DNA of 64,000 nucleotides from Roseimicrobium sp. ORNL1 (GTDB lineage: Bacteria; Verrucomicrobiota; Verrucomicrobiia; Verrucomicrobiales; Verrucomicrobiaceae). Position 1 is the stretch's first letter, and each line of letters begins with the position of its first letter. The notes under the pieces were generated by a model. That model saw only the letters and a list, made by a program, of their open reading frames with translations, made no database searches and was not told the DNA's origin. A program made the position numbers and the translations under genes. Where the stretch lies: positions 4,898,001-4,962,000 of the forward strand of contig NZ_CP049143.1 in the NCBI RefSeq assembly GCF_011044495.1. Reading direction: 5' to 3'. This document shows, in pieces, positions 1 through 64,000 of this stretch.

Positions 1-52
1 ACAGCAGGCTGTAGCACCCCAAAGCGGCAGCAGGGCTGCACGCAGTCCAAGG
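1..52. repeat. Single arm of family-A palindromic repeat
   Basis: The first 52 bases closely match the right arm of a palindromic element at 33349-33400. Both begin ACAGCAGGCTGT, share AAAGCGGCAGCAG, and end CGCAGTCCAAGG. The matching left arm would lie upstream of the window edge. No gene is seen from here to the mrp start at 250, and the open frame that precedes that start has no protein-like content. Confidence 0.7.
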
Positions 53-249
53 AGGCTTCGCCTCACAGATCCATGCGATGTCGGCTTGGCCGGCCTGTCA
101 GTGGTACGGCCAATTACTTCTGGGCAAGCGCCCAATCCCCCACGAAATCACCCCCTCCCCCGCATTCCCCCTTGCGTCGCCTTCACCCCATTCCAGTATT
201 GAGACGTATCCAGCTTTCTCCCGTCCCGTCCCGTCCGCACCTCCCCCTC

Positions 250-1299
250 ATGCCCACTGAAGACCAAGTCCGCTCCGCCCTCGCCCATGTGAAGTATCCC
301 GGCTTCTCCCGGGACATTGTCTCCTTTGGCCTCATCAAGGGCATCCGCGTGGAGGGCAATGCGGTGCAGGTGGATATCTCGCTGGCGACCAAGGACGCGA
401 ATGTCCCCCGCCAGATTCACGATGAATCCATGCGCGCCATCAAGGCCTTGCCGGGTGTGGGTGACGTCCGGCTGAATTTCGACATCAAGGAGCCCGCCGG
501 CCCGCAGCAGAATGTCGCCGCGCTCCAGTCTTCCATCCCCGGCGTGAAACACGTCATCGCCGTGGCCTCCGGCAAGGGTGGCGTGGGCAAGTCCACCGTG
601 AGCGTGAACCTCGCCGTGGCCCTCTCCCGCATTGGGCTGAAGGTCGGCCTCTGCGACTGCGACCTCTACGGGCCCAGCATTGCCCACATGTTTGGCACGG
701 ACGAGCGTCCCTATGCCGATGACGAGCAGCGCATCATCCCCATCCGCAAGCATGGGCTGCAGCTCATGAGCATGGGCTTCCTCCTGGATGATGACTCTCC
801 CGTGATTGTCCGCGGTCCCATGGCCACGAAGTATACCCAGCAGTTCCTCCGCCAGTGCGCTTGGGAAAATCTGGACGTGCTGGTGCTGGACCTGCCGCCG
901 GGCACAGGGGACATCCAGCTCACCATTTCCCAGTCCGTGGCGCTCACTGGAGCGGTGATCGTGACCACCCCGCAGGAGGTGGCGCTCATCGATGCGCGCA
1001 AGGCGGTGGGGATGTTCCGCAAGGTGAACGTGCCCATTCTCGGACTGGTGGAAAACATGAGCCACTTCGTCTGCCCGAATGACGGGAACGTGTACCACAT
1101 CTTCGGCAAGGGCGGCGGCGAGCGGGAGGCCAAGAAGATCGGTGTACCCCTCCTGGGCCACATCCCGCTGGAAATCCGGGTGCGCGAGAGCGGCGATGAA
1201 GGCCGTCCCGTAGCCCTGGAGGACCCCAAGACCTCCCCCTCCAGCAGCGTGTTCCACGAGGTGGCACGGCAGATCAGCGACATCCTGGCAAAGAAGTAG
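250..1299 (+). CDS. mrp: Mrp/ApbC (NBP35-type) P-loop ATPase, Fe-S cluster carrier
   Basis: A 349-residue protein of the Mrp/ApbC/HCF101 group, cytoplasmic ATPases that carry and transfer Fe-S clusters. An N-terminal MIP18/DUF59 domain (about 4-80) is followed by the deviant Walker A motif GKGGVGKS (108-115) and the family motifs DLYGPS and LPPGTGD. The frame is open from 73, but the first 59 codons are Pro/Ser-rich and unlike the family, so the ATG at 250, which begins the DUF59 domain, is preferred. There is no clear Shine-Dalgarno. The usual CPxC cluster motif after ENMS reads CPND: C275 is present but the second Cys is Asp. Function as an Fe-S carrier is therefore likely by family, but the cluster site is altered. 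It precedes the glycan locus and is probably unrelated to it. Confidence 0.93.
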   Translation: MPTEDQVRSALAHVKYPGFSRDIVSFGLIKGIRVEGNAVQVDISLATKDANVPRQIHDESMRAIKALPGVGDVRLNFDIKEPAGPQQNVAALQSSIPGVKHVIAVASGKGGVGKSTVSVNLAVALSRIGLKVGLCDCDLYGPSIAHMFGTDERPYADDEQRIIPIRKHGLQLMSMGFLLDDDSPVIVRGPMATKYTQQFLRQCAWENLDVLVLDLPPGTGDIQLTISQSVALTGAVIVTTPQEVALIDARKAVGMFRKVNVPILGLVENMSHFVCPNDGNVYHIFGKGGGEREAKKIGVPLLGHIPLEIRVRESGDEGRPVALEDPKTSPSSSVFHEVARQISDILAKK

Positions 1300-1430
1300 G
1301 GGGCCCAGAGGGCCGTCGGGAGGGGGCTAAAGGGAAGCTGAAATGCCTCCGCGAAGGGTTGCGCGCGGCGGCATCTTCGCCTAACCACAGGGCTCCCCCC
1401 AACCCTCTTCAGCCAGCCGCTTCCGAACCG

Positions 1431-2576
1431 ATGCCTGTCCCCCTTCTTGACGTCAATGCCCAGAACCATCCCCTGCATGATGGATTCACCGCCGCCTTCG
1501 AGCGGGTCTTCAAGACCGGGCATTTCATCATGGGAGAGGAAATCGCTGGCTTCGAGCGTGAAGTGCAGCCCCTGACAGGCGCGAGCCACGCCCTGAGCGT
1601 CTCTTCCGGCACCGATGCCATCTTGCTGGCCCTCATGGCGCTGGAGGTTGGTCCCGGGGATGAAGTGCTCTGCCCTGCCTTTACTTTCTTTGCCACGGCG
1701 GGCTGCGTTTCCCGCGTGGGAGCCACGCCGATCTTTGTCGATGTCCTGCCAGACACCTTCAACATCGACATCGCAGACGCCCGCGCCAAGGTCACGTCAA
1801 AGACCAAGGCCATCATCCCTGTCCACCTCTTCGGCCAGTGCGCGAACATGGAGGCGGTGATGGAGTTCGCCAATGAGCACTTGCTGCACGTGATTGAGGA
1901 TGCCGCTCAAGCCATCGGCGCCAGCCGCCACGGCACACTCGCCGGCAGCATCGGGCACTTCGGCTGCTACAGCTTCTTCCCCTCCAAGAACCTTGGTGGC
2001 CTGGGTGACGGTGGCCTGCTCGTGACGAACGACGGCGACCTGGCCCTGCGCGCCAAGTCCTTGCGCAACCACGGCATGGAGCCGAAGTACTACCATTCGC
2101 ACATCGGCGGAAACTTCCGCATGGATGCGCTGCAGGCGGCCTTCCTCCGGGTGAAGCTCCCCCACTACGCCGGCTATACAAAGCAGCGGCAGGTCAATGC
2201 GGCCTTCTACCAGGAACAGCTCAGCAAGCTGCCCGGAACCGCCTTTTCTTCCCAGCCCGCGGACGCGAAACTTCTGCTCCCCTACTGTGAAGAGGGCAAC
2301 CAGCACATCTGGAACCAGTTCACCCTGCGTGTGCCCGGGGGCAGGCGCGATGCGTTGAAGCAGCACCTGCTGGACCTCAAAATCGGCTGTGAGATCTACT
2401 ATCCCGTGACGCTCGATCAGCAGGCGTGCTTTGCCCACCTGCCGGAATCTTCACTTCGCGGCTGCGAGGTTTCACACCAACTCGCGGAGGAAGTGCTAAG
2501 CATTCCGATTTACTCGGAACTCACCGAATCCCAGAAAACAGAAGTAGTGGCAGCCATCGCGGCCTTTTTAAACTGA
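1431..2576 (+). CDS. DegT/DnrJ/EryC1/StrS PLP-dependent sugar aminotransferase
   Basis: A 381-residue fold-type I PLP enzyme that would install an amino group on a nucleotide-activated keto-sugar in the cytoplasm. Family motifs: SSGTDAILLAL near 58-68, EDAAQAIG at 156-163 and the Schiff-base lysine K186 in FFPSKNLGG. The frame is open from 1359, but homology begins at the ATG at 1431 (MPVPLLDVNAQN). The stop is 3 bp before the gmd start, so the two are probably co-transcribed. It is the first gene of the glycan locus. Catalysing aminotransfer (Lys present) is more likely than dehydration (the ColD/E1 type has His here). Which sugar it uses cannot be told from the sequence. Confidence 0.92.
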   Translation: MPVPLLDVNAQNHPLHDGFTAAFERVFKTGHFIMGEEIAGFEREVQPLTGASHALSVSSGTDAILLALMALEVGPGDEVLCPAFTFFATAGCVSRVGATPIFVDVLPDTFNIDIADARAKVTSKTKAIIPVHLFGQCANMEAVMEFANEHLLHVIEDAAQAIGASRHGTLAGSIGHFGCYSFFPSKNLGGLGDGGLLVTNDGDLALRAKSLRNHGMEPKYYHSHIGGNFRMDALQAAFLRVKLPHYAGYTKQRQVNAAFYQEQLSKLPGTAFSSQPADAKLLLPYCEEGNQHIWNQFTLRVPGGRRDALKQHLLDLKIGCEIYYPVTLDQQACFAHLPESSLRGCEVSHQLAEEVLSIPIYSELTESQKTEVVAAIAAFLN

Positions 2577-2579
2577 CTC

Positions 2580-3593
2580 ATGAAACGCGCACTGATTACG
2601 GGCATCACTGGCCAGGACGGCTCCTACCTCGCCGAACTGCTTCTCGAAAAGGGTTACGAAGTGCACGGCATCATCCGCCGCGCTTCCACGTTCAACACGA
2701 GCCGCATTGATCACCTCTACAGGGACCCGCACCTGAACAACGTGCGCCTCTTCCTGCACTACGGTGACCTTTGTGATTCCGTCGCGCTGGTGAAGCTGCT
2801 GTACCAGCTCAAGCCCGATGAGATCTACAACCTCGGTGCGCAAAGTCACGTGCGTGTCTCCTTCGATGTGCCGGAGAGCACCGGCGATATCGTGGGTCTG
2901 GGCGCTCTGCGCATCCTGGAGGCGATTCGTGAAGCCGGCCTCGTGGAGCACGTGCGCTTCTACCAGGCCTCCTCCTCGGAGATGTACGGCCTCGTGCAGG
3001 AAGTTCCCCAGACGGAGAAGACCCCCTTCTGGCCACGCAGCCCCTATGCCTGCGCGAAGGTGTACGCCTACTGGCTCACCGTGAACTATCGCGAGAGCTA
3101 CAAGCTCCATGCCAGCAACGGCATTCTCTTCAATCACGAATCCCCCCGCCGCGGTGAGACCTTCGTGACCCGCAAGATCACCCGCGCCGCCACCCGCATC
3201 AAGCTGGGCCTGCAGGACAAGCTGTACCTCGGCAACATGGATGCCCGCCGCGACTGGGGCTACGCCAAGGACTATGTGGACATGATGTGGATGATGCTCC
3301 AGCAGGACAAGCCGGACGACTACGTGGTCGCCACGAACGAGACCCACAGCGTTCGCGAGTTCGTCGAGGAAACCTTTGCCACCCTCGACCTCGACTGGAA
3401 GCAGTACGTGAAGCACGACGAACGCTACGAGCGCCCCGCGGAAGTGGAACTGCTCATCGGCGATCCTTCCAAGGCCAAGAAGCAGCTCGGCTGGGAACCC
3501 AAGGTGAAGTTCAAGGAACTGGTGAAGATCATGGTGGATGCGGACCTGGAGCTCGCACGCGTGGAGAAGCGCATGCAAGAAGCCGGGGCGTAA
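2580..3593 (+). CDS. gmd: GDP-mannose 4,6-dehydratase
   Basis: A 337-residue extended short-chain dehydrogenase converting GDP-D-mannose to GDP-4-keto-6-deoxy-D-mannose, the entry to GDP-fucose, GDP-rhamnose or GDP-perosamine. The NADP-binding motif TGITGQDG is at 7-14, the conserved SSSE at 131-134 and the catalytic YxxxK at Y156/K160. [16 protein letters not shown] is the Gmd signature. Full length for the family. No GDP-fucose synthase (Fcl) sits beside it. The upstream PLP aminotransferase could give GDP-perosamine, and the SDR at 10299 could be a reductase; both are inference. Confidence 0.95.
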
Positions 3594-3664
3594 GGGTAAC
3601 TTCCTGCCCCGCCCTTGAGAGAAGCAAGGGCACCGGAAGACCGCCACCATCGCCGTCACTTTCC

Positions 3665-5149
3665 ATGGAACGCTTCACGATTGTCATTCCCACGCTCAAT
3701 CGATGCGAGACGCTTGCTCACACCCTGGAGACTTGCATCGCGCAGGAGGATGAAAATTTTGAAATCCTGGTAAGTGACAATCTCAGCACGGATGCCACGG
3801 CGGAAGTGCTGGAATCCTTCCGCAGCAGGGACCCGCGCCTCCGTACGGTACAGCCTCCACAGCGGCAGGGGATGGCTGACCACTGGGAGTTTGCTCTCAG
3901 CAAGGTGGAAAGAGGTTTCTTCATGATCCTGGGTTCGGACGATGGTCTGTTGCCTGGTGCCGTTTCGACGGCGAGAAGACATCTCTCGGAGAGCCCAGGT
4001 GCAAAGGCGCTGCATGCCGGTCTCCAGGCCATGTATTTCTACCCGGGTGCCTACAGTGAATGGTCAGACTGTCTGCAACTTCATCTCACCAGAACGCCGG
4101 ATACCCGCGGTGTACGCGAGCGTTTGAAGAAAGCCGCAGCAGCAGACGAGCATTATGCGCTTCCCTTCTGCTACAATTTTGGCTGGGTACGAACAAGTGT
4201 GCTGGATGATCTGGTGAGCCGGACGGGGCGCCGCATTTCCTCGCTGTTTCCTGACAGCTACCTCGCCATAGCCACCGCGTGCCTCATCAAGGATGAGGAA
4301 ATGATTTCCATCCCACCCGTTGGCGTGCTGGGATTTTCCGGAAAAAGTACCGGGTGCAGCTTTGCGAAACGCGACGCTTCACCAGACATCCAGGCGGCGT
4401 TCAACGAGGGAAACACCATCGCGCTCCACCCGAAAATCCGATACACCGAGGCGCTCGATTTCCATTTTGGCGATGCCTTCTTGAGAGCGGAGGAATTGGG
4501 GTTGCTTCCATCTGGTATCACCATCCACTGGGAGAAGCGTGTGGCACGAGCCTGCGCCGATTTCCACAAGACACCCTGGCAGGAAGATGAGAGCGCCGCA
4601 AAATGGCGGGCCCTGCATGAGCAGGCCGCCCTGGTCGGCTGCTCGCATGTGCTGGAAGGTGCAGGTGCACCAGACTTCCCTGACATCTCAACCTGGATTT
4701 CCCAGTTGCCTTACGGCCTGGAGTCTGACGATCCCCCGTTTGAGCTTTCGCTGGATACGGCCCCGCTCCATCTGCGAGGAATTCATGATGCCGTCAAGCT
4801 CGCCAGCGGTCTCCTGGAAGCGGGCCGAAAGGGAGCCGCCCCCCTCATCTTCGCTGAAGCAAGCCCGGCCGATCTTCAGAACTGGACCATGATGAACCTC
4901 GTGCAAGAACGCCGCGAGACGCATGAGAAGTGGCTCGCCGCCGGCAAGGAGCTCCGCCGACAGCTCACCCAGCAAGAGGCAGCTCGCGCCGAGCTGGAAG
5001 CGGAGCGCGAAAAACTGCAGGTCATCAAGGCAAAGCTGGCCGAGACAAAGACAAAACTCAACGCAACGAAGCAAGCCCTGGCGCGGTTCAAAAGCGCGCC
5101 CGCCCCCTCTCGCACCAAATCTTGGCTCCCCAAGTGGTTTGGGTCCTGA
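3665..5149 (+). CDS. Family 2 glycosyltransferase with C-terminal coiled coil and WLPKWFG tail
   Basis: A 494-residue GT-A glycosyltransferase. The N-terminus reads FTIVIPTLNRCETL, followed by the acidic nucleotide-binding stretches VSDNLSTDAT and LGSDDG. The frame is open from 3287 inside gmd; the ATG at 3665 begins the GT2 fold and clears gmd. After the catalytic domain comes a region with no recognised fold. From about residue 430 a charged heptad-like coiled coil runs to the end, closing with a Pro/Ser hinge and the basic aromatic tail SWLPKWFGS. Similar tails occur on several other transferases of this locus. Acceptor and donor are unknown. Confidence 0.88.
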   Translation: MERFTIVIPTLNRCETLAHTLETCIAQEDENFEILVSDNLSTDATAEVLESFRSRDPRLRTVQPPQRQGMADHWEFALSKVERGFFMILGSDDGLLPGAVSTARRHLSESPGAKALHAGLQAMYFYPGAYSEWSDCLQLHLTRTPDTRGVRERLKKAAAADEHYALPFCYNFGWVRTSVLDDLVSRTGRRISSLFPDSYLAIATACLIKDEEMISIPPVGVLGFSGKSTGCSFAKRDASPDIQAAFNEGNTIALHPKIRYTEALDFHFGDAFLRAEELGLLPSGITIHWEKRVARACADFHKTPWQEDESAAKWRALHEQAALVGCSHVLEGAGAPDFPDISTWISQLPYGLESDDPPFELSLDTAPLHLRGIHDAVKLASGLLEAGRKGAAPLIFAEASPADLQNWTMMNLVQERRETHEKWLAAGKELRRQLTQQEAARAELEAEREKLQVIKAKLAETKTKLNATKQALARFKSAPAPSRTKSWLPKWFGS

Positions 5150-5158
5150 CGTCCGAGC

Positions 5159-5317
5159 ATGGGAGAAAGACCCCGGCCACCAAAACGCATAAGCCCCTCA
5201 GAGAGAGTAAAACACATTGGAAAATGGGCTCAAAAATCCCTTGAAGAGACCCCGAAGACAAAGAAGGACGTCGAAAAAAACCTCAAAGAGGCGCTGAATC
5301 GCGAGGCTCATCTTTGA
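5159..5317 (+). CDS. Possible 52-residue charged helical small protein
   Basis: A short open frame starting nine bases after the preceding glycosyltransferase stop, reading MGERPRPPKR and ending LKEALNREAHL. It is very Lys/Glu-rich and should be helical (KTKKDVEKNLKEAL). Its composition resembles the coiled-coil tails of neighbouring glycosyltransferases. No homologue is recognised and no clear ribosome-binding site is seen, so it may be a small accessory protein, a detached tail exon-like remnant, or chance. The remaining 100 bases before rfbF show no structure I can name. Confidence 0.3.
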   Translation: MGERPRPPKRISPSERVKHIGKWAQKSLEETPKTKKDVEKNLKEALNREAHL

Positions 5318-5419
5318 ACCCTTTTTGGGACAGCCTTTGGCGTCGGGACATGCGATAGTCCCAGTCAACCTCGGCCGCCAACTCCCGTTCACACATCAAC
5401 GGCCGCCCCAATCGCTCTG

Positions 5420-6196
5420 ATGAAAGTCGTCATTCTCTGTGGTGGTCTCGGCACTCGTTTGCGCGAGGAAACGGAATATCGGCCCAAACCCATGGTGCCT
5501 GTGGGGAACCGGCCCATCCTCTGGCACATCATGAAGCACTACGCTTCCTACGGGTACAAGGAGTTCATCCTTTGCCTGGGCTACAAGGGTGAGGTCATCA
5601 AGGACTACTTCCGCAACTACCACTGGAACACCAGCGACGTCACCATGAAGCTGGGGAAGAATCCCAAGATCACCTGGCACAAATGCCACGATGAGGAGGA
5701 CTGGACGGTCACCATGATCGATACCGGGGACAAGACCATGACCGGCGGACGCCTCAGCCGTGTGCTCAAGTTCATCGATGAAGAAGAGTTTCTCCTCACC
5801 TACGGCGACGGGGTCTCGGATGTGAACATCTCCAAGGCCATCGAGTTTCACCGTGCCAAAGGCGCAGAGGTCACCCTCACCGCCGTGCGTCCCGGCGGGA
5901 GATTCGGCGAGCTCGGCCTGGAGAGCGGCATGGTGACCAGTTTCCTAGAAAAGCCGGAGGACAGCCCTGCCTACATCAATGGCGGTTTCTTTGTCATGAA
6001 CAAGAAGGGCATCGCCGACCTGCTCACCGGGGACGACTGCATGCTGGAGCGCGATCCACTCGAAAAGCTTTCGCAAGCCGGAAAGCTGGCCGCCTTCGAG
6101 CACAATGGTTTTTGGCAGTGCATGGATAACCTCCGTGAGATGGCCTTGCTCAATGACCTCTGGAACTCCGGGAACGCACCATGGAAGTCATGGTAA
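5420..6196 (+). CDS. rfbF: Glucose-1-phosphate cytidylyltransferase
   Basis: A 258-residue sugar nucleotidyltransferase making CDP-D-glucose from CTP and glucose-1-phosphate. The N-terminal signature LCGGLGTRLREETEYRPKPM and the downstream LTYGDGVSDVNI (metal-binding Asp) are typical of RfbF/DdhA. Normal length. Its 3' end overlaps rfbG by 16 bp, the classical rfbF-rfbG pairing, which supports CDP-glucose specificity over dTDP or UDP. Confidence 0.95.
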   Translation: MKVVILCGGLGTRLREETEYRPKPMVPVGNRPILWHIMKHYASYGYKEFILCLGYKGEVIKDYFRNYHWNTSDVTMKLGKNPKITWHKCHDEEDWTVTMIDTGDKTMTGGRLSRVLKFIDEEEFLLTYGDGVSDVNISKAIEFHRAKGAEVTLTAVRPGGRFGELGLESGMVTSFLEKPEDSPAYINGGFFVMNKKGIADLLTGDDCMLERDPLEKLSQAGKLAAFEHNGFWQCMDNLREMALLNDLWNSGNAPWKSW

Positions 6197-7302
6197 CTGC
6201 GTTCGGCGGCGTCTATCAAGGCAAGCGAGTGCTCGTCACCGGCCACACCGGATTCAAGGGTGGCTGGCTGTCCCTCTGGCTGCGTGCCCTGGGCGCGGAA
6301 GTGAGTGGCTATGCGCTGGCGCCAGCGCCGGGCGATTCCCTCTTTGCCATTCTGCCTGCGGATACCTTCCGGCATTCGTGGATTGCAGATTTACGAGATG
6401 CAGACACGATGAAGAAGGCCATCGCGGAGTGCCGCCCGGAAATCATCTTCCACCTCGCGGCACAACCCATCGTGGGCGCCTCCTATCGTGCACCGCTGGA
6501 TACCCTCACGACGAATGCTGTGGGCACCGCCACCCTTCTGGAGGCCGTGCGGGACGCCGATTGCCCCGCAGCGGTCGTGGTCGTCACCAGTGACAAGTGC
6601 TATCGCAATGACAATGCGGGCCGCCCTTTCCAGGAAACGGATCCGCTCGGCGGTCATGACATCTACTCCATGAGCAAGGCAGCGACTGAGCTCGTGGTCA
6701 CTGCGTGGCACGCCTCTTTCTTTGCCAACTCCCCATCGCTGGGACCTCTCGCCACCGGTCGTGCTGGCAATGTCATCGGCGGCGGCGACTATGCGGAGGA
6801 CCGCCTGATACCGGATGCTGTGCGCGCCTTCGTGAGCAAGCAGCCGCTGGTCTTGCGCCGTCCCCAGGCTTCGCGTCCCTGGCAACATGTGCTGGAGTCC
6901 GTGAGTGGCTATCTTGCCTTGGGCCAGCGCCTGCTCTCTGCGCCCGACAAGACCCGGCTCTTGAACTTCAACTTCGGCCCCAATTCCGAAGCCGAGCGCT
7001 CCGTGCAGGAACTGATGGGCTGCTGGCTGGCCACGTGGCCGAACGCCATGCAAGTGCACAGCGAACCGCAACCTGCCTACGGCGAGGCCACGCGGCTCCG
7101 CCTGGACCACAGCCTTGCCGTGCAGGAGTTGGGATGGCGACCGGTTTGGGATTTCCAGCAGACGGTCGCACACACCGCCGCGTGGTATCGCGAGCGTCAC
7201 GAACGCCATGCCGACACCGCACGCATGCTGAACTTCACCCTCGAACAAATCCACACCTATACCCGTGAGGCCGCCAGCACAGGCGTTTCATGGGCGAACT
7301 GA
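6181..7302 (+). CDS. rfbG: CDP-glucose 4,6-dehydratase
   Basis: A 373-residue extended SDR enzyme that converts CDP-D-glucose to CDP-4-keto-6-deoxy-D-glucose. The NAD-binding motif TGHTGFKG is at 20-27 and the catalytic YxxxK lies in IYSMSK; TSDKCY is the family Ser/Thr region. Overlap with rfbF is 16 bp; an ATG nine bases later (6190) would shorten this and also fits the family start. It overlaps the open frame of the next methyltransferase, pointing to translational coupling along the CDP-sugar operon. Confidence 0.95.
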   Translation: MEVMVTAFGGVYQGKRVLVTGHTGFKGGWLSLWLRALGAEVSGYALAPAPGDSLFAILPADTFRHSWIADLRDADTMKKAIAECRPEIIFHLAAQPIVGASYRAPLDTLTTNAVGTATLLEAVRDADCPAAVVVVTSDKCYRNDNAGRPFQETDPLGGHDIYSMSKAATELVVTAWHASFFANSPSLGPLATGRAGNVIGGGDYAEDRLIPDAVRAFVSKQPLVLRRPQASRPWQHVLESVSGYLALGQRLLSAPDKTRLLNFNFGPNSEAERSVQELMGCWLATWPNAMQVHSEPQPAYGEATRLRLDHSLAVQELGWRPVWDFQQTVAHTAAWYRERHERHADTARMLNFTLEQIHTYTREAASTGVSWAN

Positions 7303-7319
7303 CTCTATTCATCTCCTTC

Positions 7320-8555
7320 ATGGCCCAAACCTTCTCCTGCAGCTCTTGTGGTTCCACCCATCTGGAGAAGGTCATTGACCTGGGACTTCAGCCGCTGGCC
7401 AACAATCTGCTCCGACCCGAGGACGTGAGCCGTCCGGAGCCGGAGCCGAGGTTTCCCCTGGAGGTCTGGGTGTGCATGCAGTGCTGGCTCATGCAGATCA
7501 CGCACATCGTGCCGCCAGTGACGCTCTTCAGCGAGTACGTGTACTTCTCCTCCTTCTCGGATCACATGCTGCGGCATGCCCGGGAGGCCTCGCTGCGCTA
7601 CATTGAGGAAAAGAAGCTGGGGGCACAGAGCCTGGTCATCGAAGTGGCAAGCAATGACGGCTACCTGCTCAAGAACTTCGTGCAGGCCGGCGTGCCCTGC
7701 CTGGGATTCGAACCAGCGGTGAACATCGCTGAGGTCGCGCGGAAGCAGGGCGTGGAGACGCGTTGCGAATTCTTCGGAAAGCAATCCGCTGCCGCACTGA
7801 AGGCAGAACGTGGCGCTGCGGACCTCATCCTCGGAAACAACGTTTTCGCCCATGCGCCGGATACCAATGACTTCGTGGCAGGCCTGGCGACACTGCTCAA
7901 GCCCGATGGATGGATCGTGCTCGAGTTCCCCTACGGCATGGACATGATCGAGAAGGTCGAGTTCGACACGATCTACCATGAGCACGTGTTCTACTTCACG
8001 CTGCTGCCGTTGATTCCGCTGTTTGAGCAACACGGCCTGGAAATCTTCCACGTGGAGCGCATCGCCATTCACGGAGGATCCTTGCGCATCTTTGCCGCGC
8101 ATCGCGGTGTGGAGCAGGCGCGCGATTCCCTGGTCGAACGTGCGGCGGACGAAGTGTACCACGGCGTGAACAGCATGCCGTACTACCAGCGCTTCAGCGA
8201 ACGCGCCGCAAAGGTGCGCCGCGGCCTCATTGCCTTTCTGGAAGAACAGCAGGCCGCAGGAAAGCGCGTCGCCGCTTATGGCGCTTCTGCCAAAGGGAGC
8301 ACACTTCTGAACTACGTGGGCGAGGCCGCTGCCACCTTGGAGTTCATGGCGGACCGCAGCACCTACAAGCACGGCCTGCTCAGCCCCGGCCTGCACATCC
8401 CCATCGTGCCCGCTGAATCCCTGGCTGAGAAACAGCCGGACTACGCCCTGCTGCTCGCGTGGAATTTCGCGGAAGAAATCATGAAGCAGCAGGCTGCCTA
8501 TGCGGAAAAGGGCGGCCGCTTCGTCATTCCCCTGCCCGAGTTACGTGTGGTCTAG
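7320..8555 (+). CDS. NDP-sugar C-methyltransferase (TylC3/MtmC-like), copy 1
   Basis: A 411-residue SAM-dependent methyltransferase with the three-part layout of sugar C-methyltransferases: an N-terminal zinc knuckle (C7, C10, C52, C55), a Rossmann SAM domain (EVASNDGYLLKNF) and a C-terminal domain (YGASAKGSTLLNY). The conserved YHEH motif is present (H220, H222); in the characterised TylC3/TcaB9 enzymes its His serves in catalysis. The frame opens at 7290 within rfbG; the ATG at 7320 begins at the zinc domain and is preferred. Placed after rfbFG it most likely adds a branching methyl group, usually at C3, to a CDP-4-keto-6-deoxyhexose. Position of methylation is inferred from the family. Confidence 0.88.
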   Translation: MAQTFSCSSCGSTHLEKVIDLGLQPLANNLLRPEDVSRPEPEPRFPLEVWVCMQCWLMQITHIVPPVTLFSEYVYFSSFSDHMLRHAREASLRYIEEKKLGAQSLVIEVASNDGYLLKNFVQAGVPCLGFEPAVNIAEVARKQGVETRCEFFGKQSAAALKAERGAADLILGNNVFAHAPDTNDFVAGLATLLKPDGWIVLEFPYGMDMIEKVEFDTIYHEHVFYFTLLPLIPLFEQHGLEIFHVERIAIHGGSLRIFAAHRGVEQARDSLVERAADEVYHGVNSMPYYQRFSERAAKVRRGLIAFLEEQQAAGKRVAAYGASAKGSTLLNYVGEAAATLEFMADRSTYKHGLLSPGLHIPIVPAESLAEKQPDYALLLAWNFAEEIMKQQAAYAEKGGRFVIPLPELRVV

Positions 8556-8566
8556 AACGAGGCGCC

Positions 8567-9727
8567 ATGAAAACACAGTGTCCAGGATGTCAGGGCAAGC
8601 AACTCACCCAACCGTGGGTGGTGCCCGGACAACCCGCTGTGCTGAACTATCGCTGCCACTCACACACGGCGGCGACGAAGGTTCCCTTGCTGGACCTCCA
8701 TCTCGTAGAATGCCATGAGTGCGGCCTGGTCTTCAATGCGGGCTTCGATGAAAGCCTGGTGCCGTATGACGGTGGCTATGACAATCAGCAGTCGCATTCC
8801 TCTGTCTTTTGGAATCACATGGAAGAGTGTGCCCGGCACCTGGCCACACACTATGCCGCGCCCGCTGGGTCAGGCATCGTCCTGGAGCCAGGCTGTGGCA
8901 AAGGGGCCTACCTCAAGATGCTTTGCAAACTCACGGGCTGGCGCGGCCTTGGCTATGACACGACCTCCGAAGCTGCGGGAGAAGGAGAGCACAACACCCA
9001 TTTCGTGAACCGGAACGCGAGCACCGGGGACATCCCGACAGGCATTCACGCGCTGGTCTGCCGTCATGTCATTGAACACGTCGGCGATGTGGGTGCCTTC
9101 CTTCGGTTGCTTCATGAGATGGCCGTGGCGGGAGGTGCCAAAGTCACCTACATTGAAACTCCGTCGTGGGAGTGGATCGTGGCGCAGGCTGCGTTTTGGG
9201 ACGTCTTCCACGAGCACTGCAACTACTTCACCGCGGCGACACTGCAGCACCTCGCCAAGGACGCCGGCTTTCATGTACTGGAACACTTCACCACCTTCGG
9301 TGGGCAGTACCAGTCGCTCTACCTCGGTACCAGCGACACATTTGCATCCAGAGATCGCGCACAGCCGTCGCCATCGGAACTCGATGCGTTTGCGAGGAAG
9401 GCCGATGCAGCAAAGGCAACCTTGCAAAGCCACCTCGTGGTAAACGGCGCCGGTCGTGGCCCTTACGCCATATGGGGCGCAGGCGCCAAGGGTGTCACTC
9501 TGGCCAATACCTTCACTCATCTTGGCATGGCCCCCTCGATAATCATCGACAGCAACCCGGGCAAGGCAGGGACCTTCATTCCAGGAGTCGCTGTTCCCGT
9601 ACATCCGCCCGGGCGTGCGACGCTTGAGAAGGTGCCGCTGATCGTCATTCCAAATCCCAACTACCTACCCGAAATCCAGGAGACCCTGCGCAACCTGGGC
9701 TTGAATCCCACGCTCGTTTCGATTTGA
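8567..9727 (+). CDS. NDP-sugar C-methyltransferase-like protein, copy 2
   Basis: A 386-residue paralogue of the preceding gene with the same order of parts: four-cysteine zinc site (C5, C8, C49, C52), SAM motif VLEPGCGKGAYLKML and a C-terminal domain with IWGAGAKGVTLAN. The catalytic-region HEH is kept (H215, H217), though as FHEHCNYF rather than YHEH. The start at 8567 is preceded by GAGG at a good distance and lies 11 bp after the first copy. The two copies have diverged strongly, so they are unlikely to be redundant. A second methylation site or a second sugar is the simplest inference. Confidence 0.85.
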   Translation: MKTQCPGCQGKQLTQPWVVPGQPAVLNYRCHSHTAATKVPLLDLHLVECHECGLVFNAGFDESLVPYDGGYDNQQSHSSVFWNHMEECARHLATHYAAPAGSGIVLEPGCGKGAYLKMLCKLTGWRGLGYDTTSEAAGEGEHNTHFVNRNASTGDIPTGIHALVCRHVIEHVGDVGAFLRLLHEMAVAGGAKVTYIETPSWEWIVAQAAFWDVFHEHCNYFTAATLQHLAKDAGFHVLEHFTTFGGQYQSLYLGTSDTFASRDRAQPSPSELDAFARKADAAKATLQSHLVVNGAGRGPYAIWGAGAKGVTLANTFTHLGMAPSIIIDSNPGKAGTFIPGVAVPVHPPGRATLEKVPLIVIPNPNYLPEIQETLRNLGLNPTLVSI

Positions 9728-10302
9728 TGCTCGCTGGCAACGGCCCACTCTCCATGGCCTCTCGCATGATATTCTCGTCCACAGGCATCGAAGGTGTTGT
9801 CCTCGTGGAATCCCAACCCCACCGCGACGAGCGGGGCTTTTTCGCGCGGACCTATTGCGAGCGTGAGTTTGCTGCGAACGGCCTCAATACCCGGTGGGTG
9901 CAGCACAACCAAAGTCTGAGTCTCACCGCCGGCACCCTGCGTGGCCTGCACTACCAGACTGATCCTCATGCGGAAATCAAACTGGTGCGCTGCCTGAGTG
10001 GCCGCGTATGGGATGTGGTGGCAGACCTCCGCAAGGGCTCCCCAACCTTCGGTCGCTGGGAGGCGCATGAACTCAGCGAAAGCACCATGCGCGCGCTCTA
10101 CATTCCTGCTGGATGTGCCCACGGCTTCCAATGTCTCTCGGACACCTGTCAGCTGTTTTATTTAATGTCAGAAGTCTATGAACCCAACTGCTCCGCGGGT
10201 GTGAGGTGGGATGATCCTGATCTCGCCATCCAGTGGCCACTCCCGCCACAGCATCTTTCGCCGCGTGACGAAGCCCTGCCATTGCTGAAGGACATCGCAT
10301 GA
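9727..10302 (+). CDS. dTDP-4-dehydrorhamnose 3,5-epimerase family protein
   Basis: A cupin-fold (RmlC-type) epimerase acting on 4-keto-6-deoxy sugar nucleotides. HRDERGFFART, the catalytic His in LRGLHYQ, and FIPAGCAHGF-like IPAGCAHGF are all present. The ATG at 9727 overlaps the upstream TGA by one base. ATGs at 9754 and 9766 are alternatives, the last giving a 178-residue protein that begins at the usual family start (MIFSSTGIEG). Next to rfbFG and C-methyltransferases it probably epimerises a CDP-linked rather than dTDP-linked intermediate; no rfbA/B is present here. Confidence 0.9.
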   Translation: MLAGNGPLSMASRMIFSSTGIEGVVLVESQPHRDERGFFARTYCEREFAANGLNTRWVQHNQSLSLTAGTLRGLHYQTDPHAEIKLVRCLSGRVWDVVADLRKGSPTFGRWEAHELSESTMRALYIPAGCAHGFQCLSDTCQLFYLMSEVYEPNCSAGVRWDDPDLAIQWPLPPQHLSPRDEALPLLKDIA

Positions 10303-11189
10303 AGATCTTTGTAACAGGAGCAAATGGGTTCATTGGCCGCGCCTTCTGCCACGCAGCGATTGCTGCGGGTCACGAGATCCTGGGACTGTGCCGGCATTCC
10401 ACCGTTCCACTTCCTTCCGGCTGCCAGACGCTTGTCGGCGACCTGACGAACCTGCCGTGGGAGGACGTGCAACGCTTCGCCCCGGATGCGCTGCTTCACC
10501 TCGCATGGATCGTCACGCCCGGTGCCTACCTGACTTCTCCCGTGAATGACGCCCTGATTGGCCAAAGCGAGGAACTCTTCAGAAAGGCCACGGATCTCGG
10601 GGTGCGTCATCTCGCCGCTACAGGCACGTGCATCGAGTATGCTCCCGCAGAGCAGCCACTGGGGGAGGATGTTTCCCCTCTCGCGCCCACGCTCACCTAT
10701 TCGCGCGCGAAGATGGCCACCAGCAGGATGCTTGAGTCCGTGGCCACGGAGAGAGAGGTCCTCTGGACCTGGTTTCGCATCTTCTATTGTTTCGGTGAAG
10801 GCGAACATCCCGACCGCATCGTCTCATGGATCATGCGCAAGCTCGCGGCTGGAGAATCTGTCGAGGTGAAGACGCCGGACAGTGTGAAGGACTACATTCA
10901 CGTGGATGACGTCGCCTCCGCGATGCTCTGGTGCCTGGAGAAAAAAATCACGGGATCGGTCAACGTCGCGTGTGGCCACGGCGTCAGGATTTTCGACCTC
11001 GCGCAGAAGATCGCCCAGGTCGTGCAGGCGGAGCCTTCGCTGGTTTCTGGAGCCAATCCTCCTGCTCACGATCCGTTCCCGACCACCGTGGCGGACATCT
11101 CCCGTCTCAAAGATACCGGCTGGACTCCCCGCCTCTCGCTCGCGCAAGGCTTGGAGCGCATGTGGCAAATCTCGAATTCCGTTCGCTGA
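10299..11189 (+). CDS. NAD(P)-dependent sugar epimerase/reductase (extended SDR)
   Basis: A 296-residue Rossmann protein with the nucleotide-binding GANGFIG at 7-13 and a catalytic YSRAK (YxxxK). It starts in an ATGA overlap with the epimerase gene, so translation is coupled. Position suggests it reduces the 4-keto group of the epimerised, C-methylated CDP-6-deoxyhexose, finishing the activated sugar. Reductase versus epimerase cannot be separated from sequence alone. Confidence 0.88.
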   Translation: MKIFVTGANGFIGRAFCHAAIAAGHEILGLCRHSTVPLPSGCQTLVGDLTNLPWEDVQRFAPDALLHLAWIVTPGAYLTSPVNDALIGQSEELFRKATDLGVRHLAATGTCIEYAPAEQPLGEDVSPLAPTLTYSRAKMATSRMLESVATEREVLWTWFRIFYCFGEGEHPDRIVSWIMRKLAAGESVEVKTPDSVKDYIHVDDVASAMLWCLEKKITGSVNVACGHGVRIFDLAQKIAQVVQAEPSLVSGANPPAHDPFPTTVADISRLKDTGWTPRLSLAQGLERMWQISNSVR

Positions 11190-11215
11190 CCGTTCCCCTC
11201 CCCCAAACCCCACGC

Positions 11216-11983
11216 ATGAAGCTCGAACTCGATACCGACTCCAACACCCTGCGCATTCACGAGCATGACAAGGTGGAGACCATACCGCTCTACAGCACCA
11301 GGGGATTCGAAATCCTCTCGGATGCCTGGGTAAAGGTCGGCTGGAACCAGAAGCACCCCTACACCTTCACCTGGTGGGGACGTCCGATGATCCAGCACCC
11401 GGAGGACGTGCTGCGTATTCAAGAGGTACTGTTCGCCTTGAAGCCGGACTATGTGGTGGAGACGGGGGTGGCACATGGTGGCTCGCTCATCTTCTACGCA
11501 AGCCTCTTTGAAGCCGTCAATCATGGGAAGGTCATCGGCGTGGACATCGAAATCCGGCCCCACAACCGCAAGGCCATCGAAGCCCATCCCATGGCAAAAC
11601 GCATCACCCTGGTGGAAGGCAGCTCCACTGCGCCAGAAGTGGTGGCACAGGTGAAGAAGCTCATTCCAGAGGGCTCCAAGGTGCTGGTGATTCTGGACTC
11701 CAATCACACCAAGGCCCACGTTGCAGCGGAACTACAGGCCTACCATGACTTGGTCAGCGTGGGGTCCTACATCGTCGCCACCGATGGCGTAATGAGCCTG
11801 GTGCATGACGCCCCCCGCGGCACCCACTCCTGGATTCTGGACAATCCCACCGAGGCCGCCCGGGAGTTTGCCGGGAGGAATCCGGATTTTGTCGTGGAGC
11901 AGCCCAAGTGGCTCTTCAACGAAAGCGACCTCAGCCAGAACGTCACCCACTGGCCGGGAGCGTGGCTGAAGCGGGTACGGTGA
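11216..11983 (+). CDS. CmcI/rhamnosyl O-methyltransferase family protein
   Basis: A 255-residue protein of the cephalosporin-hydroxylase/CmcI family (PF04989), SAM-dependent enzymes that include rhamnosyl O-methyltransferases of mycobacterial glycolipids. It has the SAM motif VVETGVAHGGSLIFYAS, GVDIEIRPHNR and LDSNHTKAHV. The frame is open from 10931 in the preceding gene; the ATG at 11216 starts the family-like sequence 26 bp after the upstream stop. In this locus O-methylation of a glycan residue, perhaps as a capping step, is the most reasonable role; hydroxylase activity is not implied by the name. Confidence 0.85.
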   Translation: MKLELDTDSNTLRIHEHDKVETIPLYSTRGFEILSDAWVKVGWNQKHPYTFTWWGRPMIQHPEDVLRIQEVLFALKPDYVVETGVAHGGSLIFYASLFEAVNHGKVIGVDIEIRPHNRKAIEAHPMAKRITLVEGSSTAPEVVAQVKKLIPEGSKVLVILDSNHTKAHVAAELQAYHDLVSVGSYIVATDGVMSLVHDAPRGTHSWILDNPTEAAREFAGRNPDFVVEQPKWLFNESDLSQNVTHWPGAWLKRVR

Positions 11984-12098
11984 ACGTTTCAAGAGCCGCG
12001 GAAGGCTGCGCCATGGCAGGTGGCACGACACTGCAGAAGTCCTTGCAGGAGACTGTGGCTTGGGGCAGACACAGGTAGTCTGTCCCCCTCCACCTGTA

Positions 12099-13157
12099 AT
12101 GCCGCTTAAAGACATCTCCGTCGTCATTCCGACAAGGAACTGTAGGGATCTCATCCAGTCCTCCTCCGCGCTGATGCGTGAGTGGGTGAGTGAGGTGGGT
12201 GAAATCGTGGTGGTCGACAGCCAATCCTCGGATGGCACGGTGGAGCTTCTTCAAGAGTTGCTTCCCTTTCCTCACGTCAAATTCTTGAGCCATCCCCCGG
12301 GGCTGTATGCTTCATGGAATTTTGGGATTCAGAACTGCTCGCTACCTCTGACTTATATTGCCACGGCAGGCGACTCCATCTCCGCCGCAGATCTCGACTT
12401 CCTGGCATCCACAGCAGCCTCGACTGAGGCGGATTTGGTCGTGTGTGCTCCGATTTTCCGGCATGCCCCAGGAACCTCTGCCACTGCTCCCTCCTGGCCC
12501 ATCCATCATCTCATGGAGCTGCTCAAGGAGGGTGATTTCATCGAGCTCAGTGGCACAGACCTGACCGCCTTCGCGCTCACCCATTGCACCCCTCCCCTGC
12601 GTTATCACGCGTGGACGGGAAGCGCCGCCAGCAACATCTACCGTTCGGCGACCCTAAAGCAGCACCCATTCCCGGAGGACGCGGGGCACTCAGGCGACAC
12701 CCTGTGGGCAGTACAGCAGTCCCGCTTCGTCAAAGCAGTGTTTTGCCGCCGCTCATGCGGCAGCTTTTACGTCCACACAGAGCCCAAGGTATTGGATGCC
12801 TACGAGCAGACGCGCATCTTCACCAAGTTCCACGCGGCGTGCCATGAGGCTCTTGAGTGGATGCTGCAACAGGATGATGCACTCGATGGGCCACTGACAC
12901 GAGCCTACCTGCGCCAGTCCTCCCAGAACCAGAAAATGGTCATGGAACTCATCACCGCGCTGACCAGCCAGCAGGGAGCCATCCAGACTGAGATGCAGAA
13001 GAAAGAGCAGCACAAGCTCCGCTGCGCAGAATTAACCCAACAGCTCGACGACTTGCGCAGCGAGGTCAAAAATGGAAAAGCAGCCCTGTCCCGCGTCGAA
13101 AAGAAAGTTCCTCGCTGGGTGCTGAAACTATTCGGGGTGAACCATCACAGCAGCTGA
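12099..13157 (+). CDS. Family 2 glycosyltransferase with coiled-coil tail
   Basis: A 352-residue GT-A protein: ISVVIPTRNCRDLIQ at the N-terminus, VVDSQSSDGTVELL, then a weak acidic site in ATAGDSIS rather than a clear DxD. From about 300 a charged coiled coil leads to the tail RWVLKLFG near the C-terminus. The open frame begins at a TTG at 12060, but the ATG at 12099 fits the family start. A 115-bp gap separates it from the CmcI gene with nothing recognisable in it. Substrates unknown. Confidence 0.85.
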   Translation: MPLKDISVVIPTRNCRDLIQSSSALMREWVSEVGEIVVVDSQSSDGTVELLQELLPFPHVKFLSHPPGLYASWNFGIQNCSLPLTYIATAGDSISAADLDFLASTAASTEADLVVCAPIFRHAPGTSATAPSWPIHHLMELLKEGDFIELSGTDLTAFALTHCTPPLRYHAWTGSAASNIYRSATLKQHPFPEDAGHSGDTLWAVQQSRFVKAVFCRRSCGSFYVHTEPKVLDAYEQTRIFTKFHAACHEALEWMLQQDDALDGPLTRAYLRQSSQNQKMVMELITALTSQQGAIQTEMQKKEQHKLRCAELTQQLDDLRSEVKNGKAALSRVEKKVPRWVLKLFGVNHHSS

Positions 13158-13178
13158 TCCACGGCAGACAAAAATTCG

Positions 13179-14213
13179 ATGTCGCTTCCCTCCTCCAGTG
13201 ATTCTCCAGTTCCCCAGTCCACCTCAAGCGAGGCTGGCTCGGTACAGGACAAAGTGCTCTTCTCCGTAATCACGATTTGCCGGAACTCCGAAGGCACGCT
13301 GGGCACCGCTCTTAAGAGTCTTGCCGCCCAGACGTACACCAACTGGGAATGGATCATGGTGGACGGAGCCTCCACCGATGGCTCCGTGGCTCACGCCTCC
13401 ATCCTTGAGGGAAAGGGCGTGCGGCAGACCGTCATTAGTGAACCGGATCGCGGCATCTATGAAGCCATGAACAAGGGAGTGCGCCGTGCTCGTGGGACTT
13501 ATGTCCACTTCCTGAATGCGGACGACCTTTACCATGATCCGCGGGTGCTGGAGGATATCGCCCTCGCCTTGGAGCGGAACTCGTTCCCAGACCTTCTCTA
13601 CGGAGACATCGTCGTCGTGGATCCCGCAGGCAAGGAATCCAACTACATCTCTCCAGAGCCGGAGAACGCCCTGCGCGAGATGGTCTGCGGATGCCTGCCG
13701 CATCAAGGCTGCTTCGCCAGCCTCAACCTTTTCAATCAAACAGTGGGGCTCTTCCATGAAGAATACCGGACGGCTGGCGACTACGATTGGATGATACGCG
13801 CCCTGGTCAGCGATAACGTGCGGACCTACCACCTGCCAAGACTCGTGGCCCGGTACTGTTCTGCGGGGGCATCTTCAAAGCTGGAGTCCAGTCTGCCCGA
13901 GTCATTTGCGGTTCTGAACAAGAACATCGCGCTTCAGCAGGCCTTGGGCACCCAGGGGATTCTTGAGGCCTACCAGCAGCAGGTCCTGTCCCTCAGGCTG
14001 CAGATTCAACAGCTGCAAACCAGAGAAACCAGCCTCGCCAAACAACTGCAAAACGCCAAGGAACGGCTCGCACAGGCCAACCAGAAGAAGGACACCCTTC
14101 GCGCCAAAATCGACGCTGGCAAAACCCGCCAGAGTGCCTCGTGGATGCCCAAATGGCTGCGCCCCGGCAATCCAAAAACGTCGGACCAAAAAGGGGCTGA
14201 CAATCAGCCCTAA
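13179..14213 (+). CDS. Family 2 glycosyltransferase (WcaA-like) with coiled-coil and WMPKWLR tail
   Basis: A 344-residue GT2 with a Ser/Pro-rich leader of about 25 residues, then FSVITICRNSEGTL, VDGASTDGS and the acidic LNADDLYHD. The YEAMNKGVRRARGTYV stretch is typical of colanic-acid type transferases. Residues from about 265 form a Gln/Lys-rich coiled coil, ending SASWMPKWLRPG and a polar tip, close to the tail of the transferase ending at 5149. The start at 13179 is 21 bp after the previous stop. Confidence 0.88.
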   Translation: MSLPSSSDSPVPQSTSSEAGSVQDKVLFSVITICRNSEGTLGTALKSLAAQTYTNWEWIMVDGASTDGSVAHASILEGKGVRQTVISEPDRGIYEAMNKGVRRARGTYVHFLNADDLYHDPRVLEDIALALERNSFPDLLYGDIVVVDPAGKESNYISPEPENALREMVCGCLPHQGCFASLNLFNQTVGLFHEEYRTAGDYDWMIRALVSDNVRTYHLPRLVARYCSAGASSKLESSLPESFAVLNKNIALQQALGTQGILEAYQQQVLSLRLQIQQLQTRETSLAKQLQNAKERLAQANQKKDTLRAKIDAGKTRQSASWMPKWLRPGNPKTSDQKGADNQP

Positions 14214-14297
14214 ACGAGCCTTCCCCCGGACCCGCCGCAATGGGCAGAAGCAAGACTTGCGTCGTGCCCAATCGGTGATCTCTTACGCGTCCTCCCC

Positions 14298-17200
14298 ATG
14301 CCAACTGCCGCCGACTCATCCTCACCTCAAGGACTGCAAGCCATCATAGCCCCAGAAGTATTTGGGGACGAATTTTCCGAGGCCATCCGTAGTCTGGCAC
14401 GCTCAGCGCCAATAGACTCCGTCCTGGAAATTGGCTCATCTTCCGGTGAGGGCAGCACGCTCGCGTGGGTGGAGGGATTGCGCCAAAATCCGCGGAAGCC
14501 GAAGCTGTACTGCATGGAGGTATCCAAGGTGCGGTGCGAGGCTCTGGAGCGGCGTTGGGGACCGGAGGGTTTCGTTGAGTGCTTCTTGGGCTCTTCCGTC
14601 GATTTGGATCAATTCCCCACCGAGGCCGAGGTCGAGACGTTCTACAAAACGGTCGAGGGTCCTCTGCGGAACTACCCGCTCGAGCAGGTGCTTGGCTGGC
14701 TTCGCGAGGACAAGGCATACATCACCGCGGAAGGGGTGCAGACGGGGCGCATCCGTGAGATCAAGCGAAGCCGTGGCATTGAGAATTTTGGCGCGGTGCT
14801 CATCGACGGCTCCGAGTTCACCGGAAACGCGGAACTGGATGAAGTCTACGGTGCTGAATTCATCCTGCTGGATGATACACAGACCTACAAGTGCCATCAG
14901 GCGCATCAGCGGTTGCTCCACGATCCTGCCTACCAGCTCGTCGCGGAGAATCCCTCACTCAGGCATGGCTACTCCGTCTTCCGCCGCCGCAGAAGCACCG
15001 CGCTCGATCCGCTCCCGAACGATGCGCCCGTGCATTACTTCACGATTGTCCTCAACGGTGAGCCTTTCATCCGGCATCACATGGAGGTGCTGAAGCAACT
15101 CTCCTTCCCCTGGCACTGGCACATTGTGGAAGGCGCTGCGACACTCACGCACGATACTGGTGCCTGGGGCCGTGCTGAAAAGGGAGCGCTCAATCAGAAT
15201 CATCACCGCAACGGTCTCAGTACGGATGGCACGTCCGCCTACCTGGACGAGCTTGCAGCTCTTTATCCAGAGCGCGTCACCATCTACCGCCCACCCGCTG
15301 GACGGTTGTGGGATGGGAAAACGGAGATGGTGGCCCAACCGCTCAAGAACATCTTCGAAGAAGGCATCCTGTGGGAAATCGATGCTGATGAGCTGTGGAC
15401 CCAGGAGCAACTGGAGACAGGACGCCGCATGTTCCTCGAGCATCCCGAGAAATGCGCCGCCTGGTTCTGGTGCCATTTCTTTGTCGGAGAGAAGCTGGTC
15501 GTTGCATCGAGATACGGCTATTCCCAAAAGCCGACGCAGGAATGGATCCGCGCATGGAGGTTCACTCCCGGGATGAAATGGCTGACCCATGAGCCACCCG
15601 TCCTGGCCCGGCGCCTGGAGAATGGCCAGTGGAAGGATGTGGCTGAAGGCAGGGTATTCACGCATCAGGAGACTGAAGCCCTGGGCCTCGTCTTCCAGCA
15701 CTTTGCCTACGCCACGGAGGCCCAGGTTCAGTTCAAGGAGAGCTACTACGGCTACGCCGGAGCCGTGGCTGCCTGGCACAAGCTCCAGAACTCACAGACC
15801 TTCCCAACGCCGCTCCGCGAGCACTTCGCATGGGTGGACGGTCATGCGGAAGTAGACACCATCGAAGCCAGAAGAATCACTCCGCTGGCAAAGTACGACC
15901 GCGGCAGCAACCGGTGGACCTTTTCATCCCACGCAGCGGCACAGCCCAGCCTGCCGAAACACACCACGACGATTGTGGTCGATGGAGTTTTCTTCCAACT
16001 CAACAACACCGGCATAGGCCGCGTGTGGAGTGAGACGCTCAAGTTGTGGGCCGCCTCGGACATGGCGAAGCACGTGTGGATTCTGGATCGCAATGGGACG
16101 CTGCCACCGATCCCCGGACTCCGCAGAATCAGTGTGAAGCCCTTCAATATCGAGGAGCCGGGAAGCGATGCCTTCATGCTTCAGGATATCTGCGATGAGC
16201 TCAAGGCAGATGTCTTCATATCCACGTACTACACGGCGCCCATCTCCACTCCGACGGTGGCGATGATCTACGATATGATTCCCGAGCTGCTCAGCTACGA
16301 TCCGCATGAATGGCAGTGGGAGCAGAAGAGACTCAGCATCAGCCATGCGGTGCATTTCGCCTGTATTTCTGACTGCACTGCAAAGGACCTCCGGCGGTTG
16401 CATCCTGAAATCCCGGAAAGCGCCATCACGGTCACACCGCTCGCCGCCGCTCCGAGCTACCGGCCTGCCAGCGCCGAGGCCATCGCTGACTTCCGCCGCC
16501 GTCACGGCATTCATAAGGACTATCTCATGCTGGCTGGTGAACGGGCCGGCTATAAAAATGCAGCCCTGATCTTCAAGGCATGGTCACTCTTGACCAAGGA
16601 GGAGCGCGATTCCCTGATGTTTGTTTGTGCGGGTGGCAAACCCGAACTGGAACATGCACTCAGGGTGCATGCGCCTGATGCGGAAGTGCGCGTCATCCGT
16701 TTCAGTGACGAAGACCTGGCCACTGCCTATACCGAAGCTGTCGCTCTGGGTTACCCTTCACTCTACGAAGGCTTCGGCCTGCCTGTCCTGGAGGCCATGG
16801 CTTGTGGCTGTCCAGTGATCACCACCCGCCGCTCCTCCCTGGTTCAGGTCGCCGGAGATGCCGCGGTCTTTGTGGACCCGTGGGATCCGCATGCCACGCT
16901 CTCGGCGATACGCATGCTGCTCTCCGACACGGAACAAAGACAGCGCTATATCCAAGCCGGTCTCGCCCACGCGGCCACCTTCTCCTTCGAGAGGATGGCG
17001 GCCCAGCTTTCCCGCATCCTGCTCGACACTGCCGCCACCGCTCCCAAAGACGAGTCGGGCCGCTTTGAAAACGTCTGGAAGGAAACGCGCCTGCTGCAGC
17101 TGCGGACTTCGGATCTGATTGCCAAGATGGACAAGGTCAAGTGGCACCTCGCCAAGAGAACCGAGGAAGCCAAAACAGCCTCCAGCGCGCTGAAGAAATC

Positions 17201-17309
17201 ACAGAAGCAACGTACCAAAGCCGAAAAGAACCTGAAGGCAGAACGCCAGAAGCGGAAGAACCCGCTCAAACGCCTCTTGAACAAACTTCGCGGTAAGAAG
17301 AATCCATAA
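14298..17309 (+). CDS. Three-module glycan enzyme: SAM-fold domain, GT-A domain, GT4 domain
   Basis: A 1003-residue protein. Residues about 15-225 look like a class I methyltransferase or SAM-fold domain (VLEIGSSSGEGSTLAW, then a VLIDGSEF acidic strand). Residues about 242-510 form a GT-A-like region with a DxD-type site EIDADELW. Residues about 556-905 are a GT-B/GT4 transferase starting VVDGVFFQLNNTGIGR and carrying the E-x7-E type signature YEGFGLPVLEAMACG. The last 70 residues are Lys-rich coiled coil ending PLKRLLNKLRGKK. One chain may thus add two sugars and modify or bind another group. The overall order is not one I can match to a named enzyme. Reading frame is uninterrupted, so it is not an assembly fusion by frameshift. 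Confidence 0.82.
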   Translation: MPTAADSSSPQGLQAIIAPEVFGDEFSEAIRSLARSAPIDSVLEIGSSSGEGSTLAWVEGLRQNPRKPKLYCMEVSKVRCEALERRWGPEGFVECFLGSSVDLDQFPTEAEVETFYKTVEGPLRNYPLEQVLGWLREDKAYITAEGVQTGRIREIKRSRGIENFGAVLIDGSEFTGNAELDEVYGAEFILLDDTQTYKCHQAHQRLLHDPAYQLVAENPSLRHGYSVFRRRRSTALDPLPNDAPVHYFTIVLNGEPFIRHHMEVLKQLSFPWHWHIVEGAATLTHDTGAWGRAEKGALNQNHHRNGLSTDGTSAYLDELAALYPERVTIYRPPAGRLWDGKTEMVAQPLKNIFEEGILWEIDADELWTQEQLETGRRMFLEHPEKCAAWFWCHFFVGEKLVVASRYGYSQKPTQEWIRAWRFTPGMKWLTHEPPVLARRLENGQWKDVAEGRVFTHQETEALGLVFQHFAYATEAQVQFKESYYGYAGAVAAWHKLQNSQTFPTPLREHFAWVDGHAEVDTIEARRITPLAKYDRGSNRWTFSSHAAAQPSLPKHTTTIVVDGVFFQLNNTGIGRVWSETLKLWAASDMAKHVWILDRNGTLPPIPGLRRISVKPFNIEEPGSDAFMLQDICDELKADVFISTYYTAPISTPTVAMIYDMIPELLSYDPHEWQWEQKRLSISHAVHFACISDCTAKDLRRLHPEIPESAITVTPLAAAPSYRPASAEAIADFRRRHGIHKDYLMLAGERAGYKNAALIFKAWSLLTKEERDSLMFVCAGGKPELEHALRVHAPDAEVRVIRFSDEDLATAYTEAVALGYPSLYEGFGLPVLEAMACGCPVITTRRSSLVQVAGDAAVFVDPWDPHATLSAIRMLLSDTEQRQRYIQAGLAHAATFSFERMAAQLSRILLDTAATAPKDESGRFENVWKETRLLQLRTSDLIAKMDKVKWHLAKRTEEAKTASSALKKSQKQRTKAEKNLKAERQKRKNPLKRLLNKLRGKKNP

Positions 17310-17385
17310 GAGACCCAGGCTGACTTTATCGTTCTTTTCAGCGCCCTCGACCTCGCTCGATTCACGCACCACGCACTTCATTTCC

Positions 17386-18474
17386 ATGTTCGGCAAACTC
17401 TTTGCAAAGTCACGGGGGTCAAAACTCGGTGACGCAGTCCAAAAGCTTGATGACCGCCTGCGCTCCACGCGCGGCGAGATCGAGTCCGTGAAGGAAAAGG
17501 TGCAATCCATCAAAGCCAAGCTGGGAACCGCAAGCGACAAGAGCTCCCAAATCCTCCAGCAAAACGAGGAACTGCGCGCCGAGAACAGGCTTCTCGCGCG
17601 CGAGATGGAATCCCTGAAAATGCTGTGCGGCAGGATGGCGGTCGACAGATTCGCCGGGAAGCCACCCGGCACGCCATTCAGGGCTGTGGAATTCAAGGTG
17701 TTCTCCCAGTGGGGAGAGGATGGCATCTTGCAACATTTGATTCATCACCTGCCCATCACCCGGACGGAGTTTGTAGAGTTCGGCGTGGAGGACTACCGCG
17801 AGGCGAGCACCCGATTCTTGCTGATGAATGACAACTGGCGCGGCCTGGTGATGGATGGCTCCGAGGCGCATATCCAGTCGATTCAGGGAGCCTACAACCA
17901 CTGGTGCCACGACCTCACCGCCCGCTGTGCCTTCATCTCTCCCGAGAACATCAATCAGCTCCTTGAGGACGCAGGATTCACCGGGGACATCGGCATCTAC
18001 AGCGTGGATGTCGATGGGATGGACTACTGGATATGGAAGGCAACCACCGCAGTTTCTCCCATCATCGTCATCAGTGAATTCAACGGCGTATTCGGCAGTG
18101 ACATCGCGGTCACCGTGCCGCCGGACGCAGGCTTCATGCGCTCGAAGGCGCACTATTCGAACCTGTTTTATGGAGCATCCCTTTCCGCCCTTGAGCATCT
18201 GGGCCGCGAGAAAGGCTATTCTCTCGTAGGAATCAACTCGGCAGGAAATAACGCATTTTTCATACGCCAGGATATGCTGGGAGCCTTCCCGGCACGCACG
18301 GCGAAGGAGGTCTTCGTGGAGGCCCGCTATCGTGAGGGTCGCGACCCTGAAGGGCGGCTGACCCTGGCTTCGCCCAAGGAAAGACGCGAAACCGTCAAGG
18401 ACCTCGTCGTCTACAATGTGCGGACTGGTGCCACACAACCCCTGTCAAAGGCCTGGGCGGAAGCGGCTTCTTGA
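17386..18474 (+). CDS. FkbM-like methyltransferase with N-terminal coiled coil
   Basis: A 362-residue protein. Residues 1-10 (MFGKLFAKSR) form a short basic amphipathic stretch, followed by a coiled coil from 15 to about 80. The catalytic part begins FSQWGEDGIL near 106-114 and has EFVEFGVEDYREAS (SAM motif region), VMDGSE and SVDVDGMDYWIW. This fits the FkbM-like branch of SAM methyltransferases found in glycan and capsule clusters. O-methylation of a sugar is inferred. The membrane-like motif plus coiled coil at the N-terminus mirrors the C-terminal tails of the neighbouring glycosyltransferases. Confidence 0.72.
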   Translation: MFGKLFAKSRGSKLGDAVQKLDDRLRSTRGEIESVKEKVQSIKAKLGTASDKSSQILQQNEELRAENRLLAREMESLKMLCGRMAVDRFAGKPPGTPFRAVEFKVFSQWGEDGILQHLIHHLPITRTEFVEFGVEDYREASTRFLLMNDNWRGLVMDGSEAHIQSIQGAYNHWCHDLTARCAFISPENINQLLEDAGFTGDIGIYSVDVDGMDYWIWKATTAVSPIIVISEFNGVFGSDIAVTVPPDAGFMRSKAHYSNLFYGASLSALEHLGREKGYSLVGINSAGNNAFFIRQDMLGAFPARTAKEVFVEARYREGRDPEGRLTLASPKERRETVKDLVVYNVRTGATQPLSKAWAEAAS

Positions 18475-18694
18475 ATTCGTGCACCCTGAGCTCCCAGTCC
18501 TACTGCCCGGTAATTCCCGGGACGAGTGCGCGTTTCATCAGGCGCGATATTGACACAAGGGGTCTGAGCAGCAACCCTCAGCAAAGTCCAATTCCGCCTC
18601 TCGTCCATCTGCGTACGCACACCTTGGGTTGCGCCCACAAGGGAAGATGAAGGGTTTTGCGCTGCTCACGTTTTTCCCCTCTCCGTCACCATCC

Positions 18695-19468
18695 ATGCTC
18701 CGTCGTTTTCTGGCTCCAAAAATCTCCCTGCTGCACGCCACCCGCGGCAGACCGGAGCAGGCGCTGGAGGCACGGGAGAAATGGATTCGTGCAGCGGCGA
18801 AGCCCCGGCGGATTGAGCACATCTTCGCGGCAGACTGCGATGACGAGGCCACGCAGAAGGCCATCAAGAGCCTGCCACATCGTGTGGTGCCGGAGAAGGG
18901 CGGTGGTTGCGTCGCGGCCTGGAACCTGGCAGCGCAGGCGAGCACGGGAGACGTGCTGGTGCAGCTCTCCGACGACTGGACGCCTGTCCCCGGATGGGAT
19001 GAAGAATTTGTGCGCCGGCTGCGGGATGTCCGCCAGCCGGGCATCCTCCGCCCCAGCGATGGACACCGGCGGGATGACCTGCTCTGCATGGCCATCCTCA
19101 CGCGCCCCCGCCTGAAGCAGCAGCAAGGAGAGTTCCTTCACAGCGGGTACCTCGGCATCTACTCGGATGATGAGTTCAGCTTCCGTGCGTATCAAGACGG
19201 CGTGGTTATTGATGCCCGGGACCTCGTGCTCACCCACGACCATCCGAACTACAACGCGGCGGTGGAAATGGATGAAACCTACCTCGCGCAAAACAGCACC
19301 GAGCGCGACAAGACCGGTCGCAAAATCTTCCTGAAGCGCAATCCCCGCGCCAAGGGGCACTGGCTGCACGAGGGGCGCTGGGAGCGTTTCTTCGTTCCCC
19401 TGCCTCCCGGTGAATCCTGGCAGACCAAGCCACCGAAGCCTGCGCCCTCCGTCACTTCTGATTCATGA
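18695..19468 (+). CDS. Glycosyltransferase family 2-like protein
   Basis: A 257-residue GT-A-like protein: ISLLHATRGRPEQA, FAADCDDEATQ, an invariant-looking WNLAAQASTGDVLVQLSDD and then WTPVPGWDEEF, where DD would bind nucleotide. The frame opens at a TTG at 18629 and has ATGs at 18647 and 18695; the latter starts closest to the fold. About 220 bp before it contain no recognised feature. No coiled-coil tail is present, but a Pro/Lys-rich end is. Its stop overlaps the next gene's ATG by four bases. Confidence 0.8.
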   Translation: MLRRFLAPKISLLHATRGRPEQALEAREKWIRAAAKPRRIEHIFAADCDDEATQKAIKSLPHRVVPEKGGGCVAAWNLAAQASTGDVLVQLSDDWTPVPGWDEEFVRRLRDVRQPGILRPSDGHRRDDLLCMAILTRPRLKQQQGEFLHSGYLGIYSDDEFSFRAYQDGVVIDARDLVLTHDHPNYNAAVEMDETYLAQNSTERDKTGRKIFLKRNPRAKGHWLHEGRWERFFVPLPPGESWQTKPPKPAPSVTSDS

Positions 19469-20391
19469 GCCGCGTCGTCATCATCACCCGCACGATTGAC
19501 CGTCCGGTGCTGCTGGAGCGCACGCTGCAGAGCATTCTCGCCCAGACCTACACCGACTGGCACTGGGTGGTGGTGGATGGTGGAAACACGGATGCCGTGC
19601 CACGTCTCGCGCAAGCTTACGGCGAGCGCTTGCAGGGACGCATCACCCACTTGCGCTTCGTCAATCCGACGCCCGGCATGCGTGGCATTCCGCTCAATGC
19701 GGGCATCAAGGAATCGCAGAGTGAATTCATCACGCTGTTGGATGATGATGATACGTGGGACCCTTCTTATCTGCAGACCATGGTCCGGGCCATGGACACC
19801 CGCCCGCATCCGAATGTGCGGGGCGCGGTCTGCCGCACCTTGTGCGTCCATGAGTCCAGCGTGGAGCATGGCCTGAAGCCCCAGCGCAGCTACGAGCTCA
19901 ACCCCAAGCTCGCGAATATCACCCTGCCAGTGGTGGCGGTGGTGAACTGCTTCTGCACCCACGCCTTCCTCTATGATCGTTCGGCACTGGAAACGGTGGG
20001 AATGTATCCGGAGGATTATCCGGTACTGGAGGACTGGCATTTCAATCTGCGCTTCCTGCTGCATCACGAGATCGTGGTCGTCCCACAGACGCTCACGCAC
20101 TACCACTTCCGCCCTCCGGAGGTGGATGGCGTGCAAGCCAATTCACAGACCGCGGAGCGCGACGATCACAAGTTCCATGAAGCACGATTGATCAACGAAG
20201 CGTTGCGCGAGGATCTCCGTACCGGGAAGATGGGACTGGGCCACATCCTGTCCCAGGCGGCCCTCACGAGACAACTCACGGCCACCTTGCACAGTCACGA
20301 GAGCAGGATGAAATCCATCGGCGACAAGACCGGCAAGATCGACACGCGCACCAAGGAACTGAAGGATAAGCTTCTCGATAAACGAGGCTAA
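19465..20391 (+). CDS. Family 2 glycosyltransferase with short helical tail
   Basis: A 308-residue GT2: VVIITRTIDRPVLLERTL, VVDGGNTD, and the acidic LLDDDDTWDPSYL with the DxD-type residues. It overlaps the preceding gene by four bases (ATGA), so the two transferases are coupled. The last 40 residues (SRMKSIGDKTGKIDTRTKEL) are a charged helix without the aromatic tip seen in other transferases here. Substrates unknown. Confidence 0.87.
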   Translation: MSRVVIITRTIDRPVLLERTLQSILAQTYTDWHWVVVDGGNTDAVPRLAQAYGERLQGRITHLRFVNPTPGMRGIPLNAGIKESQSEFITLLDDDDTWDPSYLQTMVRAMDTRPHPNVRGAVCRTLCVHESSVEHGLKPQRSYELNPKLANITLPVVAVVNCFCTHAFLYDRSALETVGMYPEDYPVLEDWHFNLRFLLHHEIVVVPQTLTHYHFRPPEVDGVQANSQTAERDDHKFHEARLINEALREDLRTGKMGLGHILSQAALTRQLTATLHSHESRMKSIGDKTGKIDTRTKELKDKLLDKRG

Positions 20392-20396
20392 GATAG

Positions 20397-21470
20397 ATGC
20401 CCCCATCCCATCCTCCCACCCACGGCCACCTGATTCGCGTTTCGCAGGTGTTCCAGGACCAGGTCACAAGCGTCTTCAGCCGGTTGGGCATCTCCCAGAC
20501 ATCTGCCCTCGGGCAGGAGTATCACTGGGCCAAGGACTTCACAGGCGATTCGCTTTACGACAAAGCGGCCTCCATCTTCGTGCGCTGGCACATTCCGGTG
20601 CATCACGCCTGGCCATGCAATCCGCAGAAGATGGACGGCTTCATCGAGAAGGCCGCGCAGGCCATCCTGAAGAAATTTGGCGGCATCGACTTCCAAACCA
20701 TCCTCATGGGGCAGCTAAGTGCAGGCAGCTCATCCGGGTACTACAAGCAGCTCGCCTCCAATCTCCGCGGGCGTGTGCTCCAGCTATTCCCTGAAGTGGC
20801 CTCACGCGGTCTCGATGCCGAGTCACAAGACCCGGAGAAGACCACGCTCTTCTGCCTCGTTGGCAAGGAAGGCCTCTATTGCGGCCTGCAAAGTCCCCGT
20901 GCCGCCAATGGCTTTTATCCAGGTGGGACCAAGTTCATTGCGCAGGGCGATGAGAACACCATCAGCCGTGCAGGAGCGAAGATCGCTGAGGCCCTGCACT
21001 ACCTGCGCCTGCATCGCGCCGTGCCGGCAGCAGGCAGCCACTGGCTGGAACTCGGCGCGAGTCCGGGCGGCATGACTTCCGAACTGCTGAACCGGGACTA
21101 CCGTGTCACCGCGGTGGACCGTGCACCCCTGGATTCCAGGTTGCGGCATGAGCGGCAATTGCTCTTCGTGCAGTGTGACGTTGCGGAATTTCAACCTCCT
21201 GAGGTCACGCGATACGACGCGCTGCTTTGCGATCTGAATGGTGAAGCAAAAGACTCCATGCAGCAGGTCATCCGCCTCGCTCCTTCCCTCAAGCAAGGTG
21301 GCCTGATTGTATTCACCCTGAAGATGCCGGGCATTGCCACGGTGCATGGGGTTCTGACGCTGCTGGATGACGTGTGCAAGGATGCCTCACAAGCAGGCCT
21401 GCGCGTCCTGGCGCAGACCCACCTGTCCTACAACCGGCACGAGTTCACACTCTTCTTTGAGAGGGAGTAG
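20397..21470 (+). CDS. RlmM/FtsJ-like 2'-O-ribose RNA methyltransferase
   Basis: A 357-residue protein whose C-terminal half is an FtsJ/RrmJ-fold methyltransferase: SRAGAKIAEAL (K195), SAM motif LELGASPGGMTSELL, LLCDLNG (D279), FTLKMPG (K309) and RHEFTLF (E349), giving the K-D-K-E tetrad of 2'-O-ribose methyltransferases. The N-terminal half resembles the THUMP-containing region of RlmM, which methylates C2498 of 23S rRNA in E. coli. It follows the glycosyltransferase by 5 bp with a GAGG just before the ATG, so it is probably read from the glycan-locus transcript despite a likely rRNA target. Confidence 0.88.
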   Translation: MPPSHPPTHGHLIRVSQVFQDQVTSVFSRLGISQTSALGQEYHWAKDFTGDSLYDKAASIFVRWHIPVHHAWPCNPQKMDGFIEKAAQAILKKFGGIDFQTILMGQLSAGSSSGYYKQLASNLRGRVLQLFPEVASRGLDAESQDPEKTTLFCLVGKEGLYCGLQSPRAANGFYPGGTKFIAQGDENTISRAGAKIAEALHYLRLHRAVPAAGSHWLELGASPGGMTSELLNRDYRVTAVDRAPLDSRLRHERQLLFVQCDVAEFQPPEVTRYDALLCDLNGEAKDSMQQVIRLAPSLKQGGLIVFTLKMPGIATVHGVLTLLDDVCKDASQAGLRVLAQTHLSYNRHEFTLFFERE

Positions 21471-21500
21471 TGGCGGACACCGCAGAGTCGGGATGACTGC

Positions 21501-21666
21501 CGTCAAGGAGTGGGGCCATTCCTGGCCCCATTGATGGGTGGCAGCGATGGGAACGTGGTTATCGCGCTTTGTCTCGTTCGACACGTTGTAGATAGCCTTG
21601 AAGTAGCCACAATGCCGTAGACCTCGCAGCGCAAAATGGGGGCAGGAATGCCCCCACTCCTTGACC
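21501..21666. repeat. Family-J paired inverted repeat between convergent genes
   Basis: The left arm at 21501-21532 and right arm at 21633-21666 are near-perfect reverse complements; both contain TCAAGGAGTGGG. Each arm is itself a small hairpin (TGGGG..CCCCA on the left, GGGGGC..GCCCCC on the right). The element fills the gap between the RNA methyltransferase (plus strand) and the isomerase (minus strand), where it could also stop transcription from both sides, although neither side has a long U tract. Confidence 0.85.
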
Positions 21667-21695
21667 GATAGCCACACGTTGTCGTGGAGGTTCGC

Positions 21696-22673
21696 CTACA
21701 CCCCCAGCGCCTGCTGCATCTGTTTCCGCACTTCGGTGAGGCGTGCCACGTCGCCGCCTTTCACTTCGGCGGTGGCCCAGCCGGTGAAGCCGATTTCGGC
21801 GAGGGCATCACGCACTTCGTTCCAAGGGAGATCATCATCGGGGCTGGTGATGTCCACAAACTTGCCCTGCTTGCGACTGAAGCCCTTGATGTCCAGCTTC
21901 ACGGCACGGAAGCCGAAGGCTTTCACCCAGGCGGCAGGCTGGCCGTACTTCCAGTGATTGCCGATGTCGTAGTACATGCCCACCCAAGGACTGTTAAAAC
22001 TATCGACAAACTTCACAAAGCGGTCGGCGGTCTGCTCCGGGCCTGCATCGTGATCGTACATCATCTGGTTCCACACGTTCTCGAAAAGAATCCTCTGCCC
22101 GAGTGATGCGGCGAGCGGGATGGACTTTTTGATTTCCTGACGGCAGCGCTCTTCAATCTCCTCCGCAGGACCATCACTCCCCTTCCCCACCACGATGAGA
22201 ATGCCGCTCCCACCAGCGGCGTGCGAGACGCGCAGGCAGTGGTCCATGTTCGCACGCGCCTGTTCCCTCACCTTCGCATCTGGGTCGGTGAGACGCACCT
22301 TCCAGTGGTCGTGGTTGATCGCGTTGTGTGCGAAGACGCCGGACTCCTTCACAGCATCGCGTGCTTCATCGGTGGTGAAGCGTCCTGCTTCGTCGAAGTC
22401 CACGCCATCGAATCCTGCTTCCCCGGCCATCTTCAAGCGCTCTACCAGGGTGAGGTCGCGATCACCGGCCTTCTTCGCAATCATGCCCAGCTTGCAGGAA
22501 AGCAGAACACGACGACCGCTGGGCGCCGGCAGGATGGTCTTGCCAGTCGATGCCACGGCAGCAGCATCAGCAGCCTGTGTCAGGGAGGGAGCCTGCGCCA
22601 GCGATGCAGCCACGGCGCCAGCACTGCCCAGGGAGAAGAAATGACGGCGGGAAAGCGGTGAGGAGGGATTCAT
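21696..22673 (-). CDS. Tat-exported sugar phosphate isomerase/epimerase-like TIM-barrel protein
   Basis: A 325-residue protein with a twin-arginine signal (LSRRHFFSLGSAGAVAASL) and an Ala-rich cleavage region, followed by an AP-endonuclease-2/xylose-isomerase-like TIM barrel (GFDGVDFDEAGRF, ILFENVWNQ, VGMYYDIGNHW, KLDIKGF, ATAEVKGGD) with spaced Glu/Asp/His residues expected to bind a metal. The start chosen (22673) puts the twin Arg near residue 9-10; ATGs 12 and 33 bases upstream are less likely. Such exported isomerase-like proteins are common in Verrucomicrobiota and Planctomycetota; the substrate is unknown. Confidence 0.88.
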   Translation of the reverse strand: MNPSSPLSRRHFFSLGSAGAVAASLAQAPSLTQAADAAAVASTGKTILPAPSGRRVLLSCKLGMIAKKAGDRDLTLVERLKMAGEAGFDGVDFDEAGRFTTDEARDAVKESGVFAHNAINHDHWKVRLTDPDAKVREQARANMDHCLRVSHAAGGSGILIVVGKGSDGPAEEIEERCRQEIKKSIPLAASLGQRILFENVWNQMMYDHDAGPEQTADRFVKFVDSFNSPWVGMYYDIGNHWKYGQPAAWVKAFGFRAVKLDIKGFSRKQGKFVDITSPDDDLPWNEVRDALAEIGFTGWATAEVKGGDVARLTEVRKQMQQALGV

Positions 22674-22757
22674 GGAGGGAGGCATACGCAGTCCTGCGCC
22701 GTGCACTTTCCCCAGGTCACAATGTCACCATTGGCAGGCAGATTCCGATTGGATGCT

Positions 22758-23054
22758 TCACTGCCCGAGCATGAAACACCATTCCTGGTAGTCGCTCAGC
22801 ATCCATCCCGCCGAGGTCTGTTCCATCAACCAGTGATAGGGAACGCAATAGGCATCAAGCCAGGGCGGCCAGGGGCGGGTGCTCATCCACTCATGGCCTC
22901 CCTTGATTACCGTAGTGCCGGGAGGACCAGACAACTGCGGCCGGATGACCACGCATTTTACCCATGGAAGGGTCAGGAGATAGAGCACGGGTATGGCTAT
23001 CACGAGCAGCGTCCATGTCGCCGCATGAGACTTGCTGAGAAGCTTTGTGCTCAT
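22758..23054 (-). CDS. Small single-pass membrane protein, unknown function
   Basis: A 98-residue open frame with one clear hydrophobic helix near the N-terminus (WTLLVIAIPVLYLLTLPW) and a Trp/Pro-rich remainder (STRPWPPWLDAYCVPYHWLM). A longer version starts six codons upstream at 23072. No family is recognised. It lies upstream of the isomerase gene with about 85 bp between them and could be in the same transcript. Confidence 0.5.
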   Translation of the reverse strand: MSTKLLSKSHAATWTLLVIAIPVLYLLTLPWVKCVVIRPQLSGPPGTTVIKGGHEWMSTRPWPPWLDAYCVPYHWLMEQTSAGWMLSDYQEWCFMLGQ

Positions 23055-23160
23055 GGGGGTGAATATATTCACAGGGACCTATTTGTCAGCAGTGGGGTGT
23101 TCCATACGACGGCGTGAAGATTAGCATTCTATGAGGATGAGGTTAGTCACCTGCATGGGA

Positions 23161-23197
23161 TTCAACACAGAGACGCAGAGGAACTTCGGAGACTGAG
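23161..23197. repeat. Family-G ACACAGAG-type dispersed repeat, short version
   Basis: TTCAACACAGAGACGCAGAG followed by GAACTTCGGAGACTGAG. The same sequence occurs at 33118-33170 with two extra 8-base units of the ACACAGAG type, so copies differ by unit number. Confidence 0.75.
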
Positions 23198-23228
23198 AAT
23201 GAAACCGGAGCTGAGGTGAAGTGGGCTA

Positions 23229-23571
23229 CCCGTAGATGCTCATGCACGTCTCGTGATCGAATAAGCCCTCACCACATGAAGAGGCTCCCCAAGGCTCCAC
23301 CTGGCGCGCAGCGCCTTGGAGTGCGGTGCGGAGCACCGCTTTGAGCGAAGCGGCCTGGCATTCACATCCGCGCAACTTCAAAAAAGACACACACCGTGTG
23401 AGGCACCGTATGCTTTCTACCCGCCGGGAGTACTGCACAACGAGGTCGCCCCGTTCAAAGCGGTGCTTCGCACACGCACTCCAAGGCGCTGCGCGCAAGG
23501 TGGCTCACCAAAGATGCCTTCCGCACCACCACACTTGTTCATCTCACGAGACGCGCATGAACATCTGCGGG
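23229..23571. repeat. Family-B long palindromic element, copy 1
   Basis: An imperfect palindrome of about 343 bp in the 610-bp gap upstream of plsC. Left arm 23229-23356 pairs with right arm 23442-23571. The outer parts match through GTTCATGCGCGTCTCGTGA versus its complement, and the inner parts through GCGCAGCGCCTTGGAGTGCG and CACCGCTTTGA. Its inner sequence recurs at 51191-51425. The remaining sequence to 23683 holds a family-K repeat (23567-23601) and GCTTCGCTGCTTTGCGTTT, also found near 33445-33470. No gene is seen here. Confidence 0.82.
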
Positions 23572-23601
23572 ATTTCGGCGAGTCCCACTCCTTGATCACA
23601 G
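23567..23601. repeat. Family-K dispersed repeat, copy 1
   Basis: Reads GCGGGATTTCGGCGAGTCCC then ACTCCTTGATC. Near-identical copies lie at 39598-39632 (direct) and 39727-39752 (inverted). The core GACTTCGGCGAGTC is self-complementary at its ends. Confidence 0.7.
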
Positions 23602-23683
23602 CGCTTCACACACGAACTCGCCGGTTCCAGCTCTTTTGCTGCTTCGCTGCTTTGCGTTTACCTCAACAGCACGCACTGCCTGC

Positions 23684-24301
23684 TCACGCCTGCAACTCCG
23701 CCACCTGCGCCATCAAGTCCTGGCTGATGCGCCGGTACAAGTCCTTGCCGGTATATTCGCTGTAGTTCGCGGGGTCATAGTGCCACAGCTTGCCAATGAC
23801 GAGAGTGATGTCTGATGGCTGAGGCAACGCGCCACCACGTGGCAGGGCTTTGCGCGCGCCAAAGATGCGCACGGGCAGCACGGGCACGCCAGCCTTGGCC
23901 ACCACGAGTCCCACACCAGGCTCGCCGGGGAGCATGTCACCATCGAGCGTGCGGGAGCCCTCCGGGAAGACCAGTATCTTGTCTCCTGCCTTAAGCTGGC
24001 GGATGACGATCTTCAGGCTGGTCATGTCCGGGCGGTCCTGGTCCACGGGAATGGAATTCAGCAGGCGGTAGAGCGAGCCCAGTACCGGGGCACTGAACAG
24101 GGACTTCCGGGCGAGGTAATGAAGCTCCTGGTCAAATGCAATACCCACCACCGGAGGGTCAAGGAAGCTCTCATGATTGCTCACAATGAGCACGCCGGCC
24201 TGACCCTTGAGCTGGTCCGTATCACCGACCACCCGATAGTTGTAAAAGCCGCGCAGGATAAGCTTGGCCAGAGTGTAGAAAAACCGATACGTGAAGTTCA
24301 T
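23684..24301 (-). CDS. plsC: 1-acyl-sn-glycerol-3-phosphate acyltransferase
   Basis: A 205-residue membrane-associated acyltransferase making phosphatidic acid from lysophosphatidic acid. The catalytic HX4D motif is NHESFLD (H43, D48); the substrate-binding FPEGSRT follows. An N-terminal hydrophobic/aromatic stretch anchors it. It sits 22 bp downstream of cmk in a tyrA-aroA-cmk-plsC series, an order also seen in other phyla. Confidence 0.93.
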   Translation of the reverse strand: MNFTYRFFYTLAKLILRGFYNYRVVGDTDQLKGQAGVLIVSNHESFLDPPVVGIAFDQELHYLARKSLFSAPVLGSLYRLLNSIPVDQDRPDMTSLKIVIRQLKAGDKILVFPEGSRTLDGDMLPGEPGVGLVVAKAGVPVLPVRIFGARKALPRGGALPQPSDITLVIGKLWHYDPANYSEYTGKDLYRRISQDLMAQVAELQA

Positions 24302-24323
24302 GGCGCTGCAGTGAATTCAGGGT

Positions 24324-24983
24324 TCAAGCAGCAGCAGTCACGCCACGCTCACGGAGCAGTTCCAGGATTCGCGCCACCACCTGCTCCAGCGTCATCTCCG
24401 AGCTGTCCACCACCACGGCATCCGCCGCTGCCGTGAGCGGCGCGGTCTTGCGGGTGGAGTCGATGCGGTCGCGCTCGCGCACGCTGTCAGCGTGGCCTTG
24501 AAGTCCGCGGCGCTTGGCGCGCACTTCCTCGCTCGCATCGATGTAGAACTTCACGAGCGCGTCCGGGAAAACCACGGTACCGATGTCGCGACCTTCCATC
24601 ACGGAGCGGTGCGTATGGCCAACATCACGCTGCATGGCCACGAGGATCTCACGCACCTGCGGAATCTTTGCCACGTAGGACACGCCGCGATTCACCGACT
24701 CGGAATTGAGCTGGGACTCCACGTCCGCGCCATTCACGCGGATGACACTGCGGCCACCTTCCACGGTGCACTGGAAATCCGTGCCCTGCACCACGGCGAG
24801 CACGGCGGCTTCATCCTCGGGATTGGTGCCGGACTCCACCACGGCCCACGTGGCGGCACGGTACATGTTTCCCGTGTTCACATAGATCCAGCCGAGCTTC
24901 GCGGCGACTTCACGCGCCACGCTGCTCTTGCCGGAGGCGGCGGGGCCGTCCATGGCAATGACCTGGGGAGCGCGGCTGCTCAT
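24324..24983 (-). CDS. cmk: (d)CMP kinase
   Basis: A 219-residue cytidylate kinase phosphorylating CMP and dCMP with ATP. The P-loop GPAASGKSS is at 13-21, and the family motifs MEGRDIGTVVFPDA and the LID-like ERDRIDSTR are present. The start overlaps the aroA stop by four bases (ATGA), so translation is coupled. Confidence 0.95.
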   Translation of the reverse strand: MSSRAPQVIAMDGPAASGKSSVAREVAAKLGWIYVNTGNMYRAATWAVVESGTNPEDEAAVLAVVQGTDFQCTVEGGRSVIRVNGADVESQLNSESVNRGVSYVAKIPQVREILVAMQRDVGHTHRSVMEGRDIGTVVFPDALVKFYIDASEEVRAKRRGLQGHADSVRERDRIDSTRKTAPLTAAADAVVVDSSEMTLEQVVARILELLRERGVTAAA

Positions 24984-26368
24984 GACTGGTCTTGAGAGGA
25001 AAGACGCTCACCCACCTCCTGCGGCACGCGGTTGATCACCGGCGTGGGCTCGTCAGGGAATCGCGGTTCATTCAAAAAAAGGGAGAGATGCTGTTCGAAC
25101 CCGGGATAGGAGGTCGAGATGCACTCGGTGTCATCGATGGTGGTGACACCCTCGGCATACAGACCGGCAATCGCGAACGCCATGGCGATGCGATGGTCGC
25201 CGAAGCTGGTCAGCGTGGTGCCGGTGAGCTCCATGCCCCCGGTGATTTCCATGCCATCCGGGAACTCTTCCACGGGTACTCCCATGAGGCGGAGGTTCTG
25301 CGCCACGGCGGAGATGCGGTCCGTCTCCTTCACACGCAGCTCGCCTGCATCCTTGATGATGGTGGTGCCACGCGCCAGCGCTGCAGCGACGGCGAGGATG
25401 GGCAGCTCATCGATCACATTCGGAATCTCGTCGCCGCCAATCACGGTGGCATTCAGCTCGCCGCCGTGAATCACCACGTTGCCGCGAGGTTCGCCGTCCG
25501 GGTAGTTCACATTGTCGCTGATCTGCGCGCCCATGCGGATGAGCACGTTGAGAATGCCGGTGCGGGTGGGATTGAGGCCCACGTCCTTGAGGGTCAGCTG
25601 AACGCCTGGCGTAGCCGCCGCAGCCACCATCCAGAAGGCGGCGCTGGAGATGTCTCCGGGCACATACAGGTCCTTCGGCTCAGGCTTCTGGCCGCCGTAG
25701 ATGCTCACGGTATTGCCATCGCGGACGACCTTCACGCCGAAGTGTGCGAGCAGCCGCTCGGTGTGGTCGCGGGTGACCGCAGGCTCCACCACGGAGGTCT
25801 TGCCCTGCGTGTTCCAGCCTGCGAGCAGCACGGCGCTCTTCACCTGCGCGCTGGCCATGGGAAGGGCGTAGGTGATGGCATTCAAGTCACCGCCGTGCAC
25901 CGTGATGGGTGCGCAAATCTTGTCCCCCTGCCCCGTCACCTTCGCGCCCATGAGCGCCAGCGGGTCCGCCACGCGCTTCATGGGGCGGCGGGAGAGGCTC
26001 TCATCACCTGAGAGCGTGGTGTTGAAACGCTGCGCGGCCAGGAGGCCGGACATGAGGCGCATGGTGGTGCCCGAGTTCCCGCAGTCAATCGGAGCGGCGG
26101 GCGCCTTGAGCCGCATGCCATGGCCGGTGACGGCCAGCCTCACGGGCTTGCCACGGCCGTCTGTCTCCAGCACCTCACACTCCGCACCCATGGCCTGCAT
26201 GGCCGCGAGCGAGCAGAGGCAGTCTTCGCTGGGGAGGAAGTTGTCGATCACCGTCGTGCCCTCGCACAGGCCGGCGAACATCACCGACCGGTGGCTGATG
26301 CTCTTATCCCCCGGGACGGTGATTTCGGAAGGGATGTGCTTGAGTTTGCGGACTTTGATCTGGGACAT
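24980..26368 (-). CDS. aroA: 3-phosphoshikimate 1-carboxyvinyltransferase (EPSP synthase)
   Basis: A 462-residue enzyme of the shikimate pathway that joins PEP and shikimate-3-phosphate. GDKSISHRS near residue 20, GNSGTTMRLMSGLLA, LSRRPMKR (LxxRPM) and RVKETDRI are all family signatures. A C-terminal extension of about 20 residues beyond the usual end (TPVINRVPQEV) is present. It begins 3 bp after tyrA, so the two aromatic-pathway genes form one operon with cmk and plsC. Confidence 0.96.
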   Translation of the reverse strand: MSQIKVRKLKHIPSEITVPGDKSISHRSVMFAGLCEGTTVIDNFLPSEDCLCSLAAMQAMGAECEVLETDGRGKPVRLAVTGHGMRLKAPAAPIDCGNSGTTMRLMSGLLAAQRFNTTLSGDESLSRRPMKRVADPLALMGAKVTGQGDKICAPITVHGGDLNAITYALPMASAQVKSAVLLAGWNTQGKTSVVEPAVTRDHTERLLAHFGVKVVRDGNTVSIYGGQKPEPKDLYVPGDISSAAFWMVAAAATPGVQLTLKDVGLNPTRTGILNVLIRMGAQISDNVNYPDGEPRGNVVIHGGELNATVIGGDEIPNVIDELPILAVAAALARGTTIIKDAGELRVKETDRISAVAQNLRLMGVPVEEFPDGMEITGGMELTGTTLTSFGDHRIAMAFAIAGLYAEGVTTIDDTECISTSYPGFEQHLSLFLNEPRFPDEPTPVINRVPQEVGERLSSQDQS

Positions 26369-26371
26369 GAT

Positions 26372-27244
26372 TCAGGAACTGGCAGGCACGCCCTGCCGGA
26401 GCAGTTGAGCCTCGTGTAGGAAATGACGAAGAGCTTTCTCATCCATCTTCTCCAGCATCGCAAGCAGTTCATTGAAACGGTCCCGCGCGTCCGTCAGGGC
26501 GGCGAGGACCTCGGTGCGATTCTCCAGCACGATGCCGCGCCACAGGTCGGCGTCTCCGGCGGCCACCCGGGTGGTGTCGCGGAAGCCATTGCCAATGCAA
26601 CCGGCGGCGTCCTGGTGGTCATGCAGCGCCGCCAGGGTCACGGCAGCGGCAGCGAGATGCGGCAGGTGGCTGACGCGGGCCACGATGCGGTCGTGGTCCT
26701 CCGGCGACATTTCGCGGAGGCGGCAGCCAACCTTCACCCACACGGCGCGGGTGACCTGCAGGGCGGAGGCGTCGGTGAGCAGCGTGGGCGTGAGCAGGCA
26801 ACTGGCGCCCTCGAAGAGGTCCGCCCGGGAAACTTCAAAGCCGGCCTTCTCCGAGCCTGCCATGGGGTGGCTCCCGAGAAAGTGGAGCTGGCTGCCTGCA
26901 AAAATCTGCTCCAGGGCGAAGACCACAGATGTTTTCACGCTCCCGACGTCTGTCACCACACATCCCGGGCTCACGGGCGCCTGCACGAGTTGCTTGGCGA
27001 TGGCGGCCATGTGCTCCACGGGCATGCACAGGACGATGAAATCCGCGCCCGACACCGCCTCATGGAGGTCCGAGGTGGCCAGGTCGGCAATGCCGGACTT
27101 TCTCACCTGCTCAGCCGCTTCCTCGCGCCGCGCCCACACGCGCAGGTGGATGCCCCCGCAGCGCTCCCGCAGGGCGCGCAGCAGCGAGCCCCCGAGGAGA
27201 CCGGGCGCCAGGATGGCCACGCGTTCAGGAAAGCGGGAATTCAC
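26372..27244 (-). CDS. tyrA: Prephenate/arogenate dehydrogenase
   Basis: A NAD(P)-dependent dehydrogenase of tyrosine synthesis. The Rossmann motif reads ILAPGLLGGSLLRAL, then HPMAGSEKAGFEVSRADLF and the helical dimerisation domain with VARVSHLPHLAA. An ATG at 27307 opens the frame, but the 21 residues it adds do not look like this family and that ATG lies inside a terminator hairpin (27290-27313). The GTG at 27244, giving 290 residues, is therefore preferred. No strong Shine-Dalgarno is seen before either start. Confidence 0.92.
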   Translation of the reverse strand: MNSRFPERVAILAPGLLGGSLLRALRERCGGIHLRVWARREEAAEQVRKSGIADLATSDLHEAVSGADFIVLCMPVEHMAAIAKQLVQAPVSPGCVVTDVGSVKTSVVFALEQIFAGSQLHFLGSHPMAGSEKAGFEVSRADLFEGASCLLTPTLLTDASALQVTRAVWVKVGCRLREMSPEDHDRIVARVSHLPHLAAAAVTLAALHDHQDAAGCIGNGFRDTTRVAAGDADLWRGIVLENRTEVLAALTDARDRFNELLAMLEKMDEKALRHFLHEAQLLRQGVPASS

Positions 27245-27279
27245 GGGAAAAGACGGGGAGAGGACGGGACAGTCGGGGA

Positions 27280-27313
27280 GGAAAGAAAAGGCGCGTTGGG
27301 ATGCCAACGCGCC
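27280..27313 (-). terminator. Intrinsic terminator after the dnaN-lipoprotein unit
   Basis: On the minus strand a perfect 10-bp stem GGCGCGTTGG/CCAACGCGCC with a four-base loop is followed by TTTTCTTTCC. It lies 34 bp past the lipoprotein stop and just before tyrA, so it separates the replication genes from the tyrA-aroA-cmk-plsC operon. Confidence 0.85.
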
Positions 27314-27346
27314 CGCAATTCTTAGAGTATCAGGTCTGCTGGAGAA

Positions 27347-27844
27347 TCAAGGCACCAGGAAGACCTTGCCCGTGCGCGGGTCACGCACCTTCTGGCCGGG
27401 GGTGAAGTCACGCACATCCACCATGTTCTCCGGCTTCTGGTCGGAACCGGGGGGATAGACGAAGCCCTTGCGGCCAGGAACCGGGGAACCGTAGCTCGCG
27501 GGAGCCACCGTGGTGGTGGTCGTCGTGGTAGTATTCGTCGGCGGGGGCGGAGGCTGCGGAAGATTGTTTTCCGTGGGCGCCGGCTGCACCGAGTTCTCCG
27601 GAGGCGCAGTGCTGGTGGTCTCCGTCGTTTCCGTGGTCGAGGTCGTGGAGGTCACGCCGGGAGCGGTCGTCGCGGTGGTACCGGGCAGGTAGCGCGACTG
27701 GCTGGAGGGCGGGTTGTCCAGCGAATAGCCGGAGCCACGACGGCTCTCCGTGTCAGACGCACCGTAGGGCCAGGTGGATTCGCAGCTTGCGAAGCTTACA
27801 CAAAAAGCGGCACCGAGGAGACGCAGGAGGTTGATGTGTTTCAT
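27347..27844 (-). CDS. Thr/Pro-rich lipoprotein of unknown function
   Basis: A 165-residue protein with a lipoprotein signal peptide (LLRLLGAAFCVSFASC; Cys21 would be lipidated) and a long Thr/Ser/Pro/Asn-rich low-complexity middle, including TNTTTTTTTTV. The C-terminal 35 residues are more ordered (VDVRDFTPGQKVRDPRTGKV) and may be the functional part. It starts 12 bp after dnaN and ends at a terminator, so it is probably co-transcribed with dnaN. No function can be assigned. Confidence 0.75.
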   Translation of the reverse strand: MKHINLLRLLGAAFCVSFASCESTWPYGASDTESRRGSGYSLDNPPSSQSRYLPGTTATTAPGVTSTTSTTETTETTSTAPPENSVQPAPTENNLPQPPPPPTNTTTTTTTTVAPASYGSPVPGRKGFVYPPGSDQKPENMVDVRDFTPGQKVRDPRTGKVFLVP

Positions 27845-27856
27845 GGGAGAAGGGGG

Positions 27857-28954
27857 TCAGGAATTCACGCGCATGGGCATGAGCACATAGAGGAAGCTGC
27901 TTCCACTCTTGATCACACCTGGGCTGATTTCGTCAATGAGATGAAGGTGCACTTCATCGCTCAGCAGGTTGCGCAGCGGAGCCATGAGGAATTCCGGATT
28001 GAAGGCGACGGTCATTTCCACCCCCTTGTAGTTGATGGCCACGCTTTCACGGGCCTCACCCACGTCCGGCGAGTTCGCCACCACTTCGAGATTGTCCTTG
28101 GAGAAGTGGAGCTTCACCGAGTTCGACTTGTCACTGAGGAGAAGCGACACACGGGCGAGCGTGCGGAGCAGGGGCTCGCGCTCGAGTGTGATGCGTTCTT
28201 TGCTTTCTCCTGGGATCACCTGCCGGTAGTTGGGGTAGTTCCCTTCGATTAACTTGCTGGCGAGGAAATAGTTGCCAAGATCAAAGCCAACCTGACCGGA
28301 AGCCACCTTCAAGGTGACCTCACCCTCGTCTCCGAGGAGGCGCTGGATTTCATTCACCGCCTTCGTGGGGATGATGATGTCACCCTCGTGGCTCTGGGGA
28401 AACTCCAGCTCCTGCTCCACCATGGCGAGACGGCGTCCGTCCGTGGCCACCATGGTCAGCATGTTGTCGCGGAAGGAGCACAGGATGCCATTCAGCACGT
28501 AACGGGTCTCGTCCGTGGAGATGGCGTAGGAGGTCTTGCGGAGGCACTCCTTCAGCACGCGCTGCTCAAGCTTGAACTCGCGGGCGTCGTTGAAGGTCGG
28601 GAGCGGGGGGAACTCATCGTGCGCGAGACCCATGAGCTTGAAGGAGCTCGGGCCGCTGCGGATGTGCGCCACATTTTTTTCATCCACAGACACATCGACT
28701 TCATCCGCGGGGAGTTCGCGCACAATGGTGGCGAGGCGACGGGCCGGCAGGGTGGTAGCTCCGCCTTCTTCCACATCGGCCTTCACGGTGCCGCTGATAC
28801 CGACGTCCAAGTCCGTCGTTGCAAAAAGGAGTTCGCCCTTGCCCGCCTTGATGAGGACGTTGGACAAAATCGGCAGCGTGGTGCGTGTGCTGACGACGTG
28901 TTGCACCTGCTGAAGGGCGCTGAGATAGGCTTCCTTGCTGATCGAGAATTTCAT
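27857..28954 (-). CDS. dnaN: DNA polymerase III beta subunit (sliding clamp)
   Basis: A 365-residue clamp with three repeated domains, which tethers the replicative polymerase to DNA. MKFSISKEAYLSALQQVQHV, LPILSNVLIKAG, YVLNGILCSF, and the C-terminal YVLMPMRVNS match the family. Full length. It lies downstream of dnaA on the same strand, but 730 bp and a large palindrome separate them, wider than the usual spacing. Confidence 0.97.
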   Translation of the reverse strand: MKFSISKEAYLSALQQVQHVVSTRTTLPILSNVLIKAGKGELLFATTDLDVGISGTVKADVEEGGATTLPARRLATIVRELPADEVDVSVDEKNVAHIRSGPSSFKLMGLAHDEFPPLPTFNDAREFKLEQRVLKECLRKTSYAISTDETRYVLNGILCSFRDNMLTMVATDGRRLAMVEQELEFPQSHEGDIIIPTKAVNEIQRLLGDEGEVTLKVASGQVGFDLGNYFLASKLIEGNYPNYRQVIPGESKERITLEREPLLRTLARVSLLLSDKSNSVKLHFSKDNLEVVANSPDVGEARESVAINYKGVEMTVAFNPEFLMAPLRNLLSDEVHLHLIDEISPGVIKSGSSFLYVLMPMRVNS

Positions 28955-28992
28955 GATCGGACTTGCGCACCTCTCTTAGCGAGAGGCTAAAA

Positions 28993-29283
28993 TTAAGCAA
29001 GCATAATGGCGGAAATCGTCCGGCTGTCTAAAGGAATATAGTGGTCCCCCCCGCCACCGCTCCCGATGGACGCTAACCTAAAGAGGCTCAAGCAACGGGA
29101 CGTCGCGATTTTGACTCCTTTTGCGGCTTGAAATTTGCCGCCGGATGGAGCTTGGAATGGTACCTGGACGCGGTGACGCAGCGCCTTCTCTTCGTAGTGG
29201 CCGGCACCGCTGGCTACGGCCCCGCTGCCCTTCGGGATGGCCAGAGCGTTCTGACGGGTCTGCGCGGCCAACCACTGTTTCAC
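28993..29283 (-). CDS. Doubtful 96-residue ORF between dnaA and dnaN
   Basis: A GTG-initiated frame beginning VKQWLAAQTRQNALAIPKGS. The first 55 residues look protein-like (ALRHRVQVPFQAPSGGKFQA), while the end does not. No family is recognised and its start abuts the 260-bp palindrome. It may be a small gene, a decayed gene or chance; listed because the gap is otherwise empty apart from the palindrome. Confidence 0.2.
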   Translation of the reverse strand: MKQWLAAQTRQNALAIPKGSGAVASGAGHYEEKALRHRVQVPFQAPSGGKFQAAKGVKIATSRCLSLFRLASIGSGGGGDHYIPLDSRTISAIMLA

Positions 29284-29287
29284 GCTG

Positions 29288-29547
29288 CTTTTACGCCGAA
29301 GGCGTTACACATGCATAGCCCAGGGTCAGCCCGCGAAGCGGGCGCCACCCTGGGACAGTCGGAGCTATTCCTGAACGCCGAAGGTGTTCCACAAAATCGG
29401 TCCACCGGTATATCACGTCGACTGACACCAGCGGCGGTTTGTGGAACTCCTTCGGAGTACGATTCTTTCCTACCGCAACCCAAGGTGGCGCTTGCTACGC
29501 AAGCTGACCTTGGGCTAGACGATGTACAACGCCTTCGGCGTAGAGAA
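29288..29547. repeat. Family-C 260-bp palindromic element, copy 1 (between dnaA and dnaN)
   Basis: Outer left arm 29288-29355 pairs with right arm 29476-29547 (TACGCCGAAGGCGTT against AACGCCTTCGGCGTA, and GCCCAGGGTCAGC against GCTGACCTTGGGC). An inner pair at 29371-29400 and 29437-29465 (GAAGGTGTTCCACA against TGTGGAACTCCTTC) makes it a nested palindrome. Within each outer arm a smaller hairpin forms around CCGCGAAGCGG. A second copy with the same plan and almost the same length is at 37838-38098. The rest of the gap, 29548-29686, shows nothing I can name. Confidence 0.9.
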
Positions 29548-29686
29548 ACGACCACCCAGGCCCAAATGCCCCGCAACAGCGCTGCCGGGACAGGGTAATC
29601 CGTCTCACATTCACCCCCCCACCCCGCCCCTTTTTGACAAGGAGCAGGGTCTATTCGGGACAAAGCCCAGGCCCAAGTCCCAGCCT

Positions 29687-31204
29687 CTACACCGCCTTCC
29701 GGATTTGCTCCGTGAGGGCCGTCACCACCTGGCGGAACTCCTCACTCTTCGTCATCTTCTGGGCGATGGTCTTGCAGGCGTGGATGATGGTGCCGTGGTC
29801 CTTCCCGCCGAAGGCATCGCCAATCTCCTTGAACGGAGACTTGGTAAGCTCGCGGGCCAGGTGCATGGCAATCTGCCGCGGCAGGGCAATGTTCGCTGGA
29901 CGGCGCTTGCTGTTCATGTCTGCGAGACGGATGTCGAAATGCTCGGCCACCACCTTCTGGATGATGTCGATGGTGATCACCCCGGTCGCGGGCTCCTCCA
30001 GGATGTCCGCCAGCAGCGTGCTGAGCGTTTCCTTGGTCAGGGGCTCGGCCGGCTTGCTGCGGTCACCCGTGCCGGACATGGAAATGTGGCCCGCCACGCG
30101 CATGAGGGACCCCTCGAGACGGCGCACGTTGGTACGGACATTCTCCGCCAGGAACGTGAGCACCCAGTCCTCCACCGGCACCGCCCAGTCACGTGTCTTC
30201 TGGCGCAGAATCGCCGTGCGAGTCTCCACATCGGGCGACTCGATCATGGTCGTCATCCCCCACTCGAAGCGGGAGACGAGACGCTCTTCCAGATTCTTGA
30301 TGTCGCTCGGTGCGCGGTCGCTCGTGAGGATGATCTGTTTGAAGGAATTGAACAGGTCATTGAAGGTGTGGAACACCTCTTCCTGCGTGCCACCCTTGCC
30401 CGCGAAGAACTGGATGTCATCGATCATGAGGACATCCACCTTGCGGTACTTCTGGCGGAAGGCATTCACGCGATGCATGCGCACCGCCTCGATGTACTCA
30501 TTGGTGAAGGCCTCGCTGGTGACATAGCGCACGACCTTGCGCGGCTTGTTGCGCAGAATCTCCTGGCCGATGGCCTGCATCAGGTGCGTCTTGCCCAGAC
30601 CCACATTTCCATGAAGGAAAAGCGGGTTATAAGTTTTTCCAGGCTTTTCCGCAACGGCGCGGGCCGCGGCAAACGAGTACGAGCAGTTCGGACCCACCAC
30701 GAAGGAGTCGAACGAGAAGCGGTGGTTCAGTCCGGCATCCGAAAGGCTGCGGGCAAAGCGCGCTTCATCGCGGAAGGGAACCTCATCTCCGGTGGCCTCG
30801 ATCGTGACCGCTGTCTCACGGCGACGGTCCATGCTGCGCGCAGCTTCACGAAGCTGCGGACGGGACTCCACGGGAACCTCAGGGTCCACCATGAACTCGA
30901 TGTCACAAGCACCACCCGCCACATCTGCAATGCAGGAAGTGAGCGGCTCCATGAAATGCTCCTCAATCCAGTACTGGTGCATGAGGTTCGGCACCCGCAG
31001 CACCACCGGTGCAGGGTCAAGACGTTCGATGGTGACCTTGGAGAACCAACGGTCAAAACTCAGCGATCCAATTTTTCCACCGAGATCCACAGCAGCGCGC
31101 TTCCAGGCCTTCACTTCAGGTCCAGGCTCCGGTACACCGGGGAATTTGAGAGGAAGAAGTTCACCTTCCTCTTCGGGATCAAGGTCACGACGGGACGTGC
31201 TCAT
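29687..31204 (-). CDS. dnaA: Chromosomal replication initiator DnaA
   Basis: A 505-residue AAA+ initiator that binds DnaA boxes and melts the origin. It has an N-terminal domain I, a linker with acidic residues, Walker A GNVGLGKTHLM, Walker B LMIDDIQF, and the domain IV helix-turn-helix with GGKDHGTIIHACK, the DnaA-box signature (usually DHTTV). Upstream in-frame starts at 31234 and 31213 exist; the ATG at 31204 (MSTSRRDLDPEEE) is chosen because it leaves more leader and removes a hydrophobic start. The 280 bp upstream are AT-rich but show no cluster of DnaA boxes. Confidence 0.96.
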   Translation of the reverse strand: MSTSRRDLDPEEEGELLPLKFPGVPEPGPEVKAWKRAAVDLGGKIGSLSFDRWFSKVTIERLDPAPVVLRVPNLMHQYWIEEHFMEPLTSCIADVAGGACDIEFMVDPEVPVESRPQLREAARSMDRRRETAVTIEATGDEVPFRDEARFARSLSDAGLNHRFSFDSFVVGPNCSYSFAAARAVAEKPGKTYNPLFLHGNVGLGKTHLMQAIGQEILRNKPRKVVRYVTSEAFTNEYIEAVRMHRVNAFRQKYRKVDVLMIDDIQFFAGKGGTQEEVFHTFNDLFNSFKQIILTSDRAPSDIKNLEERLVSRFEWGMTTMIESPDVETRTAILRQKTRDWAVPVEDWVLTFLAENVRTNVRRLEGSLMRVAGHISMSGTGDRSKPAEPLTKETLSTLLADILEEPATGVITIDIIQKVVAEHFDIRLADMNSKRRPANIALPRQIAMHLARELTKSPFKEIGDAFGGKDHGTIIHACKTIAQKMTKSEEFRQVVTALTEQIRKAV

Positions 31205-31483
31205 GGCAAGCATAGTTGATGTCGTGAATTTCACTCCGCAGTGTTCAGCTCTTTCGCTTCATTAACCTTCCCTACACAATCCCCTGCGGCGAAATTTTTG
31301 AAATTCATCCCTCTCGTTTAGGACTCATTCGAGAAAGTCACAAGATAATCTTCGATCATTTTGAAAACTCTTTCCAAACTTTCAACTTGCGTCAAAAAAT
31401 CAAAAAAAGGCTTGCCGTTTTGGTCGTGATTCCCCATGCCTTGTGCTGCCTTGCATGCGGCTCGATGTGTTGTTTTTTAAGCC
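31205..31483. promoter_or_regulatory. AT-rich divergent leader of dnaA; no clear origin
   Basis: This interval separates dnaA from a divergent small gene and must hold both promoters. It is visibly richer in A+T than its surroundings between about 31285 and 31420, with runs such as AAATTTTTGAAATTC and CAAAAAATCAAAAAAAGG. No TTATCCACA-type boxes were found by eye, so I do not call oriC. Confidence 0.4.
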
Positions 31484-31735
31484 ATGTCCGACGCTTCTCC
31501 AACCCTTGACACACTTGCCGAACTTTTACAAAAACGGCTCGATGTGATCGCCGACAGCGAACTTCGCATGAAGGATGCTGAAGCACATCTCGCGGCACTG
31601 CGCGAAGTCTCTGAAGCAATCGATGCAGAGCATCAACGCCTGCGCTCACAACTTGATGGACGTCTGCGACACTTCCTGCAGCAGGCGAGTTATCAGAAGG
31701 CGCTGGAGTGGATTCAAGCATCGAGGAAGAGTTGA
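31484..31735 (+). CDS. Small helical protein, unknown function
   Basis: An 83-residue protein divergent from dnaA, almost entirely helical and charged (LAELLQKRLDVIADSELRMK, ALREVSEAIDAEHQRLRSQL). It could be a coiled-coil adaptor. No family is recognised. Its stop codon (31733-31735) lies inside the left arm of the family-D repeat that follows. Confidence 0.6.
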   Translation: MSDASPTLDTLAELLQKRLDVIADSELRMKDAEAHLAALREVSEAIDAEHQRLRSQLDGRLRHFLQQASYQKALEWIQASRKS

Positions 31736-31912
31736 TAGTTGATGGTCGATGGTTGATAGCCTGAAGAAGTCTAGAGTCTGAAAAACTCGAGTGCAGAGCC
31801 AGCTCGGGATCCAGCGTAAAAACGCAGCTGAGTTTGAGGGACTGGAATGTATCAGACACTCAACTCTCAACCTTCTCAGGCTATCAACTATCAACCAAAG
31901 ACCATCAACCCT
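31729..31912. repeat. Family-D paired inverted repeat with GATAGTTGATAG-type arms
   Basis: The left arm at 31729-31766 (GAGTTGATAGTTGATGGTCG, ending TTGATAGCCTGA) pairs with the right arm at 31859-31912 (TCAGGCTATCAACTATCAAC and on). It lies between convergent genes and provides the TGA of the plus-strand gene at 31733-31735 and of the minus-strand gene at 31905-31907. A single arm of the same family is at 49858-49905. Confidence 0.85.
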
Positions 31913-32360
31913 CATTGAAGAGCTGCCGCATCCGGCGCTTCCGCCAGGCGAACATCATTGTGAGATAGATGCGAAAGAACGTGATGGAAAATAGATGCCC
32001 GAGCCAGCCACCCCTCATGGTGTAATAGATTTCATCCACCATCCTCGTGCGCATTTTATCCATCGATTCAAACCGGTGGTGATGCACGAAAGATTGGAAT
32101 GGACCTTCCACCATCTCATCCACCAACAAATGGGGAGGTTCCACGCGCTTCCAGCGGCACTTCCACCGCATGGGCACGATGCCGAGCTCCCGCATGCGCA
32201 GCTCGATGACGCCGCCTTCCACCGCGCTCTCATCCGCGCGAAGTTCCACCAATCTTGACGTCGGTGGCATGACCTTCATTAGGTTTGCCGGATTGTTATG
32301 AAACTCAAACAACGCCTCCGCTGAGGCGTTGAGGATGCACTCCGAGCGGAAGGTGGGCAT
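31905..32360 (-). CDS. SRPBCC-fold (START-like) ligand-binding protein
   Basis: A 151-residue protein with the START/SRPBCC pattern: N-terminal IxAxAEALFEFHNNPANL, a central strand MRELGIVPMRWKCRWK and the C-terminal helix with the conserved MVDEIYYTMRGG. Such proteins bind hydrophobic ligands or act as cyclases; ligand unknown. The last 20 residues are very basic. Its stop codon is contributed by the family-D repeat. Confidence 0.82.
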   Translation of the reverse strand: MPTFRSECILNASAEALFEFHNNPANLMKVMPPTSRLVELRADESAVEGGVIELRMRELGIVPMRWKCRWKRVEPPHLLVDEMVEGPFQSFVHHHRFESMDKMRTRMVDEIYYTMRGGWLGHLFSITFFRIYLTMMFAWRKRRMRQLFNEG

Positions 32361-32403
32361 GGGGAGGGAGTCAACGCAGTACCTCTGAGCGCGGCTAGCG
32401 TTG

Positions 32404-32598
32404 TCACCGCTTTGAAGCCCACGCCAGGATTTTTATGAATGCATACCCCATGATCCCAAACAGTGCGGCACCGAGCGGGGCTATTACAAAAGCCACAAAA
32501 AACTCCCCGAGCATGGTGTAGATCGCCATGCTAAACACGCCCATGACGCACGCCGCGACGAGAAACCCTCTGACCTGTGCATCTATGATTTTATTCAT
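32404..32598 (-). CDS. Small two-helix membrane protein
   Basis: A 64-residue protein with two hydrophobic helices (GFLVAACVMGVFSMAIYTML and FVAFVIAPLGAALFGIMGYA) and charged ends. No family is recognised. It lies 43 bp upstream of the SRPBCC gene in the same direction. Confidence 0.5.
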   Translation of the reverse strand: MNKIIDAQVRGFLVAACVMGVFSMAIYTMLGEFFVAFVIAPLGAALFGIMGYAFIKILAWASKR

Positions 32599-32655
32599 GT
32601 CGGGCAGACCCGTGGCGACTGATGGAGCAGATTGCTCTATTTGATTGAAGGTTTG

Positions 32656-33005
32656 CTACTTCCGCAAAATCTTCTCCATCGCCTTCCCCTTAGCCAGCTC
32701 GTCGATGAGCTTGTCCAGGTAGCGAATCTCCCGCATGGTCGGCTCTTCGATGTCCTCCCCCGGATGCCGCAGACCGTGCCTTTGATTAAGGTCCGCGAAG
32801 GATTCAGCCCAGCTGCCTCGCCGAAGAAGGTCTCAAAGTCCGTCTGCTTCTTCAGGTGGGTCTCCAGCTCTTTCTGGCTGTACCCGGTCAACCAGCGGAT
32901 GATTTCATCGACCTCCGCCTTCGTGCGCCCCTTCTTCTCCGCCTTGGCTATATAGAAGGGATACACACTCGCGAAGCTCACGGTGTAGATGCGGTGCTTG
33001 GCCAT
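32656..33005 (-). pseudogene. DUF2200 family gene with a one-base frameshift
   Basis: The first 80 codons ([20 protein letters not shown], then [14 protein letters not shown] and [16 protein letters not shown]) match DUF2200 proteins. The frame then breaks in a run of five C (plus strand 32757-32761; G on the coding strand). Adding one G restores the expected ending [20 protein letters not shown] and KAMEKILRK with a TAG at 32656-32658, giving about 116 residues. Without it the protein runs out of frame to 32637 with a tail of 40 unrelated residues. The cause could be a real mutation, a slippage-prone tract or a sequencing error. DUF2200 function is unknown. The long open frame upstream of 33005 is not used. 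Confidence 0.85.
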
Positions 33006-33117
33006 GGGGTTTGTTTTACATCGGCCTGGCTCCGCATCCAAGCGCGGCTGGAGCATTTTAGAAACGTCATGCTGCGACGCCACACGCCCGAAAATGGGTG
33101 TGTTTGGGTGCAGGGTG

Positions 33118-33170
33118 TTCAACACAGAGACACAGAGACACAGAGACGCAGAGGAACTTCGGAGACTGAG
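33118..33170. repeat. Family-G ACACAGAG-type dispersed repeat, longer version
   Basis: TTCAACACAGAG followed by two further ACACAGAG-like units, then GACGCAGAGGAACTTCGGAG. The flanks match 23161-23197 exactly, so the difference is a 16-bp gain or loss of units. The 500-bp gap 33006-33505 holds this repeat, a family-A palindrome and a GCTGCTTTGCTGCTTTGCG tract; no gene is seen. Confidence 0.78.
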
Positions 33171-33227
33171 GAAGACCAAAGAAATCATAAAACACCCAGA
33201 GGCCCCCCCGATGCTGACGCGCAGCGT

Positions 33228-33400
33228 CCCTGGACTGCGCGCAGCCTGCTGCCGCTTTCCTGCAGTGCAGCCTGCTGCACACTCCACCGCGACGAAGTCG
33301 CCAAGCATATTTGGACGCATCGCCTCACAAGCGAGTATCAACATCGCCACAGCAGGCTGTGGACTCTTCAAAGCGGCAGCAGGCTGCGCGCAGTCCAAGG
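33228..33400. repeat. Family-A palindromic element, complete copy
   Basis: The left arm at 33228-33278 (TGGACTGCGCGCAGCCTGCT) pairs with the right arm at 33349-33400 (AGCAGGCTGCGCGCAGTCCA) over about 50 bp with few mismatches. The right arm also matches bases 1-52 of the window. It lies between two minus-strand genes. Confidence 0.85.
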
Positions 33401-33505
33401 CCTTCGGCTCCCCGATTTCCGCGTCGCCGTTACCATCTCCTAAACGCTGCTGCTTTGCTGCTTTGCGTTTCAACCAACCACGCAGCCCGCCACACCCAGC
33501 ACCCC

Positions 33506-34381
33506 CTAACGCGGCAGCTTCACCTGCGCCGTATTCGCCGGTTTCACCGGCTCAGCCACGGGAATGGCCTTGGGAGCGGCTCCATCGGGCTGCTGCTGAA
33601 GCTGCTGTTCGTCTACCGGAATCGCCGGCATGGGCGTATTGGCCAGTACGGGCCAGCCAGCCTCCATGTTCAGCTTCGTGGGCGGGGCGATGGTAATCGG
33701 CTTCTTCTCCGGCGTGGTGAAGCCGGCGTAGGTCAGCGGGGCCACGGTGGCGCACACGCCGTCCGTATCGCGGTTGCGCACCACATTGATCACGCAGCAG
33801 ATGTGATTCTTGTTATCCAAGGTGAACTTCTGGTCGGGCTTGAAGGGAGATTCAGCCGACTTCGCGCCGGGCAGCAGCAGCTCCACCTGCACGTCCTCCA
33901 GCTCCTCCGAGCGGGCGCGGACGACCCACCCCTCCTTCATGACATCGCCCTCTTGCAGGGGCCGGGCAAACATCACCACATAGGTGCCCTTCACGTACAC
34001 CGGGTTCTCCGTGGTGTAGTTCAGGATGTAGGTGCGCTTCAGCAGGTCGTTGGCGAGCTGGAGTTGCTCAGGATTGTAGTTGTAGTACTTCGCCAGGAGG
34101 TCGCGCGGGCCCACGAAGGTGCCGTTGGGAATCTTCAGCGGGTCGAACTTCTGAATCGGCTCCAGCTTCTCCAGCTTCGTGAGCAGATTATAGTGGAAGG
34201 GCTTCTCCGGATACTTGAAGACCATGATGCTGAAAAACCAGCAGAAGGTGGCCAGGCCCATCAGCAAGGTGATGAGGATGGTCCACCAGAAAAGGGTGGT
34301 ATCGCCACGGGTTTTGGCGAGAGACCCGCCCCCGCTGCGCGAGCGGAAGTCCGAGCCATCATTGAGAAAGTGAATGCTCAT
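33506..34381 (-). CDS. Single-pass membrane protein, unknown function
   Basis: A 291-residue protein with an N-terminal cytoplasmic stretch, one membrane helix ([20 protein letters not shown]), a folded region of about 170 residues ([20 protein letters not shown]) and a Pro/Ala/Gln-rich C-terminus. The C-terminal tail has polyproline character and may be disordered in the periplasm. No known domain is recognised. It begins about 110 bp from the divergent end of the Fe-S carrier gene. Confidence 0.65.
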
Positions 34382-34489
34382 GGAGGAACTTGATCATCAA
34401 TCAGGTGAGAGACCCGCCACACGCCAGGGTCTCGAATTCGACTCCCCTATAAAAACTAACATTTTCGGGGGATTTAGGAAGGCATTTGT

Positions 34490-34831
34490 TCATTTGGCGT
34501 CCGCCTTTCGGGGTTCGAAAGAGGAGCCACAGCCACAGGTTCTCTCGGCTTGGGGATTGAGAACCTTGAAGCCGCCATCACTCAAACTGTCTGAATAGTC
34601 GATCTCCGAGCCATCCAGGAAGGAGAGACTCTCGGGGTCCACGATGACCTGCACGCCACCCTCGCCGTAGACCTGGTCGGCCTCGGCGGGAGTATCGAGC
34701 TTCATGGCATACTCCAGCCCTGCACAACCACCGCGCTTCACCATGAGACGCAGTCCCGTGCCCGCAGCGGCGTTCTTGCTTTCCAAAAGCTCGCGCAGGT
34801 GTTTGACGGCATTCTCAGAGACGGCAATCAT
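34490..34831 (-). CDS. A-type Fe-S cluster carrier (IscA/ErpA/HesB family)
   Basis: A 113-residue protein that would receive and deliver Fe-S clusters to apo-proteins in the cytoplasm. The three conserved cysteines are present: C36 in KRGGCAGLEY, and C99 and C101 in the C-terminal CGCG. The frame stays open far upstream over mutL on the other strand, but the ATG at 34831 starts the family (MIAVSENAVKHLRELL). A TATAAT hexamer lies 22-27 bases before it. Which of IscA, ErpA or SufA it is cannot be decided here; no suf or isc genes are adjacent. Confidence 0.92.
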   Translation of the reverse strand: MIAVSENAVKHLRELLESKNAAAGTGLRLMVKRGGCAGLEYAMKLDTPAEADQVYGEGGVQVIVDPESLSFLDGSEIDYSDSLSDGGFKVLNPQAERTCGCGSSFEPRKADAK

Positions 34832-34852
34832 GGCATGACAATAGTATACAAC

Positions 34853-34858
34853 ATTATA
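34853..34858 (-). promoter_or_regulatory. Probable -10 box of the Fe-S carrier gene
   Basis: TATAAT on the minus strand in GCTATAATGTTG, ending 22 bases before the start codon at 34831. No convincing -35 hexamer is seen 16-18 bases further upstream, so only the -10 element is called. Confidence 0.5.
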
Positions 34859-34993
34859 GCAAGCATCGCGCATCCCGGAAGGCACCAAAGGCAGCTCGTC
34901 AGCATCAGCGGGGTTGCTTTGGCATCCCTGACAGATGAGCGTGGATGACGCTATGATGGCTACGTAGCAAGTATTTGAATTGACGCAAACACG

Positions 34994-37009
34994 ATGAGCA
35001 GAATTCGCATTCTCCCCGACGCACTGGCAAGCCAGGTGGCCGCGGGTGAAGTGGTGGAGCGGCCCGCCGCAGTGGTACGCGAACTGGTGGACAACAGCAT
35101 CGATGCCGGCGCCACGCATGTGGAAGTGCATGTGCAGCGCGGTGGCTCCTCGCTCATCCGTGTGGTGGACAATGGTCATGGCATGGGCCGTGAGGATGCG
35201 CTCCTCTGCCTGGAGCGCCACGCCACGAGCAAAATCCACACGAAGGAAGACCTCGCCTCCATCCGCACGCTTGGCTTCCGTGGAGAAGCCATGCCCAGCG
35301 TTGCAAGCGTGTCCCGCTTCCGCCTGGCCACCCGCGAACCTGATGCCCTGGCTGGGACCGAAGTGGAAGTGCATGGAGGAAAAATGCACGCCGTGCGCGA
35401 CTACGGCGGCGCCCCCGGCACCGTGGTGGAGGCGCGCTCGCTCTTCTATAATATACCGGCGCGTCGCAAGTTCCTCCGCTCGGAGGCCACCGAGTACGCG
35501 CATGTGGAGCAGCAGTTCCGCGTGCATGCCGTGGCGAATCCCAGAATCGCCTTCACCCTGGTGCGGGATGGCGAGGTGCTTTTCCACCTGCCCGCCACGG
35601 ACAGCCTGCTCGCCCGTATCGAGGGCCTGTGTGGGGCAGACATGGCGCGCCGACTCTATGAAGTGGAGCCCTTCACCCTGCAGGGCGTCACGGTGCAGGG
35701 CTACATCGCCGGACCCGGCGTGAGTCGTGCGAACCGCCAGATGCAGTTCACCTTCCTGAACAAGCGCTCCGTGGACAGCCCCACCCTGGCCTACGGCCTG
35801 CGCGAGGCCTACCACACCGCGCTCATGAAGGGCCAGCACCCCATCACCTTCCTCTATTTGGAGATGGAGCCGGACACCTTCGACATCAATGTGCACCCGG
35901 CGAAGAAGGAAGTGCGCTTCCACAACGGCTTCGGCGTGCGTGAAGCCGTGGTGCAGGCCGTGCGCCGCACCCTGGAGGCCGCCACCCGACTCTCCACCGG
36001 CCACATGCCCATGCCCGTGGGGCGCAGTACCGCTGCACCGCAGATTCCCGCCGCCGATGAAGTGCAGACCTCCCTGGCCATTCCCGAGCGGGAACAGGTG
36101 GCGCTGAGAAGTGACTGGAGTGCGATGCCGGTGGCTACGCCGAGGCAGGCTGCAGCGGTGACGCCACCGGCGGGTCAAGATGCGGCGCCCGCTCCCAGCA
36201 GTCCGCCATCCCGGTCCGAGGACGAGAACGAGCACGAGGAGGAGGACGAACCAACCGCCGTGGTCACCGCACGCAGCGGTACGCCTTCTCCCTCCGTTCC
36301 TGCTCTTGCTCATGCTCCTCCTCTTGCTCCCTCCCCGACCGAGGCAGCATCACCCCCTGACTCCGCTCCCCGTCTCCCCGTCTCCCCCTCTCCCACTCTC
36401 CCCTCTTCCCCCTCCACCCCCGCCCCCGGCTCCTTCCGCATCCTCGGCGTCCTGCACAAGCTCTACGTCCTCATGGAAAACGCCGAGGGCCTCGTGCTCA
36501 TGGACCAGCATGCCGCCCATGAACGCGTGCTCTTCGAGCAGATGCGCCGCGCCATGGAGACCGAGGGCGTGCCCTCCCAGCGCCTGCTCATCCCGCTCAC
36601 CATGCAGACCACCCCGCGGGACTTCGATGTGCTCAGCCGCAACCTCCCCGTCCTGCACAAGCTCGGCATCGAGGCCGAGCCCTTTGGCACGAACGCCTTC
36701 AAGCTCGACGCCCTGCCCGCCTTCATCAAAACCGACGACCCGCTCGGCCTACTCCGCGACGTCCTGGACGAACTCGCCGGCGCCGGTTCCAAGACCTCCG
36801 CCCTGCGCCTCGGCGAGGACATGATCGCCACCACCGTCTGCCGCCACGCCGTGAAGGCCAACGACCACCTCCGCGACCCCGAACTCAAGAAGCTGCTGGA
36901 GGATTTGCTGGCTTGTGAAATGCCCTACTGCTGCCCGCATGGCCGCCCCACGCTGATACAGATCTCGCTGCCGGAGCTGGAGAAGAAGTTTGGGCGGAGG
37001 GCGCCGTGA
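34994..37009 (+). CDS. mutL: DNA mismatch repair protein MutL
   Basis: A 671-residue GHKL ATPase that links mismatch recognition by MutS to strand incision. ATP-binding motifs appear in order: ELVDNSIDAG, VVDNGHGM and GFRGEAMPSV. A Pro/Ser/Glu-rich linker of about 110 residues (about 370-480) separates the ATPase from the C-terminal dimerisation domain, which has DQHAAHERVLFE starting at residue 504: the DQHA(X)2E(X)4E endonuclease motif. It is therefore expected to nick DNA itself, as in bacteria that lack MutH. The linker DNA is highly skewed to pyrimidine runs on the plus strand. No mutS is in the window. Confidence 0.96.
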   Translation: MSRIRILPDALASQVAAGEVVERPAAVVRELVDNSIDAGATHVEVHVQRGGSSLIRVVDNGHGMGREDALLCLERHATSKIHTKEDLASIRTLGFRGEAMPSVASVSRFRLATREPDALAGTEVEVHGGKMHAVRDYGGAPGTVVEARSLFYNIPARRKFLRSEATEYAHVEQQFRVHAVANPRIAFTLVRDGEVLFHLPATDSLLARIEGLCGADMARRLYEVEPFTLQGVTVQGYIAGPGVSRANRQMQFTFLNKRSVDSPTLAYGLREAYHTALMKGQHPITFLYLEMEPDTFDINVHPAKKEVRFHNGFGVREAVVQAVRRTLEAATRLSTGHMPMPVGRSTAAPQIPAADEVQTSLAIPEREQVALRSDWSAMPVATPRQAAAVTPPAGQDAAPAPSSPPSRSEDENEHEEEDEPTAVVTARSGTPSPSVPALAHAPPLAPSPTEAASPPDSAPRLPVSPSPTLPSSPSTPAPGSFRILGVLHKLYVLMENAEGLVLMDQHAAHERVLFEQMRRAMETEGVPSQRLLIPLTMQTTPRDFDVLSRNLPVLHKLGIEAEPFGTNAFKLDALPAFIKTDDPLGLLRDVLDELAGAGSKTSALRLGEDMIATTVCRHAVKANDHLRDPELKKLLEDLLACEMPYCCPHGRPTLIQISLPELEKKFGRRAP

Positions 37010-37069
37010 GATTTCCGCGCAGGATATTCCAAGCAATCGCACTCCTCCTAAGTCAACTCACCAGCTTCC

Positions 37070-37765
37070 ATGCTCATTCCTGAAGAGAACATCGAACGTC
37101 GATGGATTACTGCCGGAAACAGCGGGATTTGGGATACGCTCAGTACTTACACTTTTGTGGAGTATTCGCGGGTGCCAGCGTTGCCTCTGACTCACTCCTT
37201 GTTTGATTGGCTCTCTGAAATTCCCGCGCGAGACTACGACGGCTCCACCCTGGACAGCCCTGACAACAATATCGCAAGTTACGGAAGCATCGAATCCGAG
37301 CTTCAAGCGCTCGGATTCTCCCTCCCCGAGGAAATTGAGATATTGATGAGGCAGCCTGAGATTCAGGCACAGATACCGACGTGTACCGGCTGCTATCTGG
37401 AGTTCGCGGATACCGTCACCCCACTTCCCGGTTATCCTGGCAACTACGTAGTCCGGTTCATGAACGACTCGCAGTGTTGTGTTATGTGGTATCTGCTTTT
37501 CCAACGGAGCAGGCCAACGAGAGTGCTGGTCAGCAACTACTTCATCGAACAGGATATCTTCGAGGCAATGCACTACCTGGCCGAAGAAGACGTCCTGCTT
37601 TCCTATGATGACGCACTCAAAAGCATCTACATCTGTGCGCAATCACCTGGCGAGTTTATTTTTCGCTTTTGCCTTGAGAATACCATCTGGTTCGCCACGC
37701 ACGGCAAGCTTCCACTATCACCGCTTGAGCGTGAATACCTCGACCACGCAAAGAAAAGTGCCTGA
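37070..37765 (+). CDS. SMI1/KNR4 (SUKH)-like protein
   Basis: A 231-residue soluble protein resembling SUKH superfamily members: ELQALGFSLPEEIEILMRQP, then CTGCYLEF, YVVRFMNDSQCCVMWYLLF and a C-terminal FIFRFCLENTIWFA block. In many bacteria such proteins are immunity proteins against contact-dependent or polymorphic toxins. No toxin gene lies next to it, so that role is only a family possibility. It ends before a family-C palindrome. Confidence 0.7.
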   Translation: MLIPEENIERRWITAGNSGIWDTLSTYTFVEYSRVPALPLTHSLFDWLSEIPARDYDGSTLDSPDNNIASYGSIESELQALGFSLPEEIEILMRQPEIQAQIPTCTGCYLEFADTVTPLPGYPGNYVVRFMNDSQCCVMWYLLFQRSRPTRVLVSNYFIEQDIFEAMHYLAEEDVLLSYDDALKSIYICAQSPGEFIFRFCLENTIWFATHGKLPLSPLEREYLDHAKKSA

Positions 37766-37837
37766 CCATATGCCGTGGGGATCGGAGTGTCCTGCTTCGG
37801 GCAAGTGTGTTCAACAAGAGCACTGAGGAGATAGATG

Positions 37838-38098
37838 CTTCTACGCCGAAGGCGTTGCACATCGTCCAGCCCAAGGTCAGCCTGCGAAGCAGGCGCCACC
37901 TTGGGTGGACTCAGGAGGTATCCGAACGCTGAAAGCGTTCCACAGAGAAGCAGGCGGCACGGACTGCCTCCTCACGCAGCGCCTTTGTAGAACGCTTACA
38001 GCGTTCAGCATCTTGATGCAGCCACCCAAGGTGGCGCTTACCGCTTCGCGGTGAAGCTGACCTTGGGCTGGACAATGTGCAACACCTTCGGTGTAGGA
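37838..38098. repeat. Family-C 260-bp palindromic element, copy 2 (convergent site)
   Basis: It has the same nested plan as 29288-29547. Outer arms at 37838-37910 and 38025-38098 (TACGCCGAAGGCGTTGCACA against TGTGCAACACCTTCGGTGTA; GCCCAAGGTCAGC against GCTGACCTTGGGC) enclose an inner pair at 37923-37946 and 37985-38010 (GAACGCTGAAAGCGTTC against GAACGCTTACAGCGTTC). Length is 261 bp against 260 for copy 1. It fills most of the 375-bp gap between two convergent genes. Confidence 0.9.
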
Positions 38099-38140
38099 GT
38101 TTCCACCCTGCCTTCGCCCAACTCGAACATTCGCCAATAA

Positions 38141-38647
38141 TCACTTCACCACATCAATTGTGAACCGCATCGTATAGCTGCCACTGCCTGTATTCCACTT
38201 TATGAGCGTCAGCTTGATGTCGTAGACGCCGGTCCGCCAGTGCTGGTCACGTTCGTACTTTAGAATCGCTTTGGTGATTTCGGCAGGGATGGGCTTGCCT
38301 ACGGCATTCGCCACCACCACGGCGGCAGCCTTGGACAGTTCCTGTAATGCTTGCTCTGAATCGACCGGAGAGTTGACGTTCAGCACGAGCCTCACCTGTG
38401 CCACGCGCTCGAAGCTACCCTCAATATAGTAGGCAATGTTGTTCTTAAGCGAATCGGCAGATGGCGAAGGAATCTCCACATAAGTCGAACAGGCCCGCAC
38501 CATGTCACCATCGCTCTTATATTGGCCCGTACTCAACGACGCACGAGTCGCATAGTTCTTCACCACACTCGGCGGATCGCTTGCGAGATCTGCATACGCT
38601 AGGCCCGATGTACAAATCCAAGCGACGATGGTGAGGGCTGTTTTCAC
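38141..38647 (-). CDS. Secreted protein of unknown function
   Basis: A 168-residue protein with a signal peptide (MKTALTIVAWICTSGLAYA) and a mature part with alternating strands and helices (YKSDGDMVRACSTYVEIPSP, QALQELSKAAAVVVANAVGK). No domain is recognised. It is the last minus-strand gene before the replication module. Confidence 0.6.
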   Translation of the reverse strand: MKTALTIVAWICTSGLAYADLASDPPSVVKNYATRASLSTGQYKSDGDMVRACSTYVEIPSPSADSLKNNIAYYIEGSFERVAQVRLVLNVNSPVDSEQALQELSKAAAVVVANAVGKPIPAEITKAILKYERDQHWRTGVYDIKLTLIKWNTGSGSYTMRFTIDVVK

Positions 38648-38664
38648 GGGGCCGTTGATTTATT

Positions 38665-39249
38665 CTACACCACATCCAAAAACTCGTCTAGCCGCTGATG
38701 CAGCTTCTTCCGCGCGAGGTCATCCACGCCAACACGGACGCCATCACCAGCAGCAGCACCGGCCGCTGATGCGGCCGCTTCATCCAGGCGCTGAAGGATC
38801 TCGCGGTAGAGGCGGGCGGATTCGTGGGTGGTGGGGGTGGATGGAATTATGGTAGACCCAGCGGATGCGGGGCTGGCATTCGCCCCACCCGACGGCTGCT
38901 CCTCCCCACCCCCCAGCCTCGCCGTCACGAGTCCTTGCACCACTTCCTCCATAGGCTCGCTGTCTTCTGCGGCTACCTTGGCCAGCGCCTGAAACTCCCC
39001 CGGGGTCACTCGCACCAGCACGACTTCATTCCGCCCGTCCTTCAGGGCCTGGTCGCGGGTGTTGATGAGGGTCTTCAGGGCTTCCACGTGGGACTCGGGC
39101 CATTCGCCGGCGGCGATGAGGAGGCGGGCGAGGTCGGCGAAGGTCTTGCGGCCCAGGGATTCCAGGGTGCGGGCGAGGGTCTTGCGCTCGTCTGGGGAGA
39201 GCCAGACGCCGAGCTGGGTCTTGCCGTCTTTGCGGGGCGGGGTGGGCAT
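38665..39249 (-). CDS. RHH-like small protein divergent from a replication module
   Basis: A 194-residue protein. The N-terminal third (TQLGVWLSPDERKTLARTL, then FADLARLLIAAGEWPESH) resembles ribbon-helix-helix DNA-binding proteins of mobile elements. The middle is helical (VRVTPGEFQALAKVAAEDSE), followed by a Ser/Thr/Pro-rich stretch and a C-terminal helix with LYREILQRLDEAAASA. The ATG at 39249 is used; one at 39270 would add seven residues. It shares a regulatory region with the divergent RHH gene at 39394. Function as repressor or accessory factor is inferred. Confidence 0.5.
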   Translation of the reverse strand: MPTPPRKDGKTQLGVWLSPDERKTLARTLESLGRKTFADLARLLIAAGEWPESHVEALKTLINTRDQALKDGRNEVVLVRVTPGEFQALAKVAAEDSEPMEEVVQGLVTARLGGGEEQPSGGANASPASAGSTIIPSTPTTHESARLYREILQRLDEAAASAAGAAAGDGVRVGVDDLARKKLHQRLDEFLDVV

Positions 39250-39264
39250 GATTGTTAGTTTATT

Positions 39265-39390
39265 GGACATACAAACGAACGTCCACAGCGAAGTTTTGGA
39301 ATCTTCCGCGATTCTATGAACTTCCAAGTTGCTCTTTCTTCGCGGTATTGTATATCCATCTGGATATACAGCACAGGACATACACACGAA
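39265..39390. promoter_or_regulatory. Divergent control region with a 22-bp perfect palindrome
   Basis: A 22-bp sequence at 39349-39370 has perfect 10-bp arms, TGTATATCCA and TGGATATACA, around TC, 23 bases before the ATG at 39394. The motif GGACATACAMACGAA occurs at 39265-39279 and again in the same orientation at 39376-39390, next to each divergent start. This is the layout expected for autoregulation by a ribbon-helix-helix protein; the binding protein is not proven. Confidence 0.65.
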
Positions 39391-39393
39391 GTC

Positions 39394-39627
39394 ATGAGCA
39401 AGATTTACGTCAGTGTGCCATTCACCGCCGAGGAGAAGTCCCGGCTGGAAACGGAGGCGAAGGCAGAGGGTCGGTCGCTGGCGCAGCAGGCGCGGCGAAG
39501 GGTGCTGGCGGGGATGGGGGTGGGAGCGGATGTGGGTACCGGTATCGTGGAAGCGGCGGGTGGGGGCAAGGGAGGCTCCGCACCGAAGGCTCCCCACCGC
39601 GGGACTTCGGCGAGTCCCGCTCCTTGA
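39394..39627 (+). CDS. Ribbon-helix-helix-type small DNA-binding protein
   Basis: A 77-residue protein. The first 42 residues (MSKIYVSVPFTAEEKSRLET, then AEGRSLAQQARRRVLAG) fit a beta strand followed by two helices, as in RHH/CopG-type regulators. The rest is Gly/Pro-rich, and its final codons are encoded by the family-K repeat at 39598-39632, so the repeat may have replaced the original end. It begins just after the operator palindrome. Confidence 0.55.
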   Translation: MSKIYVSVPFTAEEKSRLETEAKAEGRSLAQQARRRVLAGMGVGADVGTGIVEAAGGGKGGSAPKAPHRGTSASPAP

Positions 39628-39632
39628 TCGAG
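39598..39632. repeat. Family-K dispersed repeat, copy 2
   Basis: GCGGGACTTCGGCGAGTCCC followed by GCTCCTTGATCGAG. It overlaps the end of the RHH gene. An inverted copy follows at 39727-39752 (GAGGGACTCGCCGAAGTCCC), making a pair about 95 bp apart. Confidence 0.72.
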
Positions 39633-39831
39633 AGGCTCGCGCTGTCCCCCGCAGGGAGGTCTTGCTGGGGTGGGTCTGAACTGGGCTCGAATCAAGTTCC
39701 CCCGCACGCATGGCTCCTCGCAGGGAGAGGGACTCGCCGAAGTCCCTCATCATTTCCCATCACGATGTCTCACACCCGGCACGCCACCCCATTTCACAAG
39801 CTCGCCAAATGCCCACGATGATGCAGGAAGC

Positions 39832-40004
39832 TATTTGGAGTGCTGGATCTCGCATGCGGGACAGCTTTCGGGAGCAGAGCTTGCTCTGCGTGAAGCTACC
39901 CATGATGCCTCACCTCTTGGGAATGGCTTCCCTGCCTCTGGCTTCACGGCAGCAAGCTGCCTGCGAAAAGCTGTCCCGCATGCGGGATCCAGCACTCCAA
40001 ATTC
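39832..40004. repeat. Family-L palindromic element upstream of the replication initiator
   Basis: Left arm 39832-39895 and right arm 39940-40004 match over more than 60 bp (TTGGAGTGCTGGATCTCGCA against TGCGGGATCCAGCACTCCAA, through CATGCGGGACAGCTTT). Only 44 bp lie between the arms, so the RNA would form a very long hairpin. It occupies most of the 494-bp gap between the RHH gene and the initiator gene. Confidence 0.87.
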
Positions 40005-40121
40005 GCCGCAGGTCCATGCCGCACTCCGGAGATAGGACGGCTGCCCGGAACCACCACACGACCATCTGCCCCCGGCAAGCCCCATACACCCGCCACCATC
40101 ACACCATCTCACACCATCACC

Positions 40122-41237
40122 ATGAGGATACGCACCATCAAACCGGACTTCTGGCATCACGAGGGCATGGCGGCGCTGCCGGCGGAGACGCGGCTGCTGG
40201 CCATCGCGCTGCTGAACTGGGCGGATGACGAGGGGTACTTCCTGGCGGCGGCGGCGCTCATCAAGGGGAACCTGTTTCCCTTTACGGAGGCATCGCCGGA
40301 CGTTCCGAGCATGTTCGCGGAGCTGTGCCGCGTGGGTTGGATGCAACTGGGCACGGACACGGAGGGCCGCAAGGTGGGCCGCATCATCAACTTCTCCAAG
40401 CACCAGTGCGTGAACAAACCCCGCGCCTCCCGCTTGAAGGACACCAGTACCTTTTCCCTACCCCTCCCGGACGCTTCCATGAAGGCTCCTGTACCATTCC
40501 CGGAGGCCTCCATGGAGGAAGGGAATGGAAGAGGAATAGGAACTGGAAGTGGAGTTGGAAACGGAACGGGAACAGGAAATGGAATGGAGGAGGCTGCGCC
40601 AGCAGCAACTCCTCCACCAACCTTTGCAGCGGCAACAACAGCAGCAGCGGCACTCACGCCTGCGGCGCAAGCTCTGCCCTCGACGGGCATGAGCGGGAGC
40701 AAGAGTATGAGCATGAATGCGATAGGGTGTGATGGCAAATATCCCACCATGGAACAGGCACTCGCCTATGCGCAAGGGGCGCCCATCCCCATCACCCCGG
40801 CACAGGCCACGGCGTGGCATGAGAGCCGGTCTGACAACGGATGGATGACCAGTGTGCGAGGCACCCTCACGCCCATCGCCGACTGGCGGGCGAACCTCCA
40901 CAGCTTCGTCCGAATCTGGAACACGAGGGACGCGGACAAGAAGGCGAAGGAGGAGGAACGACTGCGACGGCAGAGGGAGAAGAGTGGGCAGGGGAAGCGC
41001 CCGGGGGCAGGTCATGCGCCTGGGAGAGAGCATGAGGAAGAGCACGAGCAGGAGCAAGCGTGTGAGGAGGCATCATCTCCGGATACACCCTCACCACCGG
41101 GCCGGGCAGAGCTCAGCATGCACGAGCGCTTTGCCCACTTCACCCGCATGCAGGAACTCGACCGTGAGTGGGAGGCCTCCCCCCACCCCGCCGATGAACT
41201 CCCACCCTCCCAGCGCCCTGAGAACCAAATCCAGTAA
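40122..41237 (+). CDS. Phage/plasmid-type replication initiator or helicase-loader protein
   Basis: A 371-residue protein. The N-terminal 100 residues (MRIRTIKPDFWHHEGMAALP, then LNWADDEGYFLAAAALIKGN and INFSKHQ) match the winged-helix N-terminus of prophage replication proteins. A Gly-X dipeptide linker encoded by a GGAAnn hexamer repeat follows (about residues 134-155), then an Ala/Thr-rich stretch. The C-terminal part has WMTSVRGTLTPIADWRANLH, a pattern seen at the end of phage replication proteins, and a charged tail. It precedes a primase-helicase gene, supporting a role in initiation. Confidence 0.78.
   Translation: MRIRTIKPDFWHHEGMAALPAETRLLAIALLNWADDEGYFLAAAALIKGNLFPFTEASPDVPSMFAELCRVGWMQLGTDTEGRKVGRIINFSKHQCVNKPRASRLKDTSTFSLPLPDASMKAPVPFPEASMEEGNGRGIGTGSGVGNGTGTGNGMEEAAPAATPPPTFAAATTAAAALTPAAQALPSTGMSGSKSMSMNAIGCDGKYPTMEQALAYAQGAPIPITPAQATAWHESRSDNGWMTSVRGTLTPIADWRANLHSFVRIWNTRDADKKAKEEERLRRQREKSGQGKRPGAGHAPGREHEEEHEQEQACEEASSPDTPSPPGRAELSMHERFAHFTRMQELDREWEASPHPADELPPSQRPENQIQ
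40511..40593 (+). repeat. GGAAnn hexamer tract encoding a Gly-X linker
   Basis: About 83 bases of imperfect GGAAnn hexamers inside the initiator gene, encoding alternating Gly with Asn, Arg, Ile, Thr, Ser or Val. The tract keeps frame if units are gained or lost, so linker length could vary between strains. Confidence 0.75.
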
Positions 41238-41446
41238 GCAGTAATCAGTAAGCAGTAAGTCAGTGACCAGACGATGCATGACTCATTCTTCATGGCTCCC
41301 GGAGGGAGCGCGGCTGGTAGCCGCTGTCCCTCCGGGACAAACACAATTCCTAACTCGCCGCGCAAACCCAACGCCCACCTGCTCACCGCCCACCTGCTCA
41401 CCGCTCACCGCTCACCGCTCCACTGACCTACTGACCTACCGACTCC
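41233..41446. repeat. Family-I simple repeats flanking a GC-rich hairpin
   Basis: AGCAGTAATCAGTAAGCAGT-type repeats at 41236-41265 and CTCACCGCTCACCGCTC / CTGACCTACTGACCTACC at 41397-41441 flank a strong hairpin at 41297-41337. The hairpin stem TCCCGGAGGGA/TCCCTCCGGGA is 11 bp, continued by GCGGCT/AGCCGC with a three-base loop. Pairing between the two flanks is only partial. The whole lies between the initiator and primase-helicase genes and could act as attenuator or mRNA processing site. Confidence 0.6.
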
Positions 41447-41450
41447 CCCC

Positions 41451-43307
41451 ATGCACCTCTCCGTCTCCGAAATCTCCAAGCGCCTCGCGGATCGCGCGGA
41501 GGAAGTCTGCCGACTCCTCCTCCCCGGGGGCAAGGCAGTGAAGCAGCACTGGCACGCAGGCGATCTCTCCGGCGCTGCGGGAGACAGCCTGAAGGTCCAC
41601 CTCACTGGCGACCACGCAGGCCGCTGGGTGGACTGGGCGAATCAGCAGGACAGGGGCGACCTAGTGGACCTGTGGCGCATGGCACGCGGCCTCACCGCCG
41701 CAGAGGCCATCCGCCAGGCGAAGGAATTCCTCGGCATCTACGAACCCGTCTTCCGGGAGAAGAAGGTGTACCGCGCAGCGCCCGATGATGAAGCGGCTGG
41801 GGTGAAGCCGCTGGATGAGCAGGGCAAGGCGATGCAGTACCTCGTGCATCAGCGGAAGCTGGAGCCTGCCATCATCAATCGTTACCGTGTCACCGGCTGC
41901 GTCGCATCCCGCGCCATCGTCTTCCCCTGTTACAGCCCGGAGGACCAGCTCATCAACCGCTCCTACCGCAGCCTGCCGCAGGAGCATGAGAGCAAGCGCG
42001 TGTGGCAGGACAAGGAGTGCGCGCCGTGCCTCTTCGGCTGGCATGCCCTCTCCCGCAGTGCCTACCAGACGCGCACCGTGCTGCTGTGCGAAGGGCAAAT
42101 CGACTGCATGACATGGGCCATGTGGGGCATCAATGCGCTGAGCATCCCCAATGGCAGCGGAGGCACGTGGCTGGAGTATGAGCTGGATAACCTCGCGCCC
42201 TTCGACAACATCTACATCTCCTTCGACATGGATGGCGCGGGTCGCCGTATCGCGGAGCAGACCATCGCACGCCTGGGGAAACACCGCTGCCTCACGGTGC
42301 ATCTGCCGGAGAAGGATGCGAATGACTGCCTGCGCGCCGGGTACTCGGAACATGATGCCCGCGAATGGCTGGAGTGCGCCACCCTGCCCCGCGTGGAGGG
42401 ACTGGTGCTGGTGCATGAGCTGGAGGAGCGGCTCATCACGGAGATGACGCCCAAGCCGGAGCCCTTCACCCTGCCCTTCTTCCGCGGGGAGTGGCCGCAC
42501 ACGGGCCTGTACTTCCGCCCCGGGGAGGTCACCACGTGGACCGGCGTCTCGGGAAACGGCAAGTCCACCTTCCTGCGCTTCCTCACGATGAATGCCGTCT
42601 TCTCCCGCGTCACCTCCATGGTGGTGTCCCTGGAAGTGCGCGTGGAGCGGGAGCTGGCGAAGATGCTGGCCATGAGCGTGCCTCCAGAGGCCCCGCTGGT
42701 GGAGGTGCGCACCATCACCGCCTTCCTGCGGCAGGTGGGTGCAGACCTGATGTTTGCGGATACACTGGGATACATCAAACGTGAGCGCCTGCTGGAGATG
42801 ATGTGGTTCGCCTTCCAGCGGCATGGAGCCATGCATTTCGTCATCGATTCCCTCATGCGCATCGAGGGACTGGAGGAGAACTACCCGGAGCAGGGCAAGT
42901 TCCTCAATGACCTGCAGGAGTTCACCAAGGCCAGCGGCAGCCACGTCCACCTCGTGGCCCACCCGCGCAAGCTGGCGGACGGCGCACGACTCACCAAGCA
43001 CGATGTGAAGGGCAGCAGCCTGCTGGTCAACAACACGGACAACCTCGTGAGCATCACCCGCAACGCGGAGAAGGCCGCGCTCATCCGCAACCGCGCGCCC
43101 CGCAGCGAGTGGGAGGACCTGCATGACACGGAAATCGCCGTGGAAAAGCAGCGCGACTCCGGCTGGGAGGATTCCTTCTACCTGAAGTTCGACCCACGAC
43201 GCTACACCTTCACACTCTGTGATGCACCCGGATACACCCCGAAGACCGGGGCGGGCGCAAAATCCGGCGCGAAACCACGCAAGAGCTACACCCCCTACAA
43301 CGACTGA
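41451..43307 (+). CDS. T7 gp4/Twinkle-type primase-helicase
   Basis: A 618-residue protein combining a Toprim primase domain and a RecA-like DnaB-type helicase. Toprim residues: E214 in VLLCEGQIDCMTW and the DxD in YISFDMDGAGRR. The helicase Walker A is GVSGNGKS (365-372), with a Walker B-like HFVIDSLMRI further on. The N-terminal part (HWHAGDLSGAAGDSLKVHLT, WVDWANQQDRGDLVDLW) resembles the zinc-poor leader of phage Twinkle-like proteins. Full length and uninterrupted. It makes the module look like a phage replication unit although no integrase, terminase or capsid gene is present. Confidence 0.9.
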   Translation: MHLSVSEISKRLADRAEEVCRLLLPGGKAVKQHWHAGDLSGAAGDSLKVHLTGDHAGRWVDWANQQDRGDLVDLWRMARGLTAAEAIRQAKEFLGIYEPVFREKKVYRAAPDDEAAGVKPLDEQGKAMQYLVHQRKLEPAIINRYRVTGCVASRAIVFPCYSPEDQLINRSYRSLPQEHESKRVWQDKECAPCLFGWHALSRSAYQTRTVLLCEGQIDCMTWAMWGINALSIPNGSGGTWLEYELDNLAPFDNIYISFDMDGAGRRIAEQTIARLGKHRCLTVHLPEKDANDCLRAGYSEHDAREWLECATLPRVEGLVLVHELEERLITEMTPKPEPFTLPFFRGEWPHTGLYFRPGEVTTWTGVSGNGKSTFLRFLTMNAVFSRVTSMVVSLEVRVERELAKMLAMSVPPEAPLVEVRTITAFLRQVGADLMFADTLGYIKRERLLEMMWFAFQRHGAMHFVIDSLMRIEGLEENYPEQGKFLNDLQEFTKASGSHVHLVAHPRKLADGARLTKHDVKGSSLLVNNTDNLVSITRNAEKAALIRNRAPRSEWEDLHDTEIAVEKQRDSGWEDSFYLKFDPRRYTFTLCDAPGYTPKTGAGAKSGAKPRKSYTPYND

Positions 43308-43311
43308 GCCG

Positions 43312-43542
43312 ATGACGGAGAAGGACATACTGGAAATACGACTCACCATAATGGAACAAGTGCGGGCGGCCGGGTGGAAGGCTGGTGTACCCGCGGAGAA
43401 TGTCCGTCTGGTAGTCACGGATGAGATGTACGCCATTCTATTTGATGCGTTCGATGCCCTCGCATGCGAGATCTACAACGTGATGCATGACGGATGCTTC
43501 GCCATCGCGTATGTCCCCGAAACGCTGGGGGGTGCATCATGA
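43312..43542 (+). CDS. Small protein A of a tandem paralogous pair
   Basis: A 76-residue protein starting 4 bp after the primase-helicase stop. A conserved core (AGVPAENVRLVVTDEMYAIL, then CEIYNVMHDGCFAIAYVP) is shared with the next gene. No family is recognised. Coupled position suggests a role in the same replication module. Confidence 0.62.
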   Translation: MTEKDILEIRLTIMEQVRAAGWKAGVPAENVRLVVTDEMYAILFDAFDALACEIYNVMHDGCFAIAYVPETLGGAS

Positions 43543-43790
43543 TGAAGGTGGTAAAGGGAGCCATCAAGATGGTGCAGCGCACCGTGCGCTGTCAGGTGCT
43601 GGATGCGGCAGTCGCTGCGGGGGTGCCAGTGTCCGAGGTGCGCGTGGTGGTATCAGACGAAATGTACGAAATCATTGGCCCCTCCCTCTTGGACCTGAAG
43701 TGCAAGTACTACACGGTGCTTCAGAAGGGCTGCTTCTCCATCGTGGATGTGCCCGGGATGCGGGAGAGGAAAGATGTCAGTGGCCCGTAA
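43539..43790 (+). CDS. Small protein B of a tandem paralogous pair
   Basis: An 83-residue protein whose ATG overlaps the preceding stop (ATGA). Its core (AGVPVSEVRVVVSDEMYEII, then CKYYTVLQKGCFSIVDVP) aligns with the previous gene over about 50 residues, including DEMY, a Cys, and GCF. The rest is basic. The pair arose by duplication; function unknown. Confidence 0.62.
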   Translation: MMKVVKGAIKMVQRTVRCQVLDAAVAAGVPVSEVRVVVSDEMYEIIGPSLLDLKCKYYTVLQKGCFSIVDVPGMRERKDVSGP

Positions 43791-43854
43791 CCTCCGGGGC
43801 GTTCTCGATGCCGCCCACGACAGAGGTTCGCCCCATCAACTCGGTGAATCCACG

Positions 43855-44517
43855 TCAAATACGGCGACGGCGCTTCAAAAGTGCCGACGACAGGCCCAAT
43901 GTCATCAACAAGGACACACCGGGTTCCGGCACACTGAAGACATTTGTTGTATAATCCAGTGTGCGAGAATCACCCGCGGCGATTCTGCCGAAATTGTGGT
44001 AGAACACAAAGTAGCTGTCGTCGTGAATCTCGTTGCTCCAAACGCCGAACGAACCGGATGTGGGTGGCTCCACATGAAGGCCCAGCAGCGATACGAAATC
44101 GGAATAAGACCCTTCAACCGCGGTTGCAGTTCCATGGAACAATACGAACGATTGCGCCAGGGGGTTGGCGCCGTGGTCGCCATTGTTTGTATTTCCCGAA
44201 GCTGGCTGAAGGACGATTTGAGCAGGTGCGGTGTAGAGACTGTTGAAGTTGCCAGGGTTGCTGGTCGAACGAGCATTGCGGAAAGGGCTGAGAGCGCCTA
44301 TCGTGCTGGGAAACTCCAGGATGTCAGCGTGGAAGAAAACCCTGTCGAGTTCATTCAGGGCATACACGTCTTCTATGTTGTCTCCATCGATATCTATACC
44401 CCAAGTGCCAGGAGTGGCGTAGATGGAGCTCGGGACGATGAGCAGTTCAGAGCGCACGGAGGTGGGCCCAAATCCGAATAGGATGAGGCATGCGAGAGCG
44501 GGAATTCGCGGATTCAT
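43855..44517 (-). CDS. PEP-CTERM sorting-domain protein
   Basis: A 220-residue exported protein: signal peptide (IPALACLILFGFGPTSVRS), a beta-rich body with WGIDIDGDNIEDVYAL and the C-terminal sorting signal VPEPGVSLLMTLGLSSALLK followed by RRRRI. Such proteins are processed by an exosortase and delivered to the cell surface or extracellular matrix. No exosortase gene is in the window. An ATG at 44640 opens the frame, but the one at 44517 starts just before the signal peptide. Passenger function unknown. Confidence 0.85.
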   Translation of the reverse strand: MNPRIPALACLILFGFGPTSVRSELLIVPSSIYATPGTWGIDIDGDNIEDVYALNELDRVFFHADILEFPSTIGALSPFRNARSTSNPGNFNSLYTAPAQIVLQPASGNTNNGDHGANPLAQSFVLFHGTATAVEGSYSDFVSLLGLHVEPPTSGSFGVWSNEIHDDSYFVFYHNFGRIAAGDSRTLDYTTNVFSVPEPGVSLLMTLGLSSALLKRRRRI

Positions 44518-44885
44518 GATTGGGGAGTTGAGTTTTTTCGATTGGAACTTCGCATCCGCCGCCGGGATGCGGCCGGGAACGAGAAAACGGTCCCACGCGC
44601 ATCTCGTTTGTAACGACAGGTTTTCAAACATATTCGACACTCAATGCCCAAAAGATTTCCATACCCCTCCCTCGTATATTCCAGTTACCCGCAGGCGCGC
44701 CAGCATTCGCAAGAATCCAAGACGACTCACCATAAGTAGAACGTCAGTCCCCTGAGCCTGCCATGCCGGATGCGGGGAGACGAAGGGCCTCCGGCCTTCC
44801 CCTTCCCCCTCCAAAAAATATCACGCGTGCACCAACGCTCCGGCACTTGCGCTCATCGTGCAAAGTTCTAGAGGATGGGATAACC
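44518..44885. other. Intergenic region without recognised features
   Basis: About 370 bp between a minus-strand and a plus-strand gene. It should contain both promoters. Apart from a small hairpin around GGGCCTCCGGCC near 44787, I see no repeat, RNA gene or coding stretch. Confidence 0.5.
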
Positions 44886-45338
44886 ATGTCGCTGTCCCTG
44901 CCTGCCTCCGCTCCTACCGACCAGAAGCTCTACTCACCCGGTCAGATTGCGCTGGCCGCATTCATCGGTGCGCCTCTTGCGGCGTGCTGGTTCTGGTCGC
45001 GGAACTACCTGCAACTCGGGAACAAAGCGGCCAGCACCCAGTGCCTGATATGGGGCGTGGTGAGCACCGTGGTGCTGTTCACCGTGACGTGGTTTCTACC
45101 AGATAATTTCCCAGGCTCCGGAATACCCATTGGTTACACCATCGGATTCTTCATGGCCGTGAAGGGGGCACATGGGCCCATCATCGATCAGCATCTCGCG
45201 GGTGGCGGCCGTCTCGGCTCGTGGGGGGCCGTCATCGGCATCAGCCTGTTGTTTTTCGCCGGCATTCTTGCCGTCGCCCTTGGCGTGGTGACTTTGTTTT
45301 ATATGGCAGGGTACGTTCCCGAGGAGAGCCCCGCATGA
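44886..45338 (+). CDS. Small multi-pass membrane protein, unknown function
   Basis: A 150-residue protein with about four hydrophobic helices (QIALAAFIGAPLAACWFWSR, LIWGVVSTVVLFTVTWFL, GYTIGFFMAVKGAHGPI, VIGISLLFFAGILAVALGVV). The ATG at 44886 removes a Pro/Arg-rich leader that lacks protein character, and GAGG stands shortly before it. No family recognised. Confidence 0.65.
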   Translation: MSLSLPASAPTDQKLYSPGQIALAAFIGAPLAACWFWSRNYLQLGNKAASTQCLIWGVVSTVVLFTVTWFLPDNFPGSGIPIGYTIGFFMAVKGAHGPIIDQHLAGGGRLGSWGAVIGISLLFFAGILAVALGVVTLFYMAGYVPEESPA

Positions 45339-45361
45339 TGGTGCGCAGGGCGCAGAGTGAG

Positions 45362-46030
45362 TCAGTAGCCAGCCGCGCTCTTGAGCTCCAGGTATTCTCG
45401 CACTTCCAGCACGGGGGCGGCACCTGGAGCGGAGGTGTAGAGGGGACCGGTGACGGCGACTTTGATTTTGTTCGCGCTGGCGGTGGTCACCTTCTCCAGC
45501 AGTTCCTGGTAGGCAGCGCGCTCTTCATCCTCGGGACCACGGGCACGTTGCTTGTGGTAGTTCCACTGGAGCTTGTGCTCCAGCTTCGCGAGCGGGATAC
45601 TCAGTGCAGGGGTCTCGGAGGTCAGGTGCAAGATTCCGTCCTTCAGTTCGAGCGTGCCCTTCAGGGTGATCTCGATGCCGCGCATGAAATAGTTTCCACC
45701 CATCAAATCGGTGAACTCCTTCCGCAGCTTCTCCACATCTGGCAGGCCGGGTTCCTTCATCAGCAGGCTCGCGGTGCAGTTGTAGTAGTCCACATCGCCG
45801 ATGTGCTTCACCAGGCTCACACGTTCGAAGGCGGCCTTGGCGTTCGGCCAGCAGGACTTCATGCCGTAGGGACAGTTCGGCGTGATGCCCACCACCACTT
45901 CCAGGCAGGATGGGTCAGTCAGTTCATCCGCGTGGACGAGGCTGAGACTGCTCCCTGCGAAGAGAGAAGCCAGGAGCAGAAACAAACACACACACATCAT
46001 CCGGCAGGCTCGGTGGGCAGGCGTCTTCAT
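45362..46030 (-). CDS. Secreted cysteine-containing protein, unknown function
   Basis: A 222-residue protein with a signal peptide (MMCVCLFLLLASLFAGSSLS) and a mature part starting near DELTDPSCLEVVVGITPN. Several cysteines early in the mature chain (PNCPYGMKSCWPNA) may form disulfides. No recognised domain. It lies 58 bp after the copper radical oxidase gene in the same direction and may be co-transcribed with it. Confidence 0.6.
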   Translation of the reverse strand: MKTPAHRACRMMCVCLFLLLASLFAGSSLSLVHADELTDPSCLEVVVGITPNCPYGMKSCWPNAKAAFERVSLVKHIGDVDYYNCTASLLMKEPGLPDVEKLRKEFTDLMGGNYFMRGIEITLKGTLELKDGILHLTSETPALSIPLAKLEHKLQWNYHKQRARGPEDEERAAYQELLEKVTTASANKIKVAVTGPLYTSAPGAAPVLEVREYLELKSAAGY

Positions 46031-46088
46031 GGTGAGATGAGGAATATGGGGGATTCGGCTTCATGCCGCCGTGGACTGTTGTCTTTCT

Positions 46089-47705
46089 TCAGGGATGCAC
46101 CCGCACCACCTTCGCCACGGAAGGCACACCGACTTCATTGAGGATGAACATGAGGTAGTGACCCGGTGGGCACACATTGGCATTCGCGGGTGAGCGCACC
46201 TTCAGTTGATTGCCCTGCACGGTGAAGGTCAGGAAATTGATGCGCTGCCCCTGATTGTGCGCATGCGTCACGGAGGAGAGCCGCACCAGGCTGATACGCC
46301 GTATCACACCAGGCGGCTGCGCGGTGCCTACGTCGAACTCCACATTGTACGCCACCTCCTCCGGCGCGCTGGTAATGACGGGGCGGTTTCCTTTGAAAAG
46401 ATACGTCGGCGAGAAAATCTGTGCATTCCTCAGGCTGTGCTGTGGCTCATTGGGATCACCACCATCGATGGGACGATACTCACCACCGCCAGCGCTCAGC
46501 ACGCGCCCATCCGCCAGCAGCACGGCAGCGGAGTGGTACAGGCGGGACTCCTTCTCTGCCGCCATGGCCATGAACTGTCCGGCACTCGCAGGTGCGCCCG
46601 GCGGCGGTGGTGTCCACAGCTCTGCTGTTTTCACGGGCGTATTCACATCATTGAATCCATTGTTCGGTCCGCCGTTGCCACTGGTGCCGCCAGTGATGAG
46701 CACGGTGCCGTCTGGCAGGAGGGTGGCATTGTGATGACGCCGGCCAATCATCATCTGCCCGGTGAATTGCCACTGGGGATTGGGCACGGTGAGGTCGATG
46801 ATTTCCGCACTGCGCTGCCCGGGAATGCCACCGCCGGTGATGAGTATCTTGCCCACGTCATACATGACGGAGCTGCCATACTCGCGATCCGTGCCATTGA
46901 ACTCGCCGAGTGGTTCCCAGTCCCCTTCGCCATTCACATCCAGCCACTGGGTCTGGCGGGGTCGTGACCAGCCTGCGAGGAAGAGGCGGCCATCCGGCTG
47001 CACGTACATCCAGGGATAGTAGGGTAGTCCTTCGAAGTTCGCCCCGGTCAGCGTGTCCCACTGGCCATTGTTGCGCAGCACCTGGAGCAGCGGGTTGAAG
47101 TTCTTGTTCTGGTCCTGTCCGCCGAGCGTGAGGACGTCGCCGTTCGGCAGTGTCACCACCGTGGGATACCAGCGGCCCCCTTGTCCAGGTTCGCCCATGG
47201 GCTCCTCCTTGGTCCACTTGGAGTTCTTCCAGTTGAACACACGCACCTTGTGGGAGCCCTTGCTGTCTTCAATGTGCCCGCCCACCACCATGAGTCTGCC
47301 GTCTGGGAGGAAGGTGTGCCCTGAGCAGAAGAGATTCACCTCCTCTGGCCCGCCATGCAGGAGTGGGTCCGGCACCGGCACGGCGGGAGCGTTGGGATTC
47401 GCCGGGTCCCACACAAAAGGCGTCGTGTGGTGTGGGTCCAGACCCTCCACAGCAGCAGTGGCATCCGCGTTCCAGTCGCGCCGCCCCCAGAAGAGCACCT
47501 TCCCATCCGGCAGGACACTGAGGTGGATGCCCACATTCGGCCACTTGATGAGGTCGGGGTCCCACCTGCCGACCTGCGCCGGGTCCGCTTGGGCAAGGGC
47601 AGCACGTTCACCACCGAGCCACATTCCAGAAAATGCCACGCACAGCGCCAGCACACGAACACGACCCGACCAAATGCGCAATGGCGGGAGCACGGAAGTG
47701 TCCAT
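46089..47705 (-). CDS. Galactose/glyoxal oxidase-like copper radical oxidase
   Basis: A 538-residue exported protein: signal peptide (VLALCVAFSGMWLGG), kelch-type beta propeller repeats (LPDGRLMVVGG, LPNGDVLTLGG, LPDGTVLITGG, LADGRVLSAGG) and a C-terminal DUF1929-type domain. By alignment with the fungal enzymes the copper-radical site is present: C127 in FCSG and Y180 in RWYPT for the Cys-Tyr cofactor, Y390-H391 in RLYHS, and H481 in SVTHAHNQ. It should oxidise a primary alcohol or aldehyde with O2, producing H2O2; the substrate is unknown. Confidence 0.88.
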   Translation of the reverse strand: MDTSVLPPLRIWSGRVRVLALCVAFSGMWLGGERAALAQADPAQVGRWDPDLIKWPNVGIHLSVLPDGKVLFWGRRDWNADATAAVEGLDPHHTTPFVWDPANPNAPAVPVPDPLLHGGPEEVNLFCSGHTFLPDGRLMVVGGHIEDSKGSHKVRVFNWKNSKWTKEEPMGEPGQGGRWYPTVVTLPNGDVLTLGGQDQNKNFNPLLQVLRNNGQWDTLTGANFEGLPYYPWMYVQPDGRLFLAGWSRPRQTQWLDVNGEGDWEPLGEFNGTDREYGSSVMYDVGKILITGGGIPGQRSAEIIDLTVPNPQWQFTGQMMIGRRHHNATLLPDGTVLITGGTSGNGGPNNGFNDVNTPVKTAELWTPPPPGAPASAGQFMAMAAEKESRLYHSAAVLLADGRVLSAGGGEYRPIDGGDPNEPQHSLRNAQIFSPTYLFKGNRPVITSAPEEVAYNVEFDVGTAQPPGVIRRISLVRLSSVTHAHNQGQRINFLTFTVQGNQLKVRSPANANVCPPGHYLMFILNEVGVPSVAKVVRVHP

Positions 47706-47883
47706 GCCTCAAAATCGCGCATGCGTCGTGCCAGTCCATGCAAAAACCACCCGCCCGTCGTTTTGGAATCAGAATGCGAGTTCCTTTAGAGCAAGGTTGT
47801 GCCGGAGTGACAACAGCCAGCGAGTGCATCGTCGAAACGAACACACCCTCGAGCCCCTGAGGCACCATTGGCTATGCATCTTA

Positions 47884-48064
47884 ACGCCCCTCCACAAAAT
47901 GGGACGGTAGGGACGCGCTCCTGCGCGTCCGTAGATGGCGGGCGGAGGCGGAGGGGAATGCCACGTGGCGAGGCCGTTTCGTGCCGCAGTTCCACACCAC
48001 CTCCGCCCGCCTGAAGTCGGACGCGCAGGAGCGCATCCCTACCGCCTTTTTGGTGGAAGGGCGT
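47884..48064. repeat. Family-E palindromic element
   Basis: The left arm from 47884 (ACGCCCCTCC, GGTAGGGACGCGCTCCTGCG, GGCGGGCGGAGG) pairs with the right arm ending at 48064 (CCTCCGCCCGCC, CGCAGGAGCGCATCCCTACC, TGGAAGGGCGT). The arms are about 70 bp with a few mismatches around a 40-bp centre. This element and the terminator at 48154-48190 take up most of the 530-bp gap upstream of the oxidase gene; no gene was seen. Confidence 0.85.
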
Positions 48065-48153
48065 TTGCCTTGAAGGGCGTAGTCCACGGAACTGCTTCGA
48101 ATATGCACCATCGATCACCGCGAAAGGCATCTGCTCACCCAACGGAGTCCATG

Positions 48154-48190
48154 CTCAAAACAAGAAAGCGGACCCGCAGGTCCGCTTTCT
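48154..48190 (-). terminator. Intrinsic terminator of the sigma/anti-sigma operon
   Basis: A perfect 12-bp stem, AGAAAGCGGACC/GGTCCGCTTTCT (48163-48174 and 48179-48190), with a four-base loop. On the minus strand it is followed by TTGTTTTGAG, a short U-rich tract. It lies about 45 bp past the anti-sigma stop. Confidence 0.82.
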
Positions 48191-48236
48191 CGCTTCGTGA
48201 TTATTTGGAAAATTCTCCGGCAGCTCGCCTGCCTCC

Positions 48237-48731
48237 TTACCGCATGTCCTCCTGGAATCCGGCAGGCAGGAGACCGCCTTGGGATTGCTGGGTGATGGGG
48301 GGAAGGCTGTAGCTGTTGTCCTGGTCCGCAATGGTCTCATCTCCGAAGCCACCTTGATAGTGCTGGGACATGAGCTGGCGCTGCGAGGTCAGGTACCGGC
48401 TCACCTCCGCTTGAGAGATGGGCTCCACACCTTCACTGTAGTTGACCCTGGTCACTTCAAATCCGCGCTGGCTTGAGGAGGCGGGTTTGAAGATGAAGAA
48501 CACAGCCACCAGCGCCATCACCGTGGCGCCAGCAAAGCCCCATTTGGGAGCGAAAAGACCTTCAAAGTAGGTGTTGATTCGCTCCCAGAGAAGGCCCCGG
48601 GCGGACTGTTGAAGCAATTCGGCACGCTGCCGATGCTGGAGTCGACCTACAAAATCGTCCACGAAACCGGGTGGTGGCTGCTCGTGACGCTTGAGTCGAA
48701 TGAGTCGCTGGATGTCTTCGAAGTCACTCAT
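48237..48731 (-). CDS. Probable membrane anti-sigma factor
   Basis: A 164-residue single-pass protein with a charged cytoplasmic N-terminus (MSDFEDIQRLIRLKRHEQPP), one membrane helix (GFAGATVMALVAVFFIF, about 65-81) and a Gln/Ser-rich outside part. It directly follows an ECF sigma factor, which is the usual arrangement for an anti-sigma. No zinc-binding HxxxCxxC motif is present, so the role is inferred from layout. Confidence 0.65.
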   Translation of the reverse strand: MSDFEDIQRLIRLKRHEQPPPGFVDDFVGRLQHRQRAELLQQSARGLLWERINTYFEGLFAPKWGFAGATVMALVAVFFIFKPASSSQRGFEVTRVNYSEGVEPISQAEVSRYLTSQRQLMSQHYQGGFGDETIADQDNSYSLPPITQQSQGGLLPAGFQEDMR

Positions 48732-48787
48732 GGTATGATCTTCCCTGCTAACGCGTTTCTACTCTCCACGGCGGTTTTGTTTTTCAT

Positions 48788-49378
48788 CTATTGTCGGAAC
48801 TCTTCAAGGAAATTTTGCAACTGCCTGTGGGCGTAGAACAGGCGGGAACGCACGGTCCCCTCGCTGACTCCCAGGATCTTGCTGATTTCAGCATGTTGAA
48901 GACCTTGGATGTCGTAGAGGGTCACTACGGTCCGGTGGTCTTCAGACAGCTTCATCATGGCCTCGTTCAAACGTTTCTGGAGTTCGTGGATGTTTACGTC
49001 CTTCAGGGGATTCCCGCCTGAAGTGAGTTTGATGAAATCAGGGTCATTCTGGATGCCGCTGTCCACGTCATCCAGGCTGAGCTTGGTATGACGGTTCCGC
49101 TTTTTCAGGAAATTCAGCGTCATGTTCACGCTGATGGAGTAGATCCACGTGTAGAAGGTGCTCTTCCCCTGAAAGCGCTTCAGGGAGCGGTAGGCCTTCG
49201 CAAAGATGTCCTGCAGCAGGTCCGCGGTGTCATCGCGGTTGCTGGTCATGTTGTACACCAGTCCGTATAATTTCGGCGTGTACTTCCTCACCAGATCGTC
49301 GAAAGCCCGCGTGTCCCCAGTTTGGGCGCGCGCTACGAGTTCCTGGTCGGGGTCTGGGTTGAGAGGACGGTCTGACAT
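48788..49378 (-). CDS. ECF RNA polymerase sigma factor
   Basis: A 196-residue sigma-70 family protein with region 2 (LVRKYTPKLYGLVYNMTSNR, DDTADLLQDIFAKAYRSL, FYTWIYSISVNMTLNFLKKR) and the region 4 helix-turn-helix (GLQHAEISKILGVSEGTVRS). Starts at 49378 or 49384 begin the family sequence; the longer 49432 version adds an unlikely Cys/His leader. The anti-sigma gene starts 56 bp later on the same strand. Confidence 0.93.
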   Translation of the reverse strand: MSDRPLNPDPDQELVARAQTGDTRAFDDLVRKYTPKLYGLVYNMTSNRDDTADLLQDIFAKAYRSLKRFQGKSTFYTWIYSISVNMTLNFLKKRNRHTKLSLDDVDSGIQNDPDFIKLTSGGNPLKDVNIHELQKRLNEAMMKLSEDHRTVVTLYDIQGLQHAEISKILGVSEGTVRSRLFYAHRQLQNFLEEFRQ

Positions 49379-49480
49379 CGCCATTCCCGCGTGGGAGCGC
49401 GGGCACCGAGTTAGAGAAACATGCGAGGCCACCCCCGCGCAAGTGTTTCTTACAGATGCAATCGCGCCGCAACGGTCCGC

Positions 49481-49846
49481 TTAGCGCGTCCCGGGACGTT
49501 CCCGGCGCATGCGGACAGCCACGGCATCAGTATGGGGTAGGATACGTTTGCGGAGAAGGACTTCCACCGCACGAACGCGCTCATCTTGCAAAAAGTGGCC
49601 CACGAGGTCCGCTGCCAGCGTTTCAAGGAGCTGACGGGGACGCGAAGCCGCCAGGGCGGTGGCTTCATTGGCGGCGCGTTCATAGTCGAGGGTATCACTG
49701 AGTTCATCATGCATTTTGTCAAATGCACAGGCTAAAGTGACAGTGATGTCCGCACTGACGGTCTGCCAGGCCGCGCGCTCGGCCTCCGGCACACCGATGC
49801 GAACCGGCATTTCCAGGCCAAGGATGTGAATTTCGTCGCCAGACAT
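49481..49846 (-). CDS. folB: Dihydroneopterin aldolase
   Basis: A 121-residue enzyme of folate synthesis, cleaving 7,8-dihydroneopterin. The order IHILGLEMPVRIGVPEAERA, then DTLDYERAANEATALA, LLETLAADLVGHFL and VEVLLRKRILPHTDAVAV matches FolB. The ATG at 49846 begins the family sequence. A family-D repeat arm sits directly upstream. Confidence 0.9.
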   Translation of the reverse strand: MSGDEIHILGLEMPVRIGVPEAERAAWQTVSADITVTLACAFDKMHDELSDTLDYERAANEATALAASRPRQLLETLAADLVGHFLQDERVRAVEVLLRKRILPHTDAVAVRMRRERPGTR

Positions 49847-49857
49847 GGGGAAATCTG

Positions 49858-49905
49858 AAGAGTTGATAGTTGATAGTTGAGGGTCGATAGTTGATAGCCT
49901 GAGAC
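49858..49905. repeat. Family-D repeat, single arm
   Basis: AGAGTTGATAGTTGATAGTT followed by GAGGGTCGATAGTTGATAGCCTGAG. It matches the left arm of the element at 31729-31912. No partner arm is visible nearby. It lies between folB and the HAD-Nudix gene. Confidence 0.72.
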
Positions 49906-49914
49906 TGAGGGCCT

Positions 49915-51006
49915 TCAGAGCGAAGGGATGTGCACCATCTGGGCGGGGTTGAGACCACGGCGCTCCATCTCCTCCATGAGCACGCGGGTGGGAATGTTCA
50001 ACTCCATCCGGAGAGCATCGGCCCACGGGAGCCACTGGAAGGCCTCGGCCTCATCATTGAGTACGACTTCGGGCTCGGATGCGGAGCACTGGGCGGTGTA
50101 ATTGAGCAGCAAGAAATGGGCGCTGCGCATGAACTCGGGCGGCTCCACGCAATCCTGCACCATGACGAAGGTCACCTCCCCCAGGTCGAGGTCAGTCTCT
50201 TCCTTCACCTCGCGGCGCAGGGCTTCCTCACAGGATTCGCCACGCTTGATCTTGCCACCCGGGATGCCCCAGCGGTGGCTCCACTTGTGCGTGCGCATGA
50301 GCAGGACTTCGCCGCGATGATTCGTGATGAGCGCGCCCACGGTGGCCACGGGAAAGTGACTGCCGTGATTCGCGAGCTGCACATGCCAGCCGCCGAGAAG
50401 CCGTGGCAGGCGGGAAAGGTCCGGCACCAATACATCCGGATGCGCCTGCATCAGCACGGTGGCGCTCTCATACCCGGTGCAGGTGGCGATGCTCAAGACA
50501 CCGGCGGAGTGCGCGGACTCGATGTCATGCCGCATGTCCCCGATGAAGGCGCTCTCCTCCGCAGCCATGCCATGCTTTTCCAGCAGCAGGCGGATGCCTT
50601 CGCGCTTATCCACCACGCCGCAGAAAGCGTCCTCAAAGAAATCGCGCACGCCATTCGCGCGAGCCTGGGCCTCGAAGTGCTCCTCAGGCGCGCTGCTCAG
50701 CAGCACGATGCGACGCCCCGTGGCAGCGGCATACTGCAGGAACTCGCGTGCATGCGGCAGCAGCGGGACCACGGCAGGGTCCGCGGGGAAGTGCGCCATG
50801 TAGAGCTCCTTCACCACCTCCAGCTCGGCATCCGGTAGCATCTCCTTGTAGAACTCGGTGTACGGCAGGCGGAAGGTGGCGCGGAATTCCTCCCGGCTCA
50901 GCGCCTCGCGCCCATGATGCACCAGCACCCCATTGGTCGCATGCAGCACGCCGGCGAGATCATCTGCCAGCGTGCCGGACCAGTCGAAGATGAGATTGCG
51001 GATCAT
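49915..51006 (-). CDS. HAD hydrolase-Nudix hydrolase fusion
   Basis: A 363-residue two-domain protein. Residues 1-about 205 form a HAD-superfamily phosphatase: motif I FDWSGT (D8; the usual second Asp is Ser10), motif II VLLSSA near 101-106 and motif IV GDMRHD at 156-161. Residues about 215-355 form a Nudix domain with the box GGKIKRGESCEEALRREVKE running from 250 into EET (final Gly replaced). One chain could first hydrolyse a nucleotide-type pyrophosphate and then remove the phosphate. The substrate is unknown. Confidence 0.9.
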   Translation of the reverse strand: MIRNLIFDWSGTLADDLAGVLHATNGVLVHHGREALSREEFRATFRLPYTEFYKEMLPDAELEVVKELYMAHFPADPAVVPLLPHAREFLQYAAATGRRIVLLSSAPEEHFEAQARANGVRDFFEDAFCGVVDKREGIRLLLEKHGMAAEESAFIGDMRHDIESAHSAGVLSIATCTGYESATVLMQAHPDVLVPDLSRLPRLLGGWHVQLANHGSHFPVATVGALITNHRGEVLLMRTHKWSHRWGIPGGKIKRGESCEEALRREVKEETDLDLGEVTFVMVQDCVEPPEFMRSAHFLLLNYTAQCSASEPEVVLNDEAEAFQWLPWADALRMELNIPTRVLMEEMERRGLNPAQMVHIPSL

Positions 51007-51190
51007 TCAGGAAGTGAGGAGGCGTGGTGCGAGGACGAAGACGAAAGAGGAAGAGAAGGGATGGAATATGAAGAGGGATGGCGCGGAGCAAAGTGAGAAG
51101 GCGTTTAAGAGCGGCTTAAGTTTCCATGCAGCCGATTGCTTAAGGCATCTAGCAAAGAAAAGGCGATCAACACACTTCTCCAATAATGAT

Positions 51191-51425
51191 CTGCGCTTTG
51201 CGTCTTGGAGTGCGGTGGCAAGCGCTAAGGCGCGACACCGCTTTGAACGGAGATAAAGAGCATCAGAGAGCAGAATCACGGTCCAAGTCCCAACATGCTC
51301 TCCCATTGGGAAGCTTCAGATGCTGAACTCTGCTGGAGTCCCCCAGGACTGCAGAACGAAATTCCTTCGTTCAAAGCGGTGTCGCGCTTGAAGCTTGCCA
51401 CCGCACTCCAAGACGCAAAGCGCTC
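51191..51425. repeat. Family-B palindromic element, copy 2 (between divergent genes)
   Basis: The left arm at 51191-51250 pairs with the right arm at 51366-51425 over about 58 bp with few mismatches (GTCTTGGAGTGCGGTGGCAA against TTGCCACCGCACTCCAAGAC). The inner arm sequence GGAGTGCGGTG..CACCGCTTTGA matches the element at 23229-23571, but the outer parts do not. The 536-bp gap between divergent genes shows no other feature except a Lys/Glu-type purine-rich stretch near 51030-51080. Confidence 0.84.
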
Positions 51426-51542
51426 CGTCATCTGTAATCGTCGTTTATCATCATAACTGCCGCATAGCATGGCCACATCTGGTCATCGATTGATTTTACA
51501 CGACACATGTGCAATGAAAGAAGCGAATCGCACCCGCCCCCA

Positions 51543-51884
51543 ATGAACTCCCTCTTCGTCATCGCCCCCTACAAATATGAAGGCATCTGGGTCTTTGATG
51601 ATCCCAGCGTGGGCCTCGTGCAGGAACCGTTCGTGAGCGGAGCAGACACCATCCTGGATGTACTCACCGAAGACATCCCCGATGCAGCGAATGGTTTCCG
51701 GCTCGTATTCTCCCTGGACCCCTTCCCCGGATACTCAGCGAGGTTCGTTTGGAATCGACCCGAGTTCAGCGGGAACTGGTACACATGGCCCGAGCGCAAC
51801 ATGGAAGGCTGGCTCTGTCCTGCGCTCTTCAAGTATTTTGAAGAAGCTCCCAAGGAGATCTACGTGAAGGCCTCGGCGAAGTAG
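51543..51884 (+). CDS. Conserved hypothetical protein (DUF6717-like)
   Basis: A 113-residue soluble protein: FVIAPYKYEGIWVFDDPSVG, LVQEPFVSGADTILDVL, FSLDPFPGYSARFVWNRPEF and EGWLCPALFKYFEEAPKEIY. I recall this pattern from DUF6717 proteins, often found in planctomycetes and verrucomicrobia, but could not check it. The ATG at 51543 begins the conserved part. Function unknown. Confidence 0.65.
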   Translation: MNSLFVIAPYKYEGIWVFDDPSVGLVQEPFVSGADTILDVLTEDIPDAANGFRLVFSLDPFPGYSARFVWNRPEFSGNWYTWPERNMEGWLCPALFKYFEEAPKEIYVKASAK

Positions 51885-51962
51885 GGGACGGCCCAAAGAC
51901 TGGGCAGGACAGTACCATCAACAGTTGAAAAGGGTCTTTGTACGGGGAGCGAAGGGTTGCGC

Positions 51963-52127
51963 AAAGGAGCGTGGACACTCTTGTCCGCCGTTCTGCTGCG
52001 CAGCAACCTCCCTCGTGTAGAAGCGACTGATGACGCCTCTGGAGCAGTTGGCAGAAGGTGGCCTTGCCTGCCAAATGAAAGAACGATTTGCGTCAGGGGC
52101 GGCGGACAAGAGTGTCCACGCTCCTTT
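51963..52127. repeat. Family-F element with 28-bp perfect inverted arms
   Basis: 51963-51990 and 52100-52127 are exact reverse complements over 28 bp (left arm starts AAAGGAGCGTGGACACTCTT), separated by 109 bp. It sits between convergent genes. The rest of the 373-bp gap contains a family-G repeat at 52195-52232. Confidence 0.92.
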
Positions 52128-52194
52128 TGAAATGCGCATCGCTTCACGTTGGGATTGAATAGCTCCTCAGGCTCCCGCAGCTCACCTCCAAAAA

Positions 52195-52232
52195 TTCCTC
52201 TGCGTCTCCGTGTCTCCGTGTTGAATCCCAAG
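52195..52232. repeat. Family-G repeat, inverted orientation
   Basis: ATTCCTCTGCGTCTCCGTGT followed by CTCCGTGTTGAATCCC, the complement of the ACACAGAG-type repeats at 23161 and 33118. Confidence 0.72.
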
Positions 52233-52257
52233 CACGTCATCCCGCCCCACACCCAAC

Positions 52258-53733
52258 TCACCGCCTCACCGCCACATCCCCCGCAATGCCCGTGCGGGTG
52301 ATGGCGCGCACAGCAATAGCTTGAGCGCCTTTGGGCATGTCGATGGACTTCTCCTCCACGGGGAAGGAGCGAACGGAGATCCACTGGGTGCCATCGTAGA
52401 ATTGCACAAACCACCAGCGCACATAGGAATCCATCCGCGCATCGGTGTACTGCCACTGCGCCTTGCCATTCTCCACCTTCAGTTCCGGCGCGGCGGGCTT
52501 GTCCTTCCCCAGCCAGGAGGCAGAGGGTACGATGGCATAGTCCTGATAAGCACGATCACCGCAGAGGTCTGCCAGGGTGCCGAGGTTCTTCTTCAGCGCC
52601 GTGAAGTTCCAGTGAATGTGCCCGGGCGGCATGTACTTGATGCGGTTCCGCGTGTGGCTGATCTGGCGCAGGATTTCCGCAGGCTGCCGGTCCTTCAGCA
52701 CACGCTCGGAGGCCATGCCGGGCCAGATGTGGCGCTGGGCGGTATTCTGCGAGAGCCACCAGTCGAAGAAGCCGATGAAGCTCAGGTTTTTTTGCTCGAT
52801 TGGCCAGTAGAGCTGCGGCGCAAAGTAGTCCACCCAACCGCTCTGCAGCCACTTCAGCGAGTCCGCCGCGAGCGCCTCATACGGGTCCAGCGCGCCCTTC
52901 CCCATGCCCTCCGGATATCCGGGCCGCCACAGGCCGAAGGGGCTGATGCCCACTCGCACCCAGGGCTTCTCGCGTTTCACACCCGCGTACAGGTCGCGCA
53001 CAAACGTGTTCACATTATCCCGCCGCCAGTCGGAGCGGCTCAGGGTGCCGCCGGAGTCCTGGTACTTCTTCCACGCCCTGCCATCCGGAAAGGGGACCTG
53101 CGAGCCCTTCACATCAATGGGATAGGGATAGAAGTAATCATCCATGTGGATGCCATCCACATCATAGCGGCGGGTCACATCCAGCATGACCTCCAGGCTA
53201 CGGGCGCGCACGCCGGGCTCACCGGGGTCCATCCACAGATTTTCCCCGTACTGCCAGCACCACTCCGGGTGCGTGAGGCTGATGTGGTTCTTCGCGCCCT
53301 TGTACTTCGGACCGCTCAAAGCGCGGAAGGGATTGAACCACGCATGCAGTTCGATGCCCCGCTTGTGCGCTTCCTTGATGAAGAACTCCAGCGGGTCCCA
53401 CATCGGGTCCGGGGCCTTGCCCATGGCGTTGGTCAGCCAGGGCGACCACGGCTCGATGTCGGACTTGTACACCGCATCCCCCGCCGGGCGCACCTGGAAG
53501 ATGAGGGCATTCAGCTTCAGCGCGGCGGCCTTGTTGCAAATCTCCACCAGCTCCGCCTGCTGCTTCGGCGTGGGGTCGCCGGGCTCGAAGGGAAAGTCGA
53601 TGCCGCGCACCGTGGCCACCCACGCGCCGCGGAATTCGCGCAGCGGCTCGGGCGGCGGTTCCATCTGGGCGGAGCACACTCCGGCGAGACAGAGCACTGA
53701 CAGCGCGATCAACGAAAGGCGGGCAGACAACAT
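52258..53733 (-). CDS. GHL10 family glycoside hydrolase-like exported protein
   Basis: A 491-residue protein with a signal peptide (LSLIALSVLCLAGVCSAQ) and a TIM-barrel GHL10 (DUF187-type) domain: LREFRGAWVATVRGIDFP, LNALIFQVRPAGDAVY, YDVDGIHMDDYFYPYP, VRVGISPFGLWRPGYP and FAPQLYWPIE. The acidic residues in DGIHMDDYF are the likely catalytic ones. A short C-terminal beta-sandwich region follows. The ATG at 53733 gives the best signal peptide; ATGs at 53805 and 53754 are alternatives. Likely cleaves a polysaccharide or peptidoglycan-linked glycan outside the cytoplasm. Confidence 0.88.
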   Translation of the reverse strand: MLSARLSLIALSVLCLAGVCSAQMEPPPEPLREFRGAWVATVRGIDFPFEPGDPTPKQQAELVEICNKAAALKLNALIFQVRPAGDAVYKSDIEPWSPWLTNAMGKAPDPMWDPLEFFIKEAHKRGIELHAWFNPFRALSGPKYKGAKNHISLTHPEWCWQYGENLWMDPGEPGVRARSLEVMLDVTRRYDVDGIHMDDYFYPYPIDVKGSQVPFPDGRAWKKYQDSGGTLSRSDWRRDNVNTFVRDLYAGVKREKPWVRVGISPFGLWRPGYPEGMGKGALDPYEALAADSLKWLQSGWVDYFAPQLYWPIEQKNLSFIGFFDWWLSQNTAQRHIWPGMASERVLKDRQPAEILRQISHTRNRIKYMPPGHIHWNFTALKKNLGTLADLCGDRAYQDYAIVPSASWLGKDKPAAPELKVENGKAQWQYTDARMDSYVRWWFVQFYDGTQWISVRSFPVEEKSIDMPKGAQAIAVRAITRTGIAGDVAVRR

Positions 53734-53877
53734 GGGCGCGCAAGATGCCAGCATGCGCGCCAATAGCAAAAGGCCTTTTGGTTTTGAGAAGTAAGGAATG
53801 GACATGCGGGCGGGTTTCGCATTTTGTCTTGTATACGCTGGACACCGCCTGCCCGCGTTGTTTCACCACGCCCCGCC

Positions 53878-55017
53878 ATGGCCTCCGCCAATGCTCGCTA
53901 CTTTCTGCCTGACCATCCGACCCTGAAGGATGTGTACAGCAAGAATGATCTGCGCGCGATGCTCGTCGCCGGCACACTCAGCCGGAGTGACATGGTCCTG
54001 GATGATGAAACAGGACACGGCCACCTCCTCGGGGACCTGCTGGCCATGCCCTACCCGGACGTGACCATCATGCCGAGCCGCAGCACGGGCAGCAGCTCCG
54101 CCAGCGGCACCAACAGCGGCAGCGGTAGCGCTGGTAGTGGATGCGGCAACATGGCACCCCGTCCGCAACTGCCGCCCAATCACGAGTTCCGCGCGGATAC
54201 ACCCCTGCCGCGACCGGAGACGGACTTCCGCCCACCCTCTCAACGGCGCACGACCTCCCGTGAGGAACGCGCCTACCAGCAGCAGCGTGATGATGCCGGT
54301 GATGACGACGAAGAAGAAGAGCAGGACGACGACGCCACCTTTGAGGATGAAGATGACCTCGACGATGCGTTGCTCGACGAGCGTGCCGAAGACTACCATC
54401 ATGAAGATGAAGATGAAGATGCCGAGGAAGAAGGCCATCCCGATGCCCCGGCACAGCATCTGAGGCCCCCCACCCCTGCCCCCGCGTCCACAACTCCGGT
54501 CCAGGAATGGAGACCCGGGCATCCGTATGGCGGCATGATGCGGGCACAGCTGGGCCCGGTGGAGACTTTTTACCCCGAGGAGCGCGGACCGGAGGAAACG
54601 CTCTACCAGGGCCACCCGAGCTGGCTGGCGTATCCGAAGTCCCTGCTCGCGCTCCTCCTGTTGATCATCAGTGCAGTGGTATCACACCGCATGCAGTTCG
54701 GCCTGGAGTGGGTACTGCTCTTTGGGTCCGTGGCGGGATTGATTCTGCTCTTCGTGGGACTGGACCGCTTTACCTGCGCCTACATCGTCACCACGCGGCG
54801 GGTGGAAATGGAATATGGCGTGCTCGGTCGGAACACCCGCGAGGTGCGCATCCGCGACATCCGGTCCATCGACGTGCAACAAGGCGGCTGGCGCGCGCTG
54901 CTGGGCATGGGAAATGTGCGCTTCGATTCGTCCGTCAGCTCAGGACCGGAGGTCTATTTCAGGGACGTGCACCGTCCCCATGCCATCAAGGAACTGGTGC
55001 GCGAGATGCAGAAGTGA
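53878..55017 (+). CDS. GYF_2-like and PH-domain (YdbS/YdbT-type) membrane protein with acidic linker
   Basis: A 379-residue protein. Residues 1-55 (YFLPDHPTLKDVYSKNDLRA, VAGTLSRSDMVLDDETGHGH) resemble GYF_2-type domains of planctomycetes and verrucomicrobia. A Ser/Gly stretch and a very acidic linker (about 140-190, DDEEEEQDDD and similar) follow, then two membrane helices (LLALLLLIISAVVSH and VLLFGSVAGLILLFVGL) and a bacterial PH domain (YIVTTRRVEMEYGVLGRNTR, IRDIRSIDVQQGGW). Function unknown. The acidic linker is encoded by GATGAA-type repeats. Confidence 0.8.
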   Translation: MASANARYFLPDHPTLKDVYSKNDLRAMLVAGTLSRSDMVLDDETGHGHLLGDLLAMPYPDVTIMPSRSTGSSSASGTNSGSGSAGSGCGNMAPRPQLPPNHEFRADTPLPRPETDFRPPSQRRTTSREERAYQQQRDDAGDDDEEEEQDDDATFEDEDDLDDALLDERAEDYHHEDEDEDAEEEGHPDAPAQHLRPPTPAPASTTPVQEWRPGHPYGGMMRAQLGPVETFYPEERGPEETLYQGHPSWLAYPKSLLALLLLIISAVVSHRMQFGLEWVLLFGSVAGLILLFVGLDRFTCAYIVTTRRVEMEYGVLGRNTREVRIRDIRSIDVQQGGWRALLGMGNVRFDSSVSSGPEVYFRDVHRPHAIKELVREMQK

Positions 55018-55043
55018 TGCATGCATGCATGCCGGATGAGATT

Positions 55044-55160
55044 GGCCGCAAAAGAACGCAAAGAACTCAAAAAAGCCTGACGCAGTTCTTGTCCCCTTGT
55101 CGGCATCCCATGCAACCATGAGGCTTCATTCTTTTGTGCTCTTTGCGTTCTTTTGTGGCT
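55044..55160. repeat. Family-M paired inverted repeat (AAAAGAACGCAAAGAA type)
   Basis: The left arm at 55044-55077 (CCGCAAAAGAACGCAAAGAA, ending AAAAAAGCC) pairs with the right arm at 55121-55160 (TTCTTTTGTGCTCTTTGCGT and on). It lies between the PH-domain gene and the sigma factor gene. Four ATGC units in a row precede it at 55017-55032. Confidence 0.8.
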
Positions 55161-55261
55161 ATTACTGAAACAGGACAAACCTCGCACATGACTTGAGGCG
55201 TCTGTTGGCCCTTATCGGCCTTTCTCCACTTTTTTCCCAAGACATCGCAACTCCATCCGTG

Positions 55262-55795
55262 ATGCCCACCGAAGCCTTCATGAGCAGTCGCGACCCCGAC
55301 CACGCCTTCCTCCTTGCAGCCCTGGACCGGTATGAGAAACCCCTCATCCGCTACGCCATCGGCATCGTGGGAGACTTGAGTCAGGCGCGTGACATCGCCC
55401 AGGACGTCTTCATCCGGCTGAGCCAGAGCCTGGACACGCTGGATCGCGAGAGGCTGGCACCGTGGCTCTTCACAGTCTGCCGGAACCGCGCCCTGGATCA
55501 TCAGCGAAAATTCAACCGCATCATTCCCATGGAAAACGACGTGCTCGACATGGAAACCTCCAACGCCCCGACTCCGGCGGACGTCCTGGAGGAACAGGAA
55601 ACCAGCGGCCAGATCAACCGGTGGATCGACCAGCTGCCGGACAAGCAGCGCGAGGCCGTGAAGCTGAAATTCGAAAGCGGGCTGAGCTACAAGGAAATCA
55701 GCGAGGTGCTGAAGACGAGCGTGGGAAATGTGGGCACGCTCATCCACCTGGGAGTCACCACACTAAGAGAGCGCTGGCTCGCCCTGAATGCATGA
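55262..55795 (+). CDS. ECF-type RNA polymerase sigma factor
   Basis: A sigma-70 family protein of about 177 residues: region 2 (ALDRYEKPLIRYAIGIVGDL, ARDIAQDVFIRLSQSL, APWLFTVCRNRALDHQRK) and region 4 (DKQREAVKLKFESGLSYKEI, SVGNVGTLIHLG). Start codons at 55262 and 55280 are both plausible; a longer frame begins at 55193. The VWA membrane protein starts 81 bp downstream, so the two probably form a sigma/anti-sigma-like pair. Confidence 0.92.
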   Translation: MPTEAFMSSRDPDHAFLLAALDRYEKPLIRYAIGIVGDLSQARDIAQDVFIRLSQSLDTLDRERLAPWLFTVCRNRALDHQRKFNRIIPMENDVLDMETSNAPTPADVLEEQETSGQINRWIDQLPDKQREAVKLKFESGLSYKEISEVLKTSVGNVGTLIHLGVTTLRERWLALNA

Positions 55796-55876
55796 CGAGA
55801 GCGAGAGCAACAGCGAGACCGCACACTGCATCCCACCCTATCTATTTCTGATACATCCCATTTTCCCCTGAAAGCC

Positions 55877-58800
55877 ATGAATGCGAAACTAACCGCCTAC
55901 GCCCTGAATGAGCTGCCGCCTGATGAGCGCGCCGCCCTGGAGGCTGAGATGGAGACCAATCCCGCCCTGCGCGTGGAAGCGGAGGAGATGCGCAAGTTCT
56001 GCGCCCTGCTCCACGACGAGGTCGCCGATGCGGACAAAGAGGCGCTCACCACGGAGCAGCGCGTGCGTGTGCTACGCGAATTCAGCGCGGACACACAACC
56101 GCAACTCCAGCCGCAGGCAAAGAAAGCCGAGCGCTCCATCTGGCGGCATCCGGCCTTCCTCGTGCCCACGGCCATCGCGGCCTGCACGACGGTGATGCTG
56201 GTGATCAATCTGAATGACAAACGGTACGTTCCCCTGAAAGACAAACAGCCCGCACCCGCCACGGAACAGGTGAAACTCCTCGTGGAGAAGCGTCTGGCAG
56301 AGCGCAACAATGGCAGGGGCACGGCGGAAGATGTACGCGTGAAGTTTGAAAAGGCCGGCAGGCCAGTGGTGGCATCCGGCCAGACTCCCGCTCCCGGCAA
56401 GCCCGAAACGCCCGCGCTGGTGGCGGCGAATTCCCCCACCGTCCGTGATGCAGAGACCAATGCCCTGCTGCCGCTGCCCAAGGCCGGAGCGCCAGCATCA
56501 CCCACCTTGCTGATGCCGCAGTCGCTCGATGGATCCGAGTTGGCCTTGCAGCAGACGACCGCGGCTGCCGGTGTGCCGGAAGCCATGAGCAGCGACCTCA
56601 ATGGAGTGAGTTCCTTGGGTCGCGTGTCCGGCTCTGCGGACATTGCCAGCCGCGGCATTGATATCGGCGCAGCACGTCCTTTGCAGCGCTATCAGTTCAC
56701 CCCTGAGGGATTCAGTTTCGCGGGCACCCCTGCCGTGGCAGAAGCCGACACGTCCAACGCCTGGTCAACTCCAGCACAAGGGTACGTGGATCTCAACGAG
56801 CCCAAGCTGAACCTCTCCCCGAGTGCGACTCCTTCACTGCCGCCTCCTGCCGGCACCGCACCCTTTGGCCCGGGCCTTGCCACCGGCATCTTCGGCGCGG
56901 GCATCTTGCCTGACGAAAGCAGGACCATGAGTCCTGTCGATGGCGGTCTTGCCAGCACCTTCAACAATAGCGGCGATATGAATGGCCGCTCTTCGCTCAT
57001 CCAAGCGCCTGCGCTCGATGCCACGCCCACAATGGGCACGGCGTATAACGATCAGGGCACCACGGGCATGAGCAAGGTCGGTGCGGGCTCACTCACCCTA
57101 TCCGGCCCCTCGAGCGGAGGCACCCCCATTGCAGGCGAACCGGTGAATACCTACTCTGGTGGAACGACCATCACAGCAGGAAGAATCATCGCGGCGAACG
57201 GTGCTCCGGCAACACCTGCCCCCGATGAGACTACGGTGACAACGAGCGGAGCCATCACGATGGGAACGTCCTCCACAGCGGCAGCGCCAGCACCAGGGAC
57301 AGAGCACTACAAGCGGAGAGAGACGAAAAAGGAATTGGTTCCCGGATGGAGAGCGGACGTAGCAGCGCGTGAACCCACCATTGCCCCCACGGCCCCCAAA
57401 GGCGCCATCGCTGGCAGTGGCGGCGTGAAGTTGCAACCCAATGTAGGCACCTTGGTTGGCAACGCTCCCCTTGCCCCTGCACCTTCATCTTCCCCTGCGG
57501 CAGCCGCGGCGCGACCCGCCATGACGAAGGACGGCGCCTATGTTTCGGCAGCCGCCCCTGCCGCCCCTGCCGCTCCCGCGGCCACGGGGTCTCTGGCTCT
57601 CGGTGACTCAGCCATGCCCGCGGATGCAGTGCCTGCCGCCTCACTGGCCTCTGCAAACCAGCTCGCGGCGAGCCCATACCGGGCCGAACCTGTAGGTGAA
57701 TATGATGACCCTATGCTTGCCTCGAATACTGCGGGCGCATCCACTCGCGCCCCGGCAGCGTCAGCTCCCTATGTGCCGCCTGTCACGGTAAAAAGTCTCC
57801 CTGCCGAGTCCACCTCGCCGCTCATTCCTGAGCTGGAAAGGCTGGAGGATTTGCAACAGACCACAGCGGAGCGCATCAAAGACCTCCGGGACAAGGCGAA
57901 GGATCTGGATGCGCGCGCCCGCCAGAGGGACATCCGCAATCCCAGCGGCGAAACCTACACGCCCATCTACGAAAACCCCTTCCTGCAGGTCGCGCAGCAG
58001 CCGCTGTCCACCTTCTCCATCGATGTGGATACCGCGAGCTACGCCAATGTGCGCCGCTTCCTGAACAAGGGACAGCGCCCACCGGCGGATGCCGTGCGTC
58101 TGGAAGAGCTCATCAACTACTTCCCCTACACGTATGAACCGCCAGCGGAAGACGGCTCGCCCTTCTCCGTGACCGTGGACATGGCGGAGGCGCCCTGGCA
58201 GCCCATGCACCGCCTCGCACGCATCGCGCTGAAGGGACGTGAGGTTCGCAAGGACCGTGGCGCGGCGAACTTCGTCTTCCTCGTGGATGTCTCCGGCTCC
58301 ATGGACCAGCCGGACAAGCTGCCGCTGGTGAAGCAGTCCCTGCGCATGCTCACGGAGCAACTCAAGGACACCGACCGCGTGGCCATCGTCACCTATGCAG
58401 GTGAGAGCGGGGTGAAGCTCTCCTCCACCCCGGGCAGCGAACGCAAGAAAATCATCAACGCCATCGACAACCTCGATGCCGGTGGCTCCACCAATGGCGC
58501 CGGTGGTATCCGCATGGCCTACCAGCAGGCCGCGGAAAACTTCGTCCAAGAAGGCGTGAATCGTGTGATCCTGTGCACCGATGGCGACTTCAATGTGGGC
58601 ATCAGCTCACCTGAGGAACTGGAAAAGCTCATCGCGGAAAAGGCAAAGAGCCGTGTCTTCCTCAGCGTGCTCGGCTACGGCACCGGCAATCTCAAGGACC
58701 GCACCATGGAGACCCTCGCGGACAAGGGGAATGGCAACTACGCCTACATCGACTCCCTCAGCGAAGCGCGCAAAGTCCTGGTGGACCAGATGAATGCCAC

Positions 58801-59413
58801 GCTGGTGACCATCGCCAAGGACGTGAAGATTCAGGTGGAGTTCAATCCCGGCCAGGTCGCCGCCTATCGCCTGCTCGGTTATGAAAACCGCGCGCTGGCG
58901 AAGGAGGACTTCAACAACGACCGCAAAGACGCTGGTGAAATCGGCGCAGGCCATACCGTGACCGCCTTGTATGAGATCGTTCCCGTGGGCGCAGGCATGA
59001 CCACGCCGGACGGACGTCCCATGGTGGATGAACTCAAGTACGCCCCCAAGCCTGCCGTGCCCGCTGAAACACCCGCCGCTGCGCCCGTCATCCCTGGCGG
59101 CACCCCCAGCAAGGAAACCATGACCGTGAAGCTCCGCTACAAGCACCCCGAGGGCGACAAGAGCCAGCTCCTCGAAGTACCTGTGACGGACAAGGGACAG
59201 ACCATGGGTGATGCACCGCAGGACTTCGTCTTCGCCGCAGGCGTCACCGGCTTCGGCATGATGCTGCGCAACTCCCAGTACTCCGGCGAACTCACCTGGG
59301 ACATGGTCCGCGCCCTCTCCCTGCGCGGTAAAGGTGAAGACCCCATGGGCTACCGCGGAGAGTTCCTGCAACTCATCGATAAGGCACGCGGGCTGATGGA
59401 AGGGCGGGAATAA
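55877..59413 (+). CDS. Large VWA/DUF3520 membrane protein with anti-sigma-like N-terminus
   Basis: A 1178-residue protein. Residues 1-70 ([37 protein letters not shown]) look like the cytoplasmic part of an anti-sigma factor. One membrane helix follows at about 90-112. A low-complexity Ala/Pro/Thr/Gly region runs to about 690 and holds an autotransporter-type beta-strand motif near 397-440 ([25 protein letters not shown]). Then come the YfbK-type VWF_A N-terminal domain (about 699-770, [20 protein letters not shown]), the VWA domain with an intact MIDAS (D804-x-S806-x-S808 in [16 protein letters not shown] and LCTDGD) and a C-terminal DUF3520 domain. Linked to the sigma gene upstream, it may sense an outside ligand and release the sigma factor. 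Confidence 0.9.
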   Translation: [1178 protein letters not shown]

Positions 59414-59429
59414 TCATCCATCAAAGGTG

Positions 59430-59457
59430 ACGGCAATCCTTTCTCAAGGGTTGCCGT
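59430..59457 (+). terminator. Hairpin after the VWA gene
   Basis: ACGGCAATCC and GGGTTGCCGT form a 10-bp stem with one G-T pair around an eight-base loop, 17 bp after the stop. The following TCCGTGCTTTATT is only weakly U-rich, so it may be a pause or a factor-dependent terminator. Confidence 0.5.
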
Positions 59458-59486
59458 TCCGTGCTTTATTCCACTAGGATATCGAG

Positions 59487-61325
59487 ATGCTGCTGCGCAC
59501 CCTGTCCTTGTGTCTTGCCCTCACGGGCATGCTGAGCGGAGCTGAGCCGGAAATTCAGCCCTACCCCGGTCGCGAGAGCAAACCCATCCCTGAGTCCGCG
59601 AAGGTAAGCCTGCAACTTGGCGAGACGAGCTACCTGCTCGGTGAGCCCATCTCCGTGCAATTCACGCTGGAGAATGTCGGCACGGAAGCATTCACGTACG
59701 AGCACGGCGGAGACTATCGCGGCACCGGCTTTCCCGTGCGCTACCACTTTGTCGTGACGGATGCGGATGGGAAGATCATGCCGGACCTCACGCAGTTCAC
59801 CATGTTCGCGGGTGGAATCGTCGCACATCCTGTGTTGAAGCCCGGTGAGAAGCACCAGGAGCAGCTCCCTCTCCTGCTCTATGTGACCATCGACCATCCC
59901 GGGCGCTACAAGGTGCGGGTCTCGCATGACTTCGGCTGGGCGGCCACAGAACCAAGCAAGCGCCTCTGGGCCGAGGCCACGTTTGAGGTCACCATGCCCA
60001 CCCCGGAGGAAGCCAGCGCCTTGGTGGACACGGCATGCATTCGCGGAGTGGACACGAACATACCCGCCACGGAGACGCGGCTTCTGCGTCACCCGGTGTT
60101 TTTGCCCGCACTGCTCGCCAGGGCGCAGAAGGGGTCAAAGCCTGCAGTGCATGGCATTGGCGGCATTCTCACCGTGGATTCGACCGCTGCCTTGTTCACG
60201 CTGGCGAAGCACGAAGACCCGGAGATCGTGAAGCTCGCCCTGGATCAATTGCTGGCACGCTTGCCCCTGATCACCACGGGTGAATACACCACACCGGTAT
60301 TCCACAGCTGGTACCAAACCAGCGACCCAAAGCAGATCAACTCCCTGTCCTGGGACGAACGGTTCCGCCCTGAGGCGCTCGCGCTGGGAAAGCAATGGCT
60401 GGAGTCTGACGACGTTGATCTCGTCAATCGTGGAGCCTTGGTCCTCACCTCACTGGGGCGTCCCGAGGACATGCCCGTGATTCACGATGCACTCGCACGG
60501 GAGACCAAATCCCTGCAACGCCCCCGCAAGGAGTCCGGAGACAACATCCTCAATCACCCCAGCGCGCAGGATGCGCTCATCCGCGCCGTGGATGCCATCC
60601 GCAGTCGCGGCCATCGTGCCAGTGCGGATGCGAACATGGACGTTGCGGACTCCATCATCCTGATGCGTCAGCTTGCGGACAAGACGGTGCCCAAGCCGGA
60701 AGGAGACGCCTGGAAGGCACGACTGGTCACCAGCCTGGAGAGTCCCTGTTTCACCCTTTGTGAGGAGGCACTCAATGCCGTGCCGGATGACATTCCCAGC
60801 GACTGCATTCCCCTGGTGCTCCGCCGCATGGAGGATGACGATCTCGGCGTCGTGCGCTCTGCATGCACCACCGCTGCCCGCACAAAGAACAAGGACTTCG
60901 CCACACCCGCCCTGCGCATTCTGGAAACCAGCCACCACAGTTGGGTGATCCGCGCTGCCTCAGACGCAGCGTGGGCATGCGGTGCCCGCGTCGATTTGTG
61001 GGAGGTCTGGGCTAAACGTCTCGCTGAAAAGGAAATGGGGCACCTCGCCTTCGACTACCTGCAGAAGATCATTCAAGAGGTGGAGGACAAGAAGACCTCC
61101 GGCAGCGGCAGCAACAGCAACATGACCATGGATGAGCGCTTCATCCTGCGCGATCGCTGGGTGACCTTCCTCAGCAAGCACAGCAAGGAACTCGCGAACG
61201 GAAGACGCTTTTCCATCAAGGACCCCGACCTCCTCCCCCTCATGCTGAAGCCGGGCAGTGATGACATCATCTTTGACCTCTCCTTCAAGGATGGCACCCA
61301 GTGGCCTCCTCAGAAGCAGGAATAG
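59487..61325 (+). CDS. Secreted protein with beta-sandwich and HEAT-like helical repeats
   Basis: A 612-residue protein with a signal peptide (LRTLSLCLALTGMLSG). Residues about 38-170 form a beta-rich domain (LGEPISVQFTLENVGTEAFT, KPGEKHQEQLPLLLYVTI). The following 340 residues contain paired helices of HEAT/armadillo type (KLALDQLLARLPL, LVNRGALVLTSLGRPEDMPV, VLRRMEDDDLGVVRSACTTA). Probably a periplasmic scaffold or binding protein. A 73-bp gap after the VWA gene with a weak hairpin leaves co-transcription open. Confidence 0.75.
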   Translation: MLLRTLSLCLALTGMLSGAEPEIQPYPGRESKPIPESAKVSLQLGETSYLLGEPISVQFTLENVGTEAFTYEHGGDYRGTGFPVRYHFVVTDADGKIMPDLTQFTMFAGGIVAHPVLKPGEKHQEQLPLLLYVTIDHPGRYKVRVSHDFGWAATEPSKRLWAEATFEVTMPTPEEASALVDTACIRGVDTNIPATETRLLRHPVFLPALLARAQKGSKPAVHGIGGILTVDSTAALFTLAKHEDPEIVKLALDQLLARLPLITTGEYTTPVFHSWYQTSDPKQINSLSWDERFRPEALALGKQWLESDDVDLVNRGALVLTSLGRPEDMPVIHDALARETKSLQRPRKESGDNILNHPSAQDALIRAVDAIRSRGHRASADANMDVADSIILMRQLADKTVPKPEGDAWKARLVTSLESPCFTLCEEALNAVPDDIPSDCIPLVLRRMEDDDLGVVRSACTTAARTKNKDFATPALRILETSHHSWVIRAASDAAWACGARVDLWEVWAKRLAEKEMGHLAFDYLQKIIQEVEDKKTSGSGSNSNMTMDERFILRDRWVTFLSKHSKELANGRRFSIKDPDLLPLMLKPGSDDIIFDLSFKDGTQWPPQKQE

Positions 61326-61335
61326 AACCGCAGGC

Positions 61336-61469
61336 TTCAACACAAAGACACGGAGTCACGGAGACACAGAGGAGAGATTGGTGTAGGCGCGAAAAGCGCC
61401 CGTTCCGTCTCATACCTCATTCCCTCCAAATACTCCATGTCTTTGTGTCTCCGTGCCTCTGTGTTGAAA
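61336..61469. repeat. Family-G repeats arranged as an inverted pair
   Basis: 61336-61376 (TTCAACACAAAGACACGGAG and on) and 61433-61469 (GTCTTTGTGTCTCCGTGCCT then GTGTTGAAA) are reverse complements at about 56 bp distance, giving a hairpin of the ACACAGAG type. The 309-bp gap to the next gene has no other feature except a short AATCANAAAT-type tract near 61562-61592. Confidence 0.8.
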
Positions 61470-61634
61470 TCCTCGCACGCCAACACACTCATCCAGTGAT
61501 CCAGAAGTGCCCACTACTGGTAAAAAGGACACGCGCCTCTCTACGTAAGGCGCTCCCTAACAATCAAAAATCGCAAATCACAAATCATAAATCCCCGGCC
61601 ACGGCGTATGTCATCATTCTCCCGCCCAACCGCC

Positions 61635-62327
61635 ATGCCCCTCCCCCAGACCATCCTTGCCATCGGCGCCCACTATGACGACTGCGTCTTCGGCATTCCC
61701 GGCATCCTGCTCCAGGCCGTGCGCAAGCATCACCGGGTGGTCATTCTCTCGCTCATCGGCGACTACACGAACTGGCCACCGGTGCAGGGACGCGAGCCGC
61801 AGCTTCTGGAGATAACGAAGCAGCTCGCCCAGGAGCGTGGGATGGAGATGCGCTTCCTGAAGCACGCCTCCATGCACTTCCGCCTCGGCGAGGACACGCA
61901 GCGTGAGGTCGCGGAGATTGTGGAGGACGTGAAGCCCACGACTGCCTTCATGTTGTGGCCGCAGGATCGCCATCCGGATCACGAGTCCGCAGCTTCCATC
62001 TGCAAGGCCGCTCTCATGCAGCCACGCACCATCCTGGGACGCGACTGCCCTTCGCCACGTCGCGTGTTCTGTTATGACAACGGCCCGCGCCACACCATCG
62101 GGTTCGAACCGAACACCTTCGTAGACGTCACCGCCGAGTGGCCCGCCTCCATGGAGTGGCTGGGCAGGCTCATGGCCTTCGTGAACAAGAAGGAGTATGA
62201 CGCCACCACGCCCGACTCCAGCCGCATGGCCAAGGAATCCCTCGCCCGCTACCGTGGCGCCACCTGCGGGGTGAAATACGCCGAGGCTGTCTGGGCCATG
62301 ACCGCCTCGCCGGTGGAGATTCTCTGA
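61635..62327 (+). CDS. PIG-L/LmbE family N-acetyl-sugar deacetylase-like protein
   Basis: A 230-residue zinc-dependent deacetylase fold: ILAIGAHYDDCVFGIPGILL near the N-terminus (the usual AHPDD reads AHYDD, keeping the His and Asp ligands), LWPQDRHPDHESAASI with the third ligand region, and a C-terminal CGVKYAEAVWAM. The ATG at 61635 begins the family. Homologues deacetylate GlcNAc-linked substrates; its substrate is unknown. Confidence 0.88.
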   Translation: MPLPQTILAIGAHYDDCVFGIPGILLQAVRKHHRVVILSLIGDYTNWPPVQGREPQLLEITKQLAQERGMEMRFLKHASMHFRLGEDTQREVAEIVEDVKPTTAFMLWPQDRHPDHESAASICKAALMQPRTILGRDCPSPRRVFCYDNGPRHTIGFEPNTFVDVTAEWPASMEWLGRLMAFVNKKEYDATTPDSSRMAKESLARYRGATCGVKYAEAVWAMTASPVEIL

Positions 62328-62376
62328 CCGTTCCACATTTCCAGCACGCAGACATCAGTTCCTCTCACACCATCTC

Positions 62377-63780
62377 ATGAAGCCCTCGCACCTGTTCACC
62401 GCTCTCTGCCTGACCGTCACGGCCGCCCTCTTCGCCTCGCCTCTCCAGGCGGAGGAAATCAAGACCGTGCGCGACTTCGGCGCGAAGGGCGATGGCACCA
62501 CGGATGACACCCAGGCGATCCAGAAGGCGGTCGACTCGGGGCATGGCAGCCTCGTCTTTACGAAGGGCACCTACAAGCTGACGAAGCCCATCACCATCAA
62601 TCTCGATACCACGGGCTTCACCTCGCTCACGGGAGATGGCACCCCGCGCATCATCATGAGCGGTGCGGGCCCAGCGTTCCATTTCGTTGGCACCCATGAA
62701 GGCTCTGCCGCCCCCTCCGACTTCAAGCCGAACGTCTGGGAAAAGCAGCGCATGCCCATCGTGCGCGGCATCGAGATCGTGGGCGACCACAAGGAGGCGA
62801 ATGGCCTGGAGTTCACCGGCGTGATGGAACTCACCGTCACCGAGACAAACATCCGCGAGTGCTTCCACGCCATCCATTTCACCAAGCGCAATCGCAACCT
62901 CATTGTCGCCAACTGCCACCTGTATCACAACCGCGGTGTCGGCGTGCTCTATGACAATGTAAACATCCACCAGAGCAACATCGTCGGCTGTCACATCAGC
63001 TACAACGCCGGCGGTGGCGTGGTCACGCGCGGTGGGAACGTTCGCAACCTGCACATCGGCACCTGCGACATCGAGAGCAACATGTCACCCGACACACCTC
63101 CCACGGCGAATGTCCTCATCGACTGCACGGGCGGCTCCACGGGAGAAGTCGCGGTGACCGGCTGCACGCTCCAGCACAACAGCAAGTCTCCCGGCAGCGC
63201 GAACATCCGCGTGCTCGGTACCGGCACGCTCAGCGAGAAGAAGGCAGACCCCACCAAGGAGGGCCACATCGCCATCACCGGAAATGTTTTCAGTGACGTG
63301 AAGGTGAACATCCACCTCGACAACGCCCGCGGCGTGAACATCACCGGCAACTCCTTCTGGGAGGGCTTCGAGCACGACCTCCTCATTGAAAACAGCCAGG
63401 CCATCGTGGTCGGCCCCAATGACTTCGACCGCAACCCCCGCTACTCGGTGAATGGCAACTGGGCCAAGGACATCAACGGCCTCGTCTTCCGCAACTGCTC
63501 CGACTGCAAGGTGGCTGGCGTGCTGGTGAGCGGCGTGTGGAATAAGGACGCCGCTGTCCTGCTGGAAAACTGCGACCGCATGACCGTGAGCGATTGCAGC
63601 ATTCTCGACAGCGACGGCATCGGCCTGTGGCTGAAGAACTGCACCCGCACCAAGATCTCCGACAACGTGATCCGCGATGACCGCGAGGAGAAGAAGATGA
63701 CCCTCTCCCTGAAAGTGGAAGGCGGGAAGGACAACAAGTTTGATGACAACGTGCTGGCCAACGGGAGCGAGGGGCTATGA
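62377..63780 (+). CDS. Exported right-handed beta-helix (pectate lyase superfamily) protein
   Basis: A 467-residue protein with a signal peptide (LFTALCLTVTAALFASPLQA) and an N-terminal pectate-lyase-superfamily motif (VRDFGAKGDGTTDDTQAIQK). Many short beta-helix coils follow (NITGNSFW, CTRTKISDNVIRD and similar). Such proteins bind or cleave acidic polysaccharides. It starts 49 bp after the deacetylase gene and may be in the same transcript. Its stop codon overlaps the start of the family-H repeat. Confidence 0.88.
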   Translation: MKPSHLFTALCLTVTAALFASPLQAEEIKTVRDFGAKGDGTTDDTQAIQKAVDSGHGSLVFTKGTYKLTKPITINLDTTGFTSLTGDGTPRIIMSGAGPAFHFVGTHEGSAAPSDFKPNVWEKQRMPIVRGIEIVGDHKEANGLEFTGVMELTVTETNIRECFHAIHFTKRNRNLIVANCHLYHNRGVGVLYDNVNIHQSNIVGCHISYNAGGGVVTRGGNVRNLHIGTCDIESNMSPDTPPTANVLIDCTGGSTGEVAVTGCTLQHNSKSPGSANIRVLGTGTLSEKKADPTKEGHIAITGNVFSDVKVNIHLDNARGVNITGNSFWEGFEHDLLIENSQAIVVGPNDFDRNPRYSVNGNWAKDINGLVFRNCSDCKVAGVLVSGVWNKDAAVLLENCDRMTVSDCSILDSDGIGLWLKNCTRTKISDNVIRDDREEKKMTLSLKVEGGKDNKFDDNVLANGSEGL

Positions 63781-63905
63781 GTTAGAAGTTAGGGGTTAGG
63801 GGGCACGAAGGAAAAATTCCGGGCTAAATATCCGGAATGCTCGCGCCGTCATGTGAGTGCGTTCCAGCTTCATGACTCATAACGCGTAACCCATAACCTC
63901 TAACA
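63780..63905. repeat. Family-H paired inverted repeat (TTAGGGGTTAGG type)
   Basis: 63780-63803 (AGTTAGAAGTTAGGGGTTAG) and 63873-63905 (ACTCATAACGCGTAACCCAT and AACCTCTAAC) pair imperfectly. A small hairpin, TTCCGG..CCGGAA, lies inside at 63817-63837. The window ends about 95 bp later without another gene visible. Confidence 0.7.
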
Positions 63906-64000
63906 CCGTCCCCCCTCCCCCTGATCCTTCATTCATGTAGTTTTTCGCCACGGCTGGATCCACCCTTTGTCTTGCCTCGTACCTTTCAACGGTGATAGGG

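Follow-up and report, generated by a model that had tools for sequence, protein, structure and literature searches.

When two converging genes both end inside one inverted repeat, has the repeat brought their stop codons, or does it lie behind stops that were already there? The question is raised by a locus in a 64,000-nt stretch of the Roseimicrobium sp. ORNL1 chromosome (the window; NZ_CP049143.1, positions 4,898,001 to 4,962,000), where an inverted repeat is all that separates a small conserved gene from a convergent SRPBCC gene (Table 1). The initial annotation had placed the TGA of each gene within the repeat, and this is borne out: both lie in its outermost heptad, GT-TGA-TR. The 83-residue frame terminates as ...GAAGAGT-TGA-TAG, its TGA belonging to heptad 1 of the left arm (GTTGATA), and the SRPBCC frame as ...GAGGGT-TGA-TGG, its TGA belonging to heptad 1 of the right arm (GTTGATG). 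The arms form an inverted repeat of 50 nt with 76% complementarity. The repeat far exceeds chance, since the heptad doublet GTTGATRGTTGATRG has eight matches in the window (at most two mismatches) against 0.2 expected, and the RNA fold of the locus has a far lower energy than its shuffles (z = -6.05). For the DNA fold, z is -5.23.

The automatic gene caller scores both short genes too low, and their identity therefore rests on orthologues and not on coding score. The 83-residue protein matches no Pfam family above the cut-off, and an orthologue is present in 47 of 57 genomes; the other protein is assigned to SRPBCC/Polyketide_cyc (PF03364, E = 4.9e-8). Beyond the pair, on the minus strand, lies a gene (29687-31234) that we take, from its translation, to be dnaA-like.

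Table 1. Features of the locus and a further arm of the same family (positions in the window)
Feature	Position	Strand	Remarks
Small conserved gene, 83 aa	31484..31735	+	TGA 31733-31735 within left arm
SRPBCC / Polyketide_cyc protein, 151 aa	31905..32360	-	TGA 31907-31905 within right arm
Left arm, GTTGATAGTTGATGGTCGATGGTTGATAGCCTGA, inward-pointing heptad array	31731..31764	+	profile score 59 bits
Interior, 111 nt, differs between species	31765..31875	.	64% identity to the G001 interior vs 60% shuffled
Right arm, GTTGATGGTCTTTGGTTGATAGTTGATAGCCTGA	31876..31909	-	profile score 63 bits
Further arm of the same family	49862..49902	+	no partner detected

Is the element peculiar to this locus? A search of the 7.96-Mb source genome (G000) returned 123 matching stretches, and the genome-wide counts that follow are drawn from such searches and from 515 kb of selected regions, which also cover a sister species of the same genus (G001). 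Over these regions the arm profile, with the consensus GTTGATGGTCTATGGTTGATAGTTGATAGCCTGA, finds 136 arms, as against nine in the reversed sequence. Each arm comprises 34 nt of imperfect GTTGATR heptads with AGCCTGA at the inner end. There are 37 family sites in the source genome and 39 in the sister species, with 22 inverted pairs in each whose heptads are directed inward; neighbouring arms follow the plus/minus order in 42 of 48 cases. The interior varies from 15 to 361 nt, and in the predicted minimum-energy fold of every one of the 44 pairs, 20 bp or more join the two arms in a helix. A further 40 detected arms fall outside the called pairs, several elements are paired in one species and represented by a single arm in the other, and at about 20 loci an element is detected in just one of the two species. 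The same architecture and position recur in another genus of the family (G007) with a related heptad array, GTTGATGGCTGATAG.

Some members depart from this plan. Arms without the AGCCTGA inner end occur at 5624526 and 7270387 of the source genome (L091, L096) and in the sister species (L175), inside a long stretch, presumably an arm-bearing mobile element, that is 98% identical between the two. Three arms of the same orientation, apparently partnerless, overlap a long called ORF at L094:2997-3293 (G000 6557795-6558106), a region partly common to L165 of the sister species.

Several 7-nt repeat families, unrelated to one another, appear to coexist in the source genome. Long GCTTACT/CAGTAAG arrays are found at 2606084-2606160 (L075) and at 41232-41264 of the window. 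At 61336-61468 of the window an inverted repeat of octamer-like units, ACACAGAG and CTCTGTGT, has arms of 36 nt that are 81% complementary, with 61 nt between them, and is preceded at about 10 nt by a TAG. This is the same layout in another sequence family, and the unit recurs at 33122-33153. The beta-helix gene at 63780 had been described as ending at the edge of a further repeat. The adjacency is real; its stop is not repeat-borne, as the gene has its own TGA at 63778-63780 and the repeat GTTAGAAGTTAGGGGTTAGG starts at 63781. The segment 63778-63904 thus holds this TGA and, at once, a different heptad array (GTTAGAA, then GTTAGGG twice), with opposite-strand heptads, GTTAGAGGTTATGGGTTACGCGTTATGAGTCATG, some 70 nt beyond, an equivalent architecture built from another heptad.

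Where do stop codons lie relative to the arms of the GTTGATR family? At 60 arm edges a gene with a clear coding signal runs into the arm. Its stop lies 2-20 nt outside the arm at 47 of these edges, farther away at ten and inside the arm at three. Two apparent stops at arm offset 16 (L066, L154) are kept in that last count; as gene ends they were discounted, because each appears to lie opposite a gene that scores better. At 20 of 37 sites in the source genome and 24 of 39 in the sister species, a coding stop falls in heptad 1 or no more than 17 nt outside an arm; the fraction of intergenic sequence this near a stop predicts 2.2 and 2.3 sites (about double if both edges are counted).

If the stops belong to the genes and not to the element, proteins should end at the same residue where the element is missing. 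For elements detected in one species alone, the orthologous locus was located in the other, and 22 gene ends could be compared. Twenty of the proteins are exactly equal in length, the exceptions differing by +5 and -1 residues. Nearly all the counterpart loci are element-free, though not strictly all are empty: L180, the counterpart of L090, has a degenerate arm, and L188, the counterpart of L139, is unchecked for remnants. Because 20 of 22 ends are unchanged, the stops are independent of the element: copies lie just behind stops that already existed and normally do not bring them.

The locus itself is less simple. The orthologous site in the sister species carries the equivalent element, and both genes again stop at the first TGA of an arm; the SRPBCC protein is 87% identical between the two, the arms are identical at 28/34 and 32/34 positions, and the interiors are unalignable. 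Among the orthologous regions examined from other genera, none showed an arm. There the orthologues of the 83-residue protein share a conserved ALEWI/ALEYL core and then terminate by unrelated stops, with a variable tail, from -3 to about +8 residues from the same point. SRPBCC homologues (29-51% identical) likewise stop close to the corresponding point, some of them after as many as about 20 extra residues. An insertion between the genes had been expected to truncate or re-end both of them. No truncation of the 83-residue protein is visible in the comparison with element-free orthologues, and neither protein has lost a domain; a re-ending by a few terminal residues is possible, and the comparison within the genus does not decide it, because both genomes carry the element there.

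The initial annotation had gone on to propose that the repeat supplies stops in many frames and so makes insertion at gene ends tolerable. Both stops of the locus do lie in arms, in two species, and G007 adds four further convincing cases, every one at the first TGA of an arm. As a general rule the proposal is refuted by the three stops among 60 clear edges and by the 20 proteins of unchanged length. Nor are the frames closed as it would have them: most arms close two (95/115) and only 19/115 close three, just mildly more than shuffled arms do, and frame 0 is open in 96 of 115. We regard the proposal as very improbable.

How have the elements been maintained? At the 13 sites common to both species, the arms are identical at 821 of 884 positions (93%), and most interiors are at the level of shuffled sequence, the exceptions being L071 (96%), L081 (87%), L087 (78%) and L078 (76%). 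Orthologous arms agree at 31.6/34 positions on average and non-orthologous arms at 30.1/34. Since orthologous arms are barely more alike than any two arms, selection or gene conversion keeps all arms close to one family consensus. Pairing between the two arms leaves a fainter trace. Arms of one element agree at 30.25/34 positions and arms of different elements at 29.84/34, a value reached in 28 of 2000 permutations; double changes at shared sites are concerted in five cases and discordant in six. Covariation between arms is present but weak. On the sense strand, 32 G-U and 21 A-C mismatches were counted; since G-U is not clearly favoured, a hairpin acting as RNA is not established over a role at the DNA level.

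Such a role could take the form of arms that bind a protein (gyrase, an IHF/HU-like or other nucleoid factor) or of a cruciform that absorbs supercoiling between transcription units. The narrow gap between 31.6 and 30.1 identical positions suggests that the sequence itself is kept, beyond what pairing would demand, and the weak covariation and the DNA fold (z = -5.2) agree with this. DNA binding has no need of a tight spacing to the stop codon, which is a coordinate linked to translation, and convergent gene pairs, as judged with a simple gene caller, are not clearly enriched at the elements (7/33 against a local background of 15/108). A DNA-level element is therefore unlikely.

Could the elements be selfish? 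A miniature mobile element of the REPIN or MITE kind, mobilised in trans, might land anywhere, survive only behind stops and have no host function; at the studied locus its insertion would have struck the last codons and shifted both gene ends by a few residues. There is a likeness to REPINs (PMC3116915) in the inverted pairs, which enclose a variable spacer, and in the single arms that have decayed; the terminal inverted repeats are also those of MITEs, presence is lineage-specific at about 20 loci, and the genome has 17 Y1_Tnp (RAYT/IS200-like) matches. Around the best 12 of these 17, the 1.5-kb flanks contain no arm. Survival alone would leave unexplained why elements are concentrated within about 20 nt of stops and not spread over the whole 3' intergenic space, and a dead neutral insertion would need gene conversion to retain 93% identical arms at old shared sites with lost interiors. 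In a search for target site duplications, the intergenic sequence beside the arms could not be aligned between filled and empty loci, so the insertion borders are unmappable. On balance, a purely selfish element is possible but doubtful.

A dispersed repeat of the genus that forms REP/REPIN-type structures at mRNA 3' ends, behind pre-existing stops, is the best explanation, with roughly an even chance of being right. It is favoured because the position behind the stop, the inverted pairing and the conservation of the arms only all fit. Copies would settle, or be retained, directly 3' of existing stop codons, and the element would be transcribed as the beginning of the 3' untranslated region, where it would fold as a long hairpin, one that could serve both mRNAs if the genes converge. 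The hairpin might act as a barrier, setting the 3' end of the mRNA or shielding it, or as a structure for termination or pausing; within reach of the terminating ribosome, it may also dampen translation. At the studied locus an arm abuts each gene so tightly that its first TGA is the gene's stop. Single arms exist, and several pairs are represented by one arm in the other species, so the pair is not indispensable everywhere.

A standard intrinsic (Rho-independent) terminator, a GC-rich hairpin with a short loop and a U-tract behind it, was considered and rejected. There is no U-tract beyond the distal arm, where base composition is not T-rich, the loops measure 15-361 nt, and the pattern match at the locus is at chance level only. 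No covariance model of Rfam 15 matched up to E = 1. Alternatively, the GTTGATR arms might be a sequence-specific, bidirectional 3'-end signal, read in nascent RNA behind the terminating ribosome by a dedicated factor that links the end of translation to transcription termination or to the making of the 3' end. If true, this would account for the single arm consensus, the free interiors and the placement within about 20 nt of stops; we hold it to be rather improbable.

How does the family compare with known repeats? REPs of the GTAG/CGTC superfamilies are 20-40 nt palindromes with a GTAG or CGTC tag at one end. They are mostly intergenic and occur where ORFs finish, <20 bp from the 3' end of the upstream ORF or, between convergent ORFs, from that of each; GTAG-type REPs often supply the stop codon themselves, and GTAG/CGTC families occur in the verrucomicrobium O. 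terrae (PMC3733652). The heptad elements also lie <20 bp from ORF 3' ends. Unlike those REPs (PMC3733652), their arm is a 34-nt array whose consensus has no GTAG/CGTC terminus, a single arm folds weakly (-4.8 kcal/mol), and the stop in an arm is TGA. A REPIN consists of two REPs in inverted orientation around a less conserved spacer, with a predicted hairpin, and singlets are likely remnants (PMC3116915). The heptad elements share the inverted conserved ends and the less conserved spacer of the predicted hairpin, whereas the ends are not REP sequences and the interior length varies widely. In E. coli, according to the RepRanger summary (PMC12306157), REPs are reported to downregulate translation only if they are within 15 nt of the stop; the heptad structure likewise begins within 15 nt of the stop, in unrelated sequence.

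Two other kinds of short repeat invite comparison. The heptanucleotide TAACTGA repeats of Beggiatoaceae are intergenic 7-nt arrays that can overlap stops and close frames (PMC4679880), but their units repeat directly and mostly precede start codons, whereas in the present family the pairs are inverted and follow stops. DNA uptake sequences, when inverted, are short genomic repeats that form hairpin terminators downstream of genes (TransTermHP, PMC1852404). Their motifs are 9-11 nt long, generally in at least 1,000 copies, and the hairpin is followed by a T-rich tail (PMC1852404), in contrast to about 40 sites with long arms and no U-tract. The heptad family would thus work like REP, REPIN and heptamer repeats, yet lacks defining features of REPs and REPINs: it has no tag, no strong internal hairpin and, where a REPIN would lie close to its cognate RAYT gene, no linked RAYT among the matches inspected. 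A literature search found no description of the family, which appears to be undescribed; REP termini that supply stops <20 bp from gene ends have already been published (PMC3733652).

A REPIN-like architecture placed next to stops can, then, be assembled without REP tags, from nothing more than a heptad array. What repeats next to stops do for mRNA ends and for translation has long been debated, and some 20 natural pairs of filled and empty loci in two species make the question testable with the protein unchanged.
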